Source of the DNA: Aggregatibacter aphrophilus ATCC 33389
Lineage (GTDB): Bacteria > Pseudomonadota > Gammaproteobacteria > Enterobacterales > Pasteurellaceae
Assembly: GCF_900636915.1 (NCBI RefSeq)
Contig: NZ_LR134327.1
Span: forward strand, 1,922,001-1,986,000
Length of the DNA: 64,000 nt
Direction of reading: 5' to 3'
The first letter of the stretch is position 1. Each line of letters opens with the position of its first letter. The notes below the pieces were generated by a model. It did no database searches. It worked only from the letters and a program-made list of their open reading frames with translations, and was not told the origin of the DNA. Shown here one piece after another: positions 1-64,000 of this stretch. The translations under genes were made by a program, and so were the position numbers.

Positions 1-678
1 GGACAAGGTTGCAGAACCGCCACCAGCTTTAGCATTCACCACTTCGGTACCAGCGTTTTGAATACGCTTGGTTAACGGTTCGATTTCTTCCTCTTTCCAT
101 TCAACATATTGCACTTGAGATAATAAAGGTAGAATAGTTACACCAGAATGACCGCCGATCACTGGCACTGCGGTACGGTATGCATTTAGACCTTTTAACT
201 CGGAAACAAAAGTTTCGGAACGAAGCACATCGAGTGTGGTCACACCGAATAATTTACGTTTATCGTACACACCGGCTTTTTTCAACACTTCAGCAGCAAT
301 AGCCACAGTAGTATTTACCGGATTGGTGATAATACCGATACAAGCTTTCGGGCAGGTTACAGCAATTTTTTCAATTAAATTACGCACGATGCCAGCGTTA
401 ATATTGAATAGATCTGAACGATCCATACCCGGTTTACGCGCTACACCGGCAGAAATTAATACCACGTCCGCGCCTTTTAGCGCAGGAATCGGATCTTCAC
501 CGGCAAAACCCTCCACTTTGACAGCGGTCGGAATGTGGCTGACATCCGCAGCAACACCGGGGGTAACAGGGGCAATATCATACAATGATAATTCGGAGCC
601 TGCCGGTAACTGTAATTTTAACAACAGCGCTAATGCTTGACCGATACCGCCTGCGGCACCTAATACTGCAACTTTCAT
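1..678 (-). CDS. mdh: Malate dehydrogenase, 3' end cut by window edge
   Basis: Cytosolic NAD-dependent malate dehydrogenase of the TCA cycle, interconverting malate and oxaloacetate. The reverse complement starts [14 protein letters not shown], the Rossmann glycine-rich loop of the family, after the good ribosome site AAGGAG. Further in are the substrate-binding segment with [19 protein letters not shown] and, near residue 177, [11 protein letters not shown], which carries the catalytic histidine. The frame is open for 226 codons to base 1, so about 85 of the usual 311 residues lie outside the window. It is divergent from argR across 269 bases. Frame, motifs and the neighbour argR make the identification secure. 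Confidence 0.97.
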
Positions 679-773
679 TGAGTTCTCCTTAATATAATTA
701 AAAATGGGTAGTAAAAAATCTAAAGAAGATTGTACGATTATCGACAGGTAAATTCAAACCCGCAAATGCAAAT

Positions 774-785
774 GTGAGATCTCAC
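774..785. promoter_or_regulatory. Perfect 12-bp palindrome between mdh and argR
   Basis: GTGAGATCTCAC is a perfect dyad in the divergent mdh-argR intergenic region, about 100 bases upstream of mdh. Its half site resembles the CRP half site GTGA, but the spacing is two bases too short for a canonical TGTGA-N6-TCACA operator. It may be a regulator site or chance. No classical ARG box was recognised by eye in this region. Confidence 0.25.
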
Positions 786-947
786 TCAAATTTTTAATTG
801 ATCTTTACATTGAAGGGGACAAGACTGAGTAATAAAAAAACATTATTTTTTCTGACCGCACTTTGCAAAGCCTAAATAATAATTATTTGCCAAATCTGCT
901 ATTTTTATGCAAAATTTCTGCATCTAAATCAAACAAGAGAAGAAATC

Positions 948-1415
948 ATGTTAAATGACACTGCGGACAATTTAACCAAAACTTTCCGAGATTTACTGCG
1001 TCAAGAAAAATTCGGTTCACAAAGCGAGATCGTCACCGAATTGCAAAAACTCGGTTTTCATACCATTAACCAATCCAAAGTTTCTCGTATGTTGAGTAAA
1101 TTTGGTGCCGTTCGCACCCGCAACACGCGAATGGAAATGGTCTATTGTCTGCCAAGCGATTTAAGCGTACCAAACACCGGTAGCTCATTAAAAGATTTGG
1201 TGTTAGATATTGATCATAACGACATGCTTATCGTCATTCGTACCAGTCCCGGTGCAGCACAATTAATCGCCCGCTTATTAGATTCAGTCAGCAAAAAAGA
1301 AGGCATTTTGGGCAATATTGCCGGCGACGATACAATTTTCGTTACACCAACCAAAGGCACGAATATCAAAACTCTCTTAGAAAGAATTCAGCAATTATTT
1401 GATAATTCACTTTAA
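948..1415 (+). CDS. argR: Arginine repressor ArgR
   Basis: Hexameric arginine-responsive transcriptional repressor of arginine biosynthesis and uptake genes. At 155 residues it has the usual family length. The N-terminal winged helix-turn-helix includes [14 protein letters not shown] and [20 protein letters not shown]. The C-terminal arginine-binding oligomerisation domain contains the conserved [11 protein letters not shown] and [14 protein letters not shown] segment (here [14 protein letters not shown]). The ATG follows AAGAGAAG at suitable distance. It lies divergent to mdh and is followed 18 bases later by an epimerase-family gene, the same order as in Haemophilus influenzae as I recall it. 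Confidence 0.97.
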
Positions 1416-1433
1416 TTTTATCGGAGGAATATT

Positions 1434-2318
1434 ATGAAAATTCTTATAACCGGTGCTACCGGCTTTATCGGAACCGCATTAATTCCTCAACTACTCTCTC
1501 AAAATCACCAAATCACCGCACTGGTGCGCAATATTGAAAAAGCGCAACAGCAACTCCCCCATGTGGTTGAACTGATCAATACGCTGGATTATTTTCAGCA
1601 TTTTAATCAATTTGACGCGGTGATTAATTTGGCCGGTGAGCCGATTTTCGACCGTCGTTGGACGAACAAACAAAAAGTGCGGTTAGAATCCAGCCGTATT
1701 TCTTTAACGGAAAAACTGACACAACTCATCAACCAAAGCGATGAACCGCCGGTCTGTTTTATTTCCGGCTCGGCAACCGGCTACTACGGAGATTGCGGAG
1801 AACAGTCCATTGATGAAAACACCTCTCCCGCCAATAATTTTGCCGCCCAACTTTGCCAACATTGGGAAGCCGCCGCGTTAAAAGCTAACACACGCGTCTG
1901 CGTTGTTCGTACCGGTTTAGTACTAGCCCGCCAAGGTGGGGCGCTAGCTAAAATGTTGCCGTTATATCGCTGCGGTCTTGGAGGCAAACTAGGTTCCGGT
2001 CAACAATATTGGGGCTGGATTTCCTTAACGGACATGGTAAACGGCATTTTATTTTTATTGGAAAACGTTGCCTGCAATGGTCCTTTCAATTTTGCTGCAC
2101 CACACGCCGTGCGTAATACCAAATTCAATAAAATATTGGGCATCATTCTCAAACGCCCGCATTTCGCCACCGTACCGGCCTTCCTACTCAAATTCATGCT
2201 CGGTGAACGCGCCTGCTTATTGCTCGACAGCCAAAAATTGATTCCACAAAATCTCCTCGCCCATGGCTTCCAATTTCAACACCTTGATCTCTCCCAATGT
2301 TTAGTGGAAGAAGTCTAA
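1434..2318 (+). CDS. TIGR01777 family NAD(P)-dependent epimerase/dehydratase (YfcH-like)
   Basis: Member of the extended short-chain dehydrogenase group related to E. coli YfcH; physiological substrate unknown. The N-terminus MKILITGATGFIG is the Rossmann GxxGxxG nucleotide-binding motif. The family hallmarks NLAGEPI (residues ~65-71), SGSATGYYG (~112-120) and RTGLVL with GGALAKMLPLYRCGLGG follow, ending in the C-terminal DUF1731-type stretch with PAFLLKFMLGERA and LLDSQKLIP. At 294 residues the length is normal. An SD of GGAGG precedes the ATG. It lies 18 bases after argR and is probably co-transcribed. The function call is at family level only. Confidence 0.9.
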   Translation: MKILITGATGFIGTALIPQLLSQNHQITALVRNIEKAQQQLPHVVELINTLDYFQHFNQFDAVINLAGEPIFDRRWTNKQKVRLESSRISLTEKLTQLINQSDEPPVCFISGSATGYYGDCGEQSIDENTSPANNFAAQLCQHWEAAALKANTRVCVVRTGLVLARQGGALAKMLPLYRCGLGGKLGSGQQYWGWISLTDMVNGILFLLENVACNGPFNFAAPHAVRNTKFNKILGIILKRPHFATVPAFLLKFMLGERACLLLDSQKLIPQNLLAHGFQFQHLDLSQCLVEEV

Positions 2319-2423
2319 TTCACTCAAAAAAATCAACCACACTTTCAAAATACACTTTTCGGTGGATAAAAAAGTGCGGTAGTTTTTGGTAAAATTTGTT
2401 CATAATTTGCACTTATTTTTTTA

Positions 2424-3062
<639 letters not shown>

Positions 3063-3063
<1 letters not shown>

Positions 3064-3656
3064 TGACCACGTTCTACTATGTTCTCCTTGCCATTGTTGT
3101 ACTCGCATTGATTTTCGGTGCGATTTTGGGATTTGCGTCAGTAAAGTTGAAGGTCGAGGCAGATCCTATCGTAGAGAAAATCGACGCTATTTTGCCACAA
3201 AGCCAATGCGGTCAATGTGGTTACCCCGGGTGTAAACCCTACGCAGAAGCCATCGCTAACGGTGATGTGATTACCAAATGTATTCCGGGCGGCAGACCGA
3301 CGGTCATCAAAATCGCCGAATTACTTGGTGTTGAACCGCCGGAAACAGAAGATTTAGCAGAAGATCCTGCCCCGAAAGTCGCGTTTATTCACGAGGATAT
3401 GTGTATCGGCTGTACCAAGTGTATTCAAGCCTGTCCGGTAGATGCGATTATTGGTAGCAACAAAGCTATGCACACTATTATTCCCGATTTATGTACCGGC
3501 TGCGAACTTTGCGTTGCGCCTTGCCCAACTAGTTGTATTTCCATGATTAAAGTAGAAAAAAATATTGATACCTGGGATTGGAAATTTGATCCTAATTTAG
3601 TGATTCCGATTGTTGATACCACATCGGCCGAGAAAAAAATTGTGGTGGGCAAATAA
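3063..3656 (+). CDS. rsxB: Rnf/Rsx electron transport complex subunit B
   Basis: Iron-sulfur subunit carrying electrons within the Rnf/Rsx complex. One N-terminal membrane helix (residues ~5-27) is followed by an Fe-S domain with CGQCGYPGC and a later Cys (TKCIPGGR), then two ferredoxin-type 4Fe-4S motifs, [12 protein letters not shown] and [12 protein letters not shown]. At 197 residues it is typical of gammaproteobacterial RnfB. It starts on the TAATG overlap with rsxA and ends directly at the rsxC start, so translation is coupled on both sides. Confidence 0.97.
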
Positions 3657-6350
3657 ATGGCTGATGTATTAACCCGTTTCAATAGTGGCAAACTTTGGGA
3701 ATTCGACGGTGGCATTCACCCGCCGGACATGAAATCCCAATCCAACAAGAAGCCGATCTCTACTCTGCCGTTACCACAAGATTTCTATGTGCCAATTAAA
3801 CAACATACGGGAAGTGCCGGAAGTGTATTGGTAAAACGTGGTGATCATGTGCTAAAAGGTCAACCGCTCACACAAGGTGACGGTCTGAGTTCCCTGCCTG
3901 TTCATGCACCGACCTCCGGCACGGTAATTGATGTGTTCCCCTATGTTGCCGCACATCCATCCGGCTTGCCCGAGATTAGCGTGCACATTAAAGCCGATGG
4001 TTTGGATCAGTGGCGTGAGCAAAACCCAATGGACGATTTTCTCACCCAAACACCGGAACAATTAGTCGAAAAAATTTATCAGGCAGGCATTGCAGGCCTT
4101 GGCGGCGCCGTATTCCCAACGGCGGCCAAAATTCATTCGGCAGAAAAACAAGTTAAGTTACTGATTATCAATGGCGCAGAATGTGAGCCTTACATCACCT
4201 GTGACGATCGTTTAATGCGTGATTATGCCGATGAAATTATTGAAGGCATACGAATTATTCGTTACATTTTACGCCCTGAAAAAGTGGTGATTGCCGTAGA
4301 AGACAATAAACTTGAAGCCGTGTCGGCCTTAGAACGCGCATTACATGGCGCCAATGATATTGAAATCCGTATAATCCCGACCAAATACCCGTCCGGCGCC
4401 GCTAAACAATTAATCCAAGTGCTGACCGGCATGGAAGTGCCGAGCGGTCAGCGTTCTTCCAGCATTGGCGTGCTCATGCAAAACGTAGGAACCGCCTTTG
4501 CGGTAAAACGCGCCGTCATTAACGATGAGCCGCTCATTGAACGCGTGGTCACCCTCACCGGTGATAAAATTCCACACAAAGGCAATTATTGGGCGCGTTT
4601 CGGCACGCCGATTTATCATTTATTGCAACAAGCGGATTATCAATATGATGAGCGCTTTCCCGTCTTTATGGGGGGCCCGATGATGGGCTTTATTCTGCCT
4701 GATTTAAATGCGCCGTTAACAAAAGTCAGCAACTGTTTATTAGCACCGGATCATTTTGAATACGCACCACCGGAAGAAGAAAAAAGCTGTATCCGTTGTT
4801 CCGCCTGCTCCGACGCTTGCCCGGTGAAACTCATGCCGCAACAACTTTATTGGTTTGCCCGCAGTGAAGATCACGAAAAAGCGGAAGAATATTCATTAAA
4901 AGATTGTATTGAATGCGGTATTTGCGCCTATGTTTGCCCAAGCCACATTCCACTTATTCAATATTTCCGTCAAGAAAAAGCGAAAATTTGGGAAATCAAA
5001 CACAAAGCCAAATTGGCGGAAGAAGCAAAAATTCGCTTTGAACAACGTCAAGCCCGTTTAGAACGAGAAGAACAAGAACGGAAACAACGCTCGCAACGTG
5101 CCGCTGCAGCACGCCGAGAAGAACTCGCGCAACAAAACGGCGAGGATCCGGTTGCCGCCGCATTGGAACGCTTAAAAGCGAAAAAAGCCGAAACACCTAA
5201 GATCGATCAAAGTGAAGTGAAAACTATCGTTGATGAAAAAGGACAAGTACTGCCGGATAACAGCGACATCATGGCGCAACGCAAAGCCCGTCGATTAGCC
5301 CGTCAGGCAGAACATTCATCCTCTCAGGAAACAGAAAAAACATCTGACAACAAGCAAGGCTTTTTGAACGTTGGCGTTGCCAACGGTTCCGAAGAAGAGA
5401 GCAAATCTTCAGGATTTACAAGTACAAAAACGACCACACTTGAAGATAAAAAAGCGGCTGTGGCGGCTGCCCTTGCCCGTGCAAAAGCCAAAAAAGTCGC
5501 ACAGCAAGGCGCACCCACAACCACTATCGAGCCTAAAACGATAGAAAGTGCGGTGAAAAACGCCGATGAAAATACAGTGGAAACGGATCCACGCAAAGCT
5601 GCCATTGCCGCGGCTATCGCTCGCGCAAAAGAGAAGAAAGCAGCGCAACAAGACGAATCCGTAGCATCAGCCGAGCCTAAAACCACAGAAAGTGCGGTTG
5701 ACAAAAAACAACGTTTTTTGAACGTTGGCTCTGCCAACGGCCCCGAAGGGGTGAATAAGCGAACAAGTGAGCTTATGAATAAAAACTCTGATGAAAATAC
5801 AGCGGAAACGGATCCACGCAAAGCCGCCATTGCCGCGGCTATCGCTCGTGCGAAAGCTAAGAAAGCGGCAAAACAAGACGAATCCGTAGCATCAGCCGAG
5901 CCTAAAACCACAGAAAGTGCGGTTGACAAAAAACAACGTTTTTTGAACGTTGGCTCTGCCAACGGCCCCGAAGGGGTGAATAAGCGAACAAGTGAGCTTA
6001 TGAATAAAAACTCTGATGAAAATACAGCGGAAGCCGATCCACGCAAAGCCGCCATTGCCGCGGCTATCGCTCGTGCTAAAGCGAAGAAAGCGGCGCAACA
6101 AGACGAATCCGTAACATCAGCCGAGCCTAAAACCACAGAAAGTGCGGTTGACAAAAAACAACGTTTTTTGAACGTTGGCTCTGCCAACGGCCCCGAAGGG
6201 GTTAATAAGCGAACAAGTGAGCTTATGAATAAAAACGCCGATGAAAATACAGCGGAAACGGATCCACGCAAAGCTGCCATTGCCGCCGCTATCGCTCGTG
6301 CGAAAGCCAAGAAAGCGGCGCAGCAAGCTCAACAAAATGAACAGCATTAA
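3657..6350 (+). CDS. rsxC: Rnf/Rsx electron transport complex subunit C with repeat-rich tail
   Basis: Peripheral Fe-S and flavin/NADH-binding subunit of the Rnf complex, related to NuoF. Residues ~140-360 hold the SLBB/NuoF-like core ([38 protein letters not shown]). Two 4Fe-4S clusters follow at [17 protein letters not shown] and [14 protein letters not shown]. After residue ~445 comes a charged helical region and then near-identical 75-residue repeats rich in Ala, Lys and Arg ([15 protein letters not shown]). The protein is 897 residues against about 740 in E. coli; the excess is the repeat tail. The ATG abuts the rsxB stop. Tail function is unknown. Confidence 0.97.
5575..6345 (+). repeat. 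225-bp in-frame tandem repeats in the rsxC 3' end
   Basis: The segment around GATCCACGCAAAGC recurs at 5585, 5810, 6035 and 6260, an exact period of 225 bases (75 codons), giving three full units plus a partial one. Units differ at only a few bases. Each carries the uptake signal AAGTGCGGT (near 5690, 5915 and 6140; another at 5551) and encodes [34 protein letters not shown] and [11 protein letters not shown]. Such identity implies recent duplication or homogenisation, so copy number may vary between strains and an assembly could collapse it. Confidence 0.95.
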
Positions 6351-6360
6351 GGAACAATAA

Positions 6361-7440
6361 ATGTTTAAGATGATAAGCTCACCTCATACCCATTCGGGAA
6401 AGCTCACCATGCGAATTATGCTTTGGGTGATGTTTGCCATGCTTCCTGCAATTGGACTGCAGGTGTACTACTTTGGCTTTGGTGTGCTTATTCAATCTGC
6501 ATTGGCAATCAGTTTTGCTTTGGCGTTGGAATTATTGGTGACATTTTTGCGTAAAAAATCAACTTTTGCTTACATTTCCGATTTTAGCGTAATTTTGACC
6601 GCACTTATTCTCGCCGTGGCCATTCCGCCTTATGCGCCTTATTGGATCATTCTCATCGGCACATTTTGCGCGGTGATTTTAGGCAAACATGTTTATGGCG
6701 GCTTGGGACAAAATCCCTTCAATCCTGCTATGGTAGGGTATGTGGTGCTGCTCACGTCGTTCCCGTTACAAATGACAACGTGGATGCCGGCCATTCAACT
6801 TTTAGCGGAACCACCAACCTTTGCCGATGCCTCTCAACTGATTTTTAGCGGTTTAACCACCGATGGTTTCAGCTTGCACCAATTAACCGCTTCTATTGAC
6901 GGTATTACACAAGCCACGCCGCTAGATACCGGCAAGTTATTTTATTCTACCCTCGCTTCGGATAGCAACATTGATGTGGCTTATTACGACTTAGTGAAAT
7001 TACCGATTTTCATGCAAAACGGTTGGGAGCTTGCACATGGTTGGTGGCAAATTAACTTGGCCTTTTTGCTTGGTGGAATCTTTCTAATTCTAAAAAAAGT
7101 CATTCACTGGCACATTCCCGTCGCCATGTTAGGCAGTTTTGCCGTATTGAGTCTTTTAACCGAATTATTTTCAAGTAGCGGGCACTTAAGCACGGTGAGC
7201 CAATTATTTAGTGGCGCCATGATGTTCGGTGCGTTTTTTATTGCCACCGATCCTGTTACCGCCTCCATCACACCTCGTGGCAAACTGGTGTTCGGCGCCT
7301 TAGTGGGAAGCCTGTTGTATTTAATCCGTTTTCACGGCAATTATCCTGATGGGGTGGCTTTTGCCGTGTTGCTTAGCAACATTTGCGTGCCGTTAATTGA
7401 CCATTACACCCGTCCGCGCGTTGCCGGCCATCGGAAATAA
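6361..7440 (+). CDS. rsxD: Rnf/Rsx electron transport complex subunit D
   Basis: Membrane subunit of the Rnf complex that carries a covalently bound FMN, related to NqrB. At 359 residues it has about nine membrane helices. The conserved [18 protein letters not shown] lies at residues ~117-134. The segment STDG-like [23 protein letters not shown] surrounds the usual flavinylation site, with the threonine of DGITQATP the likely attachment point. [17 protein letters not shown] follows near the C-terminus. It starts 10 bases after rsxC behind AAGGA. Confidence 0.96.
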
Positions 7441-7450
7441 GGACTCAGCC

Positions 7451-8062
7451 ATGCAAACCATAAAAATCACCTCAAGATCCGGTATGTTGTTGGCGTTCGT
7501 GGCATTCTGTTGCACGGCAATTTCCAGCGGCGTTTATTTCTTAACCAAAGATAAAATCGAACAAGTTATGATCGCACAACAGCGTGAACTATTGTTGCAA
7601 GTCATTCCGCAGGACTATTTTACTAACGATTTAACTCAAGATTGCTATGTCCCGAAAACCGAGGCATTGCAAAACGTGGATATTCAAAAAATCTGTATGG
7701 CAAAAAAAGACGGCGATATCACCGCTTATGCTTTTGAGAGCGTGGCACATGACGGCTATTCCGGCGATATTCGTATTTTAGTGGGTATGAAACCGGACGG
7801 CGAAGTGCTCGGCGTGCGCATTACCGAGCACCATGAAACGCCCGGCTTGGGTGATAAAATCGAAACCCGCATTTCCGACTGGATTTTAGGTTTTGATCAT
7901 CAAGTAATTAAGCAAGATAATTTAACGGAATGGGCAGTGAAGAAAGACGGCGGCAAGTTCGACCAATTCACCGGTGCAACAATCACCCCTCGCGCCGTGG
8001 TAAACCAAGTGAGACGTTCAGCACTTGCTATGTTGGGTAATTTACCGAAAGAGAAAGAATAA
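7451..8062 (+). CDS. rsxG: Rnf/Rsx electron transport complex subunit G
   Basis: Membrane-anchored flavoprotein subunit of the Rnf complex, related to NqrC. One N-terminal membrane helix is followed by a periplasmic FMN-binding domain with [11 protein letters not shown] and the flavinylation motif [14 protein letters not shown] (the Thr of SGAT/TGAT-type motif holds FMN). The start at 7451 gives 203 residues and has a good SD (AAGGACT); a longer in-frame ORF from 7397 would overlap rsxD and was not chosen. The stop overlaps the rsxE start as TAATG. Confidence 0.95.
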
Positions 8063-8778
8063 TGGATAAAGTAAACGACATCACAGAAGTAACCGCAGAT
8101 GGTCAATCTACCGAAAATAAAAGTGCGGTAAATATTTCAAATGAAAAAAGCATTTGGAAAACCATTTTCGTTCAAGGCATTTGGACCAACAACTCCACGG
8201 TGGTGCAACTTCTTGGCTTGTGCCCGTTACTTGCCGTTTCTAACACCGCCACTAATGCCCTTGGTTTAGGCTTGGCCACCATGCTGGTGCTAACCTGTAC
8301 AAATACGGTGGTGTCCATTTTCCGTAAACATATCCCAAACGAAATTCGGATTCCGATTTATGTCATGATCATTGCGACCACCGTGACCGTGGTGCAATTA
8401 TTGATGAACGCCTATACCTATCAGCTTTATCAATCGCTCGGTATTTTTATTCCGCTTATCGTCACCAACTGTATCGTTATTGGTCGCGCGGAAGCTTTTG
8501 CCTCCAAAAACAGCATTTCCCATTCCGCATTTGACGGTTTCTCTATGGGGTTAGGCATGTTGCTTGGCTTAGTTGCCCTCGGCGGTATCCGCGAAATCAT
8601 CGGTAACGGCACATTATTCGACGGCATTGAAAACTTACTGGGTGATTGGGCGAAATTCATGCGAATTGAGTTTTTCCATAACGACAGTAATCTGCTACTT
8701 GCCATTCTTCCACCAGGAGCGTTTATTGGACTGGCATTGTTATTAGCCTTAAAAAACATCATAGATACAAAAAAGTAG
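8062..8778 (+). CDS. rsxE: Rnf/Rsx electron transport complex subunit E
   Basis: Integral membrane subunit homologous to RsxA; the two pack as an inverted pair in the complex. At 238 residues it has a polar N-terminal extension of about 30 residues and six predicted membrane segments. Conserved motifs are [21 protein letters not shown] and [20 protein letters not shown]. An uptake signal (AAGTGCGGT) is embedded near codon 21. It is translationally coupled to rsxG and is the last rsx gene; nth follows after a structured 211-base gap. Confidence 0.96.
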
Positions 8779-8815
8779 TTTAAAAATAAATAATGCTCAG
8801 ATAATTCGTCCCCAT

Positions 8816-8979
8816 CTAATTTGCCTGAGCGACTGAGAATTTTTAGGAAAATTTAGCTTGTTTAAGCAACCTAGTTGCGAGTTCTAAATTTTCCGTAAAG
8901 AAAATTCTAACCAAGCTCAGACAAGCAAATTAGCTTGGGGTGTGTTTTTTGCTACTTTTTTGCACAAGCAAAAAAGTAG
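8816..8979. repeat. Large nested dyad element between rsxE and nth
   Basis: The spacer forms a multi-arm inverted repeat. CTAATTTGC (8816-8824) pairs with GCAAATTAG (8925-8933), CTGAGC (8825-8830) with GCTCAG (8915-8920), and GGAAAATTTAG with CTAAATTTTCC, with a small GCAAC/GTTGC hairpin inside. A separate perfect 12-bp hairpin follows: CTACTTTTTTGC (8952-8963) with GCAAAAAAGTAG (8968-8979), directly before the nth ribosome site. It resembles the intergenic dyad sequences described in Haemophilus influenzae, but that link is from memory. It could act as an RNA structure, a terminator or a small non-autonomous element. Confidence 0.7.
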
Positions 8980-8989
8980 AAGGAAAAGT

Positions 8990-9625
8990 ATGAATAAAGA
9001 AAAAAGAATTGAGATTCTAAAACGTCTGCGTGCCGCCAATCCGCACCCAACAACAGAACTGAATTTCAACTCGCCCTTTGAATTATTAATTGCGGTAATT
9101 TTATCGGCGCAAGCTACCGATAAAGGTGTGAATAAAGCGACGGATAAACTATTTCCCGTCGCCAATACACCACAAGCGATTTTGGCATTGGGCGTGGATG
9201 GCTTAAAGGAATACATCAAAACCATTGGGCTATTTAACAGCAAAGCCGAAAATATCATCAAAACCTGCCGTGACTTAATTGAAAAACACAACGGCGAAGT
9301 ACCAGAAGATCGTGCAGCATTGGAAGCCCTTGCAGGCGTAGGACGAAAAACTGCCAATGTGGTATTAAATACGGCATTTGGGCACCCGACTATCGCCGTG
9401 GATACCCATATTTTTCGCGTATGTAACCGTAGCGGTTTTGCTCCCGGCAAAGATGTGGTGAAGGTGGAAGAAAAATTGATTAAAGTCGTTCCTGCCGAAT
9501 TTAAAGTGGATGTACACCACTGGTTAATTTTACATGGGCGATACACTTGTGTAGCGCGCAAACCGCGCTGCGGTGCGTGCATAATTGAAGACTTGTGCGA
9601 ATATAAAGAAAAAACCGACTATTAA
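8990..9625 (+). CDS. nth: Endonuclease III (DNA glycosylase/AP lyase)
   Basis: Base-excision repair glycosylase and AP lyase removing oxidised pyrimidines. At 211 residues it matches E. coli Nth exactly in length when started at ATG 8990, which has an AAGGA ribosome site; a longer frame from 8942 lacks one. The helix-hairpin-helix LAGVGRKTANVVLNTAFG carries the catalytic lysine (~120), VDTHIFRV the catalytic aspartate (~138). The C-terminal cluster CVARKPRCGACIIEDLC has the C-x6-C-x2-C-x5-C spacing of the 4Fe-4S loop. nth commonly follows the rsx operon in gammaproteobacteria. Confidence 0.97.
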   Translation: MNKEKRIEILKRLRAANPHPTTELNFNSPFELLIAVILSAQATDKGVNKATDKLFPVANTPQAILALGVDGLKEYIKTIGLFNSKAENIIKTCRDLIEKHNGEVPEDRAALEALAGVGRKTANVVLNTAFGHPTIAVDTHIFRVCNRSGFAPGKDVVKVEEKLIKVVPAEFKVDVHHWLILHGRYTCVARKPRCGACIIEDLCEYKEKTDY

Positions 9626-9649
9626 AATTTGAGAAATACAGGAAAACTT

Positions 9650-11023
9650 ATGACAACAAAAAAACCGGAACGACAAACGTGGTCTAGTCGTTTAACTTAT
9701 GTGCTTACCGTTGCCGGCGCAACCGTGGGTTTCGGCGCAACTTGGCGCTTCCCCTATTTGGTGGGAGAAAATGGTGGTGGTGCTTATGTATTGCTATTTT
9801 GCATTGCCATGATTGTCATCGGCATTCCTATGATTTTAGTGGAAAATGTTATCGGCCGTCGTTTACGTGTTAACTCCATTGATGCCTTCGGCGATAAAAT
9901 CTTAGATAAAGGCAAAGGTATTTCCAAATATTGGAAAGTATTCGGTTATATGGGGCTGCTCGGTGCCTTCGGAATCATGGCCTATTATATGGTGCTTGGT
10001 GGTTGGGTAATTACCTATATCGTAAATCTCATCAACGGCACTCTCGATATTTCCACGCCTATCACCAAAGACGTCGCAAAAAATTTCTACGATTTACACA
10101 TCAGCAACAGCCCGTTTGAAATCATTATTTACACTGGTCTTTTCGTATTCGTCAATTACATTATCCTCGCCAAAGGCATTATCGGTGGCATTGAGCGTTC
10201 AGTGAAATACTTAATGCCATTGCTGTTTATTTTCTTAATTGGCATGGTCATTCGTAATGTGACGTTGCCCGGAGCTATGGAAGGTATCACTTTCTACCTC
10301 AAACCGGATTTTTCCAAAATCACCCCGAAATTATTTGTTTTTGTGTTAGGGCAAGTGTTCTTCGCCTTAAGTCTAGGTTTTGGCGTGCTAATCACCCTTT
10401 CTAGCTATTTAAATAAAGAAGAAAATCTAATTCAAACCGCCGTCATCACCGGTTTCACTAATACTATTATCGCCGTATTGGCGGGCTTTATGATTTTCCC
10501 GTCATTGTTCACCTTCGGTATTGAACCGAATACCGGCCCAACCCTAGTGTTCCAAAGCCTGCCGATTGTGTTCTCCCATTTATGGGCGGGTAAATTCTTT
10601 GCGATTATCTTCTTCGGCTTATTACTTATCGCAGCCTTAACCACATCTATTACGATCTACGAGGTGCTTATCACCGCGTTGCAAGAAAAACTCAGAATGC
10701 GCCGTAGTAAAGCCATTATCTTGACTCTTAGTGGCATCTTCCTCTTAGGTAACGTGCCCGCAATTCTCGGTGACAACCTATGGAAAGACGTTACCTTCTT
10801 CGGTAAAAGTATTTTTGATACCTTTGATTTTGTCAGTGGCAACATTCTGTTCATGCTCACCGCGCTTGGTTGCGCGATTTTCGTAGGATTTGTGTTAAAA
10901 GACGACGCCAAAAAAGAACTGTCCCCAACACCTAATTCCACCTTTACCAAAGTTTGGTTTAACTATGTGAAATTTGTGGTGCCATTTATTATTTTGGTGA
11001 TTTTTATTAGCAACCTGATTTAA
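9650..11023 (+). CDS. Sodium-dependent transporter, SNF/NSS family
   Basis: Neurotransmitter:sodium symporter family protein of the inner membrane, probably importing an amino acid or related compound with Na+; the substrate cannot be read from sequence. The N-terminus has the family signature GATVGFGATWRFPYLVGENGGG (residues ~24-45) forming the sodium and substrate site. At 457 residues it has 11-12 membrane helices. ATG 9650 is preceded by AGGAAAA; a TTG 21 bases upstream was not chosen. It starts 24 bases after nth and may be co-transcribed; a strong terminator follows. Confidence 0.93.
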   Translation: MTTKKPERQTWSSRLTYVLTVAGATVGFGATWRFPYLVGENGGGAYVLLFCIAMIVIGIPMILVENVIGRRLRVNSIDAFGDKILDKGKGISKYWKVFGYMGLLGAFGIMAYYMVLGGWVITYIVNLINGTLDISTPITKDVAKNFYDLHISNSPFEIIIYTGLFVFVNYIILAKGIIGGIERSVKYLMPLLFIFLIGMVIRNVTLPGAMEGITFYLKPDFSKITPKLFVFVLGQVFFALSLGFGVLITLSSYLNKEENLIQTAVITGFTNTIIAVLAGFMIFPSLFTFGIEPNTGPTLVFQSLPIVFSHLWAGKFFAIIFFGLLLIAALTTSITIYEVLITALQEKLRMRRSKAIILTLSGIFLLGNVPAILGDNLWKDVTFFGKSIFDTFDFVSGNILFMLTALGCAIFVGFVLKDDAKKELSPTPNSTFTKVWFNYVKFVVPFIILVIFISNLI

Positions 11024-11025
11024 CG

Positions 11026-11058
11026 AAAAAGTGCGGTGAAAATTCACCGCACTTTTTT
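11026..11058 (+). terminator. Intrinsic terminator built from inverted uptake signals
   Basis: AAAAAGTGCGGTGAA (11026-11040) and TTCACCGCACTTTTT (11043-11057) form a perfect 15-bp stem with a 2-base loop, followed by further T residues. Each arm contains the 9-base uptake signal. It ends the transporter gene transcript and works in both orientations. Confidence 0.9.
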
Positions 11059-11094
11059 CTTTTATCATGGCTAAAACAACGTTAACACCCTGCT

Positions 11095-11118
11095 GGCGCG
11101 CGTCTCCCGACGCGTGCC
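11095..11118. repeat. REP-like GC-rich hairpin, copy 1
   Basis: GGCGCGCGTC (11095-11104), loop TCCC, GACGCGTGCC (11109-11118): a 10-bp hairpin with a single G-T wobble, followed by TTTTTT. The identical 24 bases occur at 48376-48399, and the reverse-oriented form at 61536-61559. It lies between convergent genes, where it may also terminate transcription. Confidence 0.85.
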
Positions 11119-11139
11119 TTTTTTCTTAATATAAACAAT

Positions 11140-12084
11140 TCAAAACAACGTCAACGCCTGCCGTACGATATGCTCTGCCGTAAGTTCGTATTCATTCATC
11201 AAAAAGTCTAACGAGCCAACTTGTCCATAGCGTTCTTTAATGCCAATTCGGCGCATTGGGGTTGGACAATGCTCCGCTAACACTTCCGCCACAGCCGAAC
11301 CTAAGCCGTTTTGAATGCTATGATTCTCGCAAGTGACAATCTTGCCTGTATTCTTAGCACATTGAATGACACACGCCTGATCTAATGGTTTAAGCGTGAA
11401 CATATCCACCACTGTGGCTTCAATGCCTTGTTCTGCCAATATTGCCGCAGCTTGCAAGGCTTCCGCCACCATAATGCCGTTGGCGATTAACGTAATGTCT
11501 TTGCCTTCACGGAGCACTTTCGCTTTGCCGATGGTGAACGTCTCATTTTCATCATAAATTTTGACCGCACTTTTACGGATGGTCCGCACCCAATAAAAGC
11601 CGTTTAATGCCACCAGCTGCCGAACGAGACTTTTCATCATGGCGCCGTCCGTAATTTCCAACACCTTGGCATGCGCCAACCCACGGATGATTCCCATATC
11701 TTCAAAAGACATATGCGTACCGCCGTTATACACCGCCGTGACGCCGGCATCGGACGCAATCACTTTCACATTCGCCTGTTGATAATCCACCGACATAAAC
11801 AGTTGATCCAAGCAACGACGACTAGCAAAAGAAGTGAAGGAATGAAAGAACGGGATATGTCCGGCAATGGCAAGTCCGGCAGCCATGCCTACCACATTGG
11901 CCTCCATAATGCCGCAGTTAATCACTTGATTCGGCAGTTTTTTCTGCACGGTATCCATAGTCATGCAGCTCATTAAATCGGCGTCTAGTTCAATCACCAA
12001 CGGATTTTCCTGCATACATGCCTGCAAGGTGTCGGCGTAAATTTTGCGCATTTCCAACGCATCGCGCTCTAACTTAATCACCAT
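11140..12084 (-). CDS. Transketolase, C-terminal subunit
   Basis: Second half of a split, transketolase-like thiamine-diphosphate enzyme: pyrimidine-binding and C-terminal domains. At 314 residues it contains GLAIAGHIPFFHSFTSFASRR (pyrimidine domain, residues ~71-91), the segment VTAVYNGGTHMSFEDMGIIRG and the C-terminal domain with VVDMFTLKPLD and ENHSIQNGLGSAVAEVLAE. The ATG overlaps the end of the N-terminal subunit gene by 11 bases and has an SD of GGAGG within it. Both halves lie in an ascorbate-type PTS operon, so it probably processes the sugar phosphate delivered by the PTS. The substrate is unknown. Confidence 0.9.
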   Translation of the reverse strand: MVIKLERDALEMRKIYADTLQACMQENPLVIELDADLMSCMTMDTVQKKLPNQVINCGIMEANVVGMAAGLAIAGHIPFFHSFTSFASRRCLDQLFMSVDYQQANVKVIASDAGVTAVYNGGTHMSFEDMGIIRGLAHAKVLEITDGAMMKSLVRQLVALNGFYWVRTIRKSAVKIYDENETFTIGKAKVLREGKDITLIANGIMVAEALQAAAILAEQGIEATVVDMFTLKPLDQACVIQCAKNTGKIVTCENHSIQNGLGSAVAEVLAEHCPTPMRRIGIKERYGQVGSLDFLMNEYELTAEHIVRQALTLF

Positions 12085-12898
12085 ATTCCGCCTCCAATTT
12101 ATTTATTGCCAACAGAATCTGCGCACGGCTTTCATCGTTTAAACGCAAGTGGTGATTGTTGGCAAGATTTTCGATATAAGGCACGCCCTGGCCTTTTTTA
12201 GAATCTAAAATCACTGCCAACGGACGGTTTGAATGGGCGGAAAGTACGCGACAAAGCGCTTCAATATCATCTCCTTTCACCGTTTCCACAGCAAAACCAA
12301 AGGCCGCAAATTTCTCCTGCAAACTGAATGGATTGATGATGTCCGTCAGGCAGCCGTCTAATTGCAATTTGTTGTAATCCACAATCACGCACAAATTCGT
12401 CAAATTACGATGGGCGATAAACTGGAAAGCTTCCCAGCACTGCCCTTCATTCAATTCACCATCACCGACAATACAAAACGTGCGATTTGATTTACCGCGT
12501 AATTGATAAGAAAGGGCAATGCCCGCCGCGATGGAAATACCCTGCCCCAAAGATCCTGTGGTAGCATCCACGCCCGGTGTTTTCAAACGATCGGGGTGGC
12601 TTGGCAAAAAAGTGCGGTCGGTATTTAAAGTAAAAAGTTGCTCGAGAGGAAAATAGCCTTTTAAGGCAAGGGTGGCATACAAAGCAGGCCCCGCGTGGCC
12701 TTTGGATAACACAAAATAATCGCGTTCTTCCCAGTGGGGATCTTCCGGTTTCAGGCGCATAACCTTGCCGTATAGCACGGCAAGGGTTTCCACAATGGAA
12801 AGGCTGCCACCGAAGTGGCCAAAGCCTAAATGCACCAACGATTTTAATGTGTTAAGACGAATTTTCTGAGCAAACCGTTGAAGTTCTGCTATATTCAT
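12074..12898 (-). CDS. Transketolase, N-terminal subunit
   Basis: Thiamine-diphosphate-binding half of a split transketolase-like enzyme, 274 residues. The ThDP motif GDGELNEGQCWEAFQF (G-D-G-x~25-N) is at residues ~142-157, with the continuation VDYNKLQLDG. SKGHAGPALYATLALKG and GSLGQGISIAAGIAL are typical of transketolases. I chose ATG 12898, eight bases after AAGG; a GTG nine bases further upstream gives three extra residues. It lies 10 bases after the EIIC gene and overlaps the C-terminal subunit gene. An uptake signal is embedded near 12610. Confidence 0.9.
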   Translation of the reverse strand: MNIAELQRFAQKIRLNTLKSLVHLGFGHFGGSLSIVETLAVLYGKVMRLKPEDPHWEERDYFVLSKGHAGPALYATLALKGYFPLEQLFTLNTDRTFLPSHPDRLKTPGVDATTGSLGQGISIAAGIALSYQLRGKSNRTFCIVGDGELNEGQCWEAFQFIAHRNLTNLCVIVDYNKLQLDGCLTDIINPFSLQEKFAAFGFAVETVKGDDIEALCRVLSAHSNRPLAVILDSKKGQGVPYIENLANNHHLRLNDESRAQILLAINKLEAEYGD

Positions 12899-12908
12899 TT
12901 TCTTCACC

Positions 12909-14270
12909 TTATTTTATGTCTGTGTGAGTCGGTTTCTTCGCGATGTAGTTATACACCACCAACACGCCGAAAATACCCAACACCGAGAATAAAATCATCT
13001 CTTTGGAGAAATATTGCGCCATGTACCCCAACATGATGCCTATGCCACCGAAGTCAGAATCGGAGAATGTGGTGTTAGCAAAACCTAAAGAGCCTAACAC
13101 AGGCAATAAGAATACCGGCAAGAAGGTAATCAACACGCCATGCGCAAAGGCGCCTAAAATCGCCCCGCGACGACCGCCCGTTGCATTACCAAATACACCT
13201 GCCGTTGCACCACAGAAAAAGTGCGGTACGACACCAGGTAAAATTAACACCCAGTTTAATTGATTTAACAATGCAAGGCCGACAATGCCGCCCACAAAAC
13301 TGGACAGAAAACCGACAAGCACTGCATTCGGCGCATACGGGAAGACGATTGGACAGTCCAACGCCGGTTTGGCATCCGGTACTAATTTCTCGGAAATCCC
13401 GGTAAACGCCGGCACGATTTCCGCTAAAATCAAACGCACACCTTGCAAAATGATGAACACACCCGCCGCAAAAGTAATGGCTTGAATACCGGCATACACC
13501 AAATAATGTTGTCCATTACTGAATTGCGTCGTGACATATTCGCTACCGGAAGCGATGGCAAGAATAAAATAAATCACCATCATGGTTAGCGAAATCGAAA
13601 TAGAACTGTCACGCAGGAAACTCAAATTTTTTGGTAAATCCATTTTCTCTGTAGATTTAGAACCTTTGCCAACGACCTGACCAATGGCACCGGAAAGCAC
13701 ATAACCCAAGGTGCCGAAATGCCCAAAGCCCACATCGTTGCTACCGGTGATCTTTTTCATATGAAAATGCGCAAGCGCCGGGAAAAACGCCATCACCAAA
13801 CCGAGAGCCACGGAGCCGGTGAAAATTAATTCCACGCCTTCTAAGCCGGCAACGGTTAAAATCACCGCAATCATACAGGCCATATAAAAGGTGTGGTGAC
13901 CGGTTAAGAAAATAAATTTCAAACGGGTAAAACGCGCCACCAAAATATTCGCCACCATACCGAAAGCCATGATAAGTGCGGTCGCCGTGCCGTATTTTTC
14001 CACCGCCATAGATACGATCGCCTCATTGTTCGGAATAATGCCTTGCACGTTGAAACCATGTTCAAACATACCGCCTAGCGGTGTCAACGAACCGACCAAC
14101 ACGCCTGCACCACCGCCCAACACAATAAAACCAAGAATGGTTTTAATCGTACCTTTTACTACTTCAGAAAACGGTTTTTTCTGTACCAACAACCCTACCA
14201 AAGCAATCAAACCGACCAATACAGAAGGCACTTTGAGAATATCTAAAATAAAGAAAAGTATAGAGTCCAT
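12909..14270 (-). CDS. PTS ascorbate-type transporter EIIC (UlaA/SgaT family)
   Basis: Membrane permease component of an ascorbate-family phosphotransferase system. At 453 residues it has about 11 membrane segments, and the gene context with a small EIIB and split transketolase fits the UlaA/SgaT family. Typical stretches are GGGAGVLVGSLTPLGGMFEHGF near residue 55, FLTGHHTFYMA near 122 and HFFCGATAGVFGNATGGRRGA near 350. The ATG follows AAAGGAG at somewhat long spacing. It lies 35 bases after the EIIB gene. The actual substrate may be ascorbate or another sugar acid; no ula catabolic genes such as ulaG or ulaD are next to it. Confidence 0.9.
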   Translation of the reverse strand: MDSILFFILDILKVPSVLVGLIALVGLLVQKKPFSEVVKGTIKTILGFIVLGGGAGVLVGSLTPLGGMFEHGFNVQGIIPNNEAIVSMAVEKYGTATALIMAFGMVANILVARFTRLKFIFLTGHHTFYMACMIAVILTVAGLEGVELIFTGSVALGLVMAFFPALAHFHMKKITGSNDVGFGHFGTLGYVLSGAIGQVVGKGSKSTEKMDLPKNLSFLRDSSISISLTMMVIYFILAIASGSEYVTTQFSNGQHYLVYAGIQAITFAAGVFIILQGVRLILAEIVPAFTGISEKLVPDAKPALDCPIVFPYAPNAVLVGFLSSFVGGIVGLALLNQLNWVLILPGVVPHFFCGATAGVFGNATGGRRGAILGAFAHGVLITFLPVFLLPVLGSLGFANTTFSDSDFGGIGIMLGYMAQYFSKEMILFSVLGIFGVLVVYNYIAKKPTHTDIK

Positions 14271-14285
14271 CGCTATGCTCCTTTC

Positions 14286-14320
14286 ATTACCGATTAAAAT
14301 AGGAATTACCGATTAAAATA
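14286..14320 (-). repeat. 16-bp tandem duplication at the EIIB gene stop
   Basis: ATTACCGATTAAAATA occurs at 14286-14301 and again at 14305-14320 with a 19-base period. The second copy encodes the last codons and stop of EIIB (YFNR-stop in reverse); the first lies just beyond. It looks like a slippage duplication that leaves a second stop and slightly lengthens the gap to EIIC. Confidence 0.9.
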
Positions 14321-14575
14321 CGCCGCCAGTTTTTCTTCAAATTCAGCCACGCTTACCAGATTTTTCACAATCACGATCTTCTCAGCCGGAATGGAACTGC
14401 TCTCGGCAATATCGCTTGCCATAATAAACACATCGGCGTCATTCACCGATACCGATGCCAAATCCGTGTGGTTCACCTCTGCTTCAATGCCCAATTTCGC
14501 CAATGCCTTTTTGGCATTCATTTCCATCATAAAACTGCTTCCTAAACCGGAACCGCAAACCGCCATTATTTTCAT
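14306..14575 (-). CDS. PTS ascorbate-type EIIB component (SgaB/UlaB-like)
   Basis: Small cytoplasmic phosphocarrier that passes phosphate to the sugar entering through EIIC. At 89 residues it begins MKIMAVCGSGLGSSFMMEM, where the Cys in VCGSGLGSS is the phosphorylated residue (Cys7). DVFIMASDIAESS and IVIVKNLVSVAEFEEKL follow the SgaB pattern. ATG 14575 has an AGGAG ribosome site; a longer frame from 14647 lacks one and runs through the palindrome described separately. First gene of the operon EIIB-EIIC-transketolase N-transketolase C. No EIIA gene is present in the window. Confidence 0.92.
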   Translation of the reverse strand: MKIMAVCGSGLGSSFMMEMNAKKALAKLGIEAEVNHTDLASVSVNDADVFIMASDIAESSSIPAEKIVIVKNLVSVAEFEEKLAAYFNR

Positions 14576-14598
14576 AATTTTTCTCCTATTGGGATGTA

Positions 14599-14614
14599 TT
14601 GATTGCACAATCAA
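14599..14614. promoter_or_regulatory. Inverted repeat upstream of the PTS operon, possible operator
   Basis: TTGATTGCACAATCAA consists of inverted 7-base arms TTGATTG and CAATCAA around CA, 24-39 bases upstream of the EIIB start. The position, between ribosome site and probable promoter, fits an operator for a local regulator. It resembles an FNR site, but the TTGAT...ATCAA spacing is six rather than four bases. No regulator gene lies next to the operon in the window. Confidence 0.45.
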
Positions 14615-14739
14615 ATTCAGTCTATGACGGAATAATAGCCTAATCAATGTGCAGGTTTTAAAACTGTGATCGGGGTGGCATTTTGAGGAACCGGTGTTTG
14701 GTAGGATAAATTATTATCAACATATTGATGGTTCAAGAG

Positions 14740-14910
14740 TCCACGCTTGTACCAAAGTCAGCACAAGCGTGGACGCTTGCGCTATCAGGGAGATTTTGAT
14801 CGTGCTAAAAGTGCGGTGGATTTTAGACGTGTTTTTGGGATCGAAAAATATTTGAAAAAATGACCGCACTTTTATAATAATTCTGTCAGCGCAGGTCGGG
14901 AGACGCGCCT
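14740..14910. repeat. REP-like hairpins in the PTS/DUF4336 intergenic region
   Basis: The 366-base gap 14576-14941 holds no gene. TCCACGCTTGT (14740-14750) pairs perfectly with ACAAGCGTGGA (14763-14773) and is followed by CGCTTGCGCTATC, the tail typical of this family. A second partial copy, GCAGGTCGGGAGACGCGCC, lies at 14891-14909. Between them an uptake signal (14809) and its inverted partner (to 14872) face each other at about 50 bases and could form a weak terminator-like stem. Confidence 0.65.
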
Positions 14911-14941
14911 TATCATGAAGAATATTATTTAGGGAGGAAAA

Positions 14942-15694
14942 ATGACCGATAAAATTTATCTGTATCATCCACTGAATACGTTAAAGCCCTTTGCTAAAGA
15001 CATTTGGATTGTCGATGGCGATATTATTCACATGAGTTTTCCATTAGGCATAAAAGTGCCCTTTAGCACGCGTATGACAATCGTACGTTTGCAGGACGGT
15101 AGCTTATGGTGTCACTCCCTCATTGCCCCACACCCAGATTTATTACAGGAAATTAACACGTTGGGCAAAGTCAGCCATTTAATCTCACCGAACAAAATTC
15201 ACTATGCCTATATTGCAGACTGGAAAAAGAAATACCCACAAGCCATTGCCTGGGCAAGTATCGGTGTTCAGGAAAGAGCACGTTCACAACATATCGAAGT
15301 TGACTTTAATGCAACGTTAGAAGACACCGCACCACCGCAATGGCATCACGATATTGAGCAATTAATATTCAAAGGCAGTCAAGTCATGCAAGAAACTATG
15401 TTCTTTCATCGTCTCAGTCGCACCCTAATTCTTGCCGATCTCATTGAAAACTTTGAAACAGACAAATTCGGCAGCTGCCTTTGGGCAAATATCATGAAAC
15501 TTACCGGCATTTCCTCCCCGGATGGAAAAGCTCCCGCAGATTGGCGAGCTACATTTAAAGATAAAACCGCCGCAAGGGAAAGTTTGGCACAAATTTTGGC
15601 ATGGCAACCGGAAAAAATCATTTTGGCTCACGGACGCTGCTACGAAAACAATGCCATGGAAGAATTACGAAGAGCTTTTAGATGGTTAGATTAA
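14942..15694 (+). CDS. DUF4336 family protein
   Basis: Uncharacterised protein of 250 residues matching the DUF4336 pattern, a group thought to share the metallo-beta-lactamase fold but without a known reaction. The N-terminus reads YHPLNTLKPFAKDIWIVDG; HSLIAPHPDLLQEINTLG with HLISPNKIHYAYIADWKKKYP and the C-terminal ILAHGRCYENNAMEELRRAF are the recognisable stretches. The ATG follows GGGAGG at good spacing. It stands alone between REP-like elements, with no obvious partner gene. Family assignment is by recall of the pattern. Confidence 0.75.
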   Translation: MTDKIYLYHPLNTLKPFAKDIWIVDGDIIHMSFPLGIKVPFSTRMTIVRLQDGSLWCHSLIAPHPDLLQEINTLGKVSHLISPNKIHYAYIADWKKKYPQAIAWASIGVQERARSQHIEVDFNATLEDTAPPQWHHDIEQLIFKGSQVMQETMFFHRLSRTLILADLIENFETDKFGSCLWANIMKLTGISSPDGKAPADWRATFKDKTAARESLAQILAWQPEKIILAHGRCYENNAMEELRRAFRWLD

Positions 15695-15708
15695 GAATAC
15701 TCTCTAAT

Positions 15709-15784
15709 AGCACACACTTCGTAGCGTGTGCTGTCTATTGGATTAATTTAATTACCAGCACGCGTTAGGAAACGCGCGCCATCG
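15709..15784. repeat. REP-like paired hairpins, copy at 15.7 kb
   Basis: Arm one, 15709-15732, is AGCACACAC ttcgta GCGTGTGCT, an imperfect hairpin. Arm two, 15757-15780, is AGCACGCGTT-AGG-AAACGCGCGCC followed by ATCG. The two-hairpin layout matches the elements at 61.5 and 63.45 kb. It occupies the gap between the DUF4336 gene and the converging DUF3037 gene. Confidence 0.7.
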
Positions 15785-15800
15785 AGGATAGTTTTATTAC

Positions 15801-16628
15801 CTAAAATACTTTTATATTTCTAGCAAAAGACAGAATGTGAAAATTGTCTTTCCAATCTGTATGGTAAATACCAAACTTATCAAACGTATCTTTGATTGTC
15901 TTTAATATTTTAAGTTCTTTTTTAGAATTTGCTGTATCAAGGGTAAAGAGAACCTTATCTTTTGATATAAGCCCTTCATCAGAGGCACGGTTAATTTTAG
16001 CAACCCAACTATCACAATGTTCAATCATGCTAGCGCTTTCTGATTGATCAAAAGCCAATGGTTTAATACCTTTCAAAATATAGGGAGTATTCCCATCTTT
16101 AATCGCTAAAGGCAAGGTAAACTTAGCCGTCCCCCCTTGTACTAGATGAGATTTATAAAGAGATAAAACCTGATCATTTTTAAACATTTCTCTATAGTGC
16201 TTAATCATTCTGTTTTCTTGGTTCTCTGACGGAACGCAAGCACTTCTAATAAATCTTTCATAAATTTCATCAAATTTCATCATAGGATTATCTACTAAAG
16301 CGACAGCTGCATTACTGAACTGAAACAATCCATCTCTTTGTTCTGTATAACTATGAAAAAAATTAATTATCTCTTCGTTTGTATTGAATGTATCAACAGA
16401 TATTCTGTCGACAATATACTTCAATTGCTCATCAATGATTGGTTGGACATCATAAAAAATTTTGCTGTTACGAAAAAAATGATTTACACGAGGATCATTT
16501 CTTTTTACCAACCGATAAGTTAGTTTTTTTCTATTTGGCTCACACATCAATAAGCCAATATTCACAAACTCCCCACTTTCAAAGAAAGGAAGAAATCTGA
16601 CAAAACTGTATAGAATTGGCGTTTTCAT
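15801..16628 (-). CDS. DUF3037 family protein, partner of a HipA-like kinase
   Basis: Protein of 275 residues of the DUF3037 group, commonly encoded next to HipA_2-type kinases; biochemical role unknown. The start ILYSFVRFLPFFESGEFVNIGLLMCEP is the diagnostic N-terminal stretch (R-x-x-P-x-x-x-x-x-E-x-x-N-x-G). ATG 16628 overlaps the stop of the upstream HipA-like gene as ATGA, so the two are translationally coupled. The upstream gene is broken by a stop codon, so this protein may now be expressed without its partner. Base composition is more AT-rich than the flanking housekeeping genes, suggesting acquisition. Confidence 0.72.
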   Translation of the reverse strand: MKTPILYSFVRFLPFFESGEFVNIGLLMCEPNRKKLTYRLVKRNDPRVNHFFRNSKIFYDVQPIIDEQLKYIVDRISVDTFNTNEEIINFFHSYTEQRDGLFQFSNAAVALVDNPMMKFDEIYERFIRSACVPSENQENRMIKHYREMFKNDQVLSLYKSHLVQGGTAKFTLPLAIKDGNTPYILKGIKPLAFDQSESASMIEHCDSWVAKINRASDEGLISKDKVLFTLDTANSKKELKILKTIKDTFDKFGIYHTDWKDNFHILSFARNIKVF

Positions 16629-17377
16629 ACTATGTTTTTCCAAAATTCATTTGTTAATATGCGATTGAGTATATTTCTGATTGATTCCAAGTAGCTGTCA
16701 TAATCATCGGAAGGCTGCCATTCTTCAGGAATTTCACTAAATACTTCATCAATACATTGAATCGCTTCGCTAAATTTATCTTGTAGGTAAGGACGATCTA
16801 CTAAATCAAAAGACCAATTTGCATTTGTCTTAGATCTATTTACCCTAGAGAAAATATGATGAGTAAACTGAGTATCTGACAAATTTGAATCAAAAGCAAG
16901 GTTGTGGTCAATTAGAAATAATTTTTTAAGAGAGCGACTAAAAAGTAAATTTACGTTACCAGTATCTTTATCAGATAGAGTTCTATCTGAATTATTTATC
17001 CATAAATCAAAAAGATAAATCTCTTTTTGCAAGGGTAAGCTACAATATTGATAGGCTTGTTAGAATTTCACTACGGATGCATACTCAATATATTCTATGG
17101 CAAAAGCAACCCCTTCACTTATACCGTCGCGCCATTCAGGGCGAACACTTTTCGCTATAAAATCAGGAATATATACAATTTCAAAACTTGGTATTGGTAA
17201 ACCTAATGTTTTTGCAAGGCAAGCCGCCACATATTCAGCAATAATATGTTTAGGAGTTAAAGATAATTTGGTTTTGACAACATAGGTCTTACCATTACTG
17301 GCTTCACATAGATAAGGACGAGTAATTCCGCTTGCAACATTAAAACGATCTTTAACAGCAAGTATTTCTATAGTCAT
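16625..17377 (-). pseudogene. HipA-like kinase gene interrupted by an in-frame TAA
   Basis: Two frames, 17060-17377 and 16625-17032, lie in the same register and together give 250 codons with one TAA at 17060-17062 (codon 106). The first part (GITRPYLCEASNGKTYVVK, EYVAACLAKTLGLPIPSFE, GVAFAIEYIEY) is the ATP-binding half of the HipA_2 kinase group. The second (FDLWINNSDR, NLLF, FLIDHNLAFD) holds the catalytic loop and metal-binding aspartate. Reading through gives QAYQYCSLPLQKEIY with no shift. A TTG after the stop could restart translation, but only of the C-terminal half. It is either a nonsense mutation, a sequencing error or a read-through gene. Confidence 0.8.
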
Positions 17378-17516
17378 TTCATTCCTTAGGTTATTTATTG
17401 TTTGCTTACGCTAGTCATTATAGCGTTTTAATTCATTATCTTTCTAGTCTGATATATAAATTGTTTAATTCGACAAAATAAAAAATCAATATATCGAATA
17501 AATAGAAAGTTATTAT

Positions 17517-19460
17517 CTACTTCCCTTCCACTAAATTTTTCTTTTCTTCCAATTCTTCCCAACGCATAAACGCCGTTTCCAGTTCGGCTTCGGCGTCAGC
17601 CAAGGCTTTCAGTTTGGCATCAGTCACGTCGTGGGATTGTTGGAAGAAATTCGGGTCACCAATTTCGGTTTGAAGTGCAGTGATTTTTTCTTCTAAATCT
17701 TCCAGCTGTTGCGGGAGCTGTTCCAGTTCGCGCTGTTCTTTGTAAGAAAGTTTGACGGATTTTGGTTTATTAGAAACAGCTTTATTTTCCACCGCACTTT
17801 CTTCTTTTTTTGGCTCAACTTTTTTCTGTTTTACCGCATCCTGTTCGGCTCTTTGAGCAAAATAATTGGCTTGTTGCTGCTTGGCATCGAAGAAGCCACC
17901 AACATATTTATTCAACACACCATCGCCTTCAAAGATGTAGCATTCCGTCGCGGTGTTGTCGATGAATTGACGATCGTGGCTGACGATGAGCAATGTGCCT
18001 TGGTAGTCGGTGAGGATTTCTTCCAAGAGCTCCAAGGTTTCTACGTCCAAGTCGTTGGTTGGTTCGTCGAGAATCAATAAATTATTCGGTTTTAATAATA
18101 ATTTTGCTAATAACAGACGATTGCGTTCACCACCGGAAAGGGCTTTCACCGGCGTCATGGCGCGTTTCGGTGGGAACAAGAAATCTTGCAAATAGCCCAA
18201 CACATGGCGCTTGATGCCGTTGACTTCCACGTCCTGCTTACCGTCGGCAACGTTATCCATCACGGATTTTTCCGGATCGAGATCAGCGCGATATTGATCA
18301 AAATAGGCAATCTCCAATTTGGTACCACAACGAATGGAGCCGCTTGTGGGTTGAATTTCGCCGAGTAGCAATTTGATAAAAGTGGTTTTGCCACAACCAT
18401 TCGGACCAACTAAAGCGATTTTGTCGCCGCGTAAAATAGTGGTGCTAAAATCTTTAAGTAATTGTTTGCCGTCAATGTCGTAACTGACGTTTTCCATTTC
18501 AAACACGATTTTGCCGGAACGGCTGGAGGTGTCTAATTGCAATTTTGCGGTGCCCATCACGTCACGACGTTGGCGACGTTCTTCGCGCATGGCTTTTAAC
18601 GCGCGTACGCGTCCTTCGTTACGGGTGCGACGGGCTTTGATGCCTTGGCGAATCCATACTTCTTCTTGTGCCAAGCGTTTATCAAATAGCTCATTTTGCA
18701 AGGCTTCTACCCGTAAGTTTTCTTCTTTAGTGGTGAGATATAAATCGTAGTTACCAGGATAAGAAACCAATTTGCCGCGATCCAAATCCACAATGCGGGT
18801 CGCCATTTTGCGAATGAAAGAACGGTCGTGGGAAATAAACACAATGCTGCCACCAAATTCCATCAGGAAATTTTCCAACCATTCGATGGCATCTACGTCC
18901 AAGTGGTTAGTCGGCTCATCCAACAACAGCACATCCGGATTACACACCAAGGCACGCGCCAAAGCGGCTTTGCGCAACCAACCACCGGACAAATCGGCAA
19001 GTTTAGTTTCCGGATTTAATTCCAGTTTTTGTAATACTTCATTAATCTTATTTTCAAATTGCCAACCGTTAGCGTATTCCAATTTCGCTTGAATTTGGGC
19101 AAGCTGATTTAACGTCTGATCGCTGTAATGCTGCTCTAGCTGCACGGAAATATGATGGTATTCCTTCAATAAATCCGCCAAATGCTCAATGCCTTCCGCC
19201 ACATAATCAAACACGTTGCCTTCCGCATGGCGTGGCGGATCCTGCTCTAAACGGGACACGACCAAGTCTTTTTCATACTGTACTTTGCCGTCATCCATGA
19301 TGACATCGCCGGCAATGATTTTAAGCAACGTAGATTTGCCTGCGCCGTTGCGCCCGACTAAACAGACGCGTTCGTTAGGTTCGATATGTAACTCCGCATG
19401 ATCCAATAAAGGGGCGTCGCTGAAAGAAAGATATCCGTTGGTTAAGCTGATAAGTGCCAC
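17517..19460 (-). CDS. uup: ABC-F ATPase Uup
   Basis: Cytoplasmic ABC-F protein with two ATPase domains, involved in ribosome function and in limiting precise transposon excision in E. coli. Domain 1 has Walker A GRNGAGKST (residues ~37-45), signature LSGGW and Walker B VLLLDEPTNHLD; domain 2 has GPNGCGKTT (~353-361), LSGGERNRLLLAKLLL and LLILDEPTNDLD. A Lys/Glu-rich linker (~550-590) leads to the C-terminal coiled coil typical of Uup. 647 residues. The start is GTG after AAGGA. It is a single gene upstream of an AT-rich gap. Confidence 0.95.
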   Translation of the reverse strand: MALISLTNGYLSFSDAPLLDHAELHIEPNERVCLVGRNGAGKSTLLKIIAGDVIMDDGKVQYEKDLVVSRLEQDPPRHAEGNVFDYVAEGIEHLADLLKEYHHISVQLEQHYSDQTLNQLAQIQAKLEYANGWQFENKINEVLQKLELNPETKLADLSGGWLRKAALARALVCNPDVLLLDEPTNHLDVDAIEWLENFLMEFGGSIVFISHDRSFIRKMATRIVDLDRGKLVSYPGNYDLYLTTKEENLRVEALQNELFDKRLAQEEVWIRQGIKARRTRNEGRVRALKAMREERRQRRDVMGTAKLQLDTSSRSGKIVFEMENVSYDIDGKQLLKDFSTTILRGDKIALVGPNGCGKTTFIKLLLGEIQPTSGSIRCGTKLEIAYFDQYRADLDPEKSVMDNVADGKQDVEVNGIKRHVLGYLQDFLFPPKRAMTPVKALSGGERNRLLLAKLLLKPNNLLILDEPTNDLDVETLELLEEILTDYQGTLLIVSHDRQFIDNTATECYIFEGDGVLNKYVGGFFDAKQQQANYFAQRAEQDAVKQKKVEPKKEESAVENKAVSNKPKSVKLSYKEQRELEQLPQQLEDLEEKITALQTEIGDPNFFQQSHDVTDAKLKALADAEAELETAFMRWEELEEKKNLVEGK

Positions 19461-19562
19461 AAAAAATCCTTTAAAAATGAAAAAAAATAGTAATGAAATG
19501 ACTTATGCTTCGACAAGCTCAGCAACCGCCATTTCACATTTATGATAAATAACGACCGCACT

Positions 19563-20915
19563 TTAAAGTTGCTGATAGGCTTTCAGCGCGTAAGCGTCAG
19601 ACATTCCGGCAATGTAATCGCAAATCACGCGTTTTTTACCGTTTTCTTCCGCATTTCGCCAGCGATTGGCGGTGTTGGTTGGAAGCAAGCGTTGCGGATC
19701 TGATTCAAAAATTTGGAACATTTCCGTCAAAATGCGCTGACCTTTGTATTCCACGCGTTGCGTTTCCACATTATTGATCACGTATTTCTGCACAAATTTT
19801 TTAAATACTTTTAACACGCCCACCACTTCCGAGGGCAATTCGGCGTTATAACGTAATAGCGGATCGCTAAACTCAGGTTGAATTTTCCAACGCGCATTGG
19901 TGATGAAATAATTTACCAACGCCCCGATAGCGTTTTTGCGTAAGTAATGTTGATCGGAAAATAGGTTTTTGCTGATGCCCTCGATATGTTGTCGCATCCA
20001 ATCCGATTGGCCGTTTTTCAGTTCATCCAAGGCCTCTTGCCATTGTTGAACATTGACCACGCCGACGACGATGGCGTCCTCCAAATCATGCACGCCATAA
20101 GCGATGTCATCCGCCAGTTCCATAATGCTACAGTCGAGGGATTTAAAACGGGTCTTTAAAATCTCTTGCGGATTTGACCGCACTTTTTGGAGTGAACCGA
20201 ATAACGCACGATCACTTTCAGAAAGCGGCTCGAGCAACCAGTTAAACATGTGAAGATCGTCACGGAATAATCCTTTCCCCGGCCGCCAGTCGGCAATTTT
20301 GACATAACGGGGATCGCTATGTTGGCTTTCGGCTAGCTGAGCATATTGAGCGGAGGACTCGTCCAAAATGGTCGGGTATTTCACTATGCCGAGAATGGTA
20401 CGACGGGTTAAATTCATACCGGCATTTAAGGTGTAAGGTTCAAGTTTGGTGAGCAAACGAAAGGTCTGCGCATTGCCTTCAAAACCACCGTTGTTGCGCA
20501 TCATATAATTAAGCGCCACTTCACCACCGTGGCCGAAAGGCGGGTGGCCGATGTCGTGCGCAAAACACAAACTTTCGATTAAATCATTGGTCGGTAATAA
20601 AGGGCTAAGTTGTTGTTTCAACTCACTTGTATCGGTAGAAAGTTGCTGCGCTAAGGTGGCAAAGGCTTCGGCAAATTTTAGTTGTGCCACAAGGCTGCTG
20701 CCGATTTGCGCCACTTCCAAAGAATGAGTTAAGCGGGTGCGATAAAAATCATTTTCGCCTACGGCATGAATTTGAGTTTTTGCCTGTAAGCAACGGAAGG
20801 CGGCAGAATGTAAAATACGTCCGCGATCGCGACGAAACGGCGGACGATGATCTTTTTCCCGAGGTTGATCGGCGACAAAACGTTGTTGCCAACGCGGATC
20901 GATGGATTGTTTCAT
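19563..20915 (-). CDS. dgt: Deoxyguanosinetriphosphate triphosphohydrolase-like protein
   Basis: HD-domain dNTP triphosphohydrolase, hydrolysing dGTP or other dNTPs to nucleoside and tripolyphosphate. Members of this group also act in phage defence in some bacteria. At 450 residues it matches the type-2 dGTPase-like proteins. Motifs: [14 protein letters not shown] (metal His), [16 protein letters not shown] (HD pair) and [17 protein letters not shown] (third Asp). The N-terminal [22 protein letters not shown] is also conserved. It starts eight bases after yohK, so the yohJ-yohK-dgt run is probably one transcript. No strong SD is visible. Confidence 0.92.
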
Positions 20916-20923
20916 GATGTACT

Positions 20924-21616
20924 TTATACCATTGCGTAGATCAATTTGAAGACAAGAGGTGCCAAAACTGAGCTAATGATACCGCACAATACTAAGGAAA
21001 TGGAACTGTAACTACCGGCTTTTGCATTATTTTCCATGCAACTCACCGTACCTAAGGCATGAGAAATCGCCCCGACGGATAAGCCGATAGCTTCTTGATT
21101 TTTCAAGCCGATTTTTTTTAAGAGCAGATACCCAAAAATCGAACCTTGCAAACCGGCAACCACTACGCCAACCGCAGCAACAGAAGGGATCCCGCCTAAA
21201 TTTTCAGACACGGCCATAGCAATCGGCGTAGTAATAGATTTCGGCAAAATGGTGGCCACAATATCCGGTTTCGCACCCAGAAGTAATGCCAATACTGTGC
21301 CGCTAATCATAGATAAAAGGGAAGCAGACACGGTGGTAATCAAAATGATTTGCCAATGACGACCAATTTGACGAATTTGTTCATATAACGGCACCGCCAA
21401 TGCAACAATACTCACCCCCAATAAATTATTGAGCGGCGCATTACCGGCCATATAGGTGTCATAAGGTACATGAAATGCAAGCAGCACCACCACTAAAATA
21501 ATCACCGTCAACACAAAGCTATTTAGCACTACCGATTTCCAGCGTTTATTAATGGTTACCGCGAAGGCAAAGGCAAGGATGGTCAAAATGGTATAAGCAT
21601 AAATAAGATAAGACAT
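20924..21616 (-). CDS. yohK: LrgB/YohK family inner-membrane protein
   Basis: Membrane protein of the LrgB group (230 residues, about seven helices) that partners with LrgA/YohJ; proposed roles are holin/antiholin-like control of murein hydrolases or pyruvate/glycolate export. Typical stretches are [43 protein letters not shown] and [14 protein letters not shown]. The start codon overlaps the last base of yohJ. Equivalent genes sit beside the nuclease-csdAE cluster in Haemophilus influenzae as I recall, which makes the tRNA island between them an insertion. Confidence 0.92.
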
Positions 21617-22026
21617 TATTCCTCCTTCGCCCGTTTTTTCATGATTTTATGTTTAAGATGAGTAAAGGATTTGAGGGAAAACAGATAGTCAGACAGTATG
21701 CCGATAACAACCAAGGTCACGCAAGTACTGACAATATTCGGCACTAATAATTCTTTCATTTGATCCATGAGCAAGCCGGAATATTTGACAATTCCCACAC
21801 TGACCGGCACAAATAATAACGCCATGTAACGAATTAAAAGACGGGAGGAAAACATCACCCACTCCACTTTGACGATACGTAACATTAAGCAGGTAAACAG
21901 CAGCAATAATCCCCAAATACTCGATGGAATGCCAATAGGGACGTAATGCGCGATCAATTCTCCGAAATACAACATGAGATACAACAAAAACAGCGACCTG
22001 ACTAAGTCAAAAACTTTCCGATACAT
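21616..22026 (-). CDS. yohJ: LrgA/YohJ family inner-membrane protein
   Basis: Small membrane protein (136 residues, four helices) of the CidA/LrgA holin-like group, first gene of yohJK. LRSLFLLYLML-like N-terminus, PSSIWGLLLLFTCLMLRIVKVEW and RYMALLFVPVSVGIVKY (residues ~68-84) are typical. The C-terminus is basic (HLKHKIMKKRAKEE), consistent with a cytoplasmic end. yohK begins at its stop codon. Confidence 0.92.
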   Translation of the reverse strand: MYRKVFDLVRSLFLLYLMLYFGELIAHYVPIGIPSSIWGLLLLFTCLMLRIVKVEWVMFSSRLLIRYMALLFVPVSVGIVKYSGLLMDQMKELLVPNIVSTCVTLVVIGILSDYLFSLKSFTHLKHKIMKKRAKEE

Positions 22027-22261
22027 AATAAAAAACTCAACTTTTGTTTAAACCTCAAAATAATTCTACTCCCATTTAGTTAGTAGGGGAATTTTTTATT
22101 CAAAATTGATGATGTTATGAAGACGGCGCAAGGGGTAAATGCAGTAAAAATTTCATAGATAAAAAACCATCAAACGTGTTGAATTTTATACAGTTAAACA
22201 AAATTACAAAGTTTTTACTTGCAACTGCAATATAAATCCTTATAATACCGCCCGTTTTCAC

Positions 22262-22379
22262 ATGAAACTTATCAGTGTTGCCTGGGTGGCGAAATTGGTA
22301 GACGCAGCGGATTCAAAATCCGCCGTTGAATAAACGTGTCGGTTCGAGTCCGACCCTAGGCACCAATGATAAGTTTCAT
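22262..22379. repeat. Perfect 13-bp inverted repeat flanking tRNA-Leu
   Basis: ATGAAACTTATCA (22262-22274) upstream and TGATAAGTTTCAT (22367-22379) downstream of the tRNA are exact inverse complements, so the precursor RNA can pair just outside the acceptor stem. The right arm is also part of the repeated attachment sequence seen again near 26652, where it has one mismatch. Confidence 0.85.
22280..22365 (+). tRNA. tRNA-Leu, anticodon CAA
   Basis: An 86-base class II tRNA with encoded CCA. Acceptor stem GCCTGGG pairs with CCTAGGC with one G-T pair. The anticodon stem GCGGA/TCCGC encloses loop TTCAAAA, giving anticodon CAA for TTG codons. A long variable arm and GGTTCGAGTCC T-arm complete it. 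Its 3' end is the left attachment site of the following island and remains intact. Confidence 0.97.
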
Positions 22380-22387
22380 ACTACATC

Positions 22388-22414
22388 AAGCCGCTTTCCG
22401 AAGCGGCTTTTTCA
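22388..22414 (+). terminator. Intrinsic terminator after tRNA-Leu
   Basis: AAGCCGCTT (22388-22396), loop TCCG, AAGCGGCTT (22401-22409) and a T-rich tail form a strong 9-bp terminator ending the tRNA transcript. From here to 22676 there is no gene. The only other feature noted is a direct repeat TTTGTACCA at 22532-22540 and 22543-22551, a type of sequence often seen near phage integration modules. Confidence 0.85.
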
Positions 22415-22676
22415 TTTTAAAAATAATTAAAAAATTAATAAGTTATAACAAATCTAAAATTCTATTCTTGCAAAATCACTGTATATATTCACCGTTCATT
22501 TATTATATGTTTAGAACATAAATGGAGTGAATTTGTACCAATTTTGTACCAAAAATATCTCCCCAAAAAATCAGGTTAGCTATAGAAGACATCGATATCT
22601 TGGTTAAGTCTTTTGCAACGATTATCTGCTTGTTTTTATATAACTAAAGTTGTATCTTCACAAACAGGAGATTCAC

Positions 22677-23012
22677 ATGTCTAATTTAGCAACTCAACTT
22701 CAAGATAAATTGTATAAACAACGTATTTTAGGCAAAATGACCACCGATAACGGATACTCCACCATTACAGAAAGCGATATCGTGTTCACCAATACCAACG
22801 TGAAATAATATATTGGCGAGGGCGCTTATTCATTCAACTTAAACTGTGAAACACGCACTAAGCGTTTGCAAGGCCTACTGGCTGGGGGGATTATGGTATT
22901 AAGCGACAACCCGCCTTATCGTCCGTTTGAAATAACAGAAGACTTATTCGACACCGCAAAGATTATTTGGAAGTTTATTAAAGCGGTGGAATTAAAACCG
23001 AAATATTTATAA
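22677..23012 (+). pseudogene. Small island gene interrupted by in-frame TAA
   Basis: Starts ATG 22677 behind AACAGGAG. After 43 codons (ending FTNTNVK) there is TAA at 22806-22808, then the same frame continues YIGEGAYSFNLNCETRTKRL and NPPYRPFEITEDLFDTAKII to the stop at 23012, giving 112 codons overall. The product is not recognised. The continuous register suggests a single nonsense mutation in a formerly 111-residue protein. It lies 22 bases before the BRCT gene and may have been in its operon. Confidence 0.65.
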
Positions 23013-23034
23013 TTTTTTAACTTTGGAACTAACC

Positions 23035-23922
23035 ATGAAAGACGAATTGTATAGCTACAATTATGTGCGGAATCGCAATAAATTGTTTGCAAACTTAATC
23101 AGTATTATTGATGGTATTACCTGTGATGGTGAGATTACCGAACAAGAATTGCTTTATCTTGATACTTGGCTACTTGAAGCCAAATCTCTACAGGACAATG
23201 TCATTTTTCAACAAATCCGCGATCACATTATCGATATTCGTTTTGATGGTAAAGTGACAAAAGATGAATTAAAAGAACTCAAATCCACACTACTTCTCAT
23301 TCAACGCGACATTCTAGACCTTCCAAACATTGACCTTTACTCAAAAGAATCCGATATGCACTTATTGTCCGGTTTGTGTAAAGGGATGATTTCCGACAAT
23401 AAACTAAACGATGATGAAATTCGCTATCTGAACTGGTGGCTAAGCCAAAATGGCTTGTTAAAAAATAACTATCCGGGTAGTGAACTATATCGCCTAGTCA
23501 CAGATATTCTTGCCGATGGCATTATCACGGAAGAAGAACGTCTCCAATTAAAATATATGCTCACTGATTTTACCGGTAGCGATCCTGAAAATGGCGTAGT
23601 TGACGGGTTATCTATGGGAAAATCATTTTTTGATGATGTGTCTGATATTGATTTTGCTAATAAGGTGCTTTGCTTTACCGGAAAATTTGTTTATGGCTCA
23701 CGTGCAAAATGTGAAGAAAAAGCACATGAACTTGGTAGCCTTCCAATAAAAGATTGGCGAACTGATTTAGATTATTTAATTGTTGGCACTCTCAATTCTC
23801 GCGATTGGATTTATCAAAGTTTCGGTCGAAAAATTGAAAAGGCAAAAGAATATCAAAAACAGGGGCATAAGGTAAAGGTGATCACTGAGGAACAGTGGCT
23901 TAGTAATGTTATGGGGAGCTGA
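23035..23922 (+). CDS. TerB-like repeats plus C-terminal BRCT domain protein
   Basis: A 295-residue cytoplasmic protein. The N-terminal two thirds has three acidic helical repeats of similar layout, each like the metal-binding turn of TerB/tellurite-resistance-type domains: DGITCDGEITEQELLYLDTWL, KGMISDNKLNDDEIRYLNWWL and DILADGIITEEERLQLKYML. The C-terminus (residues ~205-290) is a BRCT fold: NKVLCFTGKFVYGSRAKCEE, DYLIVGTLNSRDW, KVKVITEEQWL. BRCT domains usually bind phosphoprotein or DNA ends. ATG 23035 was chosen over a TTG 12 bases upstream. Island gene; function unknown. Confidence 0.75.
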   Translation: MKDELYSYNYVRNRNKLFANLISIIDGITCDGEITEQELLYLDTWLLEAKSLQDNVIFQQIRDHIIDIRFDGKVTKDELKELKSTLLLIQRDILDLPNIDLYSKESDMHLLSGLCKGMISDNKLNDDEIRYLNWWLSQNGLLKNNYPGSELYRLVTDILADGIITEEERLQLKYMLTDFTGSDPENGVVDGLSMGKSFFDDVSDIDFANKVLCFTGKFVYGSRAKCEEKAHELGSLPIKDWRTDLDYLIVGTLNSRDWIYQSFGRKIEKAKEYQKQGHKVKVITEEQWLSNVMGS

Positions 23923-23924
23923 TA

Positions 23925-24149
23925 ATGAAAAAACTACTCTTAATTTTAATCGCACTTTGTTTGATTTACGCCCCCACCCTTGCCAAAGGCAAAAAAGCCG
24001 ACGCAGAACAGTTTAGCTGTGACGATGGCAAACGCACCTGCAAAGATATGGATAGTTGTGCCGATGCCAAATTTCATTTGAGAGAATGCGGCATGCAGAA
24101 ACTGGATAGGGATAGAGACGGTGTACCGTGTGAGAGTATTTGTGGGTAA
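23925..24149 (+). CDS. Exported Excalibur-domain calcium-binding protein
   Basis: A 74-residue protein with a clear Sec signal peptide (MKKLLLILIALCLIYAPTLA) and a mature part ending in the Excalibur motif LDRDRDGVPCESIC, where Asp residues form the calcium site. Four Cys before it (FSCDDGKRTCKDMDSC, LRECG) and two within it suggest disulfides in the periplasm. It starts three bases after the BRCT gene stop, so the two are co-translated. Such domains often accompany extracellular nucleases; here the domain stands alone. Function unknown. Confidence 0.8.
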   Translation: MKKLLLILIALCLIYAPTLAKGKKADAEQFSCDDGKRTCKDMDSCADAKFHLRECGMQKLDRDRDGVPCESICG

Positions 24150-24235
24150 TGGAAGAAATAAACCTAAAATTTAGCAAAGTAATAAATTAAAAGTTTATAA
24201 ATTAACCCGCTACTTTTATTTATTTTTGAGGTTCT

Positions 24236-25225
24236 ATGAAAAAAAGAAAAAATATTTTTAGATGCCCTAGGATTTTTACTATATATAACAATGAATACAG
24301 GAACGAATCTCTAGCCTTTATAAATTCTTTAGATTTAATTATAAAAAATAATCTTACTGAAGTAACTATTAGCTTTTTTTCTTGCATTGATATAAAAGCT
24401 GCTGCCATGGTGTTACTTTATTCTAAATTAGAAACCATACTTGCGAGCAGTCATGTTAAAATCCATTTTTTATTTTCGCCTTTTTATGGTGATTTGCAGC
24501 TTTTGTTAAAAAAATCTGGATTCGCTTATTTGCTAAAACACAGAAAGTCTAAAAATAACCTTGAACGTGGGCAAGAAGGAATGCCGATCATTAGTGGAGT
24601 TGGAGGGAAATTTAGAGATGAGATAATTGATTTCATACAATATCAAATTTATAAAAATAAATTAACCCCTGAGCAAGAACATATTTTAAGTGATGCTATT
24701 TATGAAGCAATAAATAATGTTACTTTGCATGCTTACCCAGAACATGACGCTTGTCACCGTCCATGGTGGCTAATGTGTGATTTATTTGAGAATGAATTAT
24801 ACTTAGTACTTTATGACCAAGGTTCTGGAATACCAAAAACATTTTGTAAGGGAAACAAGCTTTTTGATAGTATAGATTGGGAAAGTGATGAAGCTAAACA
24901 AGTTTTAACAGAGTTAATTGATAAGTTTGGATTATCTCAAAATATATCTATCCCTTCTATTGAAGCAATATCAACATCAGAATCTACAGCTATTCATCTA
25001 GCTATGACCGATGACATAACTCGAATGACCGGTAAAGATGAAGAAAAACACGGGCAAGGCAGCAAAAGTATAAAAAAACTTGTATCATCTCACGAAAATG
25101 GTACTCTGTGGGTGTTTAGCTGCGGAGGACTAATGAAATATCTTAATGATGACACTCTTCCAGAATTAGTTGATTTACCTATACCAATTAATGGTACATT
25201 GATACAATGGAATATAAAGGTTTAA
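24236..25225 (+). CDS. GHKL-type ATPase with N-terminal STAS-like region, cassette gene 1
   Basis: A 329-residue protein. The first ~110 residues resemble a STAS-like fold (TEVTISFFSCIDIKAAAMVLLYSKL). The second half holds a histidine-kinase-type ATP-binding fold: N-box DAIYEAINNVTLHAYPEH (~163-180), G1 box LVLYDQGSGIPKTF (~200) and a later G2-like GQGSKSIKKLV. There is no phospho-acceptor His module or membrane segment, so it is an anti-sigma-type or effector ATPase rather than a sensor kinase. The ATG follows TGAGGT. It is followed by the DUF4325 gene three bases later. Strongly AT-rich. The pairing of such ATPases with DUF4325 proteins is known from genomic islands; the role is unknown. 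Confidence 0.7.
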   Translation: MKKRKNIFRCPRIFTIYNNEYRNESLAFINSLDLIIKNNLTEVTISFFSCIDIKAAAMVLLYSKLETILASSHVKIHFLFSPFYGDLQLLLKKSGFAYLLKHRKSKNNLERGQEGMPIISGVGGKFRDEIIDFIQYQIYKNKLTPEQEHILSDAIYEAINNVTLHAYPEHDACHRPWWLMCDLFENELYLVLYDQGSGIPKTFCKGNKLFDSIDWESDEAKQVLTELIDKFGLSQNISIPSIEAISTSESTAIHLAMTDDITRMTGKDEEKHGQGSKSIKKLVSSHENGTLWVFSCGGLMKYLNDDTLPELVDLPIPINGTLIQWNIKV

Positions 25226-25227
25226 AT

Positions 25228-25599
25228 ATGACCATAAATGAAATAAATGTTATCAAAGACTTCTCTAAAAAACCCTATGGTAGATCACCTGAAAAAGTGA
25301 TGAAAGGGGAAGAGAATGATACTGGGTTGGTTTTTAGAGAAAAACTGCTTGCACCTCGTCTAACTGATTGTATATCAAAAAGGAATAAGTTAAGAGTTAT
25401 ATTAACTGGATATAACCGTTATGGGCGTTCTTTTTTAGATGAGGCTTTTGGTGGTTTAATTCGAGATGATGGGTTCACCTATAAGCAGTTGGAAGATTAT
25501 TTGGATATTGAACACAAAGATGTACAATCTATTGTTGATTTATCTTGGGAACGTATAAAGAAAGCGGCCCTAGATAAGGGGCAAATTAATGAAGATTAA
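25228..25599 (+). CDS. DUF4325 STAS-like protein, cassette gene 2
   Basis: A 123-residue protein matching the STAS-like DUF4325 pattern: FSKKPYGRSPEKVMKGEEN at the start, VFREKLLAPRL in the middle, and the hallmark GYNRYGRSFLDEAFGGLIRD (residues ~65-85), in which the Ser-Phe-x-x-Glu-Ala-Phe segment is typical. STAS domains often act as partners of GHKL ATPases, as in SpoIIAA/SpoIIAB switching, which fits the upstream gene. The start at 25228 lies three bases after the ATPase stop. Its end overlaps the next gene by 11 bases. Confidence 0.72.
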   Translation: MTINEINVIKDFSKKPYGRSPEKVMKGEENDTGLVFREKLLAPRLTDCISKRNKLRVILTGYNRYGRSFLDEAFGGLIRDDGFTYKQLEDYLDIEHKDVQSIVDLSWERIKKAALDKGQINED

Positions 25600-26116
25600 G
25601 TCATTCTTATTGATTTCATTTGTAATTTTAGTCACTATTTATTTTATTCGGATCTGTACTCAAAACACCAGTATAGACGAGCATTTTGCAATTATATCAT
25701 CATCTGTAATAACTGCTGTAGGTTGGTCTATATCTTCATATTTGAACACTCGTAGTTTTCAACGTAGTGAAATTATAAAAAACAAAGATCATATTACAAA
25801 TCTTATTGATGCCTTATTTCGTGAGTTATTAGAATTAGCAGAGAAACGCTCAACATCAATAGAGGATATAGACAATTTTATAACTACTAGAGTAACCATA
25901 ATTGAGTTTAAAGCCAATCAGTTAGAAAAAATTTTCAAAGAAAATTGTCAGTTTATTTCTAATGAATCATTAACAGAACTACGCTCTAAACCAATAGATA
26001 TTTTTGAAAACAGTCATTCTAATTATAAAGAATTAAACCAACAATTAAATCAATTAAAGAACTCTTTATATCAAGATATTGAAGATAATTATAATTCTTG
26101 GCTAAAAAATCAATAA
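25589..26116 (+). CDS. Two-TM protein with cytoplasmic helical domain, cassette gene 3
   Basis: A 175-residue protein with two membrane helices near the N-terminus (FLLISFVILVTIYFIRIC, and IISSSVITAVGWSISSYL after a short loop), followed by a long charged helical region (residues ~55-175) with heptad-like leucines, probably cytoplasmic. No family is recognised. Its ATG overlaps the DUF4325 gene end by 11 bases, showing translational coupling. The layout ATPase, STAS-like protein and membrane protein suggests a switch acting on the membrane. A terminator follows directly. Confidence 0.6.
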   Translation: MKIKSFLLISFVILVTIYFIRICTQNTSIDEHFAIISSSVITAVGWSISSYLNTRSFQRSEIIKNKDHITNLIDALFRELLELAEKRSTSIEDIDNFITTRVTIIEFKANQLEKIFKENCQFISNESLTELRSKPIDIFENSHSNYKELNQQLNQLKNSLYQDIEDNYNSWLKNQ

Positions 26117-26137
26117 TTTTATTTAACATCTAAAAAT

Positions 26138-26166
26138 AGCGGTCATCTGACCGCTTTATTTTTTAT
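26138..26166 (+). terminator. Terminator of the island cassette
   Basis: AGCGGTCA (26138-26145), loop TC, TGACCGCT (26148-26155) and a T-rich tail form an 8-bp intrinsic terminator 20 bases after the two-TM gene. Confidence 0.85.
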
Positions 26167-26371
26167 CCTTCCTCACCTCTCCCCCATTATCCTCAACCTT
26201 CAATTCACACTCCACTTGTGACACATAACCATTGCCAGCAATGGTGTGGGTCACTCTGGTGATAAGCCAATTTGCCGCGTCGATTTCCGATTTAAAGCCT
26301 GAAAGTTCCAGTGGGGTTTCCGGCATCAACATCGGGTCGCCGTAGGCTAAATCAATGGTGAAGGTTGCCAC
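26156..26371 (-). pseudogene. C-terminal fragment of phage late control gene D (tail protein)
   Basis: About 70 codons of the C-terminal part of a P2-type gpD tail protein: LAYGDPMLMPETPLELSGF and AANWLITRVTHTIAGNG are the recognisable stretches. There is no proper start; the frame opens at a GTG inside the domain and the remaining ~300 codons are absent. It lies near the right boundary of the tRNA-Leu island and shows that phage DNA contributed to it. From 26372 to 26636 no gene was seen. Confidence 0.7.
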
Positions 26372-26636
26372 GCCCTCGCATCAAATATAGCGATTTCAAC
26401 CTAAATTGCATTATCACTTTAAACCTTTGCTAATATTGGTGCTGTTGAGATCAAATCATTCAGATCCTTTAACGCAAAACAACGCAAGAAAACACAAAAA
26501 TCAGATCTTTTTTGATGAATGTCACAAAAAACAAAAAATAGTTTAAAATAAGCCATAAAATATTTTTTATACGCAATTTGGAACAAATTATTGAGGTTGA
26601 TATAATGCAACCCGTTGAAGCAACGGCAACCTTCTT

Positions 26637-26663
26637 ACCCTAAGGTACCAATGATAAGCTTCA
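26637..26663. other. Right attachment-site-like repeat of the tRNA-Leu end
   Basis: Imperfect copy of 22353-22378 containing ACCAATGATAAG exactly, with one extra A, one C-to-T and one T-to-C change. It marks the right boundary of the island. A weak hairpin with T-run (26674-26699) follows and may be the original terminator downstream of the tRNA before insertion. Confidence 0.65.
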
Positions 26664-26739
26664 AGACGCCTAAAACTGCTGTAAAAAGCAGCTTTTTTTG
26701 TCACTAAATTTTATGTTTTTCTAAAATTTACCGAGAAAA

Positions 26740-27240
26740 ATGACCGCACTTTTGGCGGTTTTATATGTTATGTTGCAACGACTTCTCTGCCTTATCTTAT
26801 TGCTCTTGGCTCCCGCCCTTCAAGCACGAACAACAGATTGCCGTGTGGTGGGTATTAGCGACGGAGACACTTTCACTTGTTTAACTGCCAATCGTAAAAC
26901 CATTAAAGTGCGGTTAGCCGAAATCGATGCACCGGAAAAAACACAACCCTTCGGTAAAAAATCCCGTCAAATGCTTGGCTCGCTTATCCACAAACGCAAT
27001 GTTTCATTAAATATTCAAGGTTACGATCGCTATCAGCGCACCTTGGCAACGGTGTATGATAAGCAGGGGCAAAACATCAATTTAATTATGGTACAACAAG
27101 GCATGGCATGGGCTTATCGACAATATTTGCACGATGTTGCCTATTTACAGGCTGAACAAACGGCAAGAGAAAATCGACGAGGTTTGTGGCGCGATCGTTC
27201 CCCTGTCGAACCCCACTTATGGCGTCAACAAAGAAGGTAA
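26740..27240 (+). CDS. Exported thermonuclease (SNase-like) family endonuclease
   Basis: Staphylococcal-nuclease-fold protein predicted to be exported, cleaving DNA or RNA in a calcium-dependent way. A hydrophobic signal sequence ends near LAPALQA. The SNase core has VVGISDGDTFTC (Asp pair for metal), KVRLAEIDAPEK (catalytic Arg) and QGMAWAYRQYLH with the second Arg region YDRYQRTLATVY. At 166 residues it is normal length. The start is uncertain: 26740 includes an uptake signal in its first codons, and ATG 26770 gives a more typical signal peptide; neither has a strong SD. The csdAE genes follow. Confidence 0.9.
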   Translation: MTALLAVLYVMLQRLLCLILLLLAPALQARTTDCRVVGISDGDTFTCLTANRKTIKVRLAEIDAPEKTQPFGKKSRQMLGSLIHKRNVSLNIQGYDRYQRTLATVYDKQGQNINLIMVQQGMAWAYRQYLHDVAYLQAEQTARENRRGLWRDRSPVEPHLWRQQRR

Positions 27241-27243
27241 AAA

Positions 27244-28443
27244 ATGCATTTTGATCCCCAAACATTTCGTCAATATTTTCCCTATTTCACTCACGCAGAT
27301 GCAGTGGTCTATCTTGATAACGCCGCGACAACCCTCAAGCCGCAGTGCTTAATCCAGGCAGCGGTGGATTTTTATCAATCAGCCGGCTCGGTGCATCGCA
27401 GTCAATATGACGAAAAACAGACCGCACTTTATGAACAGGCACGTAGCCGGGTTAAGCAGTTAATTCATGCCGAAAGCAAACAGGCAGTGATTTGGACATC
27501 AGGCACGACCCAAGCTATTAATACCGTAGCAAATGGTTTATTGCCGTATTTAAATGCCGGTGATGAAATCATTATCAGTGAAGCAGATCATCACGCTAAT
27601 TTCGTCACGTGGCACCAAGTGGCTAAAAAAACCGGCGCCATTATTCATGTGTTGCCGATATTGGATAATTGGCTGATTGACGCCGATGCGTTATTGAAAA
27701 AACTCACACCACGCACGAAATTGGTAGCGCTAAATTTTGCGTCTAATGTCACCGGCACACAGCAATCTGTCAAACAATTGATTGAGTTTATTCGTGCACA
27801 AAGTTCCTCTCTTGTTTTAGTGGATGCGGCACAAGCCATTAGCCACATCAAAATTAATTTAACAGAATTGGATGCCGATTTTATTGCCTTTTCCGCCCAT
27901 AAAATTTACGGTCCGACCGGGCTTGGCGTGTTAAGCGGAAAATTGGAAGCGTTAAATTTATTACAGCCCTTGCAGTACGGCGGCAAGATGATTAGCAAAG
28001 TCAGCAAACGACAAATCACCTTTGCCGAACTGCCTTATCGGTTGGAAGCCGGCACGCCGAATATTGCTGCCGTGATTGGCTTTAACGCCGTGCTAGAATG
28101 GTTAAGCCAATGGGATATTGGCGAAATGGAAGAAAACGCCGTACGCTTGGCAGAAATGACCCGTCAACGTTTATCCTCTTATCAACAATGCAAATTATTT
28201 AACTCACCACAACCAAGTTCGGTCGTCAGCTTTGTATTTGAGGATATTAACGCCTTCGATTTAGCCACGCTATTAGCCGAACAAAATATCGCTTTACGCG
28301 TTGGTGAACATTGTGCACAGCCTTATTTAGCAAGATTAGGACAGGCCGCTATCCTGCGCTTATCTTTTGCACCCTATAATATCGCCTCAGACGTTGAAGC
28401 ATTTTTTAATGCTTTAGATAAAAGCTTAGAATTATTAAGATGA
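27244..28443 (+). CDS. csdA: Cysteine desulfurase, SufS/CsdA type
   Basis: PLP enzyme that removes sulfur from cysteine for Fe-S cluster assembly, class V aminotransferase fold, 399 residues. The PLP lysine is in FSAHKIYGPTGLGVL (~residue 222), the cofactor His in EADHHANFVTWH and Asp in VLVDAAQAISHI. The active-site cysteine loop RVGEHCAQPYL lies near residue 357; the short type II loop fits SufS/CsdA rather than IscS. It starts three bases after the nuclease gene and overlaps csdE by four bases. Confidence 0.93.
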   Translation: MHFDPQTFRQYFPYFTHADAVVYLDNAATTLKPQCLIQAAVDFYQSAGSVHRSQYDEKQTALYEQARSRVKQLIHAESKQAVIWTSGTTQAINTVANGLLPYLNAGDEIIISEADHHANFVTWHQVAKKTGAIIHVLPILDNWLIDADALLKKLTPRTKLVALNFASNVTGTQQSVKQLIEFIRAQSSSLVLVDAAQAISHIKINLTELDADFIAFSAHKIYGPTGLGVLSGKLEALNLLQPLQYGGKMISKVSKRQITFAELPYRLEAGTPNIAAVIGFNAVLEWLSQWDIGEMEENAVRLAEMTRQRLSSYQQCKLFNSPQPSSVVSFVFEDINAFDLATLLAEQNIALRVGEHCAQPYLARLGQAAILRLSFAPYNIASDVEAFFNALDKSLELLR

Positions 28444-28820
28444 ATATTGAACAACAATTACTCAACGCCATAACATGGGAAGAACGCTACCATTTGATTA
28501 TTCAGGCAGGCAAGAATCTCCCCATACCAAATGAAAATGAATTAGCCCAGATGGAAATCATTCCGGGTTGCGAGGTGCAGGTATGGTTTAAATTCACCGA
28601 AAAAAACGACCGCACTTTTCACTTTCAGGCCTACAGTGAAGCGCGGATTATGAACGGTTTATTATGGATTTTGTTGCAACACATTGAAAACAAAAGTGCT
28701 AAACAATTACGCCATTTTGATCTAACTGCCTATTTCACCCAACTTGGCATTGCACAACGCTTAAGCACAACACGCCTGAACGGTTTAAAACATATTGAAC
28801 AGATTTTAAATAATTTATAA
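28440..28820 (+). CDS. csdE: SufE/CsdE family sulfur acceptor
   Basis: Small acceptor protein (126 residues) that takes the persulfide from its cognate desulfurase and stimulates it. The acceptor cysteine is in IPGCEVQVWF (residues ~40-49), the usual SufE/CsdE motif. The N-terminal WEERYHLIIQAGKNLP is also typical. ATG overlaps the csdA stop (ATGA), so the pair is coupled. An uptake signal is embedded near 28610. Confidence 0.93.
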   Translation: MNIEQQLLNAITWEERYHLIIQAGKNLPIPNENELAQMEIIPGCEVQVWFKFTEKNDRTFHFQAYSEARIMNGLLWILLQHIENKSAKQLRHFDLTAYFTQLGIAQRLSTTRLNGLKHIEQILNNL

Positions 28821-28827
28821 AAACAAA

Positions 28828-28857
28828 AAAGCGTGGAAATCTCACTTTCTACGCTTT
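28828..28857. terminator. Bidirectional terminator between csdE and hldE
   Basis: AAAGCGTGGAAA (28828-28839) pairs with TTTCTACGCTTT (28846-28857) with one G-T wobble and a 6-base loop, flanked by A and T runs on both sides. It serves both convergent transcripts. Confidence 0.85.
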
Positions 28858-28879
28858 CTTTTTACTTTCTATATGGTCA

Positions 28880-30310
28880 TTATTTTTCCAAGTGTTTAAT
28901 TTTCTTAATCACATTTGATGTAGAAAAACCGTTTTCAAAGTTAAGCACTTTCACATCGCCGCCATTTGCCCAAACTTCTTTACTACCGGCAATCTCTTCC
29001 GGTTTATAGTCGCCACCTTTCACCAACAAATCAGGCAATACTTCACCAATTAAGCGTTGCGGCGTGTCTTCATCAAACGCAACCAGCCAATCTACAGAAG
29101 AAAGCCCTGCAAGGACAGCCATTCTTGAGTTCAGATGATTAATTGGACGCTCTTCACCTTTTAAGCGTTTTACAGAATTGTCCGTATTCACTGCAACAAT
29201 TAAACGATCACCCAACTTGCGTGCATTTTCCAAGTAAGACACATGACCAGGATGCAAAATATCAAAGCACCCATTAGTCATCACGATTTTCTCTCCACGA
29301 TCTTTCGCTAATTTAACCGCGTCCTTAAGTTCACTTTCTGTCATTATGCCGAAACCGGTGGTGGTTCGCCCATGAATCGCATTTTCTAATTCGACGGTAG
29401 AAACCGTGGATGTACCCAATTTGCCCACCACAATGCCGGCAGCCACATTTGAGAGATAACAGGCTTCTTCAAAACTACGACCATCTGCCAAGGCGATCGC
29501 AAGCACGCTGATTACCGTGTCGCCTGCACCGGTCACATCAAACACTTCTTTCGCTTCTGTTGGTAAGTGATAAACCGGCTGATTCGGACGTAATAACGTC
29601 ATACCTTTTTCCGAACGAGTTACTAAAAGTGCGGTTAAATTTATCTCGGAAATTAATTTTAAACCTTTATCAATGACGTCTTGCTCAGAATGGCATTTAC
29701 CAACAACCGCTTCAAATTCAGACATATTCGGCGTTAATAATGTCGCGCCACGATAGCGCTCAAAATCCGTACCTTTCGGATCGATTAACACAGGAACATT
29801 GGCATTGCGGGCAATTTGAATCATTTTTTGCACTTCATTTAAAGTACCTTTGCCATAATCGGAAAGAATCAAAGCACCGTAATTTTTGACCGCACTTTCT
29901 AATTTTCCCAACAAGGATTCACTGATCACATTTTGGAAATCTTCTTCAAAATCAAGACGTAATAATTGTTGATGGCGAGACAAAATACGTAATTTCGTAA
30001 TAGTCGGATGAGTGGTTAATTGAACAAAATCACAATCGATTTTTTGTTTTTGTAACAAGGCCGTTAACGCCGCACCCGCTTCATCCTGACCGGTTAAGCC
30101 CAGTAATGTTACAGGCACATTTAAGGAAGCAATATTCATTGCCACGTTTGCCGCACCGCCTGCACGTTCTTCATGTTGTTGTACACGTACCACAGGCACC
30201 GGGGCTTCCGGCGAAATACGATTCGTCGCACCAAACCAATAGCGATCCAACATGACATCGCCAAGAACCAAAACTTTTGCATGATTAAATTGTGCAGAAT
30301 ATTGAGCCAT
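28880..30310 (-). CDS. hldE: Bifunctional heptose 7-phosphate kinase / heptose 1-phosphate adenylyltransferase
   Basis: Two-domain enzyme making ADP-heptose for the LPS inner core. Residues 1-~315 form the ribokinase-type HldE1 domain, with [32 protein letters not shown] and the anion-hole/catalytic [16 protein letters not shown]. Residues ~340-476 form the nucleotidyltransferase HldE2 domain with [19 protein letters not shown] and [12 protein letters not shown]. 476 residues is the normal length. It is divergent from lpxL/htrB, a neighbour pair also known in Haemophilus. Confidence 0.97.
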
Positions 30311-30438
30311 TTGATTTTTCTCTTAAATAAGGAACAAAAAATTTCGCTAATATTACCACAGGGGAAATGCTATTTCCTAAAAATTCCGTTAAACTAAACC
30401 TAATTGAAGTACCTACTAATGACTTATGTTAACGCCTT

Positions 30439-31374
30439 ATGTCAAAATCCGCTCTTCCTACTTTTAAAATTGAATTTCTCCACCCAAAACATTGGGGCTT
30501 TTGGTTTGCTCTTGGTATTTTTCGCTTAATTTTGCTCTTACCTTATTCCGTATTGCTCAAAATCGGCAATGGGTTGGGCTGGTTATTCGCGAAAACAGGT
30601 GTAGGCAAACGACGGGCAAAAATTGCCAGACGTAACTTAGCACTTTGCTTTCCCGATTACTCCTCGCAACAAATTGAAGCGATTTTACAGGCTAATTTAC
30701 GTTCCACCGGTATGGCGATCATTGAAACCGGTATGGCATGGTTTTGGTCGGATCAACGAATAAAGAAATGGTCAAAAATCGAAGGATTGGAATATTTAAA
30801 AGACAATCTGAAAGATGGCATTATTTTCGTTGGAGTGCACTTTTTAACCCTTGAATTAGGGGCTCGTATCGTCGGTATTCACCAGCCGGGTATTGGCGTT
30901 TACAGGCCAAACGACAACCCATTATTTGATTGGATTCAAACTCAAGGCAGATTGCGTTCCAACAAAGATATGCTAGATCGCAAAGATTTACGCGGCATGA
31001 TTAAAGCTATTCGTCATGGCGATATTATTTGGTACGCACCCGACCATGATTACGGCAGAAAAAACGCTGTATTCGTGCCGTTTTTTGCCGTGCCTTACGC
31101 TGCAACCACAACAGGAAGCTATTATTTATTAAAATCCTCACCAAACAGCAAAGTTATTCCCTTCTCGCCACTCAGAAATGCAGATAATTCAGGCTATACG
31201 GTTATCATCTCGCCACCGGTAGATTTTTCTGATTTGCACGATGAAACCGAGATTGCTACCCGAATGAATCAAGTAATTGAAACGGAAATTATGAAAGGGG
31301 TTGAACAATATATGTGGTTACATCGTCGTTTTAAAACACAGCCTGATGAAAAAACAGATCTGTACAACATATAG
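30439..31374 (+). CDS. lpxL: Lipid A lauroyl/myristoyl acyltransferase (HtrB/LpxL family)
   Basis: Inner-membrane late acyltransferase adding a secondary acyl chain to lipid A precursor. 311 residues with an N-terminal membrane anchor (HWGFWFALGIFRLILLLPY). The catalytic H-x4-E motif is VGVHFLTLELGAR (~residues 131-143). GVYRPNDNPLFDWIQ, MIKAIRHGDIIWYAPDHDYG and VFVPFFAVPYAATT are family stretches. It lies next to hldE as htrB does in Haemophilus influenzae. A terminator follows. Confidence 0.95.
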   Translation: MSKSALPTFKIEFLHPKHWGFWFALGIFRLILLLPYSVLLKIGNGLGWLFAKTGVGKRRAKIARRNLALCFPDYSSQQIEAILQANLRSTGMAIIETGMAWFWSDQRIKKWSKIEGLEYLKDNLKDGIIFVGVHFLTLELGARIVGIHQPGIGVYRPNDNPLFDWIQTQGRLRSNKDMLDRKDLRGMIKAIRHGDIIWYAPDHDYGRKNAVFVPFFAVPYAATTTGSYYLLKSSPNSKVIPFSPLRNADNSGYTVIISPPVDFSDLHDETEIATRMNQVIETEIMKGVEQYMWLHRRFKTQPDEKTDLYNI

Positions 31375-31383
31375 GAATAAAAT

Positions 31384-31413
31384 AAAAAAGGTGAGCTTAA
31401 AACTCACCTTTTA
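31384..31413. terminator. Terminator after lpxL
   Basis: AAAAAAGGTGAG, loop of about seven bases and CTCACCTTTT followed by T-rich sequence form a strong stem, shared with the convergent TorD-like gene that ends at 31422. Confidence 0.85.
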
Positions 31414-31421
31414 TTTTTAAC

Positions 31422-31994
31422 TCAATGTATTATACACTCTACAGCATCCAATTCATCAGCCATAGCAGATAAAATTTCTCGCGTAAGATAAGCCAAAGAG
31501 CGATAGAACGGTAATCCAGCTGACTGTTCCACTTTGTTTAAGAACTTCGCTGCGCAAGGCAATAAAAAGTGTTCAAACAGTTCCTGCTGTGCAGACAACG
31601 AATCGGCATTATCTTCCAACCATGATGCTGTTAAAAGCAACATGGCAAAATGATCAATGTTATCGCTTGGCGGTAAATTGCGGACTTGACGGAAATTATC
31701 AAAATTATCCACTGAAATATCGTAAGCAGAAATTTGAGTTGCTACTGTGCCTTTCTCACCAAATAACTTTTGATATTCTTGAGCCAATACTTCTAAATCA
31801 ATTGGCATTTGTAATGCTGCTAAGGCTTTGTTACTTTCTACATCTTCGCTTAATGGCCACACTTCAGACAATTGGCTTTGTTTTAACCAAGTCAATACAC
31901 CGGAAAGTAAGTTATCAGTAGGTTGTCGATAAAACAAATTACCAAACAATCGGCTAATTAAAGAAAAATGATTTAATTGGATTTTTTCTTGCAT
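31422..31994 (-). CDS. TorD/DmsD family molecular chaperone
   Basis: Cytoplasmic all-helical chaperone of 190 residues that assists maturation of molybdoenzymes or related exported proteins. RLFGNLFYRQPTDNLLSGV, LAQEYQKLFGEKG and DNIDHFAMLLLTASWL are the recognisable family parts; the second corresponds to the E-Y-x-x-L-F segment. It may be closer to YcdY than DmsD. Its ATG overlaps the upstream gene stop by one base (TAATG). No molybdoenzyme operon is adjacent; the only molybdoenzyme in the window is FdhF at 44-46 kb. Confidence 0.75.
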   Translation of the reverse strand: MQEKIQLNHFSLISRLFGNLFYRQPTDNLLSGVLTWLKQSQLSEVWPLSEDVESNKALAALQMPIDLEVLAQEYQKLFGEKGTVATQISAYDISVDNFDNFRQVRNLPPSDNIDHFAMLLLTASWLEDNADSLSAQQELFEHFLLPCAAKFLNKVEQSAGLPFYRSLAYLTREILSAMADELDAVECIIH

Positions 31995-32605
31995 TAATTT
32001 TCACTCTCAGAAGGCAAAAGTGCGGTCAGATTTTCCAATGTTTTTTCAAAGACGGAGGTTAAAACTGACTGATACCCCGCCTCATCTAATAAATGAATAT
32101 TTCCAAAAACCTCATGTTGGATGTCTGTTATTCCACAAAAATTAAACAACCCATCAACCAAACAGGATTGCAAGGCTTTATCAAAGCCAAGTTGTTGATA
32201 TTTTTCAATACCATTTCCCATGGTAATAAAATGTTGCATCTTTTTGTTTCCAAGCAAACCAACGGAAACACCATTTTCATTTTGGTAGGCAAAGCCGTAA
32301 CTTAAAACACGGTCTAAATAACCTTTTAATATTGCTGGAAATCCCATCCACCAAAGAGGATAAATGAACGTAATTAACTCTGCTTCCGCAATTAGTTTTT
32401 GTTCAAATTTAATCTCAGCAGGAACAATGCCTTCCATCGTGGCATTTAGCTCACTCCAAGACAACACCGGATTGAAATCTAAAGTATAAAGATCACGAAC
32501 AACCGTTTCCGCCCCCACTTGTCGAGTGGCTTTTATAACTTCCTCAACTAAAGCTCGGTTAAAACTCTGAGGATTCGGATGCGCAGAAATAATCAAATGT
32601 TTCAT
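31994..32605 (-). CDS. Flavodoxin-fold NAD(P)H:quinone oxidoreductase
   Basis: FMN- or FAD-dependent soluble reductase of the NQO1/MdaB/KefF-type flavodoxin-fold group, 203 residues. MKHLIISAHPNPQSFNRALVE is the flavin phosphate-binding start, and FIYPLWWMGFPAILKGYLDRV (residues ~86-106) is the flavin/quinone site typical of the group. ATG 32605 has AAGGA; the longer frame from 32629 would overlap the nfeD gene end and was not used. Physiological acceptor unknown. Confidence 0.88.
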   Translation of the reverse strand: MKHLIISAHPNPQSFNRALVEEVIKATRQVGAETVVRDLYTLDFNPVLSWSELNATMEGIVPAEIKFEQKLIAEAELITFIYPLWWMGFPAILKGYLDRVLSYGFAYQNENGVSVGLLGNKKMQHFITMGNGIEKYQQLGFDKALQSCLVDGLFNFCGITDIQHEVFGNIHLLDEAGYQSVLTSVFEKTLENLTALLPSESEN

Positions 32606-32606
32606 A

Positions 32607-33059
32607 CTATTCCTTAATTTTGATAACATTCAATGTAATACTGTTAACACCAGTCACTTCAATAAGGTCATTCACCGATAAGCCGTGCCCTTTAATACGC
32701 CAAGTAGTATCGCCAAAAGCACCACGACCAATGCCATTTTCGGCCATTTCTAACACCTTTCCTCGCGCACCAATCATCGCATGATCCCGTTGGTTTAATA
32801 CGCTTTGGGATTGGTCTGCTTGATCTTTACTATGCTGATAACGCCACCAAATTACGCTCAAAATGATGGCAATAATGGCGTAAATTACTACTAGAGCTGA
32901 AAGAGGTAAAGCTGGAAACAGTTTCATTATTCCCGCAACAACAATTGCCGCAAGTCCCCACCATAGCAAGAACACTCCCGGCATTGCAATTTCGGCAATG
33001 AGCAAAACAAACCCTAAAATAAGCCAGTGCCAAATGCCCCAATTAACAAACCATTCCAT
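32607..33059 (-). CDS. NfeD family membrane protein (YbbJ-like)
   Basis: Short NfeD of 150 residues: N-terminal membrane helices (WLILGFVLLIAEIAMPGVFLLWWGLAAIVVAG) and a C-terminal OB-fold domain from ~residue 90 with GARGKVLEMAENGIGRGAFG and DLIEVTGVNSITL. NfeD proteins pair with stomatin/SPFH proteins; here it follows the qmcA-like gene after 20 bases, the same pair as ybbJ/qmcA of E. coli. Proposed to act in membrane microdomain or protein quality control. Confidence 0.9.
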   Translation of the reverse strand: MEWFVNWGIWHWLILGFVLLIAEIAMPGVFLLWWGLAAIVVAGIMKLFPALPLSALVVIYAIIAIILSVIWWRYQHSKDQADQSQSVLNQRDHAMIGARGKVLEMAENGIGRGAFGDTTWRIKGHGLSVNDLIEVTGVNSITLNVIKIKE

Positions 33060-33079
33060 ATTTACCTCTGCATCTTCAA

Positions 33080-34006
33080 TTAATTAGTTTTTTTATCGCC
33101 TTTGAGTAGTTCTGCAATACCCGCAATAGATCCCATCAAATTACCTGCTTCTAACGGCATTAGAACCACTTTGCTGTTATCTGCACCACCAATTTCTTTT
33201 AGGGCTTCCGTGTATTTCTGTGCGATAAAATAATTAATGGCTTTCGTGTCACCATTGGCAATCGCATCAGATACCATTTGCGTTGCTTTCGCCTCAGCTT
33301 CAGCCGCACGCTCACGTGCTTCTGCTTGCAAAAAGGCTTCTTGTCGCTCACCTTCCGCTTTTAAGATACGGGATTGTTTCTCACCTTCCGCCCGCAAAAT
33401 TTCCGCCTGACGGACCCCTTCCGCTTCCAAAATATCGGCACGCTTATTACGTTCAGCTTTCATTTGCGCATTCATCGCAGCAATCAACTCATGCGGAGGA
33501 CGCACATCACGAATCTCAATACGGGTTACTTTAATTCCCCAAGGATTCGTCGCTTCATCCACAATAGATAACAAACGGCTATTGATAGAATCACGTTGTG
33601 ATAGCATCTCATCCAATTCCATTGAGCCTAAAACCGTACGTATATTGGTCATCGTTAAATTGATAATCGCTTGTTCTAAATGATTTACTTCATAAGCCGC
33701 ATTTCGTGCATCAATCACTTGTACGAAACACACGGCATCAATAGACACATTAGCATTGTCTTTTGAAATGACTTCTTGTGAAGGGATGTCAAGAACCTGT
33801 TCCATCATGTTAATTTTACGACCAACACGATCAACAAACGGAACCACAAAATTCAACCCGGGCATTAAGGTGCGGGTGTAGCGACCAAAACGCTCAATGG
33901 TCCAGTTATACCCTTGAGGCACAGTCTTTAATGTAGAATAAAGAACAACAACGGCTAAAACCACAAAGATAATAGCGGCAACAGGCAAGTCATCTAAAAA
34001 ATACAT
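33080..34006 (-). CDS. qmcA: SPFH/stomatin family protein QmcA
   Basis: Membrane-anchored stomatin-like protein of 308 residues. An N-terminal helix ([17 protein letters not shown]) leads to the SPFH core: [62 protein letters not shown] and [17 protein letters not shown] long charged coiled coil rich in Glu, Ala and Arg (residues ~190-245) follows. Forms oligomers with NfeD. An SD of AGGAG precedes the ATG. First gene of the qmcA-nfeD-reductase-chaperone run. Confidence 0.93.
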
Positions 34007-34297
34007 AATTTCTCCTTAGAATATAGGTAATTACTGCGTTAAGTCTAACAAGTAGAAAGAGGCTTGTATAGGGAAAAGATAAACCTTATTAACCAACTCC
34101 AATATTAACAATATATTTAATTATATAGTTTTTATTTGATTTACTGATAACATGTTATAATTTAAAGAATATACTATATAGATAAATTTATTTTAATAAT
34201 TTAATCTAGCTTTATTTATAAACTCAAAGCATAATCAGATTTCATATTAAATTATCGAGATAGCTTCATTACTAATGACCAAAAATTTTTTATCATA

Positions 34298-34321
34298 AAT
34301 AACTCTATATTTAGAGTTATT
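34298..34321. terminator. AT-rich hairpin upstream of qmcA
   Basis: AATAACTCTA (34298-34307), loop TATT, TAGAGTTATT (34312-34321): a perfect 10-bp stem in the 641-base gene-poor gap 34007-34647. It could be a weak terminator for the minus-strand transcript from the toxin-like locus, or a relic. Confidence 0.4.
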
Positions 34322-34354
34322 TAACACGATAACAAACTTATCTTTATATCAACG

Positions 34355-34525
34355 CCCTGCTTTATTCTGTTTGCACACCACTTCTGTTTCGATTTTAGAT
34401 TGTTCAATATTATATAAGTAAATACTTCAAAGTGTAAAAGTTTCTTAATGTTTCAACTGGTTAGTTATCTTCACCCATTAAGTCCTGTTCTTCACCCGTT
34501 TTAATCTCTATAGGTTTATTTAGAT
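34355..34525 (-). pseudogene. Decayed copy of an internal part of the lysozyme-like toxin gene
   Basis: About 170 bases align with 36740-36905 inside the neighbouring 775-codon gene. Shared stretches include AATACTTCAA, CGCCCATTAA-like CACCCATTAAG, and TTTAATCTCTAT, corresponding to the residues KAGEELGLMGEYN...LEVFTYDNIEQ. There are many substitutions and small gaps, and no open frame. It is a remnant of a duplicated or replaced toxin gene downstream of the current toxin/immunity pair. Confidence 0.7.
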
Positions 34526-34647
34526 AGATGCGTTTATGTTTAAAAGCATTTTCAGTTCATTAAACCAATAAAAAAGTACGATCTTTTTTCAATTTATTTT
34601 ATAAATACTGAAAAATCAACCGCACTTTTAAATGTAATCTAAAGAGA

Positions 34648-35325
34648 CTAATTCTTTGGTTTTTCACAATTCAATTTGGCAACCTTATCATCATGATTAA
34701 ATCGATACTTTTCTTCAAATTTTCCATTTTTATCAGATTGAGCTATCACAAATTGATCACCATCGTTATACCATATACTCTTAATATCTTTATAACCTGA
34801 CACAACCGCATCGCAAGATTTTCCTAGATAAATTATAGAACTCAAATTATAAACAACCACACCATTTGAATTCGCTTTACTGGATATTACCTCATAAATA
34901 TCAGGTGTATAAGAAAAGTCACTGCCAAAGTCATCAGAAAGTTTAGTCTTTATGACATAACATAGCTTACGCAGAGCAATATCTTTGTTTTTTTCCGACT
35001 TTACTAAATTATTTAACCAATCTTTAAAATCATTATTATAGGTTGAATAGTCAGCTACCGGAGTATGCGTTGCATTTTCATAGGCATAAATTTCTCCTAT
35101 TGATAATAAATGCATTTCATTTTTTAATTTATCATTAGAGCAAACTAAATTATTTAAACTAGAATTAACTTGACAGTCTGAAATATTTTTTACCCTTGAA
35201 TACGACTCATTCATTATTGATAAATATTCAGTTATTACCTCATTATATTTCTCACCTAAGCATGACTCTGAATATGCATAAGGGATATAAACAAAAACTG
35301 ACAATAAATAAATATAATTTTTCAT
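34648..35325 (-). CDS. Exported protein, probable immunity partner of the upstream lysozyme-like toxin
   Basis: A 225-residue protein with a Sec signal peptide (MKNYIYLLSVFVYIPYAYS) and six cysteines in the mature part, so probably periplasmic with disulfides. SDCQVNSSLNNLVCSNDKL followed by an Ala/Tyr-containing helix resembles the Cys-x7-10-Cys start of LprI-like lysozyme inhibitors (DUF1311); this is a weak match by eye. It starts eight bases after the 775-residue gene with an SD (AGGAGG) next to that stop, so the two are co-translated. Order and export fit an immunity protein against a peptidoglycan-cleaving effector. Not proven. Confidence 0.6.
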   Translation of the reverse strand: MKNYIYLLSVFVYIPYAYSESCLGEKYNEVITEYLSIMNESYSRVKNISDCQVNSSLNNLVCSNDKLKNEMHLLSIGEIYAYENATHTPVADYSTYNNDFKDWLNNLVKSEKNKDIALRKLCYVIKTKLSDDFGSDFSYTPDIYEVISSKANSNGVVVYNLSSIIYLGKSCDAVVSGYKDIKSIWYNDGDQFVIAQSDKNGKFEEKYRFNHDDKVAKLNCEKPKN

Positions 35326-35333
35326 ACTACCTC

Positions 35334-37661
35334 CTAATTAGATAGCTTTAATAGAATAATTTCTCTTACTTTTTCATAACCGCCAGCATCTTCTATCATT
35401 TTTTTTGTTTCTTCTAATGCTGACATAGTTTTATCTGCTGAATAATGTGCCTTATTTAGTCCATCTGAATCATAATAACTCATTGTACCGTCAGATTTTC
35501 TTGCTTCTTTATCCCCTTTCTTCTTAACTAGTGGCTCTCCTGCAGGAACAGCGGCTGATGCCCATTCTTGGGCTACAGCATATGCTGCTTGTTTAACAGT
35601 TTTACGATTTTTAAAATATTCTGAAATATCAGATCTCTTGCTTTCCCAAAAATATAGTGGCATTAATTGTTGAAATTCTTTATTAAATAATTGAGTATCC
35701 TTATTAATAGATCTATATCCGTTTAACCATCTTAAAAATAGATTCAATGTAGGCGGTGTCATTTGAAATATACCAACTGCTAACATATGTTTTCTATTTG
35801 GTCCTATCTCTGTTGTTTGTGCTTTCCTAATCTCTGCAATTGTCATTTTTTCTAAATAATACTGCGCTGTAGGTTCAAAATGACTTTCATAAACTCTATT
35901 TCTGCCTTTTTCATCCCAACCAGTTATATTGTAGGCATTAAAAGAACCTTTAGATTCTTTTGAAACTATCAACTGAACCAACGGCGTTTCAAACCAATCA
36001 AACTCACCCGCGGTAGCTGCCAACCACCCAACCACCCCTAACGGATGAAAATAATACGCCTGCTTATCCGTATTAAACCCATCCACCTCCAATTTTATCG
36101 ACAAATCTGCCACCCGTTTCTCAATTCGAGCGGCGCTGTCTTCCTTGCCATGATTTCGATAAACATCACAGACTTGTTTAAAATCGGCTAATTTTGTTTT
36201 CTTCCATTCACTTTCATGCTTGGCAACAATGCCCGTCAGTCTTCTTTGTTGTATCGGATTTAATAATAAATCCTTGAGTTTCCCCGCCTCAAATACCGCC
36301 GGTGTGTTTTTATCCACATCTAAGTCCAATTCGTCCATAATGGATTTGAACATCGGGTCTAATTCATTTTTCTGCTCAATCGTCAAATCACTTTTTGGGT
36401 CGATATTCTGATCTAACGCGTGTTTGAAGATGCAAAGTCCATTGCCTGCTTGAGTAAACACATTTACACCGGGGAATAATAATCCATGGGTTAGATGACT
36501 GCTATCCACATAAATGCCGCCGTCTTTATTACTTTGTACCTGTTGATAAAGATACGATTGTACATTGTAGTAATCTTTGCCCGTTTTAGCCGTTTTCTTC
36601 TTCACGGTTTTCTTTTCTACATCGGACAGTGGCACCATGATTTCGACTTCCGTTGTCTCCAGATCTACCGCTTCGTCATTGAGCAGGGTGTAAAGCTGAC
36701 TTCCTCTTGCTACATATAAAAAGTTGTCTTTGATGCCTTTCTTGTCTCGGTCTTGCTTGTAAGCGGCTTGTGCTTTGGCTTTAAATTGCTCAATGTTGTC
36801 ATATGTGAATACTTCAAGGTGTAACAGCTTTTCGCCACTTTCGCCCATTTGGTTATATTCGCCCATTAAACCCAGTTCTTCTCCCGCTTTAATCTCTATC
36901 GGTTCAGCCAGTTTTACTTCACTGTCAACCAGAGTTTCAATATTGTGGCGGGTCAAGAATGGAATGCCACTTATCGGTTGGCTCATCATGGTTTCATAAG
37001 AGCCGCTAAACACTTTCCAATGTTTACCTGCTTTCGGTTTATGTTCAACACCATTAACATCCTTATACCAAGTCACTTCATCAAACTTAGTTTTGTTGCT
37101 CTGATATTTTCTGACCAATAACGCCAATCCATTCGGCAACCGGGCAATCACCTTATTATCTTCTCTGATTGCCACCGGAAATTTATCTGCTGATTTGGTT
37201 AATGCCAAAATCTCTTCCCCCGATGACTGATAATCATCCATTTTTGCCGTATGCCGATAAAGAGAGTAGAAAGTCAGCACATTGTCTTTCGGATATGTCA
37301 CTTCATGTTTCAATAGAAAATAGCCCGTAGAATATACCGCACTTTTCATGGGCACTTCGGCTTTGCCATCTTCTTTATATTCACTATCCACTTTATAGGC
37401 AATCAGTTTACCATCGGCAATAACACAGATTTTATCATTCTCAAATTCGCTACTCGGAAACTTTGAAGCCCGCAAATGAATACCTTGGTGCCAAAGTCCG
37501 CTGTTATTAAACAGAAAACGGGCGCTTTCATCACCGACAAGGTGATTAAAATATTGTTGCAAGATACTTGCGCCGTTCTTAGCTTTCAGAGGATACGCTA
37601 CATTTGGAATTTGAGGTATTTGCAGAATATCTTGTAATGAATTCTTTTGTTTTTCTGACAT
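35334..37661 (-). CDS. Large multidomain protein with C-terminal lysozyme-like domain, putative antibacterial effector
   Basis: 775 residues, no signal peptide or membrane segment. Residues ~55-300 hold two beta-rich segments of similar style (WHQGIHLRASKF, STGYFLLKHEV, FYSLYRH; GEELGLMGEYN, LHLEVFTYDN), reminiscent of M23/LysM-type carrier regions seen in large effectors. HPLGVVGWLA at ~550 precedes the C-terminal domain with VSKESKGSFNAYNITG (Glu likely catalytic) and LAVGIFQMTPPTLNLFLRW, the transglycosylase/lysozyme pattern. It is followed by an exported small protein that may be its immunity factor. ATG 37661 was chosen; a TTG 15 bases upstream extends the frame. No type VI secretion genes lie in the window. 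Confidence 0.6.
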   Translation of the reverse strand: MSEKQKNSLQDILQIPQIPNVAYPLKAKNGASILQQYFNHLVGDESARFLFNNSGLWHQGIHLRASKFPSSEFENDKICVIADGKLIAYKVDSEYKEDGKAEVPMKSAVYSTGYFLLKHEVTYPKDNVLTFYSLYRHTAKMDDYQSSGEEILALTKSADKFPVAIREDNKVIARLPNGLALLVRKYQSNKTKFDEVTWYKDVNGVEHKPKAGKHWKVFSGSYETMMSQPISGIPFLTRHNIETLVDSEVKLAEPIEIKAGEELGLMGEYNQMGESGEKLLHLEVFTYDNIEQFKAKAQAAYKQDRDKKGIKDNFLYVARGSQLYTLLNDEAVDLETTEVEIMVPLSDVEKKTVKKKTAKTGKDYYNVQSYLYQQVQSNKDGGIYVDSSHLTHGLLFPGVNVFTQAGNGLCIFKHALDQNIDPKSDLTIEQKNELDPMFKSIMDELDLDVDKNTPAVFEAGKLKDLLLNPIQQRRLTGIVAKHESEWKKTKLADFKQVCDVYRNHGKEDSAARIEKRVADLSIKLEVDGFNTDKQAYYFHPLGVVGWLAATAGEFDWFETPLVQLIVSKESKGSFNAYNITGWDEKGRNRVYESHFEPTAQYYLEKMTIAEIRKAQTTEIGPNRKHMLAVGIFQMTPPTLNLFLRWLNGYRSINKDTQLFNKEFQQLMPLYFWESKRSDISEYFKNRKTVKQAAYAVAQEWASAAVPAGEPLVKKKGDKEARKSDGTMSYYDSDGLNKAHYSADKTMSALEETKKMIEDAGGYEKVREIILLKLSN

Positions 37662-37749
37662 GTAACTATCTCTCAAGAGGTAAATAAAAAAACATGTAAA
37701 ATCAAAAATTAAAAACTTATTTTACTAATTAACCCGTAAGAATAAACAA

Positions 37750-37785
37750 AATAACAAACCACACAAAAACGTGTGGTTTGTTATT
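37750..37785. terminator. Terminator between cpdB and the toxin-like gene
   Basis: AATAACAAACCACAC (37750-37764) and GTGTGGTTTGTTATT (37771-37785) form a perfect 15-bp stem with a 6-base loop, next to A/T runs on both sides. It ends the cpdB transcript seven bases beyond its stop, so the toxin-like gene has its own promoter. Confidence 0.9.
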
Positions 37786-37791
37786 AAAAAT

Positions 37792-39768
37792 TTATTTGCC
37801 CGATAAATCAATTTGATATACCGCAAATCCCACTTCATCAGTGCCCACCTGTTTCATTGGGTATTGGGCGTTTTCTTTGATAAATTGCGCCGTTTGCTCA
37901 CTTGGTGAAGTTTCAAAGCGGACATCTAATTTATCGTTGCCTTTGATTGGCACGAAGCGCCAGTTTTTGTCGGCACTTGGGTTCACTGCACTGTCTTTTT
38001 CACTGGTGGCTTTGATGTAATCCGCCAACACTTGACGGTTTTCATCCGGCGCAGCGTAAACAATGTGCTTGTCGCCGGTGCCCGGGAATTTATTACCATA
38101 AGCACGGTAGTTATTGGTGGCGATTAAGAATTCTGCTTTCGGATCCACCAGTTTGCCTTGATAAGTCAAATTCACCACGCGGTGAGCATCCGGATTGATT
38201 AACTTACACTCGCCGTCATAACGTGGCGGTTGAGTTAAATCATATTCATAATTTACGCCATCAATCACATCAAAGTTATAGGTGCGGAAGCCTTCCCAAT
38301 CCAATAAAGATTGTGGTTTGTCGCTGGCAGGATCGATTTGCTTAAACATCCCCGCGCTGCATTCCAACCATTCTTTCAATTGTTCACCGCTGACTTTCAC
38401 GACCACCAAGGTATTCGGATACAAGTATAAATCCGCTGCATTGCGGAACGTTAACTCGCCTTTGTTCACTTCAGTGTAGCCTGTCGGATCGTTTTTACGT
38501 CCGCCCGCTTTAAATGGTGCGCCCGCACTTAAAATTGGCAAGCCCGCCATGGCAGGTACGCTTGGGGCAACTTTTTCCACATAGGCTTTTTGCGCTTGGT
38601 TAACAATTTGAATGGTCGGGTCGTCTTGCACCAATGCCAAATAGCTATACATATTGTCGGTGGCTTTACCAATCGGCTGTGATACGAATTTACGGGTCGC
38701 TTCATGGGTTTCTTTTAAAAGTGCGGTCATTTCCGGATCATTTTCTGCCAACGCCTTTTTGTTTTCCGCATCATAAATCGGACGCAATACCGCTTTGCCG
38801 TCAGTGACAATCCATTTGCCGTTATGCTCGCTCAACACTAAATCTACGACACTGATATTGTTCGCCCAATAGCCCGCCATACTTTCCGGCACGCCTTTTA
38901 CGGTGCCTTTGGCAATATCCGCATTTGGTGATTTGGCAAATTCTTTATTCGGGAACAAACGGTGGGAGTGACCGAAAATCACCGCGTCAATGTGCGGCAC
39001 ATCCGCAAGATAGAACGCGGAGTTTTCTGCGCCCTCATGATACGGCTCGTCAGATGGGCCGGTATGCGCTAATGCAACGATAATATCCGCGCCTTTTTTC
39101 TTCATTTCCGGTACATACTTTTGCGCACTTTTTACGATGTCGCGGGTTTCCACTTTGCCCGTTAAATTGGCTTTATCCCACACCATAATTTGCGGTGGTA
39201 CAAAACCGATATAACCGATTTTTAGCTTATGTGACTTGCCTTTATTGTCCACCACTGTTTTTTCCTGAATCACATAAGGCGTGTAATAAGGCTCCTCACT
39301 GCCCGCTTTCACCACGTTGGCGTTCACAATCGGGAACTTCGCCTGTTTGATGGCATCGGCTAAATAATCCAAACCGTAGTTAAACTCGTGGTTACCCAAT
39401 GTGCCTACTTCATAATGCATGGCATTCAAGCAATCCACCGCTGGGTTTGGCTTACCTTCTTTATAGCCCACTGCCGCTTGATAATCAGCAATCGGGTTGC
39501 CTTGAATCAAATCGCCGTTATCCACCAACACACTGTTTTTCACTTCTGCACGAGCTTGACGAATCAAACTTGCTGCACGAGTAAATCCGAATTTCTCTGT
39601 CGGCGCATCTTTGTAATAGTCAAAATCCGTCAAAAAACTGTGAATATCGGTGGTACCGATAATGCGTAAATCGACTTGGTTATCGCTTTTCGCGAACGCC
39701 ATGCGATGGCAACTGAGCGCCAACACGCTGGTTGCACCGATTTGAATAAAACGTCTTCTATTCATCAT
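37792..39768 (-). CDS. cpdB: 2',3'-cyclic-nucleotide 2'-phosphodiesterase / 3'-nucleotidase
   Basis: Periplasmic metallophosphoesterase that scavenges nucleotides, 658 residues. N-terminal [17 protein letters not shown] is a twin-arginine export signal. Calcineurin-type metal motifs are [34 protein letters not shown] and IFGHSH. The C-terminal 5'-nucleotidase domain has [34 protein letters not shown] and [16 protein letters not shown] 39768 follows AAGGAG with ideal spacing; the ATG 15 bases upstream sits before that site. It is transcribed alone. Confidence 0.95.
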
Positions 39769-39973
39769 AATAAACTCCTTCATTAGGGAAAATGGGTTAA
39801 AAGTTGACGTTATTGTAAGGAAATTAAAGGGGCTTTGAAAGGAAAAGTGCAGTCAGAAAAATGTCCGTTTTTTTAACCGCACTTTTATCTTTCCATCTTC
39901 TTCTCCGCATTGAGAAATAACGATTTTTTCCAACATTTACATTTACCTTTTACTAAATTGAGATAGAATGCAT

Positions 39974-39992
39974 GAGAATAATTTTCAATTTC
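39974..39992 (+). promoter_or_regulatory. Probable Fur box upstream of the siderophore transporter
   Basis: GAGAATAATTTTCAATTTC matches the 19-base Fur consensus GATAATGATAATCATTATC at roughly 14 positions by eye. It lies 18 bases before the start of the substrate-binding protein gene, where Fur would block transcription when iron is plentiful. Confidence 0.55.
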
Positions 39993-40010
39993 AAATAAAG
40001 AGGTTTTAGA

Positions 40011-40910
40011 ATGTTGAAAAAAACATTATTAGCATTAAGTTGCATCACCATCGCTGTCTCTACTTGCGCAAAAGAAATTACGATTCCAACGGCACGAGGA
40101 GAAGTGACATTAGCAGCACCGCCAGCCAAAATCGCAGTATTTGATACGGGAAGCCTTGATACCTTGCAAGCCTTGGGTGTGAAAGTCGATGGCGCAGCGG
40201 ATGTGGCAAAACTCCTTCCGTATCTAAAACCAACCTTAGATTCGGCAAAAAATGTCGGTACCATTTTTGAGCCAAACCTTGAAGCCTTAAATGAACTTAA
40301 ACCTGATTTAATTATTGTCGGCACCCGCACGGCGAAAAAATTTGATGATGTCAGCGCTATTGCAAAAACGATCGATTTAACCGATAACGGCAATAAATTG
40401 GTGGAAAGCGGCATTCAACGCATTGACAGTTTCGGCCGTTTATTTGATAAACAAGCGGCTGCAGATAAGTTAAAAGGTGAATTGGAAACCTTATTAAAAG
40501 ACACTAAAGCTGCCGTGAAAGACAAAGGCAACGGTTTAATTATTTTAGTCAACGGTGGCAAAATTTCCGCATTCGGTAGCGGTTATCGTTTAAGTTTTAT
40601 TCATGATGAACTTGGCGTACCAATGGCGGATCCGAGCATTAAAGGTACCGGTCATGGCCAACCGGCAAGCTTTGAGTTTATTGAAAAAACCAATCCTGAC
40701 TGGTTGTTTGTGTTAGATCGCATTTCTGCTATTGGCGAAGAAGGTAAAACCGCCAAAGAAGTGTTGGATAATGAATTGGTTCGTCGCACTAAAGCCTGGA
40801 AAAACGGTAATGTCGTTTATCTCAGTAGCGCTTCCTACTTAGCGCCGGGCGGTGCGGAACAATTAAAAACGGACTTAAACGCGATTAAAACCGCTTTCGA
40901 GAAAAAATAA
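40011..40910 (+). CDS. Siderophore ABC transporter substrate-binding protein (FatB/VctP-like)
   Basis: Periplasmic binding protein of the ferric-siderophore group with a signal peptide of about 20 residues (MLKKTLLALSCITIAVS). The mature part has AAPPAKIAVFDTGSLDTLQALG, NVGTIFEPNLEALNELKPDLIIVG and GTGHGQPASFEFIEKTNPDWLFVLDR, as in FatB, VctP and YclQ proteins that bind catechol or anguibactin-type siderophores. 299 residues. First gene of a four-gene operon with two permeases and an ATPase, under a probable Fur box. The ligand is not determinable; it may be a xenosiderophore. Confidence 0.88.
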   Translation: MLKKTLLALSCITIAVSTCAKEITIPTARGEVTLAAPPAKIAVFDTGSLDTLQALGVKVDGAADVAKLLPYLKPTLDSAKNVGTIFEPNLEALNELKPDLIIVGTRTAKKFDDVSAIAKTIDLTDNGNKLVESGIQRIDSFGRLFDKQAAADKLKGELETLLKDTKAAVKDKGNGLIILVNGGKISAFGSGYRLSFIHDELGVPMADPSIKGTGHGQPASFEFIEKTNPDWLFVLDRISAIGEEGKTAKEVLDNELVRRTKAWKNGNVVYLSSASYLAPGGAEQLKTDLNAIKTAFEKK

Positions 40911-40920
40911 TCATGCTTAT

Positions 40921-40968
40921 CGTTCTCTCCGTTGTATCGCCTTCATGCCAAGCGGAGAGAACGTTTTT
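40921..40968 (+). terminator. Internal attenuator between binding-protein and permease genes
   Basis: CGTTCTCTCCG (40921-40931) and CGGAGAGAACG (40953-40963) make a perfect 11-bp stem with a 21-base loop, followed by TTTTT. Located in the 76-base gap before the first permease, it would lower permease and ATPase expression relative to the binding protein, a usual arrangement for ABC importers. Confidence 0.75.
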
Positions 40969-40986
40969 ATTACTTAAAAAAACATC

Positions 40987-41952
40987 ATGTCTGGAATTTT
41001 CACGTTAAATCGGATTAATTTTTTAATTCTTGTATTACTCGCCGCATTAAGTATTACCGTGGGCGTAGCCGATTTCCATTGGTCTCAATTTTTTTCTCAA
41101 CCGGAACAAATGCAAGTCCTGTTAGTCAGTCGATTGCCTCGTACCTTCGCCGTGATTTTAGTGGGGGCGACTCTTGGCGTGGCTGGCATGGTATTACAAA
41201 TTGTCTTAAAAAATCGCTTTATTGAGCCGGGCATGATCGGCGCCACTCAAAGCGCGGCATTGGGGATTTTATTAACCAGCCTGTTATTTCCAAGCGCCGC
41301 CTTGCTTCTCAAAATGTCCGTCGCCACCGTCTCCGCACTCATTGGCATGGGCATTTTTACCTTATTGTTACAGCCATTGCCGCCACATCAACGTCTCATG
41401 GTGCCGTTGGTGGGGATTGTGTTCGGCAATATTATTGAGGCGATGACCACCTTTCTTGCCTACGAAACAGACAGCTTACAAACCTTGTCCATTTGGTTTT
41501 CCGGCGATTTTTCCGGCATTTTGGCAGGACGTTATGAATTATTATGGCTTACCGCCGCCCTTGCTGTGGTGGTTTATATTATGGCCGATCGTCTGAGCAT
41601 TACCGGACTGGGGAAAAATATCAGTACCGGCTTAGGGATTAATTATCGTCAAATGACGTGGTTTGCGTTAATTGTAGTGGCGATGATTACCGCGGTAGTC
41701 GTAGTCACCGTCGGGCAAATTCCCTTTATCGGCCTGGTTGTACCAAATATTATTTCCCGCTTAGCCGGTGACCGATTACGCCAAAATCTGCCTTCGGTTG
41801 TGTTGCTCGGCGCCAATTTGGTCTTGATTTGCGACATTATAGGTCGAGTCATTAACGCACCTTATGAAGTACCGATTTCGACCATTTTCGGCATTGTCGG
41901 CACATTGATTTTCCTCTATTTGTTATTTAAGGGGAAAGCCAATGCAAAATAA
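40987..41952 (+). CDS. Siderophore ABC transporter permease (FatD/VctD-like)
   Basis: FecCD-family inner-membrane permease, 321 residues with about nine helices. LLVSRLPRTFAVILVGATLGVAGMVLQ and IEPGMIGATQSAALGILLTS are near the start; the cytoplasmic coupling stretch is GQIPFIGLVVPNIISRLAGDR (~residues 239-259). Its end overlaps the second permease by 11 bases, so they form a coupled heterodimer pair. No strong SD is seen. Confidence 0.9.
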   Translation: MSGIFTLNRINFLILVLLAALSITVGVADFHWSQFFSQPEQMQVLLVSRLPRTFAVILVGATLGVAGMVLQIVLKNRFIEPGMIGATQSAALGILLTSLLFPSAALLLKMSVATVSALIGMGIFTLLLQPLPPHQRLMVPLVGIVFGNIIEAMTTFLAYETDSLQTLSIWFSGDFSGILAGRYELLWLTAALAVVVYIMADRLSITGLGKNISTGLGINYRQMTWFALIVVAMITAVVVVTVGQIPFIGLVVPNIISRLAGDRLRQNLPSVVLLGANLVLICDIIGRVINAPYEVPISTIFGIVGTLIFLYLLFKGKANAK

Positions 41953-42883
41953 TCGCGTCATGTTATTACTCGGTGCCCTACTCACGTTTGCTTGCGTCTT
42001 TTTTATGACCTATCACGCCAATGGTAACTGGGATTTCATTTTGCCGTTTCGTGGAAAGAAACTGTTGTTATTGCTGATGATGGCCTACACCATTGGCATA
42101 TCTACATTGCTATTCCAAACCTTAACCAATAACCCGATTCTGACACCCAGCATTTTAGGCTTTGACTCCTTATATTTATTGGTGCAAAGCATTTTAGTGT
42201 TTCTCTTCGGCGGGATTGGATTTACACAACTCAATGTGGCCGGCAAATTTGCCTTTGAAACCTTGCTTATGCTACTTGGCGCACTCCTGTTATTCCGTAC
42301 ACTCAGCAAAAACAACAGCGATCTCGCCCGTATGATTTTGGTGGGGATTATTTTCGGTGTGCTTTTCCGCAGTGTAAATAACCTGCTACAGCGCATGATC
42401 GATCCGAATGAATTCGCCGTTGCACAAGGATCTTCCTTTGCCAGTTTTAACACGGTGAACCCAACCTTATTATGGATTGGTACTATCATTACATTGGTCA
42501 GCGCCCTGTGGATTTGGCAACAACGTTTTAAATTAGATGTACTACTACTGGGGCGTGAACGCGCTATCGGATTAGGCTTGGAATATCATCAATTCAGCCG
42601 CCAATTACTCATTTGCTGCGCATTTTTAGTGTCAATTTCCACCGCACTTGTGGGACCGATTCTGTTTTTAGGCTTATTGGTATGTGCCATCATCAATGCC
42701 ATCAGCCCAACCATGCATCACAACATTCGCATCCCAATGACGTTTATGGTGTCGGCCATCACATTAGTAAGCGGTCAAGCCGTGTTCGAACAGGTAATGA
42801 AGATGCAGGGTGTGCTTAGCGTAGTTATCGAATTTGTCGGTGGATTGGTGTTTATCTATTTGATGTTAAGACGGGCAAAATAA
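41942..42883 (+). CDS. Siderophore ABC transporter permease (FatC/VctG-like)
   Basis: Second FecCD-type permease, 313 residues, more divergent than the first as is usual in this subgroup. Family elements: FQTLTNNPILTPSILGFDSLYLLVQ (residues ~55-80) and the coupling region STALVGPILFLGLLVCAIINAI (~218-240). About nine helices. It starts inside the end of the first permease gene and ends 11 bases before the ATPase start. Confidence 0.88.
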   Translation: MQNNRVMLLLGALLTFACVFFMTYHANGNWDFILPFRGKKLLLLLMMAYTIGISTLLFQTLTNNPILTPSILGFDSLYLLVQSILVFLFGGIGFTQLNVAGKFAFETLLMLLGALLLFRTLSKNNSDLARMILVGIIFGVLFRSVNNLLQRMIDPNEFAVAQGSSFASFNTVNPTLLWIGTIITLVSALWIWQQRFKLDVLLLGRERAIGLGLEYHQFSRQLLICCAFLVSISTALVGPILFLGLLVCAIINAISPTMHHNIRIPMTFMVSAITLVSGQAVFEQVMKMQGVLSVVIEFVGGLVFIYLMLRRAK

Positions 42884-42894
42884 AGGAATTTCTT

Positions 42895-43653
42895 GTGATA
42901 AAAATTGAAAATATAACCTATAAAATTAATCAGGCGACGATTTTAAATAATATTAATCTCACCATCCCAAACGGTGGCATTACCGCATTGATCGGCGCTA
43001 ATGGTGCCGGTAAATCCACGCTACTCTCTTTAGTTGCCCGCTTAAATCCGATTCAACAAGGGCAAATTTGGCTAAATGATATGGATATTGCCACCACGCC
43101 ATCACGCACAATTGCCCAAAACCTGGCAATTCTGACCCAAGATAACGTGATTCATAGTCGCATTACGGTAAAAGATTTGTTGATTTTCGGCCGTTATCCG
43201 CACCATCAGGGGTGCCCGACGGAAGAAGACAATGCCATTATCCGCGATGCCTTACAACGTTTTGAATTAGCCCCCTTAGCTAATCGTTTTCTTAGCGAAC
43301 TTTCCGGCGGTCAACGTCAACGCGTCTTGATTGCCATGACCTTCTGTCAAAAAACCGATCATGTACTACTTGATGAACCATTAAATAACCTCGATATGTT
43401 CCATGCCCGCGAGCTCATGCGCTTGCTACGCCAACTTACCGATGAACTGGCACTGACAACGGTAATGGTAGTACATGACATCAATATGGCTGCCGCCTAT
43501 GCCGACACCATTGTCGCTATGAAAAACGGTGAAATTGCCATGATCGGCACGCCGGAAGAGATGATTACCAAGGAGAATTTAAAAACGGTATTTAATTTAG
43601 AGGCAGAAGTGTTGGATTATCAAGGGAAACAATTGGTAGTGCACCATATGTAA
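42895..43653 (+). CDS. Siderophore ABC transporter ATP-binding protein
   Basis: ABC ATPase energising the FecCD-type importer, 252 residues. Walker A is GANGAGKST (~residues 35-43), the signature LSGGQRQRVLIAM, Walker B HVLLDEPLNNLDM and switch His VVHDINMAAAYADTIV. The start is GTG after AAAGGAA. Last gene of the operon; a terminator made of inverted uptake signals follows. Confidence 0.93.
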   Translation: MIKIENITYKINQATILNNINLTIPNGGITALIGANGAGKSTLLSLVARLNPIQQGQIWLNDMDIATTPSRTIAQNLAILTQDNVIHSRITVKDLLIFGRYPHHQGCPTEEDNAIIRDALQRFELAPLANRFLSELSGGQRQRVLIAMTFCQKTDHVLLDEPLNNLDMFHARELMRLLRQLTDELALTTVMVVHDINMAAAYADTIVAMKNGEIAMIGTPEEMITKENLKTVFNLEAEVLDYQGKQLVVHHM

Positions 43654-43708
43654 CCTATGGTGCGTCTTGACTTCATCAAAAAAGCCATTCAAAAAACACT
43701 CGAAAAAA

Positions 43709-43745
43709 CGACCGCACTTTCATTCTTAAAAGTGCGGTCATTATT
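43709..43745. terminator. Bidirectional terminator with inverted uptake signals
   Basis: GACCGCACTTT (43710-43720) pairs with AAAGTGCGGTC (43729-43739) across an 8-base loop; A-rich and T-rich flanks serve the siderophore operon on one strand and fdhF on the other. Confidence 0.85.
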
Positions 43746-43766
43746 TTAGCTAAATTTATACAAACC

Positions 43767-45926
43767 CTAAGCCACTAATGCGGTTTGTTTCAAGCGGTTT
43801 TTGAGTTTGGTATATTCCGTTACCACATAGCGTTCTGCCCAAGCTTGGTCGTCAATTTTTTCAATGCGAACCGCGCTGTATTTGTATTCCGGCGTTCTAG
43901 AACCCGGGTTCAAATGTTCGGCAGTTAATTCGTTACATTTACCAATCCACCATTGATAGGTCATATAACAAGCACCTTTGTTGGTACGGGTACTGACATC
44001 GGCACGGCAAATAACTTTACCGCGTGATGAGGCAATCCAAACCAGGTCATTGTTTTTAATGCCTAATTCTTTGGCATCTTGATCGTTCATTTGTACGAAT
44101 CCCGGCTCATCGGCAAGCGCGGCAAGTGCTCGGCAGTTACCGGTCATTGAACGGCAGGAATAGTGACCCACTTCGCGTACGGTAGAAAGCACCAATGGGA
44201 ATTCTTCGGAAAGATCTTCCATAGGCGGTTCCCAGTCACAGGCAAAGAATTCGGCTTTACCGTTTGGACGGTCGAAGATTTGGCCTTTATACAAATATTG
44301 CGTACCTTGATCTTCAGGACCTTCATCAGTACACGGCCATTGAATATAACCCAAGCCTTCCATTTTTTCGTAAGTCGCCCCTTTGTAAATCGGACAAAGC
44401 TCACGCAACTCATCCCAAATTTCTTTGGTGTTGTTGTAGTGCATTGGATATCCCATTGCTTGCGCGATAAGGCTTATGATTTCCCAGTCGTCCTTGACAT
44501 CACCTACCGGTTCAACGGCTTTATAAAAACGTTGGAAACCACGGTCGGCAGCACTATACACGCCTTCATGCTCCGCACAAGAAGTTGCCGGTAAGAGCAC
44601 ATCAGCTTCAGCGGCAGTTTGTGTCATGAAGATATCTTGCACAATTAAGAATTCTACTTTCTCAAAGGCTTTTTTAACGGCATTAATATCAGGCTCAGTT
44701 TGTAATGTATCTTCGCCCATAATATAGAATGCCTTGATTTTATCCTCCATGATAGCTTCCGGCACTTCACTTAACGGCACGCCCGGCTTGGTTGGGATAG
44801 ACGGCACGCCCCAAGCTTTCGCAAATTTCGCGTTAATTTCAGGGTTCGCAAAACTTTGATAACCAGGCAATGTGTTGAATAACGCACCCATGTCGCAAGC
44901 GCCTTGTACGTTGTTTTGACCACGTACTGGATTCACCCCAACATTTGGTTTACCGAGATTGCCGGTGAGCATTGCCAAGCTTGCCAATGCGCGCACGGTT
45001 TCCACCCCTTGGCGGAATTGGCATACTCCCATGCCCCACAAGATAGTGGCGGTTTCCGCTTTCGCATAAGTGCGGGCAATTTCACGCAACATTTCTGGTT
45101 CAATACCGGTAATATGTTGAGTGGATTCTGGTGTGTAGGCTTTCACAGTTTCATAGAACGCATCGAAGTTTTCGGTGTTTTCGTCAATGAATTTTTGATC
45201 TTGCAACCCTTCTTCCAAAATCACATTCATCATAGCATTCAAAAATGCTACGTTAGACCCGTTAGCAAGCGGCGCATAAATATCCGCAATACGGGCAGTT
45301 TCGATTTTACGAGGGTCACAAACAATGATTTTCGCCCCTTTTGCTTTGGCGTGGTTAATCCGACGCGCCACAATAGGGTGTGAAGTGGAGGCATTATAGC
45401 CAAAAATGAATACGCATTTGGTATCTTCAATCTCAACGATTGAGTTAGACATTGCGCCGTTACCGACCGATTTGAGCAGACCTGTTACAGAAGGGCCGTG
45501 TCATACGCGCGCACAACAGTCAATGTTGTTATTTCCTAATACCGCACGGGCGAATTTTTGCATCACGAAGTTTACTTCGTTGCCTGGTCCACGGGAAGAA
45601 CCCGTTACCATAATAGATTCGTTGCCGTACTTTTCTTTGATTTCTCTAAGGCGGTTAGCGGTGTAAGAAATTGCTTCTTCCCAGCTCACCGGAGTGAACG
45701 GTTCGCCACGTTTGTAGCGGATCATCGGTTGAGTCAGGCGAGGAGTCAGGATTTTTGTGTCATGCACAAAGTCCCAGCCATAATATCCTTTCAGGCATAA
45801 CTCCCCTTCGTTTGTTTTGCCGTTTGCACCCTCAGCTCCCACGATTTTGTTGTTCTCCACCAAAAGATGGATTTTACAACCTGAGGCACAATACGGACAT
45901 ACAGTAATCACTTTTTTAATAGCCAT
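43767..45926 (-). CDS. fdhF: Selenocysteine-containing formate dehydrogenase H
   Basis: Molybdenum/selenium formate dehydrogenase of the formate hydrogenlyase, oxidising formate to CO2. The frame runs 720 codons if TGA at 45501-45503 is read as selenocysteine (residue 142), in the context CCARV-Sec-HGPSV, as at Sec140 of E. coli FdhF. N-terminal VCPYCASGC binds the 4Fe-4S cluster; CLKGYYGWDFV and GSSRGPGNEVN follow. FGYNASTSHPI, WGMGVCQFRQG and PVRGQNNVQGACDMG are molybdopterin-binding stretches. The ATG follows AAGGAC. Annotation pipelines tend to split it at the TGA. Confidence 0.96.
45463..45503 (-). promoter_or_regulatory. Bacterial SECIS element for fdhF selenocysteine
   Basis: The roughly 40 bases starting at the TGA on the coding strand, beginning TGACACGGCCCTTCTG and then AACAGGTCTGCTC, closely follow the E. 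coli fdhF SECIS, including the apical AGGTCTGC loop that SelB recognises. No selA, selB or selC gene is in the window. Confidence 0.8.
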
Positions 45927-45995
45927 AGTAATGTCCTTATTTGAGATACAACACGAGGTTAGAGATTCAAATTTAGAATAATTATTTTTAGGTAT

Positions 45996-46011
45996 ATACT
46001 ACCCCTAAAAT
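45996..46011. promoter_or_regulatory. Motif shared upstream of fdhF and hyfA
   Basis: ATACTACCCCTAAAAT, about 70 bases upstream of fdhF, resembles ATACTCCCGCCCCAAAAT (58978-58995) about 52 bases upstream of hyfA; on the coding strand both read ATTTT-purine-GGG...AGTAT. The match is imperfect. It could bind a shared activator of the formate hydrogenlyase genes. Confidence 0.35.
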
Positions 46012-46113
46012 CTACTTATAGGCTCACAAAAACTATGGTTTTATTGATATAGAACAGGTTTTCAGTAAATTCTTTTAAGGATTATACGGATATTGTTTTC
46101 TCATAATAACTAT

Positions 46114-46168
46114 GTAAAATTATGCATTAAAAACATAATTATGGAAATTAAGCATAATAAAACATAAT
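46114..46168. promoter_or_regulatory. CATAAT-rich repeats upstream of the AAA ATPase gene
   Basis: ATTATGC near 46117 and GCATAAT near 46152 are inverted, with further CATAAT copies at about 46134 and 46163. The cluster lies directly before the ATPase ribosome site and may be an operator or just AT-rich promoter DNA. Confidence 0.3.
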
Positions 46169-46179
46169 GAGGCAATATA

Positions 46180-47277
46180 ATGAAAGTAAAATCCGATCCA
46201 CTTTATTATCCAAGAACCGAATTGGCTGATTTGTTGGTTCGTAATCTTGAAGAAGGCATCAGCTCAGCCTTTACCCTGTTTGCGCCTCGTCGTATGGGAA
46301 AAACGCAATTTCTGCTTAATGACGTCACCAAATCGGCCAAAGAACATAATTTTAATGTGTTCTATTTCAGTTTTATGAATGAACACAGAGAGTCCATTCA
46401 AAGCGAATTTCGTCAGGCACTCATAAAATTCTTAAGTGAAATCAGCCCCACTTCCGCATTAAAAGAAATCAAAAGCATAAACGTCTTTGGTGTTGGCATT
46501 GAAAAAAATGAAACCGATATGCCGGAATTTCCCATAAATGTTCTCATTGATGAAATCGCCAAAGATAACAAACCCACTTTAATGCTGCTTGATGAAGTAC
46601 AGGAGCTGGCACGCATTCCTAAAACTGAAGGACTGATTCGTTCTTTACGAACAGGTCTTGATACCAATAAAACCAAGGTAAAAGTCATCTTCACCGGTTC
46701 TTCCACCAACGGTTTACGGGAAATTTTTGACGACATCAAAGCGCCTTTTTTTCATTTTTCCCACACCATAAAATTTCCGATGTTAGATCGAAAATTTACT
46801 GACTATTTAGCCGATATTTATCAAAACCGAACAGGAAATAAAATTGATAAGGCTATGTTTTTTAACTTATTTGAAAAACTTCAATTCACTCCGCTATATC
46901 TACGGGCTATTACACAAGATATGATCATAGACCCAAGCCTGCCTCTTGAAGAAGCTGCTGAATCTCGTTTAAGCCTAATTCATGAACGCTCGGACTATAG
47001 CAAAGAGTGGCAACATTTAACTTCCTTGGAACAACAAATCCTACTTTGCATACAGCGTGGCGAATCAAGTTTATACAAACAAGAAATTCGTCGACAAATT
47101 GCTAACAATCTAGGATTAAGCTCAGCTATTTCCACCAGTACGGTGCAAACAAACATTAAGAAACTCATGAATAAAGAATTAGTTACCAAACAAATGGATG
47201 GCCAATTGGCACTGAATAGCGGACTATTTAATCAGTGGATAGTGGATCATGTGTTGAAGAAGGGGAAAGAGGAATAG
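46180..47277 (+). CDS. AAA-type ATPase with C-terminal winged helix
   Basis: A 365-residue P-loop ATPase of the ATPase_2/archaeal-ATPase-like group. Walker A is APRRMGKTQF (~residues 33-42), Walker B TLMLLDEVQELA (~130-141), and VIFTGSSTNGLREIF holds the sensor-1 Ser/Thr-Asn. The C-terminal ~80 residues (EQQILLCIQRGESSLYKQEI, STVQTNIKKLMNKELV) form a winged-helix DNA-binding-like domain. It stands alone between fdhF and hycI. Homologues are widespread; no cellular role can be assigned. Confidence 0.8.
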   Translation: MKVKSDPLYYPRTELADLLVRNLEEGISSAFTLFAPRRMGKTQFLLNDVTKSAKEHNFNVFYFSFMNEHRESIQSEFRQALIKFLSEISPTSALKEIKSINVFGVGIEKNETDMPEFPINVLIDEIAKDNKPTLMLLDEVQELARIPKTEGLIRSLRTGLDTNKTKVKVIFTGSSTNGLREIFDDIKAPFFHFSHTIKFPMLDRKFTDYLADIYQNRTGNKIDKAMFFNLFEKLQFTPLYLRAITQDMIIDPSLPLEEAAESRLSLIHERSDYSKEWQHLTSLEQQILLCIQRGESSLYKQEIRRQIANNLGLSSAISTSTVQTNIKKLMNKELVTKQMDGQLALNSGLFNQWIVDHVLKKGKEE

Positions 47278-47316
47278 TGAATATCCTGCTTTTAAGTTAA
47301 CCGCTCTCTTTTCTAC

Positions 47317-47375
47317 AAAAAGTGCGGTCCATTTTCGTCGTATTTTTAAAAACGTTCAGAAAATCCACCGCACTT
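47317..47375. terminator. Long-arm terminator between the ATPase gene and hycI
   Basis: AAGTGCGGT followed by CCATTTTC (47320-47336) mirrors GAAAATCC followed by ACCGCACTT (47359-47375) with two central mismatches. The roughly 17-bp imperfect stem lies between convergent genes. Confidence 0.6.
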
Positions 47376-47377
47376 CT

Positions 47378-47836
47378 TTACAACACCGGAATCTCCGCCA
47401 AATCCCGTCCGTCTTTCAAAAAATCATACATAAATTGGGCTGAGTCTTTTACGGTGTCAGTCATCGGAAAACCAAAAGAAACGAGATCAGGTTGAAGACC
47501 AACAAAGACGATTTTTTCAATGTCTTGTTCCAGCTGTTCAATGAGGAAATTGAGTGGCATATTATGCGTACTCATGAAAAACATCTCGGCGATGGCATCT
47601 TTTTCGATGATGCGTATTTTACCCGGCGCCAATTCCATGTCTGCGGCATCGAAAATAAGTAAGAGTTTAGGATTGAGTTCACGCACAATGTGAGCAACAT
47701 TCTCCGGCGCGGAACCGCCGTCAAGTGCGGTCCAATTTGGCAATGGATTTTCGTTCAATAATTGATAGAGATAAGGCCCTGCGCCGTCATCTCCCATCAT
47801 GCTGTTGCCAACAGTTAAAATCACATTATTCGTCAC
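47378..47836 (-). CDS. hycI: Hydrogenase 3/4 maturation endopeptidase HycI
   Basis: Nickel-dependent protease that removes the C-terminal tail of the hydrogenase large subunit after Ni insertion. 152 residues; GNSMMGDDGAGPYLYQLL (Asp near 17), LIFDAADMELAPGKI (Asp near 62) and MSTHNMPLNFLIEQL (His near 90) carry the three metal ligands. Its substrate here would be HyfG, whose tail follows DPCYSCTDR. The ATG overlaps the hycH end by 11 bases. Last gene of the operon. Confidence 0.95.
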   Translation of the reverse strand: MTNNVILTVGNSMMGDDGAGPYLYQLLNENPLPNWTALDGGSAPENVAHIVRELNPKLLLIFDAADMELAPGKIRIIEKDAIAEMFFMSTHNMPLNFLIEQLEQDIEKIVFVGLQPDLVSFGFPMTDTVKDSAQFMYDFLKDGRDLAEIPVL

Positions 47837-48233
47837 GACGTTTCACCATAATATACATCACCGGCTCACGCTGAATGGAGGCTAACGTATCCATTAAAAT
47901 ATCAGCCCATTGTTGATGTTGAGCAGTGAAATTTCCTTTATTTTCGTCAATAGCTTTGGCAAGCAGATTCACATGACTAGAGTCAATGACAATTTCGCCG
48001 AATTTCATTAGACCGGAAAATTTGCGCCGTGCCTCCCCTTCCGGAAAACTTTCGACAAAACGTTGATAGTCATCGTAGTCGCAAACTAACAATTTTTTAA
48101 AGCAATCAATCACGCCCACATGGTGACCAATCGCCAAAGAGTAATACATCACTTGCTGCGCTTGCTCCGGCACTTGCTCATCGTTTTCCACGAAACGCTC
48201 ATTTAATAAATAAAAAAAGACTTTGGTTGTCAT
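47826..48233 (-). CDS. hycH: Formate hydrogenlyase maturation protein HycH/HyfJ
   Basis: Cytoplasmic assembly factor for hydrogenase 3/4, about 135 residues, equal to E. coli HycH. VFFYLLNERFVENDEQVPEQAQQVMYYSLAIGHHVGVIDCF spans the conserved N-terminal half (quoted here by its ends: VFFYLLNERF and GHHVGVIDCF), and GEARRKFSGLMKFGEIVID is the central conserved region. It lies 224 bases after hyfI, a gap filled by REP-like repeats that is unusual inside this operon, and it overlaps hycI. Confidence 0.92.
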   Translation of the reverse strand: MTTKVFFYLLNERFVENDEQVPEQAQQVMYYSLAIGHHVGVIDCFKKLLVCDYDDYQRFVESFPEGEARRKFSGLMKFGEIVIDSSHVNLLAKAIDENKGNFTAQHQQWADILMDTLASIQREPVMYIMVKRRDE

Positions 48234-48375
48234 GGTATATCCTTATAACCGTTAACCATGGGCAATAAATTACCATCGGTTAAGCATACTCATTCCCCGT
48301 TAAGAAACGCTGAGAGAAGACCATATTTAGCTCCCAAGGGGCTAAATTATACACAATCTAGGATAACTAAAGGAT

Positions 48376-48436
48376 GGCGCGCGTCTCCCGACGCGTGCCT
48401 TGATTTAACTATCAGCAACACATCAGAGACGTGCGC
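48376..48436. repeat. REP-like hairpins inside the hyf operon
   Basis: GGCGCGCGTC-TCCC-GACGCGTGCC at 48376-48399 is identical to the copy at 11095. A weaker half copy, AGCAACACATCAGAGACGTGCGCTACTGC in two parts around 48412-48436 (CAGAGACGTGCGC is the core), follows. Both sit between hyfI and hycH. Confidence 0.8.
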
Positions 48437-48457
48437 TACTGCTTCTATAACGTGAAA

Positions 48458-49234
48458 TCATCCCGAAAACGGCAAACTAATCGCATGCAAGCGATTGATG
48501 ATTTCGCTTAAACGTGGATCTGCTTCACGTTCTAGATATTCGCCTAAACGCACACCAAATGGCACCTTATCATCTTCCGACATCATCGCCATAAATTGAT
48601 TGGCGATATTACCACCTTGACGATAACCAGCAAGACGACGAGCTTCGCGCTCAAGACTAATGCGCAAATCCAACGGAATCGTTGGGAAACGCAATTTGGC
48701 TTCGGCATTCGGGTCGGCTTTTTCTTGTTTACCTTTGAGTTTTTGATCGAGCAAACCGAGTGCCATGGCAAAACCATAAATGGTGGCTGCAGGTGTTGGA
48801 GGACAGCCCGGAATATACACGTCAACTGGAACGATTTGATCGGAGCCACCCCAGACACAGTAAAGATCATGGAAAATTCCGCCACCACAACCGCAAGCGC
48901 CGTAGGCAATACAAATTTTCGGATCCGGTGCGGCTTGGTAAGCACGCATAGCCGGAGTTCGCATGGCTCGGGTAACTGAGCCGGTGAACAATAAAATATC
49001 CGCATGGCGCGGTGACGCCACCACCTTGATCCCGAAACGTTCTGCATCAAAAACCGGTGTGATAGTACTAAAAATTTCAATTTCACAACCGTTACAACCG
49101 CCACAGTCCACACGATATACATACGCCGAACGTTGAATATTCTTCAACAGGGCTTGTTTCATTTTGGCGATATTTTCATCAATACTGAATGGCGTTGAAA
49201 TACCGTTTACCGGCATTGGAATTTGTGTATTCAT
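48458..49234 (-). CDS. hyfI: Hydrogenase-4 small subunit HyfI (NuoB/HycG-like)
   Basis: Electron-transfer small subunit of the NiFe hydrogenase, with a single proximal 4Fe-4S cluster. 258 residues. Cluster ligands are [10 protein letters not shown] (residues ~44-53), [12 protein letters not shown] (~112) and [13 protein letters not shown] (~143). The extended C-terminus is like HycG. It overlaps hyfH by four bases. After it the operon is interrupted by a 224-base repeat-bearing spacer before hycH. Confidence 0.96.
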
Positions 49235-49878
49235 CGTTTTTCGCCTCCTGCTAAAACGTTAGAAAAACCAACCGCACTTTCTTCCCGCTGTTCGATCATT
49301 TGTTTGAAATTCAGACGAACCGGCTCTTTAAAATCGATAAGTTTCATCCGCATATTGGATTCCATGTTTGCGGTTTTTTCCAAACTGTGTTGCCGTTTGC
49401 AAACCGGGCAAGTATGCAGCACCGTCAATTTTTGTTTGACTAATTCTGGGTCGCCCAAACTTTGTTTAAATAAATCAATGGTGTAATTCAGCTCTTTATA
49501 AGAAATAAACGGTTTGCCACATTCCTGACAAGTCACTGTAGCAAAAGTGGTTTCTTGGAAAAGATCCTGTTTATTAGCCACCGATAATTCAAAATCTTGC
49601 GTCAACCGAATAGCCTTTGTTGGACAAACCTCTTCGCAACGTCCGCAGAAAATACAACGGCCGAGGAACAACGACCATGTACGTTCGCCTGTGACTGGAT
49701 CGGTTCGCATGGTCAACGCATTAGCCGGACACGTCATCGTACAGGCGGCACATACTATACATTGATCGGAATTGAGATCCGGTTTGCCTCTAAAATCCTC
49801 ATCGACTTCGTAAGGTTTAAACGGATATTTCGTTGTCGCATCACCAGTTTTAAACACGGTTTTAAGTAACTTAAACAT
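49231..49878 (-). CDS. hyfH: Hydrogenase-4 ferredoxin-like subunit HyfH (NuoI/HycF-like)
   Basis: 215-residue Fe-S protein relaying electrons to HyfI. Two 4Fe-4S motifs are [15 protein letters not shown] and [15 protein letters not shown] (residues ~41-90). Two further CxxC pairs, CQECGKPF and CPVCKRQH, lie downstream and may bind a metal, as in other HycF/HyfH proteins. It follows hyfG by 12 bases and overlaps hyfI. Confidence 0.95.
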
Positions 49879-49890
49879 TTTCCACCTCGC

Positions 49891-51621
49891 TTATTTCAAT
49901 GGTGAATTTTTACGCTCAATACCGTAGCGTTCAATTTCTTTGTAATCTACGGTTTGTGCCTTACGTTTTCGTACATCCACCACAGTAACGCGGTCGGTAC
50001 AGGAATAGCAAGGGTCAAGGCTACCGATAATAAGCGGTGCGTCAGACACTGTATTACCACGTAACATATAACGCAAGGTTGGCCAGTTAGCATAAGTCGC
50101 TGCACGACAACGCCAACGGAAAAGTTTTTGGTTATCTCCTAGCATTGACCAGTGAATATCTTCGCCACGCGGTGCTTCGGTAATACCGAGGGCAAAACGT
50201 CCCGGCGTATAATTAAAACCTTCTTTTAAAATAGGGCCACCAGGCAAATTATCCACCATATAATCAATAATATTCATGGACTCAAACACTTCGTTAATCC
50301 GCACTTTCACGCGGGATAACACGTCGCCGTTGGCCTCGGTGAACATATTGAAAGGAACATCACCATAGCCTGAGAACGGATGCACTTTACGCACGTCACG
50401 GGCAAAGCCGGAACCACGAACCATCGGGCCAACCGGGCTGAAATCGCGGGCAATATCTTTTGCCAAAATACCCACGCCAACAGTGCGTTGTTCCATGTTT
50501 GGCGTATTCAACAAAATATCCGACAAGGTTTTAACTTCTTCGCGCATTTCTCCAATCAGCTTGATACATTGCTCACGTTGATGTTTCAACATGTCACGAC
50601 GCACACCGCCGATGAGGTTAATACCGTACGTTTTGCGGGCACCGGTGAGTACTTCTGCCAAGGTCATGGATTTTTCACGCACACGGAAGAATTGCATAAA
50701 GCCGGTATCAAAGCCGGTAAAGTGGCTGGAAAGCCCCAAGTTCAATAAGTGACTGTGCAACCGTTCTACTTCCAACAAAATGGCACGAATCCACTGAGCA
50801 CGTTGCGGAATTTGAATACCCAAAGCACTTTCTACGGAATTGGCATAGGCTACACTATGAGTAAAACCGCAAATCCCGCACACACGGTCAGCAAGGAAGT
50901 TCACTTGGTCGTAATCCATACGGGTTTCCGCCAATTTTTCCATACCACGATGGACATAGAACAAGCGGTAATCCGCGTCAATAATATCTTCCCCATCCAC
51001 AAACAAACGGAAGTGTCCCGGTTCGTCAGAGGTGATATGTAACGGCCCTATTGGCACAATGCGTGCTTCGCCTTTTTCGTTAATAAACTCGTATGTTTCT
51101 GTCGCGGTTGTCGGATCAGGACGTAAGCGATAATCCATAGAATCCTTACGTAACGGGTAAAGATCATCCGGCCAATCGTCCGGCAATACCAAACGGCGTT
51201 GATCAGGCAAGCCGACCGCTTTTAAGCCGTACATATCGAACAATTCGCGCTCACCCCAGACAGCCGCTTTGACTTTCGGTGTAACGGACGGAAACTCCAA
51301 GGTCACAGGATCGACTAAGGCTTTAATGGTGACAAAGGTTTTCACTTCCCCTTCCATAGAAAGTACATAGTACACCGCATAATTGCCATGAATCGAACGC
51401 TCATCATTCCCAAACACCAAAGGTAACCAGCCATAATGTTGGTAATAAAGATATTCCACCACATCGGGCAACATATTGGTTTTAATGGTTAGTGTGACCT
51501 GATTCGGTGTTGACCACTCCTCGTCCAAAATTGTATTTGGAAATTTCGCATTAATTGCTTCAATATAATTTTTGCCAATCATTTTGGCTGGATCGACCGA
51601 TGTATTTTTCGTTAATTCCAT
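49891..51621 (-). CDS. hyfG: Hydrogenase-4 large subunit HyfG (HycE-like)
   Basis: NiFe catalytic subunit, 576 residues. The N-terminal ~170 residues are NuoC-like (VWGERELFDMYGL, LVLPDDWPDDLYPLRKD); the rest is the NuoD-like hydrogenase core. Nickel ligands are in RVCGICGFTHS (~residues 245-255) and DPCYSCTDRV (~535-544). Processing by HycI would cleave after the Arg of CTDR, releasing the last 32 residues that end ERKNSPLK, as in HycE. Reduces protons with electrons from formate. hyfF precedes by 19 bases. Confidence 0.97.
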   Translation of the reverse strand: MELTKNTSVDPAKMIGKNYIEAINAKFPNTILDEEWSTPNQVTLTIKTNMLPDVVEYLYYQHYGWLPLVFGNDERSIHGNYAVYYVLSMEGEVKTFVTIKALVDPVTLEFPSVTPKVKAAVWGERELFDMYGLKAVGLPDQRRLVLPDDWPDDLYPLRKDSMDYRLRPDPTTATETYEFINEKGEARIVPIGPLHITSDEPGHFRLFVDGEDIIDADYRLFYVHRGMEKLAETRMDYDQVNFLADRVCGICGFTHSVAYANSVESALGIQIPQRAQWIRAILLEVERLHSHLLNLGLSSHFTGFDTGFMQFFRVREKSMTLAEVLTGARKTYGINLIGGVRRDMLKHQREQCIKLIGEMREEVKTLSDILLNTPNMEQRTVGVGILAKDIARDFSPVGPMVRGSGFARDVRKVHPFSGYGDVPFNMFTEANGDVLSRVKVRINEVFESMNIIDYMVDNLPGGPILKEGFNYTPGRFALGITEAPRGEDIHWSMLGDNQKLFRWRCRAATYANWPTLRYMLRGNTVSDAPLIIGSLDPCYSCTDRVTVVDVRKRKAQTVDYKEIERYGIERKNSPLK

Positions 51622-51640
51622 ATATTCCCCCTCTTGTCGA

Positions 51641-53179
51641 TCATTGCGCTAAACTTTGCCAAGGTAAAACTAACATATCACCAAAAGACACATTAGGTTG
51701 TCCTAACACAATGCCCACCGCATTTGTCAAAAGCTGTAAAATCGGTTCAGAAATATAAATCCCCATGAATAAAAGAAGTAACAAATACGTTGCCAAAATG
51801 ACAACCGAGGATTTATTCAACTCACCGACTTCAATGCCTTCTTTCGGTTTGCCTAGTACCGTTTTCAATAACATGGTGGTTAACCCTGCCAACGCGATAG
51901 TTAAGAAGATTAAACACAAAACGATTAACCATGTTTTACCGGCATAAATACCGGCAACCGCAATGGCAAATTCACTGGTAAACATACCAAATGGTGGCAT
52001 ACCGCCCAGTGCTAACGCACCACCGGCGAATAACACGGCAGTAAACGGCATGGTGCGCCATAAACCGCTCACTTCATGAATATCACGGCTACGGTATTTC
52101 AATAAAATGTTACCGGAAGCACAGAACAATAAGGCTTTTGCCAAACTGTGAGTGATGGTATGCAGTAATCCTGCAAAGGCGCCAACAGGACCACCTAAGC
52201 CAAAGGCAAAGCTAATTAAGCCCATGTTTTCAATACTGTGATACGCCAATTTACGTTTAATATCATGTTGCATGATGATAAAGAACGATGCGACACCGGT
52301 GGAAAGCAAGCCAAACACTAACATGAGGGTTTGCGGGTAATCGCTACCCACGGCTTTAGAAACCAAAATGTAATAACGCAATACCACCAACATGGCACAA
52401 TTCAATAACACAGCGGAAAGTACCGCACTGACTGGGCTTGGCGCTTCACTGTGAGCGTCAGGCAACCAAGTATGCATCGGAAACAGACCGCACTTGGTGC
52501 CGAAACCAACCAAAATAAACGCAAAGGCAAGATACATCAAACCGTGGTGTAAGTCAGAAGCCTGTTGATTGACTGCTGTCCAGAAAATGGCTTGGCTAGG
52601 ATCCGCCAAGAGGTTGGTACCGTTAGAGAAAGTTAAAATCGTGCCAAACAATCCAAAGGCCACCCCAACAGAACAAATAATAATGTACTTCCAAGCTGCC
52701 TCAAGCGAAGTCTTTTGCTTATAGGTTCCCACCAAGAAAGCGGAACTTAAGGTAGTCGCTTCAATACCTGCCCACATTAAAATTAAGTTATTGGTTGTTA
52801 CGGATAAAATCATCGTAAAGAAGAAAAGATGTAGAAATCCGTAGTAATTACAATAGGTCTTAAGATCAATGTGGCCTTCGTTAAATTCACGATTGATATA
52901 AGCGATAGAATAAACACCGGCCAGACCGCCGACAACGCTGATTAAGGCTAAGAAGATAGCTGACAAACTGTCAACATGAATCCAGTTTCCCAAACTGCTG
53001 ATTTCACCTTGTGTAAGCACACCGGTGATAACCTGCAATGAGAAAGCAAACATTAAGATGAGCCCTGTAACATGAAGTGCGGTACAAATTGTACGCGTTT
53101 TTGTCACGCTGCAGGCAAAACTGGCAAGTGATATTGCTAAAGGTGCGATTAATAACGCGATTATCCATTGTTCATACAT
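51641..53179 (-). CDS. hyfF: Hydrogenase-4 membrane subunit HyfF (NuoN/Mrp-like)
   Basis: Antiporter-like membrane subunit, 512 residues with about 14 helices. LILMWAGIEATTLSSAFLVG (charged Glu in helix), GTKCGLFPMHTWLPDAHSEAPS, and HDIKRKLAYHSIENMGLISF are conserved proton-channel stretches. It is separated from hyfE by four bases. Hydrogenase-4 differs from hydrogenase-3 in having three such subunits (HyfB, D, F). Confidence 0.95.
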   Translation of the reverse strand: MYEQWIIALLIAPLAISLASFACSVTKTRTICTALHVTGLILMFAFSLQVITGVLTQGEISSLGNWIHVDSLSAIFLALISVVGGLAGVYSIAYINREFNEGHIDLKTYCNYYGFLHLFFFTMILSVTTNNLILMWAGIEATTLSSAFLVGTYKQKTSLEAAWKYIIICSVGVAFGLFGTILTFSNGTNLLADPSQAIFWTAVNQQASDLHHGLMYLAFAFILVGFGTKCGLFPMHTWLPDAHSEAPSPVSAVLSAVLLNCAMLVVLRYYILVSKAVGSDYPQTLMLVFGLLSTGVASFFIIMQHDIKRKLAYHSIENMGLISFAFGLGGPVGAFAGLLHTITHSLAKALLFCASGNILLKYRSRDIHEVSGLWRTMPFTAVLFAGGALALGGMPPFGMFTSEFAIAVAGIYAGKTWLIVLCLIFLTIALAGLTTMLLKTVLGKPKEGIEVGELNKSSVVILATYLLLLLFMGIYISEPILQLLTNAVGIVLGQPNVSFGDMLVLPWQSLAQ

Positions 53180-53183
53180 AGCG

Positions 53184-53822
53184 TTACCCCTTCAAACTCA
53201 TAAGTTGTTTGGCATCTAATGAATGGAATGTACGGTAAATTTTGTTCACCAACACCACCATTATGATGACGGCAAAGATAGCATCTGTGGCAATTCCGAT
53301 TTCCACTAACTCAGGTGCTTTGTTTGCCAATAAGGCTAATGTGAGATGAGAACCGTTTTCCATCAGACAATAACCGAACACTTGTTTCACGATATTGCGT
53401 TGGCTGACGATGCACACCAAACCTAACAAGAAGTGACTTAATGACACGGACAGCGCCGGTTTAAGATGTGCAACCAACGGCAAATCGATTGGGATGACTA
53501 CAAAATAGCACAATGTCACTATCACTGCTGTGATCGGGATCAACCAAGCGACATTAATTCCGACAGGTGTTTGATTTTCGTCAATTTTTTTCATGGCATA
53601 GACTAAAATCATCGGCACTAAAATCACTTTGGTAATAAATGCACTGATTGACCACATATAAAGTTCATGGGCTTGCATTTCATAGGCAAGATATACAAAC
53701 AGCAATACCAATACCAAAGATTGCAAGCTATAAAATAACGCAGCTTTTTTGGCGGTTCGCACCATAATTACGCAAAGAGAGGTAATAATGAGTAAACACG
53801 CAAGACCATTTATCATTAACAT
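53184..53822 (-). CDS. hyfE: Hydrogenase-4 membrane subunit HyfE
   Basis: Small membrane subunit specific to hydrogenase-4 type complexes, with NuoK-like C-terminal half. 212 residues, about six helices. RNIVKQVFGYCLMENGSHLTL (Glu in helix) and ELVEIGIATDAIFAVIIMVVLVNK are typical. It follows hyfD by 15 bases. Confidence 0.93.
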   Translation of the reverse strand: MLMINGLACLLIITSLCVIMVRTAKKAALFYSLQSLVLVLLFVYLAYEMQAHELYMWSISAFITKVILVPMILVYAMKKIDENQTPVGINVAWLIPITAVIVTLCYFVVIPIDLPLVAHLKPALSVSLSHFLLGLVCIVSQRNIVKQVFGYCLMENGSHLTLALLANKAPELVEIGIATDAIFAVIIMVVLVNKIYRTFHSLDAKQLMSLKG

Positions 53823-53837
53823 AGATTCCTCCTTAAC

Positions 53838-55283
53838 CTAACCGGCCAAACCCAGCCAATATGCGGCAATAAAACTAGAGCAGACGGACATCACCATGAG
53901 AACTACCAATACAACGCTCATTGAAAGTGTTATTGGTTGTGCTTTGGCTACTGCTTCTGACGGTTTACCGATGACACATTGTCCGAATTTATACAACAAC
54001 CACACGAATGTCGCGGTAGATTCAATTAAAGCAAGCACCATCAACCAAGTGATCCAGCCATATTCATGGCCTAATTCAAACCCGGCAGCGAATAACGGAT
54101 ATTTACTGAAGAATCCGTTAAACGGTGGAACCCCAGCAATAGCCAAAGCCGCAACACCGAATCCTGCACCAACCACTGGCATAGTGCGCATAATGCCTTG
54201 CAACAACGGCATAGAACGGGTTCCGGTGGCATAACTTAACGAACCGGCTACCAAGAAGAACAAACTCTTCGCGAAAGCATGGTTGAAGATGTAGCTAATC
54301 GCTGCAACAAAGGCAAGTTTAGAACCCAGTGCAGCCAGAGAAATCCCAATGAAAATATAAGAAAGTTGGGTAATGGTTGAATACGCCAATAAACGTTTTA
54401 AATCTGTTTGTGGCAAGTACATCAAGAAACCGTAAATTAAGGTAATCATCGCCATGATGATGCCCACCTCACCCACAATATGTGGAATATCACCGGCGGA
54501 CATAACAGAACGAGCGAAGATATAGACCCCAACTTTCACCATAGACGCAGCATGCAAATACGCACTCACCGGTGTCGGCGCTTCCATGGCGTTCGGCAAC
54601 CAAATTTGCATTGGCAATTGCGCTGATTTACCCCATGCTGCAAACATCACACCAAATAACACGATAGTTTTCGCACTCGGATCCAAATGTTCTAACGCAG
54701 TAATGGAGAACGTACCGGATTGACTGAACAGATAGGCTGCCGCAATATATAACCCGATTGCCCCCACGTGAGTGATAATCAAGGCCTTCATTGCTGCCGC
54801 TTGAGCTTTTGGTGTTTGGTAATAACTGATTAACGCCCAAGAACATCCCCCAGTAATTTCGAAGAACAACAATTGTCCTGCCAAAGTGGAGGAATACACC
54901 AAGCCGGCCATAGCACCAATAAAGATTAATAAGAATGCGTAAAAACGTGGCAACCCGTTATGTGGATGTTCACGGTTTTTATCGGTTAAATAACCGCAAG
55001 AATATAAGCAGATTAAGAACCCTAGGGCCACGACGGCAAAGGCGATTAAGGTACTTACCGCATCAAGAGTAATGCCGAAGATGGCGGTTTTATCAAAAGC
55101 CACAATGTCATAAGTGACACTTTGATGCCCATCAGCAAACCATTGCCCAGCGACTAACATTGTTCCCAACGTAGCAAGTGCAGCAAATACAGTGGCAATT
55201 TGAGCAAAGTGTTTTTTGTTCAAACCGACAATAAACGCGCCGACGAAAGGTAAAATGATTGTAATCAGAGCTAAACGTTCCAT
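53838..55283 (-). CDS. hyfD: Hydrogenase-4 membrane subunit HyfD (NuoL/Mrp-like)
   Basis: Antiporter-like proton-translocating membrane subunit, 481 residues with about 13 helices. LLFFEITGGCSWALISYYQ, KSAQLPMQIWLPNAMEAPTPV, LKRLLAYSTITQLSYIFIG and AGVPPFNGFFSKYPLF carry the conserved charged and proline positions. It follows hyfC by 11 bases. The presence of HyfB, D and F together identifies the complex as hydrogenase-4 type. Confidence 0.95.
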   Translation of the reverse strand: MERLALITIILPFVGAFIVGLNKKHFAQIATVFAALATLGTMLVAGQWFADGHQSVTYDIVAFDKTAIFGITLDAVSTLIAFAVVALGFLICLYSCGYLTDKNREHPHNGLPRFYAFLLIFIGAMAGLVYSSTLAGQLLFFEITGGCSWALISYYQTPKAQAAAMKALIITHVGAIGLYIAAAYLFSQSGTFSITALEHLDPSAKTIVLFGVMFAAWGKSAQLPMQIWLPNAMEAPTPVSAYLHAASMVKVGVYIFARSVMSAGDIPHIVGEVGIIMAMITLIYGFLMYLPQTDLKRLLAYSTITQLSYIFIGISLAALGSKLAFVAAISYIFNHAFAKSLFFLVAGSLSYATGTRSMPLLQGIMRTMPVVGAGFGVAALAIAGVPPFNGFFSKYPLFAAGFELGHEYGWITWLMVLALIESTATFVWLLYKFGQCVIGKPSEAVAKAQPITLSMSVVLVVLMVMSVCSSFIAAYWLGLAG

Positions 55284-55294
55284 ATTTGTCCTCC

Positions 55295-56263
55295 TTACAA
55301 CCCTGTGAAGTAAAACACAAACGCCAACACAGAAATGCCGAAGCCGACCACGGTTAAACGTCCTGTTAACATAAAGCGGGTACGGGAAAGCGTGTTTTCA
55401 AAGACACAAGCCAACACGAACACCACCAACAATTTTACGAAGAATAAAACGCCACCCAAAACAACCGCACTTAAGCTCATCTCAGTAGGGATACCGAATG
55501 GAAGCAATACGCTCACAAAAATGGAAGCAACTACCATAGATTTTAAGCTTAAGCCGACTTTTAATAAGGCGAGTCCCGGGCCAGAATATTCGGTCAACGG
55601 ACCTTCTTGTAATTCTTGTTCTGCCTCTGCCAAATCAAATGGAATTTTACCCATTTCAATAAACACGGCGAAGAACGCGGCGGCGATAGCAATCACTGTA
55701 GCGACTGGGTATTGCCAGCTGTTTTCCGAAAGTGCATTACCGATAACGGCTAAATTGGTTGAACCCGCAATTAACGCAATCACAAGGAATGCCAACATTA
55801 AAATTGGTTCCACCAACACGCCCAATGTCACTTCACGGCTGGCACCTAAACTTGAAAAGCTACTGTTAGAATCTAAACCGGCAATGGAAAAGAAGAAACG
55901 GAACAAGGCGAATAAATAAATTACCGTGATTAAATCACTGCCTGCACCAAATGGCGCCACGCGGGTAAACAACGGTAAACTCATAGCCACCACCATGACA
56001 GTGCTGATTAACACGTAAGGCATGACTTTGGAGACCCAGCCCGCGTTGTCCGGCCAAATATTTTGGCGTTTCATTAATTTCGCGATGTCGCGATAATCCT
56101 GCAACACGCCCGGACCACGACGGGACTGAATACGGGCGCGGATCATGCGTGAAATGCCGGAAAATAACGGTGCAAGGGCAAGTAGAATCAAGGCTTGCAC
56201 AATGGCAAATACAAACATTCCGGCAGATGTTGCAATTTCTGAAGGTAACGTAATCATTTTCAA
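55295..56263 (-). CDS. hyfC: Hydrogenase-4 membrane subunit HyfC (NuoH/HycD-like)
   Basis: Membrane subunit that couples the soluble arm to the membrane arm, 322 residues with about eight helices. RARIQSRRGPGVLQDYRDIAK (residues ~42-62) and GKIPFDLAEAEQELQEGP (~203-220) are the NuoH/HycD hallmarks near the interface. It follows hyfB by four bases. Confidence 0.96.
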   Translation of the reverse strand: MKMITLPSEIATSAGMFVFAIVQALILLALAPLFSGISRMIRARIQSRRGPGVLQDYRDIAKLMKRQNIWPDNAGWVSKVMPYVLISTVMVVAMSLPLFTRVAPFGAGSDLITVIYLFALFRFFFSIAGLDSNSSFSSLGASREVTLGVLVEPILMLAFLVIALIAGSTNLAVIGNALSENSWQYPVATVIAIAAAFFAVFIEMGKIPFDLAEAEQELQEGPLTEYSGPGLALLKVGLSLKSMVVASIFVSVLLPFGIPTEMSLSAVVLGGVLFFVKLLVVFVLACVFENTLSRTRFMLTGRLTVVGFGISVLAFVFYFTGL

Positions 56264-56267
56264 CCTC

Positions 56268-58289
56268 CTACATCAACGCAATGGAAAGCAGTACTGCCAC
56301 CAAGGCAATCACGAAATACACGCAATACACGCGGAAATCGCCCTGTTGCAGCCATTGAAGTTTTGTCCCTAACCAAGGAATAAAATGGGCGATCGGCATG
56401 GTCACCTTTTCTTCCCAGAACGGTTCGGTTTTGGTCGCTCCTTTGATCACCGCTTGGATGCCTTTATCACCTAAAGGCGCAGGATCCAACACTTCGCGCA
56501 AGGTATAAAGCGGTTTAAAAATCGTGCGTAACGGGCGGGTGAAACTGCCCGCAGAGGCTGCCATATCTTGCTCATAAGCATAACCACAAGCCCATGGATT
56601 GCCTTTCGCACGATCGGACAAACGTTGATTTTTGGTGAAGGCATAATAGATAAACGGCAAGAAGAAGAACGCCAACAGCATAATAGTGACCATTGGTGTT
56701 GAAAGCACTGTATGCGGTTCAGCTTGCGCTACCACCACGCCGTTTTGCGCCAACGTTAACGGTTCAGTATTAGCAAGTGCGGTGGAAATTTTCGCTATAA
56801 TTGGGGTCACTACAGAAGCGCCAACACCTAACAACACACAACATAATGCCAACACAGCCATGGCAATAACCATTGGTTTTGGTACTTCACGGGCATTAGC
56901 GGCTTTTTCACTACGCGGTGCACCACCGAAGCTGATACCATACACTTTCACGAAACAAAGTGCCGCCAACGCACCGGTCAACGCTAACATAATGATGGCA
57001 ATCGGACCGGCAAGTTTTAATACGAAATCATCACTTTGGCTTAATGTGAATAAGGATTGATAAGTAAACCATTCACTGACGAAACCGTTAAACGGTGGCA
57101 ATGCGGAAATCGCCATGGTACCGATTAAGAAACAGAACGCAGTGTAAGGCATAAGTTTGCCTAAGCCACCCATTAAGTCCATGTCTTTGGTATGCAAACG
57201 ATACATCATAGAGCCCGCGCCCAAGAATAATAAGCCTTTGAACACGGCATGGTTAAGCAAATGGTATAACCCACCAAGCAAACCCACGGTAGCCAACACA
57301 GGATGGTGTGTCGCGATACCAATCATACCCACGCCAACACCCATCATAATGATGCCGATATTTTCTACAGTGTGGTAAGCCAACAATTTTTTGATGTCAT
57401 GTTCTGCCAACGCATAAAGCACGCCGAGTACAGAAGACACCGCACCGAAACCAAGCACGATGACGCCATACCAAACATTGGTAGAACCGAGAAGATCAAC
57501 GCCTACTTTAATGATCCCGAAGATACCAATTTTCACCATCACGCCGGACATCATGGCAGACGCATGAGAAGGCGCAGCCGGGTGAGCTTTCGGCAACCAA
57601 CTGTGCAACGGAATCATCCCTGCTTTTGCGCCAAATCCCAAAAATGCCAAAATAAAGGCGGTAAAGGCAAGCGGCACCGGCAAGTTGGTTTGACGGAATG
57701 CACTAAATTCAAAGCTACCCACATAGCAGTAGAAAATGAAGAAGGCGATCATAATCAACACCGAACCGGCATGTGCAATAAAGAAATACAGCAAGCCTGC
57801 ATTTACGGCGTTATCATCTTGTTCGGTAAGCACTAAGAAATAGGATGCCAATGACATCATTTCAAAGAATACAAGGAAGTAGAAGGCATTATCGTTGGTG
57901 ACTAAAGCGACCATTGAAGCGATAAATAAATTCATAAAGAAGCCCATGGAACCTGCGCCTTTGCCTTTGTATTCTTTTACATAAGAGAAAGAATAAAGTG
58001 CGGTCACAATCACTAACAAAGAAATCACGCACACCATAAACGCGGCTAATCCGTCAATGCGGATTGAGAACGGGGCAAATTCAAATGGGGTTTGGAAGAC
58101 ATCAACGACTGTGTCGCTGCTGATCAGAACGGGGATGCAGGCAACAATACCTAACACTCCAGCAAGTACACCGGTCACGCCGGATATATTGATTGAAAGT
58201 TGTTCATTTCGTCTAACCGCAAGCGAAATAAACGCACCGACGACATAAATCAACAGGGTCGTGATGAGTAAATTAATTGGTAAACTCAT
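56268..58289 (-). CDS. hyfB: Hydrogenase-4 membrane subunit HyfB (NuoL/HycC-like)
   Basis: Large antiporter-like subunit, 673 residues and about 15 helices plus a polar C-terminal part. FFEMMSLASYFLVLTEQDDN, GFGAKAGMIPLHSWLPKAHPAAP, HDIKKLLAYHTVENIGIIMMG and NGFVSEWFTYQS are conserved. The C-terminus (PWACGYAYEQDMAASAGSF) is the HycC/HyfB-specific end. ATG follows GGAGTGAAATT. hyfA precedes it by 37 bases. Confidence 0.96.
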   Translation of the reverse strand: MSLPINLLITTLLIYVVGAFISLAVRRNEQLSINISGVTGVLAGVLGIVACIPVLISSDTVVDVFQTPFEFAPFSIRIDGLAAFMVCVISLLVIVTALYSFSYVKEYKGKGAGSMGFFMNLFIASMVALVTNDNAFYFLVFFEMMSLASYFLVLTEQDDNAVNAGLLYFFIAHAGSVLIMIAFFIFYCYVGSFEFSAFRQTNLPVPLAFTAFILAFLGFGAKAGMIPLHSWLPKAHPAAPSHASAMMSGVMVKIGIFGIIKVGVDLLGSTNVWYGVIVLGFGAVSSVLGVLYALAEHDIKKLLAYHTVENIGIIMMGVGVGMIGIATHHPVLATVGLLGGLYHLLNHAVFKGLLFLGAGSMMYRLHTKDMDLMGGLGKLMPYTAFCFLIGTMAISALPPFNGFVSEWFTYQSLFTLSQSDDFVLKLAGPIAIIMLALTGALAALCFVKVYGISFGGAPRSEKAANAREVPKPMVIAMAVLALCCVLLGVGASVVTPIIAKISTALANTEPLTLAQNGVVVAQAEPHTVLSTPMVTIMLLAFFFLPFIYYAFTKNQRLSDRAKGNPWACGYAYEQDMAASAGSFTRPLRTIFKPLYTLREVLDPAPLGDKGIQAVIKGATKTEPFWEEKVTMPIAHFIPWLGTKLQWLQQGDFRVYCVYFVIALVAVLLSIALM

Positions 58290-58326
58290 AATTTCACTCC
58301 ATTGATTAACGAGTTAAACAAACTAA

Positions 58327-58926
58327 CTATCTTGGAATGGCCGGCGAAGAGACCATCGCCATTTCACGTTTTCTTTGGTTAGCCTGTTTGATACTCTCAT
58401 CACTGATAATAAATAACGTTTTGGTCGGACAGGTTTGCACACAAGCCGGACCATCTTCACGGAAATAGCAAAGATCGCATTTCACTGCAATGGCTTTCAC
58501 TCCGGGTTGCCATGCCAGCATATTGTGTAAATCCGTATTATCCGGTGCGGTGCGAATATCCCGTGTTACCGCATCAGTGAAGGAGAATCCCTCGTAATAC
58601 GTAGGTGCGTCTATCGGTGAGGAACCATGTTGGGTAATCGCGCCGAATGGGCAAGCAATACCACAAAGTTTACAACCGATACAAAGACTTTCATTAAGTT
58701 GAATGGTGTCATTAATATGCGTGATAGCATGTACCGGACATACAGTAGCACATGGTGAATCATCACAATGACGGCAGAGAATTGGCACGGTTACATCGTC
58801 ATTACGCATAACTTGTAATCGTGGAAAAGATTGTAATCCGAAGGCTTTATGCACTTCGCTACAAGCGGCCATACAGGTGTTGCATCCAATGCAATCTTTC
58901 GGATCACCGATAACAAAACGATTCAT
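58327..58926 (-). CDS. hyfA: Hydrogenase-4 electron-transfer subunit HyfA (HycB-like)
   Basis: Polyferredoxin that links formate dehydrogenase H to the hydrogenase, 199 residues. Four 4Fe-4S motifs are visible: CIGCNTCMAACSEVHK, CRHCDDSPCATVCPVHA, CIGCKLCGIACPFGA and CDLCYFREDGPACVQTCP. It is the first gene of the hyf operon, preceded by a run of five G in the ribosome site. The 291-base divergent region to hypF holds the promoters. No -24/-12 sigma-54 promoter was recognised. Confidence 0.96.
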   Translation of the reverse strand: MNRFVIGDPKDCIGCNTCMAACSEVHKAFGLQSFPRLQVMRNDDVTVPILCRHCDDSPCATVCPVHAITHINDTIQLNESLCIGCKLCGIACPFGAITQHGSSPIDAPTYYEGFSFTDAVTRDIRTAPDNTDLHNMLAWQPGVKAIAVKCDLCYFREDGPACVQTCPTKTLFIISDESIKQANQRKREMAMVSSPAIPR

Positions 58927-58977
58927 ATTTTCCCCCTATAAAAAAGAGTTAGTCAAATAACCACCCTTTTCATAAGG

Positions 58978-58995
58978 ATACTCCCGCCCCAAAAT
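58978..58995. promoter_or_regulatory. Motif upstream of hyfA shared with fdhF
   Basis: ATACTCCCGCCCCAAAAT resembles ATACTACCCCTAAAAT upstream of fdhF (45996-46011). On the coding strand both place a G-run between ATTTT and AGTAT. It is the only sequence similarity noticed between the two control regions. Confidence 0.35.
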
Positions 58996-59217
58996 AATTT
59001 ATACCTCAAAAGGATTATTGTTTGACGGAGATCATGATTTTTTCATTTTTTATAAAATACAGTAATTACAAGCAGATAAACGCAGTAAAATATCACTTGT
59101 GAAAATGAATAAGCTGTTAATAATATGACAATTTTGTAACGTTTACAGAAAATCAAAACGTACTGTTAAATTAAACTACTAAAAGATAATGACTCAGCAA
59201 AATTCTCGGAAAGCAAT

Positions 59218-61506
59218 ATGAAAGGGATTGAATTACGCATAAAAGGCAAGGTACAAGGGGTCGGTTTCCGACCTTTTGTTTGGCTGTTAGCAAAACAATA
59301 TGCCCTTCGCGGCGATGTTAACAATGATGGACAAGGCGTATTAATTCGGCTATTAGAACCGACAGCACAACAGTTGCAACAATTTCTACACGATCTGCAA
59401 CATAAACTACCTCCTCTTGCACTAATTACCGATATTCAACAACACGAAAAACACTGGGAAAATCCACCGCACTTTGAAGGCTTTGAAATCCGCGAAAGTG
59501 AGAATAACGCAATGGATACCCAAATTGTTCCCGATGCGGCAACCTGTCCTGCCTGCCTGGCAGATTTATTTGACCCAACTAACCGTCGCTACCACTACCC
59601 TTTTACCAACTGCACCCACTGCGGACCGCGCTTTACCATTATTAAAGCCATTCCCTACGACCGCAAAAATACATCTATGGCCGATTTTCCGTTGTGTCCT
59701 GATTGTGCAGAAGAATACAAAAATCCGGCCGACCGGCGCTTTCACGCCCAACCCAACGCCTGTGCCGTCTGCGGCCCACACATTTGGCTAATAGACAAAA
59801 AAGGCCGTCTCATTGACAAAAAAACAGCCATAAAAACAGCTGCACTTTTGCTGCACGAAGGCCATATCATCGCTATCAAAGGCATCGGCGGGTTCCATTT
59901 AGCTTGTGACGCAGCCAATCCGGTAGTCGTACAATTATTACGCGATCGAAAACGCCGTCCAAGTAAGCCTTTGGCCGTCATGGTACCGAATTTAAATGTG
60001 CTGACAGATTTAACCGAGCAGGAAATTGAGCAGCTTACAAGCACTGCCGCACCTATCGTATTATTGCCAAAACACAAAGCGCCACCATTAGCCGAGCAAA
60101 TTGCACCGAAACTCAACGAAATCGGCGTTATGTTGCCGAGCAATCCGTTACAACATTTATTACTCAAAGAAGCCGATCGCACCTTGGTAATGACATCTGC
60201 TAACCCAAGCGGCCAACCGCCAGTATTGGACAATCAAAGTGCGGTCGAAAATTTAAGTGATTTGGCGGATTATTTCCTCTGCCACAACCGCGATATTTTA
60301 CAACGTGCCGACGATTCCCTCGTACGACTAGCATTTGACGGAGTAGAAACACTACGCCGCGCCCGAGGCTATGTACCTGACGAAACCCTGTTGGATCACC
60401 ACAGCCCGCGCAATGTACTAGTGCTAGGCTCCGACTTAAAAAACACTTTCTGTTTATTACGCCAAAATAAAGCCATCGTCAGCCAACACATCGGTGACAC
60501 ATCGAACGAAAAAGTGCGGTCTCAATTAGAAGCGAATATCGCGCTATTTTGTCAAATTTATCAATTCAAGCCGGAGCTTATCGCCATTGACGCGCACGCG
60601 GGTTATTTCACGCATGAAGTTGGTAAACGGTTGGCAGAACACTATCAGATTCCTTATGTGGAAGTGCTACACCACCACGCCCACATTGTCAGTGTGATGG
60701 CAGAACAGCACTGCCATGAACAGGTTATCGGGCTTGCGTTAGACGGTATCGGCATGGGCGAAAACGGGCAACTTTGGGGGGGAGAATGCCTGCTGGTAGA
60801 TGAAAAACATTATCGCTATTTAGGCGGCTTGCCTGCCGTCGCTCTACCCGGTGGCGATCTTGCCGCCAAACAACCTTGGCGTAATTGGCTAGCTCATTTA
60901 CATCAATTCGTACCAAACTGGCAGGAAATCGCCGCCCAAACTTGCGCTGACTACGACTGGCAACTTCTCGCCAAAGCCATTGAGCGCAACCTCAATAGCC
61001 CACGAATTTCCTCCGCCGGACGCTTATTTGACGCTGTGGCGTTCTCTTTAGGTATCACCCCACCACAACTGAGTTGGGAAGGTGAAGCTGCCTGCCAATT
61101 GGAAGTCTTGGCCACTCAATCGGATCTCAGCGAGCAACATCAACAAGATATAAAGTTGCCGACACTCATGCCGATTAACGCAGACAACAAGTTGGATCTC
61201 GCCACCTTCTGGCAAGCCTGGATCGCCCTTAATGCCTCCCCGGCCGACAAAGCATTCATCTTTCACTATGCCTTCGCTCAAGGTCTTTCCTGTCTCGCCC
61301 GCCAACAAGCCAATCAACATCATTGCAACACTATCGTGTTATCCGGCGGCGTTTGGCACAACCAATTACTACGGCGATTGGTTAAAGAAAATTTAGCAGA
61401 ATTTCAGGTGTTGAGTGCGCACCAGTTCCCGATGGGAGATGGGGGACTAAGTTTAGGACAGGCAGTCATCGCAAGTTTTCAATTCAATGAGATAGAAACC
61501 GCATAG
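59218..61506 (+). CDS. hypF: Carbamoyltransferase HypF
   Basis: Maturation enzyme that makes the cyanide ligands of the NiFe centre from carbamoyl phosphate, together with HypE. 762 residues. The acylphosphatase domain starts with GKVQGVGFRPFVWLLA; zinc fingers follow at CPACLADLF and CTHCG, and CPDCAEEY and CAVCG (residues ~107-182). The YrdC-like domain has KGIGGFHLACDAA and RDRKRRPSKPLAVMV. The Kae1-like C-terminal domain has LGSDLKNTFCLLR, IDAHAGYFTHEVG, HHHAHIVSVMAE and LSGGVWHNQLL. It is divergent from hyfA; no other hyp gene is in the window. The start has weak SD. Confidence 0.97.
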   Translation: MKGIELRIKGKVQGVGFRPFVWLLAKQYALRGDVNNDGQGVLIRLLEPTAQQLQQFLHDLQHKLPPLALITDIQQHEKHWENPPHFEGFEIRESENNAMDTQIVPDAATCPACLADLFDPTNRRYHYPFTNCTHCGPRFTIIKAIPYDRKNTSMADFPLCPDCAEEYKNPADRRFHAQPNACAVCGPHIWLIDKKGRLIDKKTAIKTAALLLHEGHIIAIKGIGGFHLACDAANPVVVQLLRDRKRRPSKPLAVMVPNLNVLTDLTEQEIEQLTSTAAPIVLLPKHKAPPLAEQIAPKLNEIGVMLPSNPLQHLLLKEADRTLVMTSANPSGQPPVLDNQSAVENLSDLADYFLCHNRDILQRADDSLVRLAFDGVETLRRARGYVPDETLLDHHSPRNVLVLGSDLKNTFCLLRQNKAIVSQHIGDTSNEKVRSQLEANIALFCQIYQFKPELIAIDAHAGYFTHEVGKRLAEHYQIPYVEVLHHHAHIVSVMAEQHCHEQVIGLALDGIGMGENGQLWGGECLLVDEKHYRYLGGLPAVALPGGDLAAKQPWRNWLAHLHQFVPNWQEIAAQTCADYDWQLLAKAIERNLNSPRISSAGRLFDAVAFSLGITPPQLSWEGEAACQLEVLATQSDLSEQHQQDIKLPTLMPINADNKLDLATFWQAWIALNASPADKAFIFHYAFAQGLSCLARQQANQHHCNTIVLSGGVWHNQLLRRLVKENLAEFQVLSAHQFPMGDGGLSLGQAVIASFQFNEIETA

Positions 61507-61508
61507 CT

Positions 61509-61562
61509 GACGCGTGCCGAAGTAAGCCAGTAAAGGGCACGCGTCAGGAGACGCGCGCCATC
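61509..61562. repeat. REP-like two-hairpin element after hypF
   Basis: GACGCGTGCC (61509-61518) pairs with GGCACGCGTC (61536-61545), a perfect 10-bp dyad, and the latter also forms the hairpin GGCACGCGTC-AGGA-GACGCGCGCC (61536-61559), followed by ATC. It is in reverse orientation to the copies at 11095 and 48376. The alternative pairings suggest a BIME-like switchable structure. Confidence 0.85.
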
Positions 61563-61679
61563 TATAGAAGCATCAATGGGATCATAATTCGTAAAAGTGC
61601 GGTCGGTTTTCCAAACGTTTTACCAGCTATCTGCTATACTCATCACATCATTTCTTTATCTATAAACGGGAGGCTTCCT

Positions 61680-62495
61680 ATGCTTAACAAAGATACCCAA
61701 CTCTGTATGTCCCTCTCCGGTCGTCCCGGCAACTTCGGCACCACATTTCACAATTATCTTTATCAAAAACTTGGCTTGAATTTCATTTACAAAGCCTTCA
61801 CCACCGATGACATCGAACACGCCGTAAAAGGCATTCGTGCCTTAGGCATTCGTGGAAGTGCCGTGTCTATGCCGTTCAAAGAAAGTTGCATGCCGTTTTT
61901 AGACGAGATCTCACCCTCCGCGCAAGCCATTGAATCGGTCAATACTATCGTCAATGACAACGGTGTTTTACGCGCCTACAACACCGACTACATTGCCATT
62001 GTTAAGCTTATCGAGAAATACCAATTAAATAAGAACGACCGCGTGATCGTGCACGGCAGCGGCGGCATGGCAAAAGCGGTCGTGGCGGCGTTTAAGCATT
62101 CAGGCTTTGAAAAACTCAACGTCTTCGCCCGTAACGAAAAAACAGGCAAATATTTAGCCGCACTTTATGGCTACGATTACATATCTTCCCTCGACAACCA
62201 AACTGCAGACATTCTCATTAACGTTACACCAATCGGCATGAAAGGTAGCAAAGAGGCATTCGATCTCGCCTTCCCAGAAGCCATGATCCGTCAAGCGAAA
62301 ACCGCATTTGATGTGGTCGCTCAACCTGCCGACACCCCATTAATCAAAACCGCCCAAGCCTTAGGTAAACAAACCATCTCCGGCGCCGAAGTGATTGTGT
62401 TACAAGCTGTTGAGCAATTCGAACTCTACACCGGTAAAAGACCAAGCGAAGAACTTATTGCCGAAGCGGCAGATTATGCAAGAAAAAATGCGTAA
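61680..62495 (+). CDS. Shikimate dehydrogenase-like protein (SDH-L type)
   Basis: NADP-dependent oxidoreductase of the AroE family, 271 residues, resembling the SDH-L subgroup (Haemophilus influenzae HI0607 from memory) rather than the biosynthetic AroE. GRPGNFGTTFHNYLY replaces the usual SKSP substrate motif. SMPFKESCMPFL has the catalytic Lys, NTDYIAIV the Asp, GSGGMAKAVVAAF the nucleotide loop and GAEVIVLQAVEQFEL the C-terminal element. The last codons lie in a 40-bp segment repeated at 63521. SD is GGGAGG. Confidence 0.87.
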   Translation: MLNKDTQLCMSLSGRPGNFGTTFHNYLYQKLGLNFIYKAFTTDDIEHAVKGIRALGIRGSAVSMPFKESCMPFLDEISPSAQAIESVNTIVNDNGVLRAYNTDYIAIVKLIEKYQLNKNDRVIVHGSGGMAKAVVAAFKHSGFEKLNVFARNEKTGKYLAALYGYDYISSLDNQTADILINVTPIGMKGSKEAFDLAFPEAMIRQAKTAFDVVAQPADTPLIKTAQALGKQTISGAEVIVLQAVEQFELYTGKRPSEELIAEAADYARKNA

Positions 62496-62504
62496 AGTGC
62501 GGTG
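62465..62504 (+). repeat. 40-bp direct repeat, copy 1 (end of SDH-L gene)
   Basis: Covers the last ten codons and stop of the shikimate-dehydrogenase-like gene plus an uptake signal. It is identical to 63521-63560, with the ANT(6)-like gene and two REP-like elements in between. Confidence 0.95.
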
Positions 62505-62546
62505 AGGTTTAGTGATGTTTTATCATTTTGATAGTGCATACCTCCT

Positions 62547-62598
62547 GACGCGTACTGAAAACAAAAAATAAGGTACACGTCGGAAGGTCGCGCCATCG
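62547..62598. repeat. REP-like element before the ANT(6)-like gene
   Basis: GACGCGTAC (62547-62555) and GGTACACGTC (62572-62581) form an imperfect dyad, followed by GGAAGGTCGCGCCATC. The element ends directly before the ribosome site GGAGGGG of the next gene, so its tail lies within the gene's leader. Confidence 0.7.
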
Positions 62599-62608
62599 GA
62601 GGGGTTAC

Positions 62609-63430
62609 ATGAGAACTGAAACTGAAATACTTGATGTGATTTTACAGACCGCCAAGGTCTTGCAAGTTGACACCGTCGCCTTGTCCGGTTCGCGGGCCAC
62701 TCCCAAGGCACTAAAGGATGAGTTCCAAGACTATGATGTAGTCTACCTCGTAGAAAATTTGGATGGCCTCGTAGCCGACCTCGCTTGGCTAGACCGGTTT
62801 GGTAAACGGATGATTGAGCAGCATGTTTCCCTAGAACATCGCCAGCTCTTTCTTATGCTCTTTGAAGATGGCAATCGGATTGATCTGACTCTCTGTCCCA
62901 AGGAACATATTAAAGAGTGGCTGGATAGCGAAGCGGATTTCACAGTGCTGACCGACCCACACGGGCTCTTTCAGGCCCATGCATCTGCTCCCCGACGCTA
63001 TTGGACAGCACCAGCGACTGCGACTGATTTTGAAAAATCCTGCAATGAATTTTGGTGGGTATCAGCCTATGTGGTCAAAGGCATTCGCCGCCATCAATTA
63101 ATCTATGCAGCGGATCATCTCTATGAGATTTGTCAGAAAGAATTGTTCAAACTTTTAGCCTGGCAGGTAGCAGCAGATAAGGGACTGGTAGATGTCGGCA
63201 AAAATTACAAATACCTCTTTCAGTATTTGCCTGCTGAAAAAGAGAAGGCTCTCGCAGCGCTGTTTGACTTCCCCAACCAAGAGAATCTCACTCAATCCCT
63301 GTTGGCTACCCAAATATTCTTCCACCAAGAAGCCCAGTCCTTCGCTCACAAAACCGGTTTCTCCTATGACAAAGAAACAGCAGAAAAAATGCTGGAATAT
63401 ACCAAGGAAAAGTTAGATCTGATAGATTGA
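62609..63430 (+). CDS. ANT(6)-like aminoglycoside 6-adenylyltransferase
   Basis: Nucleotidyltransferase of the streptomycin adenylyltransferase family, which inactivates aminoglycosides such as streptomycin by adding AMP; here predicted only. 273 residues. The nucleotidyltransferase motif is SGSRATPKALKDEFQDYDVVY (residues ~31-51), with the third metal Asp in NRIDLTLCPKEH. The C-terminal domain begins around SCNEFWWVSAYVVKGIRRHQL. It has no uptake signal and is flanked by REP-like elements and a 40-bp direct repeat, so it looks inserted. Similar proteins are common in Gram-positive oral bacteria such as streptococci. Start ATG follows GGAGGGG. Confidence 0.85.
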   Translation: MRTETEILDVILQTAKVLQVDTVALSGSRATPKALKDEFQDYDVVYLVENLDGLVADLAWLDRFGKRMIEQHVSLEHRQLFLMLFEDGNRIDLTLCPKEHIKEWLDSEADFTVLTDPHGLFQAHASAPRRYWTAPATATDFEKSCNEFWWVSAYVVKGIRRHQLIYAADHLYEICQKELFKLLAWQVAADKGLVDVGKNYKYLFQYLPAEKEKALAALFDFPNQENLTQSLLATQIFFHQEAQSFAHKTGFSYDKETAEKMLEYTKEKLDLID

Positions 63431-63442
63431 TTTTCAGCGCTA

Positions 63443-63516
63443 GAGATAACGCATATTTCCTAACGCGTTCCCTAATATCAATGTGTTACAGCACACGCTG
63501 GGAAGCGTGCGCTATC
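63443..63516. repeat. REP-like element after the ANT(6)-like gene
   Basis: A weaker arm (TAACGCGTTCCC near 63461) is followed by the hairpin GCACACGCTGGGAAGCGTGCG (written in two halves: GCACACGC and GCGTGCGC, 63491-63512) and CTATC. Together with the element at 62547 it brackets the resistance-type gene. Confidence 0.7.
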
Positions 63517-63520
63517 GGGG

Positions 63521-63560
63521 AGCGGCAGATTATGCAAGAAAAAATGCGTAAAGTGCGGTG
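63521..63560 (+). repeat. 40-bp direct repeat, copy 2
   Basis: Identical to 62465-62504, the end of the SDH-L gene plus uptake signal, but here without the rest of the gene. The sequence after it (GTTTTTTAGAGG) only loosely resembles that after copy 1. Between 63561 and 63727 no gene was recognised. Confidence 0.95.
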
Positions 63561-63727
63561 GTTTTTTAGAGGTATTTTGATAACATTGATTATAAATAGC
63601 ACTTATGGCCACATGCCGGCAGAGAGGGAAATATAAGTTTCGGCACAAAAATTTAACGCTTGAGCAAATGCAGACAATTTATCGCGATACTAGCAAACAA
63701 ATGGATAACCTAATGGAGGATTACAAT

Positions 63728-64000
63728 ATGACTGATAAAGTGTATTTGGCGTTATACAAACACAAACGTTCTTTTCGAAAAGAACCTCTAAAAGCGGCGA
63801 CTGACGCAATAACACGCTTTCTTACAAAGGGCAAATATTCTCATTGTGAGCTTGTTATTGAGAAAATTAAACCCACCGGTGGCGACCACCATAAACAGGA
63901 GACAATATACCAGTGCTTTTCGTCGTCTGTACAAGATGGCGGTGTGCGCTGTAAAGAAATCGACATGATGAGCGGTAAGTGGGACTTAATTGAATTACGT
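63728..64000 (+). CDS. Phage-type protein, 3' end cut by window edge
   Basis: First 91 codons of a protein beginning MTDKVYLALYKHKRSF and containing TRFLTKGKYSHCELVIE and FSSSVQDGGVRCKEIDMM. The pattern K-Y-S-H-C-E followed by Y-x-C-x-S-S-x-x-D-G-G-V is that of small tail- or lysis-associated phage proteins of NlpC/P60-like (YiiX-type) fold, sometimes misnamed enoyl-CoA hydratase. Cys and His in YSHCE would be catalytic. ATG 63728 has GGAGGA; the frame is open upstream to an ATG at 63605, which would add 41 residues. Probably the edge of a prophage or its remnant. Confidence 0.55.
   Translation, partial: MTDKVYLALYKHKRSFRKEPLKAATDAITRFLTKGKYSHCELVIEKIKPTGGDHHKQETIYQCFSSSVQDGGVRCKEIDMMSGKWDLIELR

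Follow-up and report, generated by a model that had tools for sequence, protein, structure and literature searches.

The three genes at positions 24236-26116 of the window (the whole 64,000-nucleotide stretch of DNA analysed here) form a compact prophage cargo cassette that probably encodes an infection- or damage-triggered switch. In this proposal a predicted kinase, g1, would phosphorylate a DUF4325 protein, g2, which would then free a small predicted membrane protein, g3, and the cell would be halted before another phage multiplies. By analogy with described systems, phage defence is a likely role for the cassette. The genes constitute one operon on the plus strand, closed by a hairpin terminator; the preliminary description, made from the sequence alone, had already reported three closely packed genes and a terminator, and both were confirmed. 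The features of the region are:

22280..22365, plus strand: tRNA-Leu (CAA), found by ARAGORN; apparent attachment site of the decayed prophage
22362..22373, plus strand: left att-like repeat, ACCAATGATAAG, spanning the 3' end of the tRNA; from aligning both ends of the element
22795..23012, plus strand: truncated CI-type (S24) repressor gene of which the 5' part is gone and the C-terminal portion remains; limits set by eye from the translation
23023..23922, plus strand: 299-aa cargo gene with a C-terminal BRCT-like stretch (weak; NCBIfam PRK06195, E 1.1e-5, below the cut-off)
23925..24149, plus strand: small Excalibur-domain protein (PF05901, E 1.1e-7), signal peptide by eye
24236..25225, plus strand: g1, predicted kinase with an N-terminal alpha/beta domain and a C-terminal GHKL domain
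25228..25599, plus strand: g2, DUF4325 protein (PF14213, 27.2 bits) with the invariant Ser68 at the N-terminal end of a helix
25589..26116, plus strand: g3, predicted membrane effector; two hydrophobic segments at the N-terminus precede a basic stretch and a helical-looking region
26138..26155, plus strand (listed on both strands): hairpin terminator of 7 pairs behind g3
26156..26371, minus strand: remnant (C-terminal part) of the P2 tail/late control gene gpD, running convergently to the cassette; from alignment to prophage record L026
26647..26658, plus strand: right att-like repeat, ACCAATGATAAG; from aligning both ends of the element

A promoter scan gave fewer sites than shuffled sequences did, and we therefore claim no promoter.

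The C-terminal GHKL domain of g1 (residues 113-329) has the SpoIIAB fold in fold comparisons, and the nucleotide boxes are present in all 93 aligned g1 proteins, an alignment that leaves out locus L129. The earlier reading of ATP-binding boxes of the anti-sigma/histidine-kinase type thus holds. The AF2 model also has an alpha/beta domain over about residues 1-110, while the fold matches mainly cover residues 108-329, and Phe47 is kept in 91 of the 93 proteins. By sequence, Pfam gives a weak HATPase_c_2 match only, and a PDB search with the g1 profile returned six chains, four of them SpoIIAB at E 0.67-0.74. NCBIfam gives weak matches to RsbW (19.4 bits against a cut-off of 145) and SpoIIAB (16.3 against 135); with scores this far under the cut-offs, we rejected g1 as an equivalog of these anti-sigma factors. 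In PHROGs, g1 matches phrog_3364 (E 5e-45), whose function is not annotated. No helix-turn-helix (HTH) match was found in g1 or g2 with Pfam at E<=10, and comparison of the g1 and g2 profiles gave no match. A PADLOC search of 24 g1 proteins returned three families with one member each, weak and scattered, which were not used.

The g2 protein scores above the Pfam gathering cut-off (27.2 bits against 23) and is a member of DUF4325 (PF14213). In its AF2 model (pLDDT 92.8) a helix at residues 67-79 follows a strand at 55-58. Ser68 is invariant in all 41 non-redundant loci collected via g1, and this is the set that counts, the invariance in the set found through g2 being forced by the search pattern. 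The STAS label rests on Pfam naming, and a STAS fold for g2 is putative and unproven; a fold search listed no clear STAS match (the absence of VapS and CapS from that listing is uninformative), and a PDB sequence search with the g2 profile yielded two aminotransferases only, at E 0.41-0.43. PHROGs matches g2 to the C-terminal part of phrog_5816 (E 4.1e-8), function not annotated. Thirty DUF4325 loci were fetched from the class. In 27 of them the motif lacks the serine and reads GQAFADE, GQGFVDE or GPAFADE, usually within one chain of 338-424 aa; two have the serine, both of them cassettes, and one is ambiguous. The serine-less proteins of these loci (L075-L104) are mostly chromosomal single chains of HTH-GHKL-DUF4325-like type.

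A membrane anchor with a helical domain had been proposed for g3, and the predicted N-terminal hydrophobic segments and helical-looking region agree with this. Searching with g3 alone (phmmer) finds just six proteins, g3 itself included, so the family is visible only through gene order. The 93 proteins found in that way have a median length of 175 aa; an N-terminal hydrophobic segment is present in 84, with K/R richer after than before it in 76 of the 84, and 27 of the 93 have a C-terminal hydrophobic segment. W46 and R59 do not vary among the 20 nearer relatives, and G45, E61, K66, D67, E106 and E165 hardly do. Since mean column identity over 80 members is 11%, g3 appears to evolve fast, as might be expected of effectors and sensors facing phages. 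Pfam gives no match above a cut-off for g3 and no VapC/PIN match. Over 80 g3 proteins its matches fall in ten families, each hit by a single protein (best E 8.5e-4), which we take as chance; the only PIN-like match is marginal (E 0.0094). No known toxin domain, PIN or other, was found beyond chance level. Weak, scattered PADLOC matches over the same number of proteins (LeoBC in 7 of 80, best E 2.5e-4) were likewise not used. In Avibacterium (L004:11342-11886) g3 is split into frames of 83 and 98 aa, with g1 and g2 intact.

The preliminary description had proposed testing whether homologues of the three genes co-occur, and they do, whether g1 or g2 is used to find them. Scans with the g1 profile yielded 22 genome loci and 21 viral contigs; these 43 loci, a Vibrio conjugative plasmid, Marinobacter phage AS1 and the window make up 46 places, 41 of them non-redundant. 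At every one of the 46 places with an intact g1, g2 and then g3 follow it (the g3 frame is broken in L004). A second plasmid match, from Vibrio alfacsensis, is a 47th place with all three genes in the same order. Of a further 14 loci, more divergent, that were inspected, 12 have g1 and g2 with a small gene in third place; the exceptions are L053, in which g1 is broken, and L060, without the cassette. Independently of g1, the g2 profile picked out 210 stretches of viral sequence; 208 were confirmed and 80 kept for examination. Genes lie on both sides of g2 in 75 of these 80 (66 non-redundant), and the upstream gene encodes a GHKL N-box in 63 of the 66 non-redundant viral loci. In four of the five loci without an upstream ORF the g2 match starts less than 0.5 kb from a contig end; in L154 it does not. 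Gene calls in all loci are crude longest-ORF calls, and several neighbour labels were read by eye.

Six plasmids were found with g2, and four were opened (H5 and H8 were left out). A Vibrio scophthalmi plasmid (L002) has all three genes annotated, as in the Vibrio alfacsensis plasmid, and a Novosphingobium plasmid (L186) has all three frames, the third unannotated. On an Acinetobacter plasmid (L185:3481-4791) g1 is truncated next to an IS3-family transposase, and the frames of g2 and g3 are preserved. Few genomes have the cassette, and its occurrence is scattered: a g1-profile match was obtained for 8 of the 369 class genomes and 10 of the 140 family genomes, counting the window's own genome.

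The preliminary description regarded the cassette as an undescribed candidate system. None of five window proteins, g1, g2 and g3 included, has a PADLOC match at E<=10, and no description of the cassette as a system was found in the main-text listings and passages searched, mostly of open-access papers. Two papers were set aside: the passages of PMC12137116 concern a GHKL-Shedu protein, not the cassette, and in the passage of PMC9341999 the name is only listed. The closest known system is VapKSC (EMBO J 2026, PMC13373217), a near precedent in function whose protection against phage has been tested. It consists of a kinase (VapK, WP_135559716.1), a STAS antitoxin (VapS, WP_135559717.1) and a toxin (VapC) held by VapS, and it protects Escherichia coli from phage Bas42; protection is lost by VapS S48A or VapK F54A and also needs VapC D28.

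The cassette shares with VapKSC the order of kinase, putative substrate with a conserved serine (a STAS protein in VapKSC, STAS by Pfam naming in the cassette) and predicted effector. Both have a GHKL kinase without an N-terminal HTH, some lie near defence genes, and the near-invariant Phe47 early in g1 may correspond to VapK F54, the conserved aromatic residue at the single-stranded DNA site. However, where VapKSC has a VapC/PIN nuclease, the third gene of the cassette encodes a small predicted membrane protein; g2 belongs to DUF4325; and the cassette is widely phage-borne, with a preferred place behind the gene for the CI repressor. The shared three-part order suggests a membrane effector in the third position. 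Given the predicted membrane protein in the place of VapC and the DUF4325 identity of g2, we regard the cassette as a putative membrane-effector variant of a VapKSC-type switch and not as a member of VapKSC. The same paper describes CapK, a STAS-GHKL kinase that is activated by single-stranded DNA, phosphorylates CapS and responds to DNA damage. The pairing of a GHKL kinase with a partner phosphorylated on serine would be common to both, but CapK has an N-terminal HTH and CapS is a wHTH protein repressing a neighbouring immune operon, whereas g1 and g2 have no such match and the effector candidate, g3, lies inside the operon. The SpoIIAB/SpoIIAA and RsbW/RsbV pairs differ in that g1 has an extra N-terminal domain, the operon is without a sigma factor and the third gene encodes a membrane protein.

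These comparisons suggest how the switch could work. Because the cassette often follows a CI gene, it would be expressed in the lysogen, where unphosphorylated g2 would inhibit g3. By analogy with CapK and VapK, and given the near-invariant Phe47, a trigger such as single-stranded DNA may activate g1, which would phosphorylate the invariant Ser68 of g2. Once phosphorylated, g2 would let go of the predicted membrane protein g3, and g3 would damage the membrane, halting the cell before the other phage multiplies.

The region had been described earlier as a tRNA island. A tRNA-Leu does stand at its left end, but the island itself is, to judge from alignment and att-like repeats, a decayed P2-like prophage inserted in tRNA-Leu. 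Positions 23924-26347 of the window align at 83% with prophage record L026, and positions 22899-23002 match the end of the L026 CI gene (79.8%). The longer alignment stops at window 26347/L026 11807, inside the gpD gene of L026. In L026 the gene order is CI (identified by PF00717 and our own profile), three small genes, the cassette and then a convergent gpD (PF05954, E 1.3e-17); the remnant in the window runs CI tail, 299-aa gene, Excalibur gene, cassette and gpD tail. Two copies of the att-like repeat bracket this remnant, one lying across the 3' end of the tRNA-Leu. In L026 the place of the 299-aa gene (23023-23922) is taken by two other genes, and a gene between CI and the cassette (L026:8175-8684) matches PADLOC PDC-S48 (E 4.4e-7). 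The window's tRNA (22280-22365) has a match in Avibacterium L004 as well, 1.4 kb ahead of the L004 cassette, which is followed by gpD frames on the opposite strand. Of 40 records or genomes searched for gpD (PF05954), 14 have it, but only L026 and L004 have it next to the cassette. Values of dN/dS against L026 are 0.125 for g1, 0.030 for g2 and 0.220 for g3, and against L004 they are 0.073 for g1 and 0.207 for g2. The cassette genes remain under purifying selection, while the surrounding phage genes have been lost.

The Excalibur gene is the conserved left border of a cargo slot and recurs at this place in sister prophages. Searching with its protein yielded 26 viral loci, of which the first 15 (L205-L219) were counted; L220-L230, of which L220-L223 were inspected, are by eye other phage types or are too short, and were not counted. 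Five of the 15 have nothing in the Excalibur-to-gpD slot (L212, L214, L215, L216 and L219), L205, which is the L026 record again, has the g1-g2-g3 cassette there, and the remaining nine carry other cargo; for L217 and L218 the fetched sequence ends before gpD is reached. Eight different contents occur in the ten filled slots, some of them matching PADLOC candidates: a gene pair similar to PDC-M68A/B, with an ABC-3C domain and E 1.9e-59 for its B protein, and a gene for a DUF3800 protein similar to PDC-M04A (1.3e-32). A Schlafen AlbA_2 protein is also encoded there. Of ten slot cargo proteins searched against PADLOC, four match at E<=0.001 (one weakly) and six do not. Several unassigned slot proteins are candidates for new defence genes, for instance one of 373 aa in L211 and others of 169-178 aa in L206 and L208. 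From these gene contents, the Excalibur-to-gpD slot of Pasteurellaceae-type P2-like prophages is a variable hotspot that also holds candidate defence genes. The preliminary description had asked whether the homologues lie in defence islands, and this holds in part: the slot is shared with candidate defence genes in sister prophages, but the setting is one of prophage cargo slots more than of chromosomal defence islands.

Small variable cargo slots holding defence systems have been described as the P2/P4 and Vibrio cI-int antiviral hotspots (PMC9122126); GHKL and STAS are absent from the main text of that paper. The slot of the cassette differs in lying between the Excalibur gene behind CI and gpD. 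In three loci (L006-L008) an integrase gene stands directly upstream of the cassette (Pfam confirms that of L006). Downstream of the cassette, L007 has an Ogr/Delta gene that Pfam likewise confirms, a setting that recalls the P4 satellite hotspot of PMC9122126. Elsewhere the cassette is found after a portal gene and before a gene with a PD-T7-4 match (L031, E 1.6e-7), ahead of a SIR2-domain protein (L038) and two genes downstream of a DNA methyltransferase (L018). Ten cassette neighbours were compared with PADLOC and five match; as the ten were hand-picked, no rate of defence neighbours is claimed. An integrase or CI gene is present in the fetched stretch at 14 of 22 genome loci and in 2 of 16 control stretches from the same genomes (20 were requested; two did not exist and two of less than 2 kb were dropped), a contrast that is biased, since the profiles were partly built from the same loci, and on which we do not lean. 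An unusual place for cargo is seen in L044:9875-11818, where the cassette lies among tail genes, the one for tail protein L (PF05100, E 5.3e-78) being some 0.9 kb upstream.

A CI-type repressor gene lies upstream on the same strand, within about 0.7 kb, in six of seven divergent Pasteurellaceae genomes (not in G423). In the viral set, at least 19 of the 66 loci have CI in the 1 kb before the cassette and 1 of the 66 has it in the 1 kb after; the count is a lower bound because the CI profile was our own. The genes rexAB of phage lambda sit behind CI and are co-directional with it, pairing a soluble sensor with a membrane output. In these loci the cassette is placed in the same way, a comparison of position and not of sequence, but has three genes and a kinase-type sensor. 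A row of CI, hypothetical protein, DUF4325 and hypothetical protein with a transmembrane segment appears, with no function given, in the gene table of Francisella phage KIRK (PMC7924643, table passage).

This closeness to CI could instead mean that the cassette controls lysogeny or induction: g1 would sense DNA damage in the lysogen and, via g2, g3 would tune induction, lysis timing or the state of the host membrane, other phages not being the target. That CapK, the nearest described kinase, answers to single-stranded DNA and DNA damage (PMC13373217) fits such a module. However, the cassette is also found behind integrase genes (L006-L008), on Vibrio plasmids and among tail genes (L044), and it is intact in the window prophage, where induction control would be useless because CI has been lost; we consider this reading unlikely. 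Somewhat less probable still is a toxin-antitoxin addiction module that keeps the mobile element in the cell, with g3 as membrane toxin, g2 as antitoxin and g1 as modulator. The cassette is indeed present on mobile elements, and the analogous operon has an antitoxin, VapS, and a toxin, VapC (PMC13373217). Against addiction, the genes in the chromosomal remnant are under purifying selection (dN/dS 0.03-0.22), which addiction to a lost prophage does not require, and a dedicated kinase with invariant boxes would seem superfluous for plain addiction. A classical partner switch, with g1 an anti-sigma factor released by g2, transcription as output and g3 a membrane sensor, would suit the SpoIIAB fold and the weak NCBIfam RsbW/SpoIIAB matches of g1, but we judge it very improbable, as the equivalog cut-offs are missed by far (19.4 against 145 bits), the only sigma-like gene by eye among the neighbours listed is an rpoS-like gene in the chromosomal flank of L016, 4.8 kb off across mutS-like and integrase genes, and a fixed regulon is unlikely for a cassette so mobile and host-diverse.

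The infection- or damage-triggered switch proposed here ties a phage gene family without a name (phrog_3364, DUF4325 and a small membrane protein, with the g2 motif in 208 viral stretches) to a mechanism that is open to immediate testing, since VapKSC shows which mutants are needed. More tentatively, the cassette may represent a large phage-borne immune family, not yet described, in which a GHKL kinase would read replication intermediates of an incoming phage, DUF4325 would act as the phospho-switch and a fast-evolving g3 would collapse the envelope. Such a family, expressed behind CI in the lysogen, would parallel RexAB with three parts and add a membrane branch to the VapKSC principle; this is possible, though we would not put it at even chances. 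The CI-to-gpD slot of Pasteurellaceae-type prophages is also a place to seek new defence genes. If the proposal is true, kinase-STAS switches would be a general chassis with swappable effectors, whether transcription, RNase or membrane, and in temperate phages the membrane version would follow the repressor gene, in the position that rexAB has in lambda.
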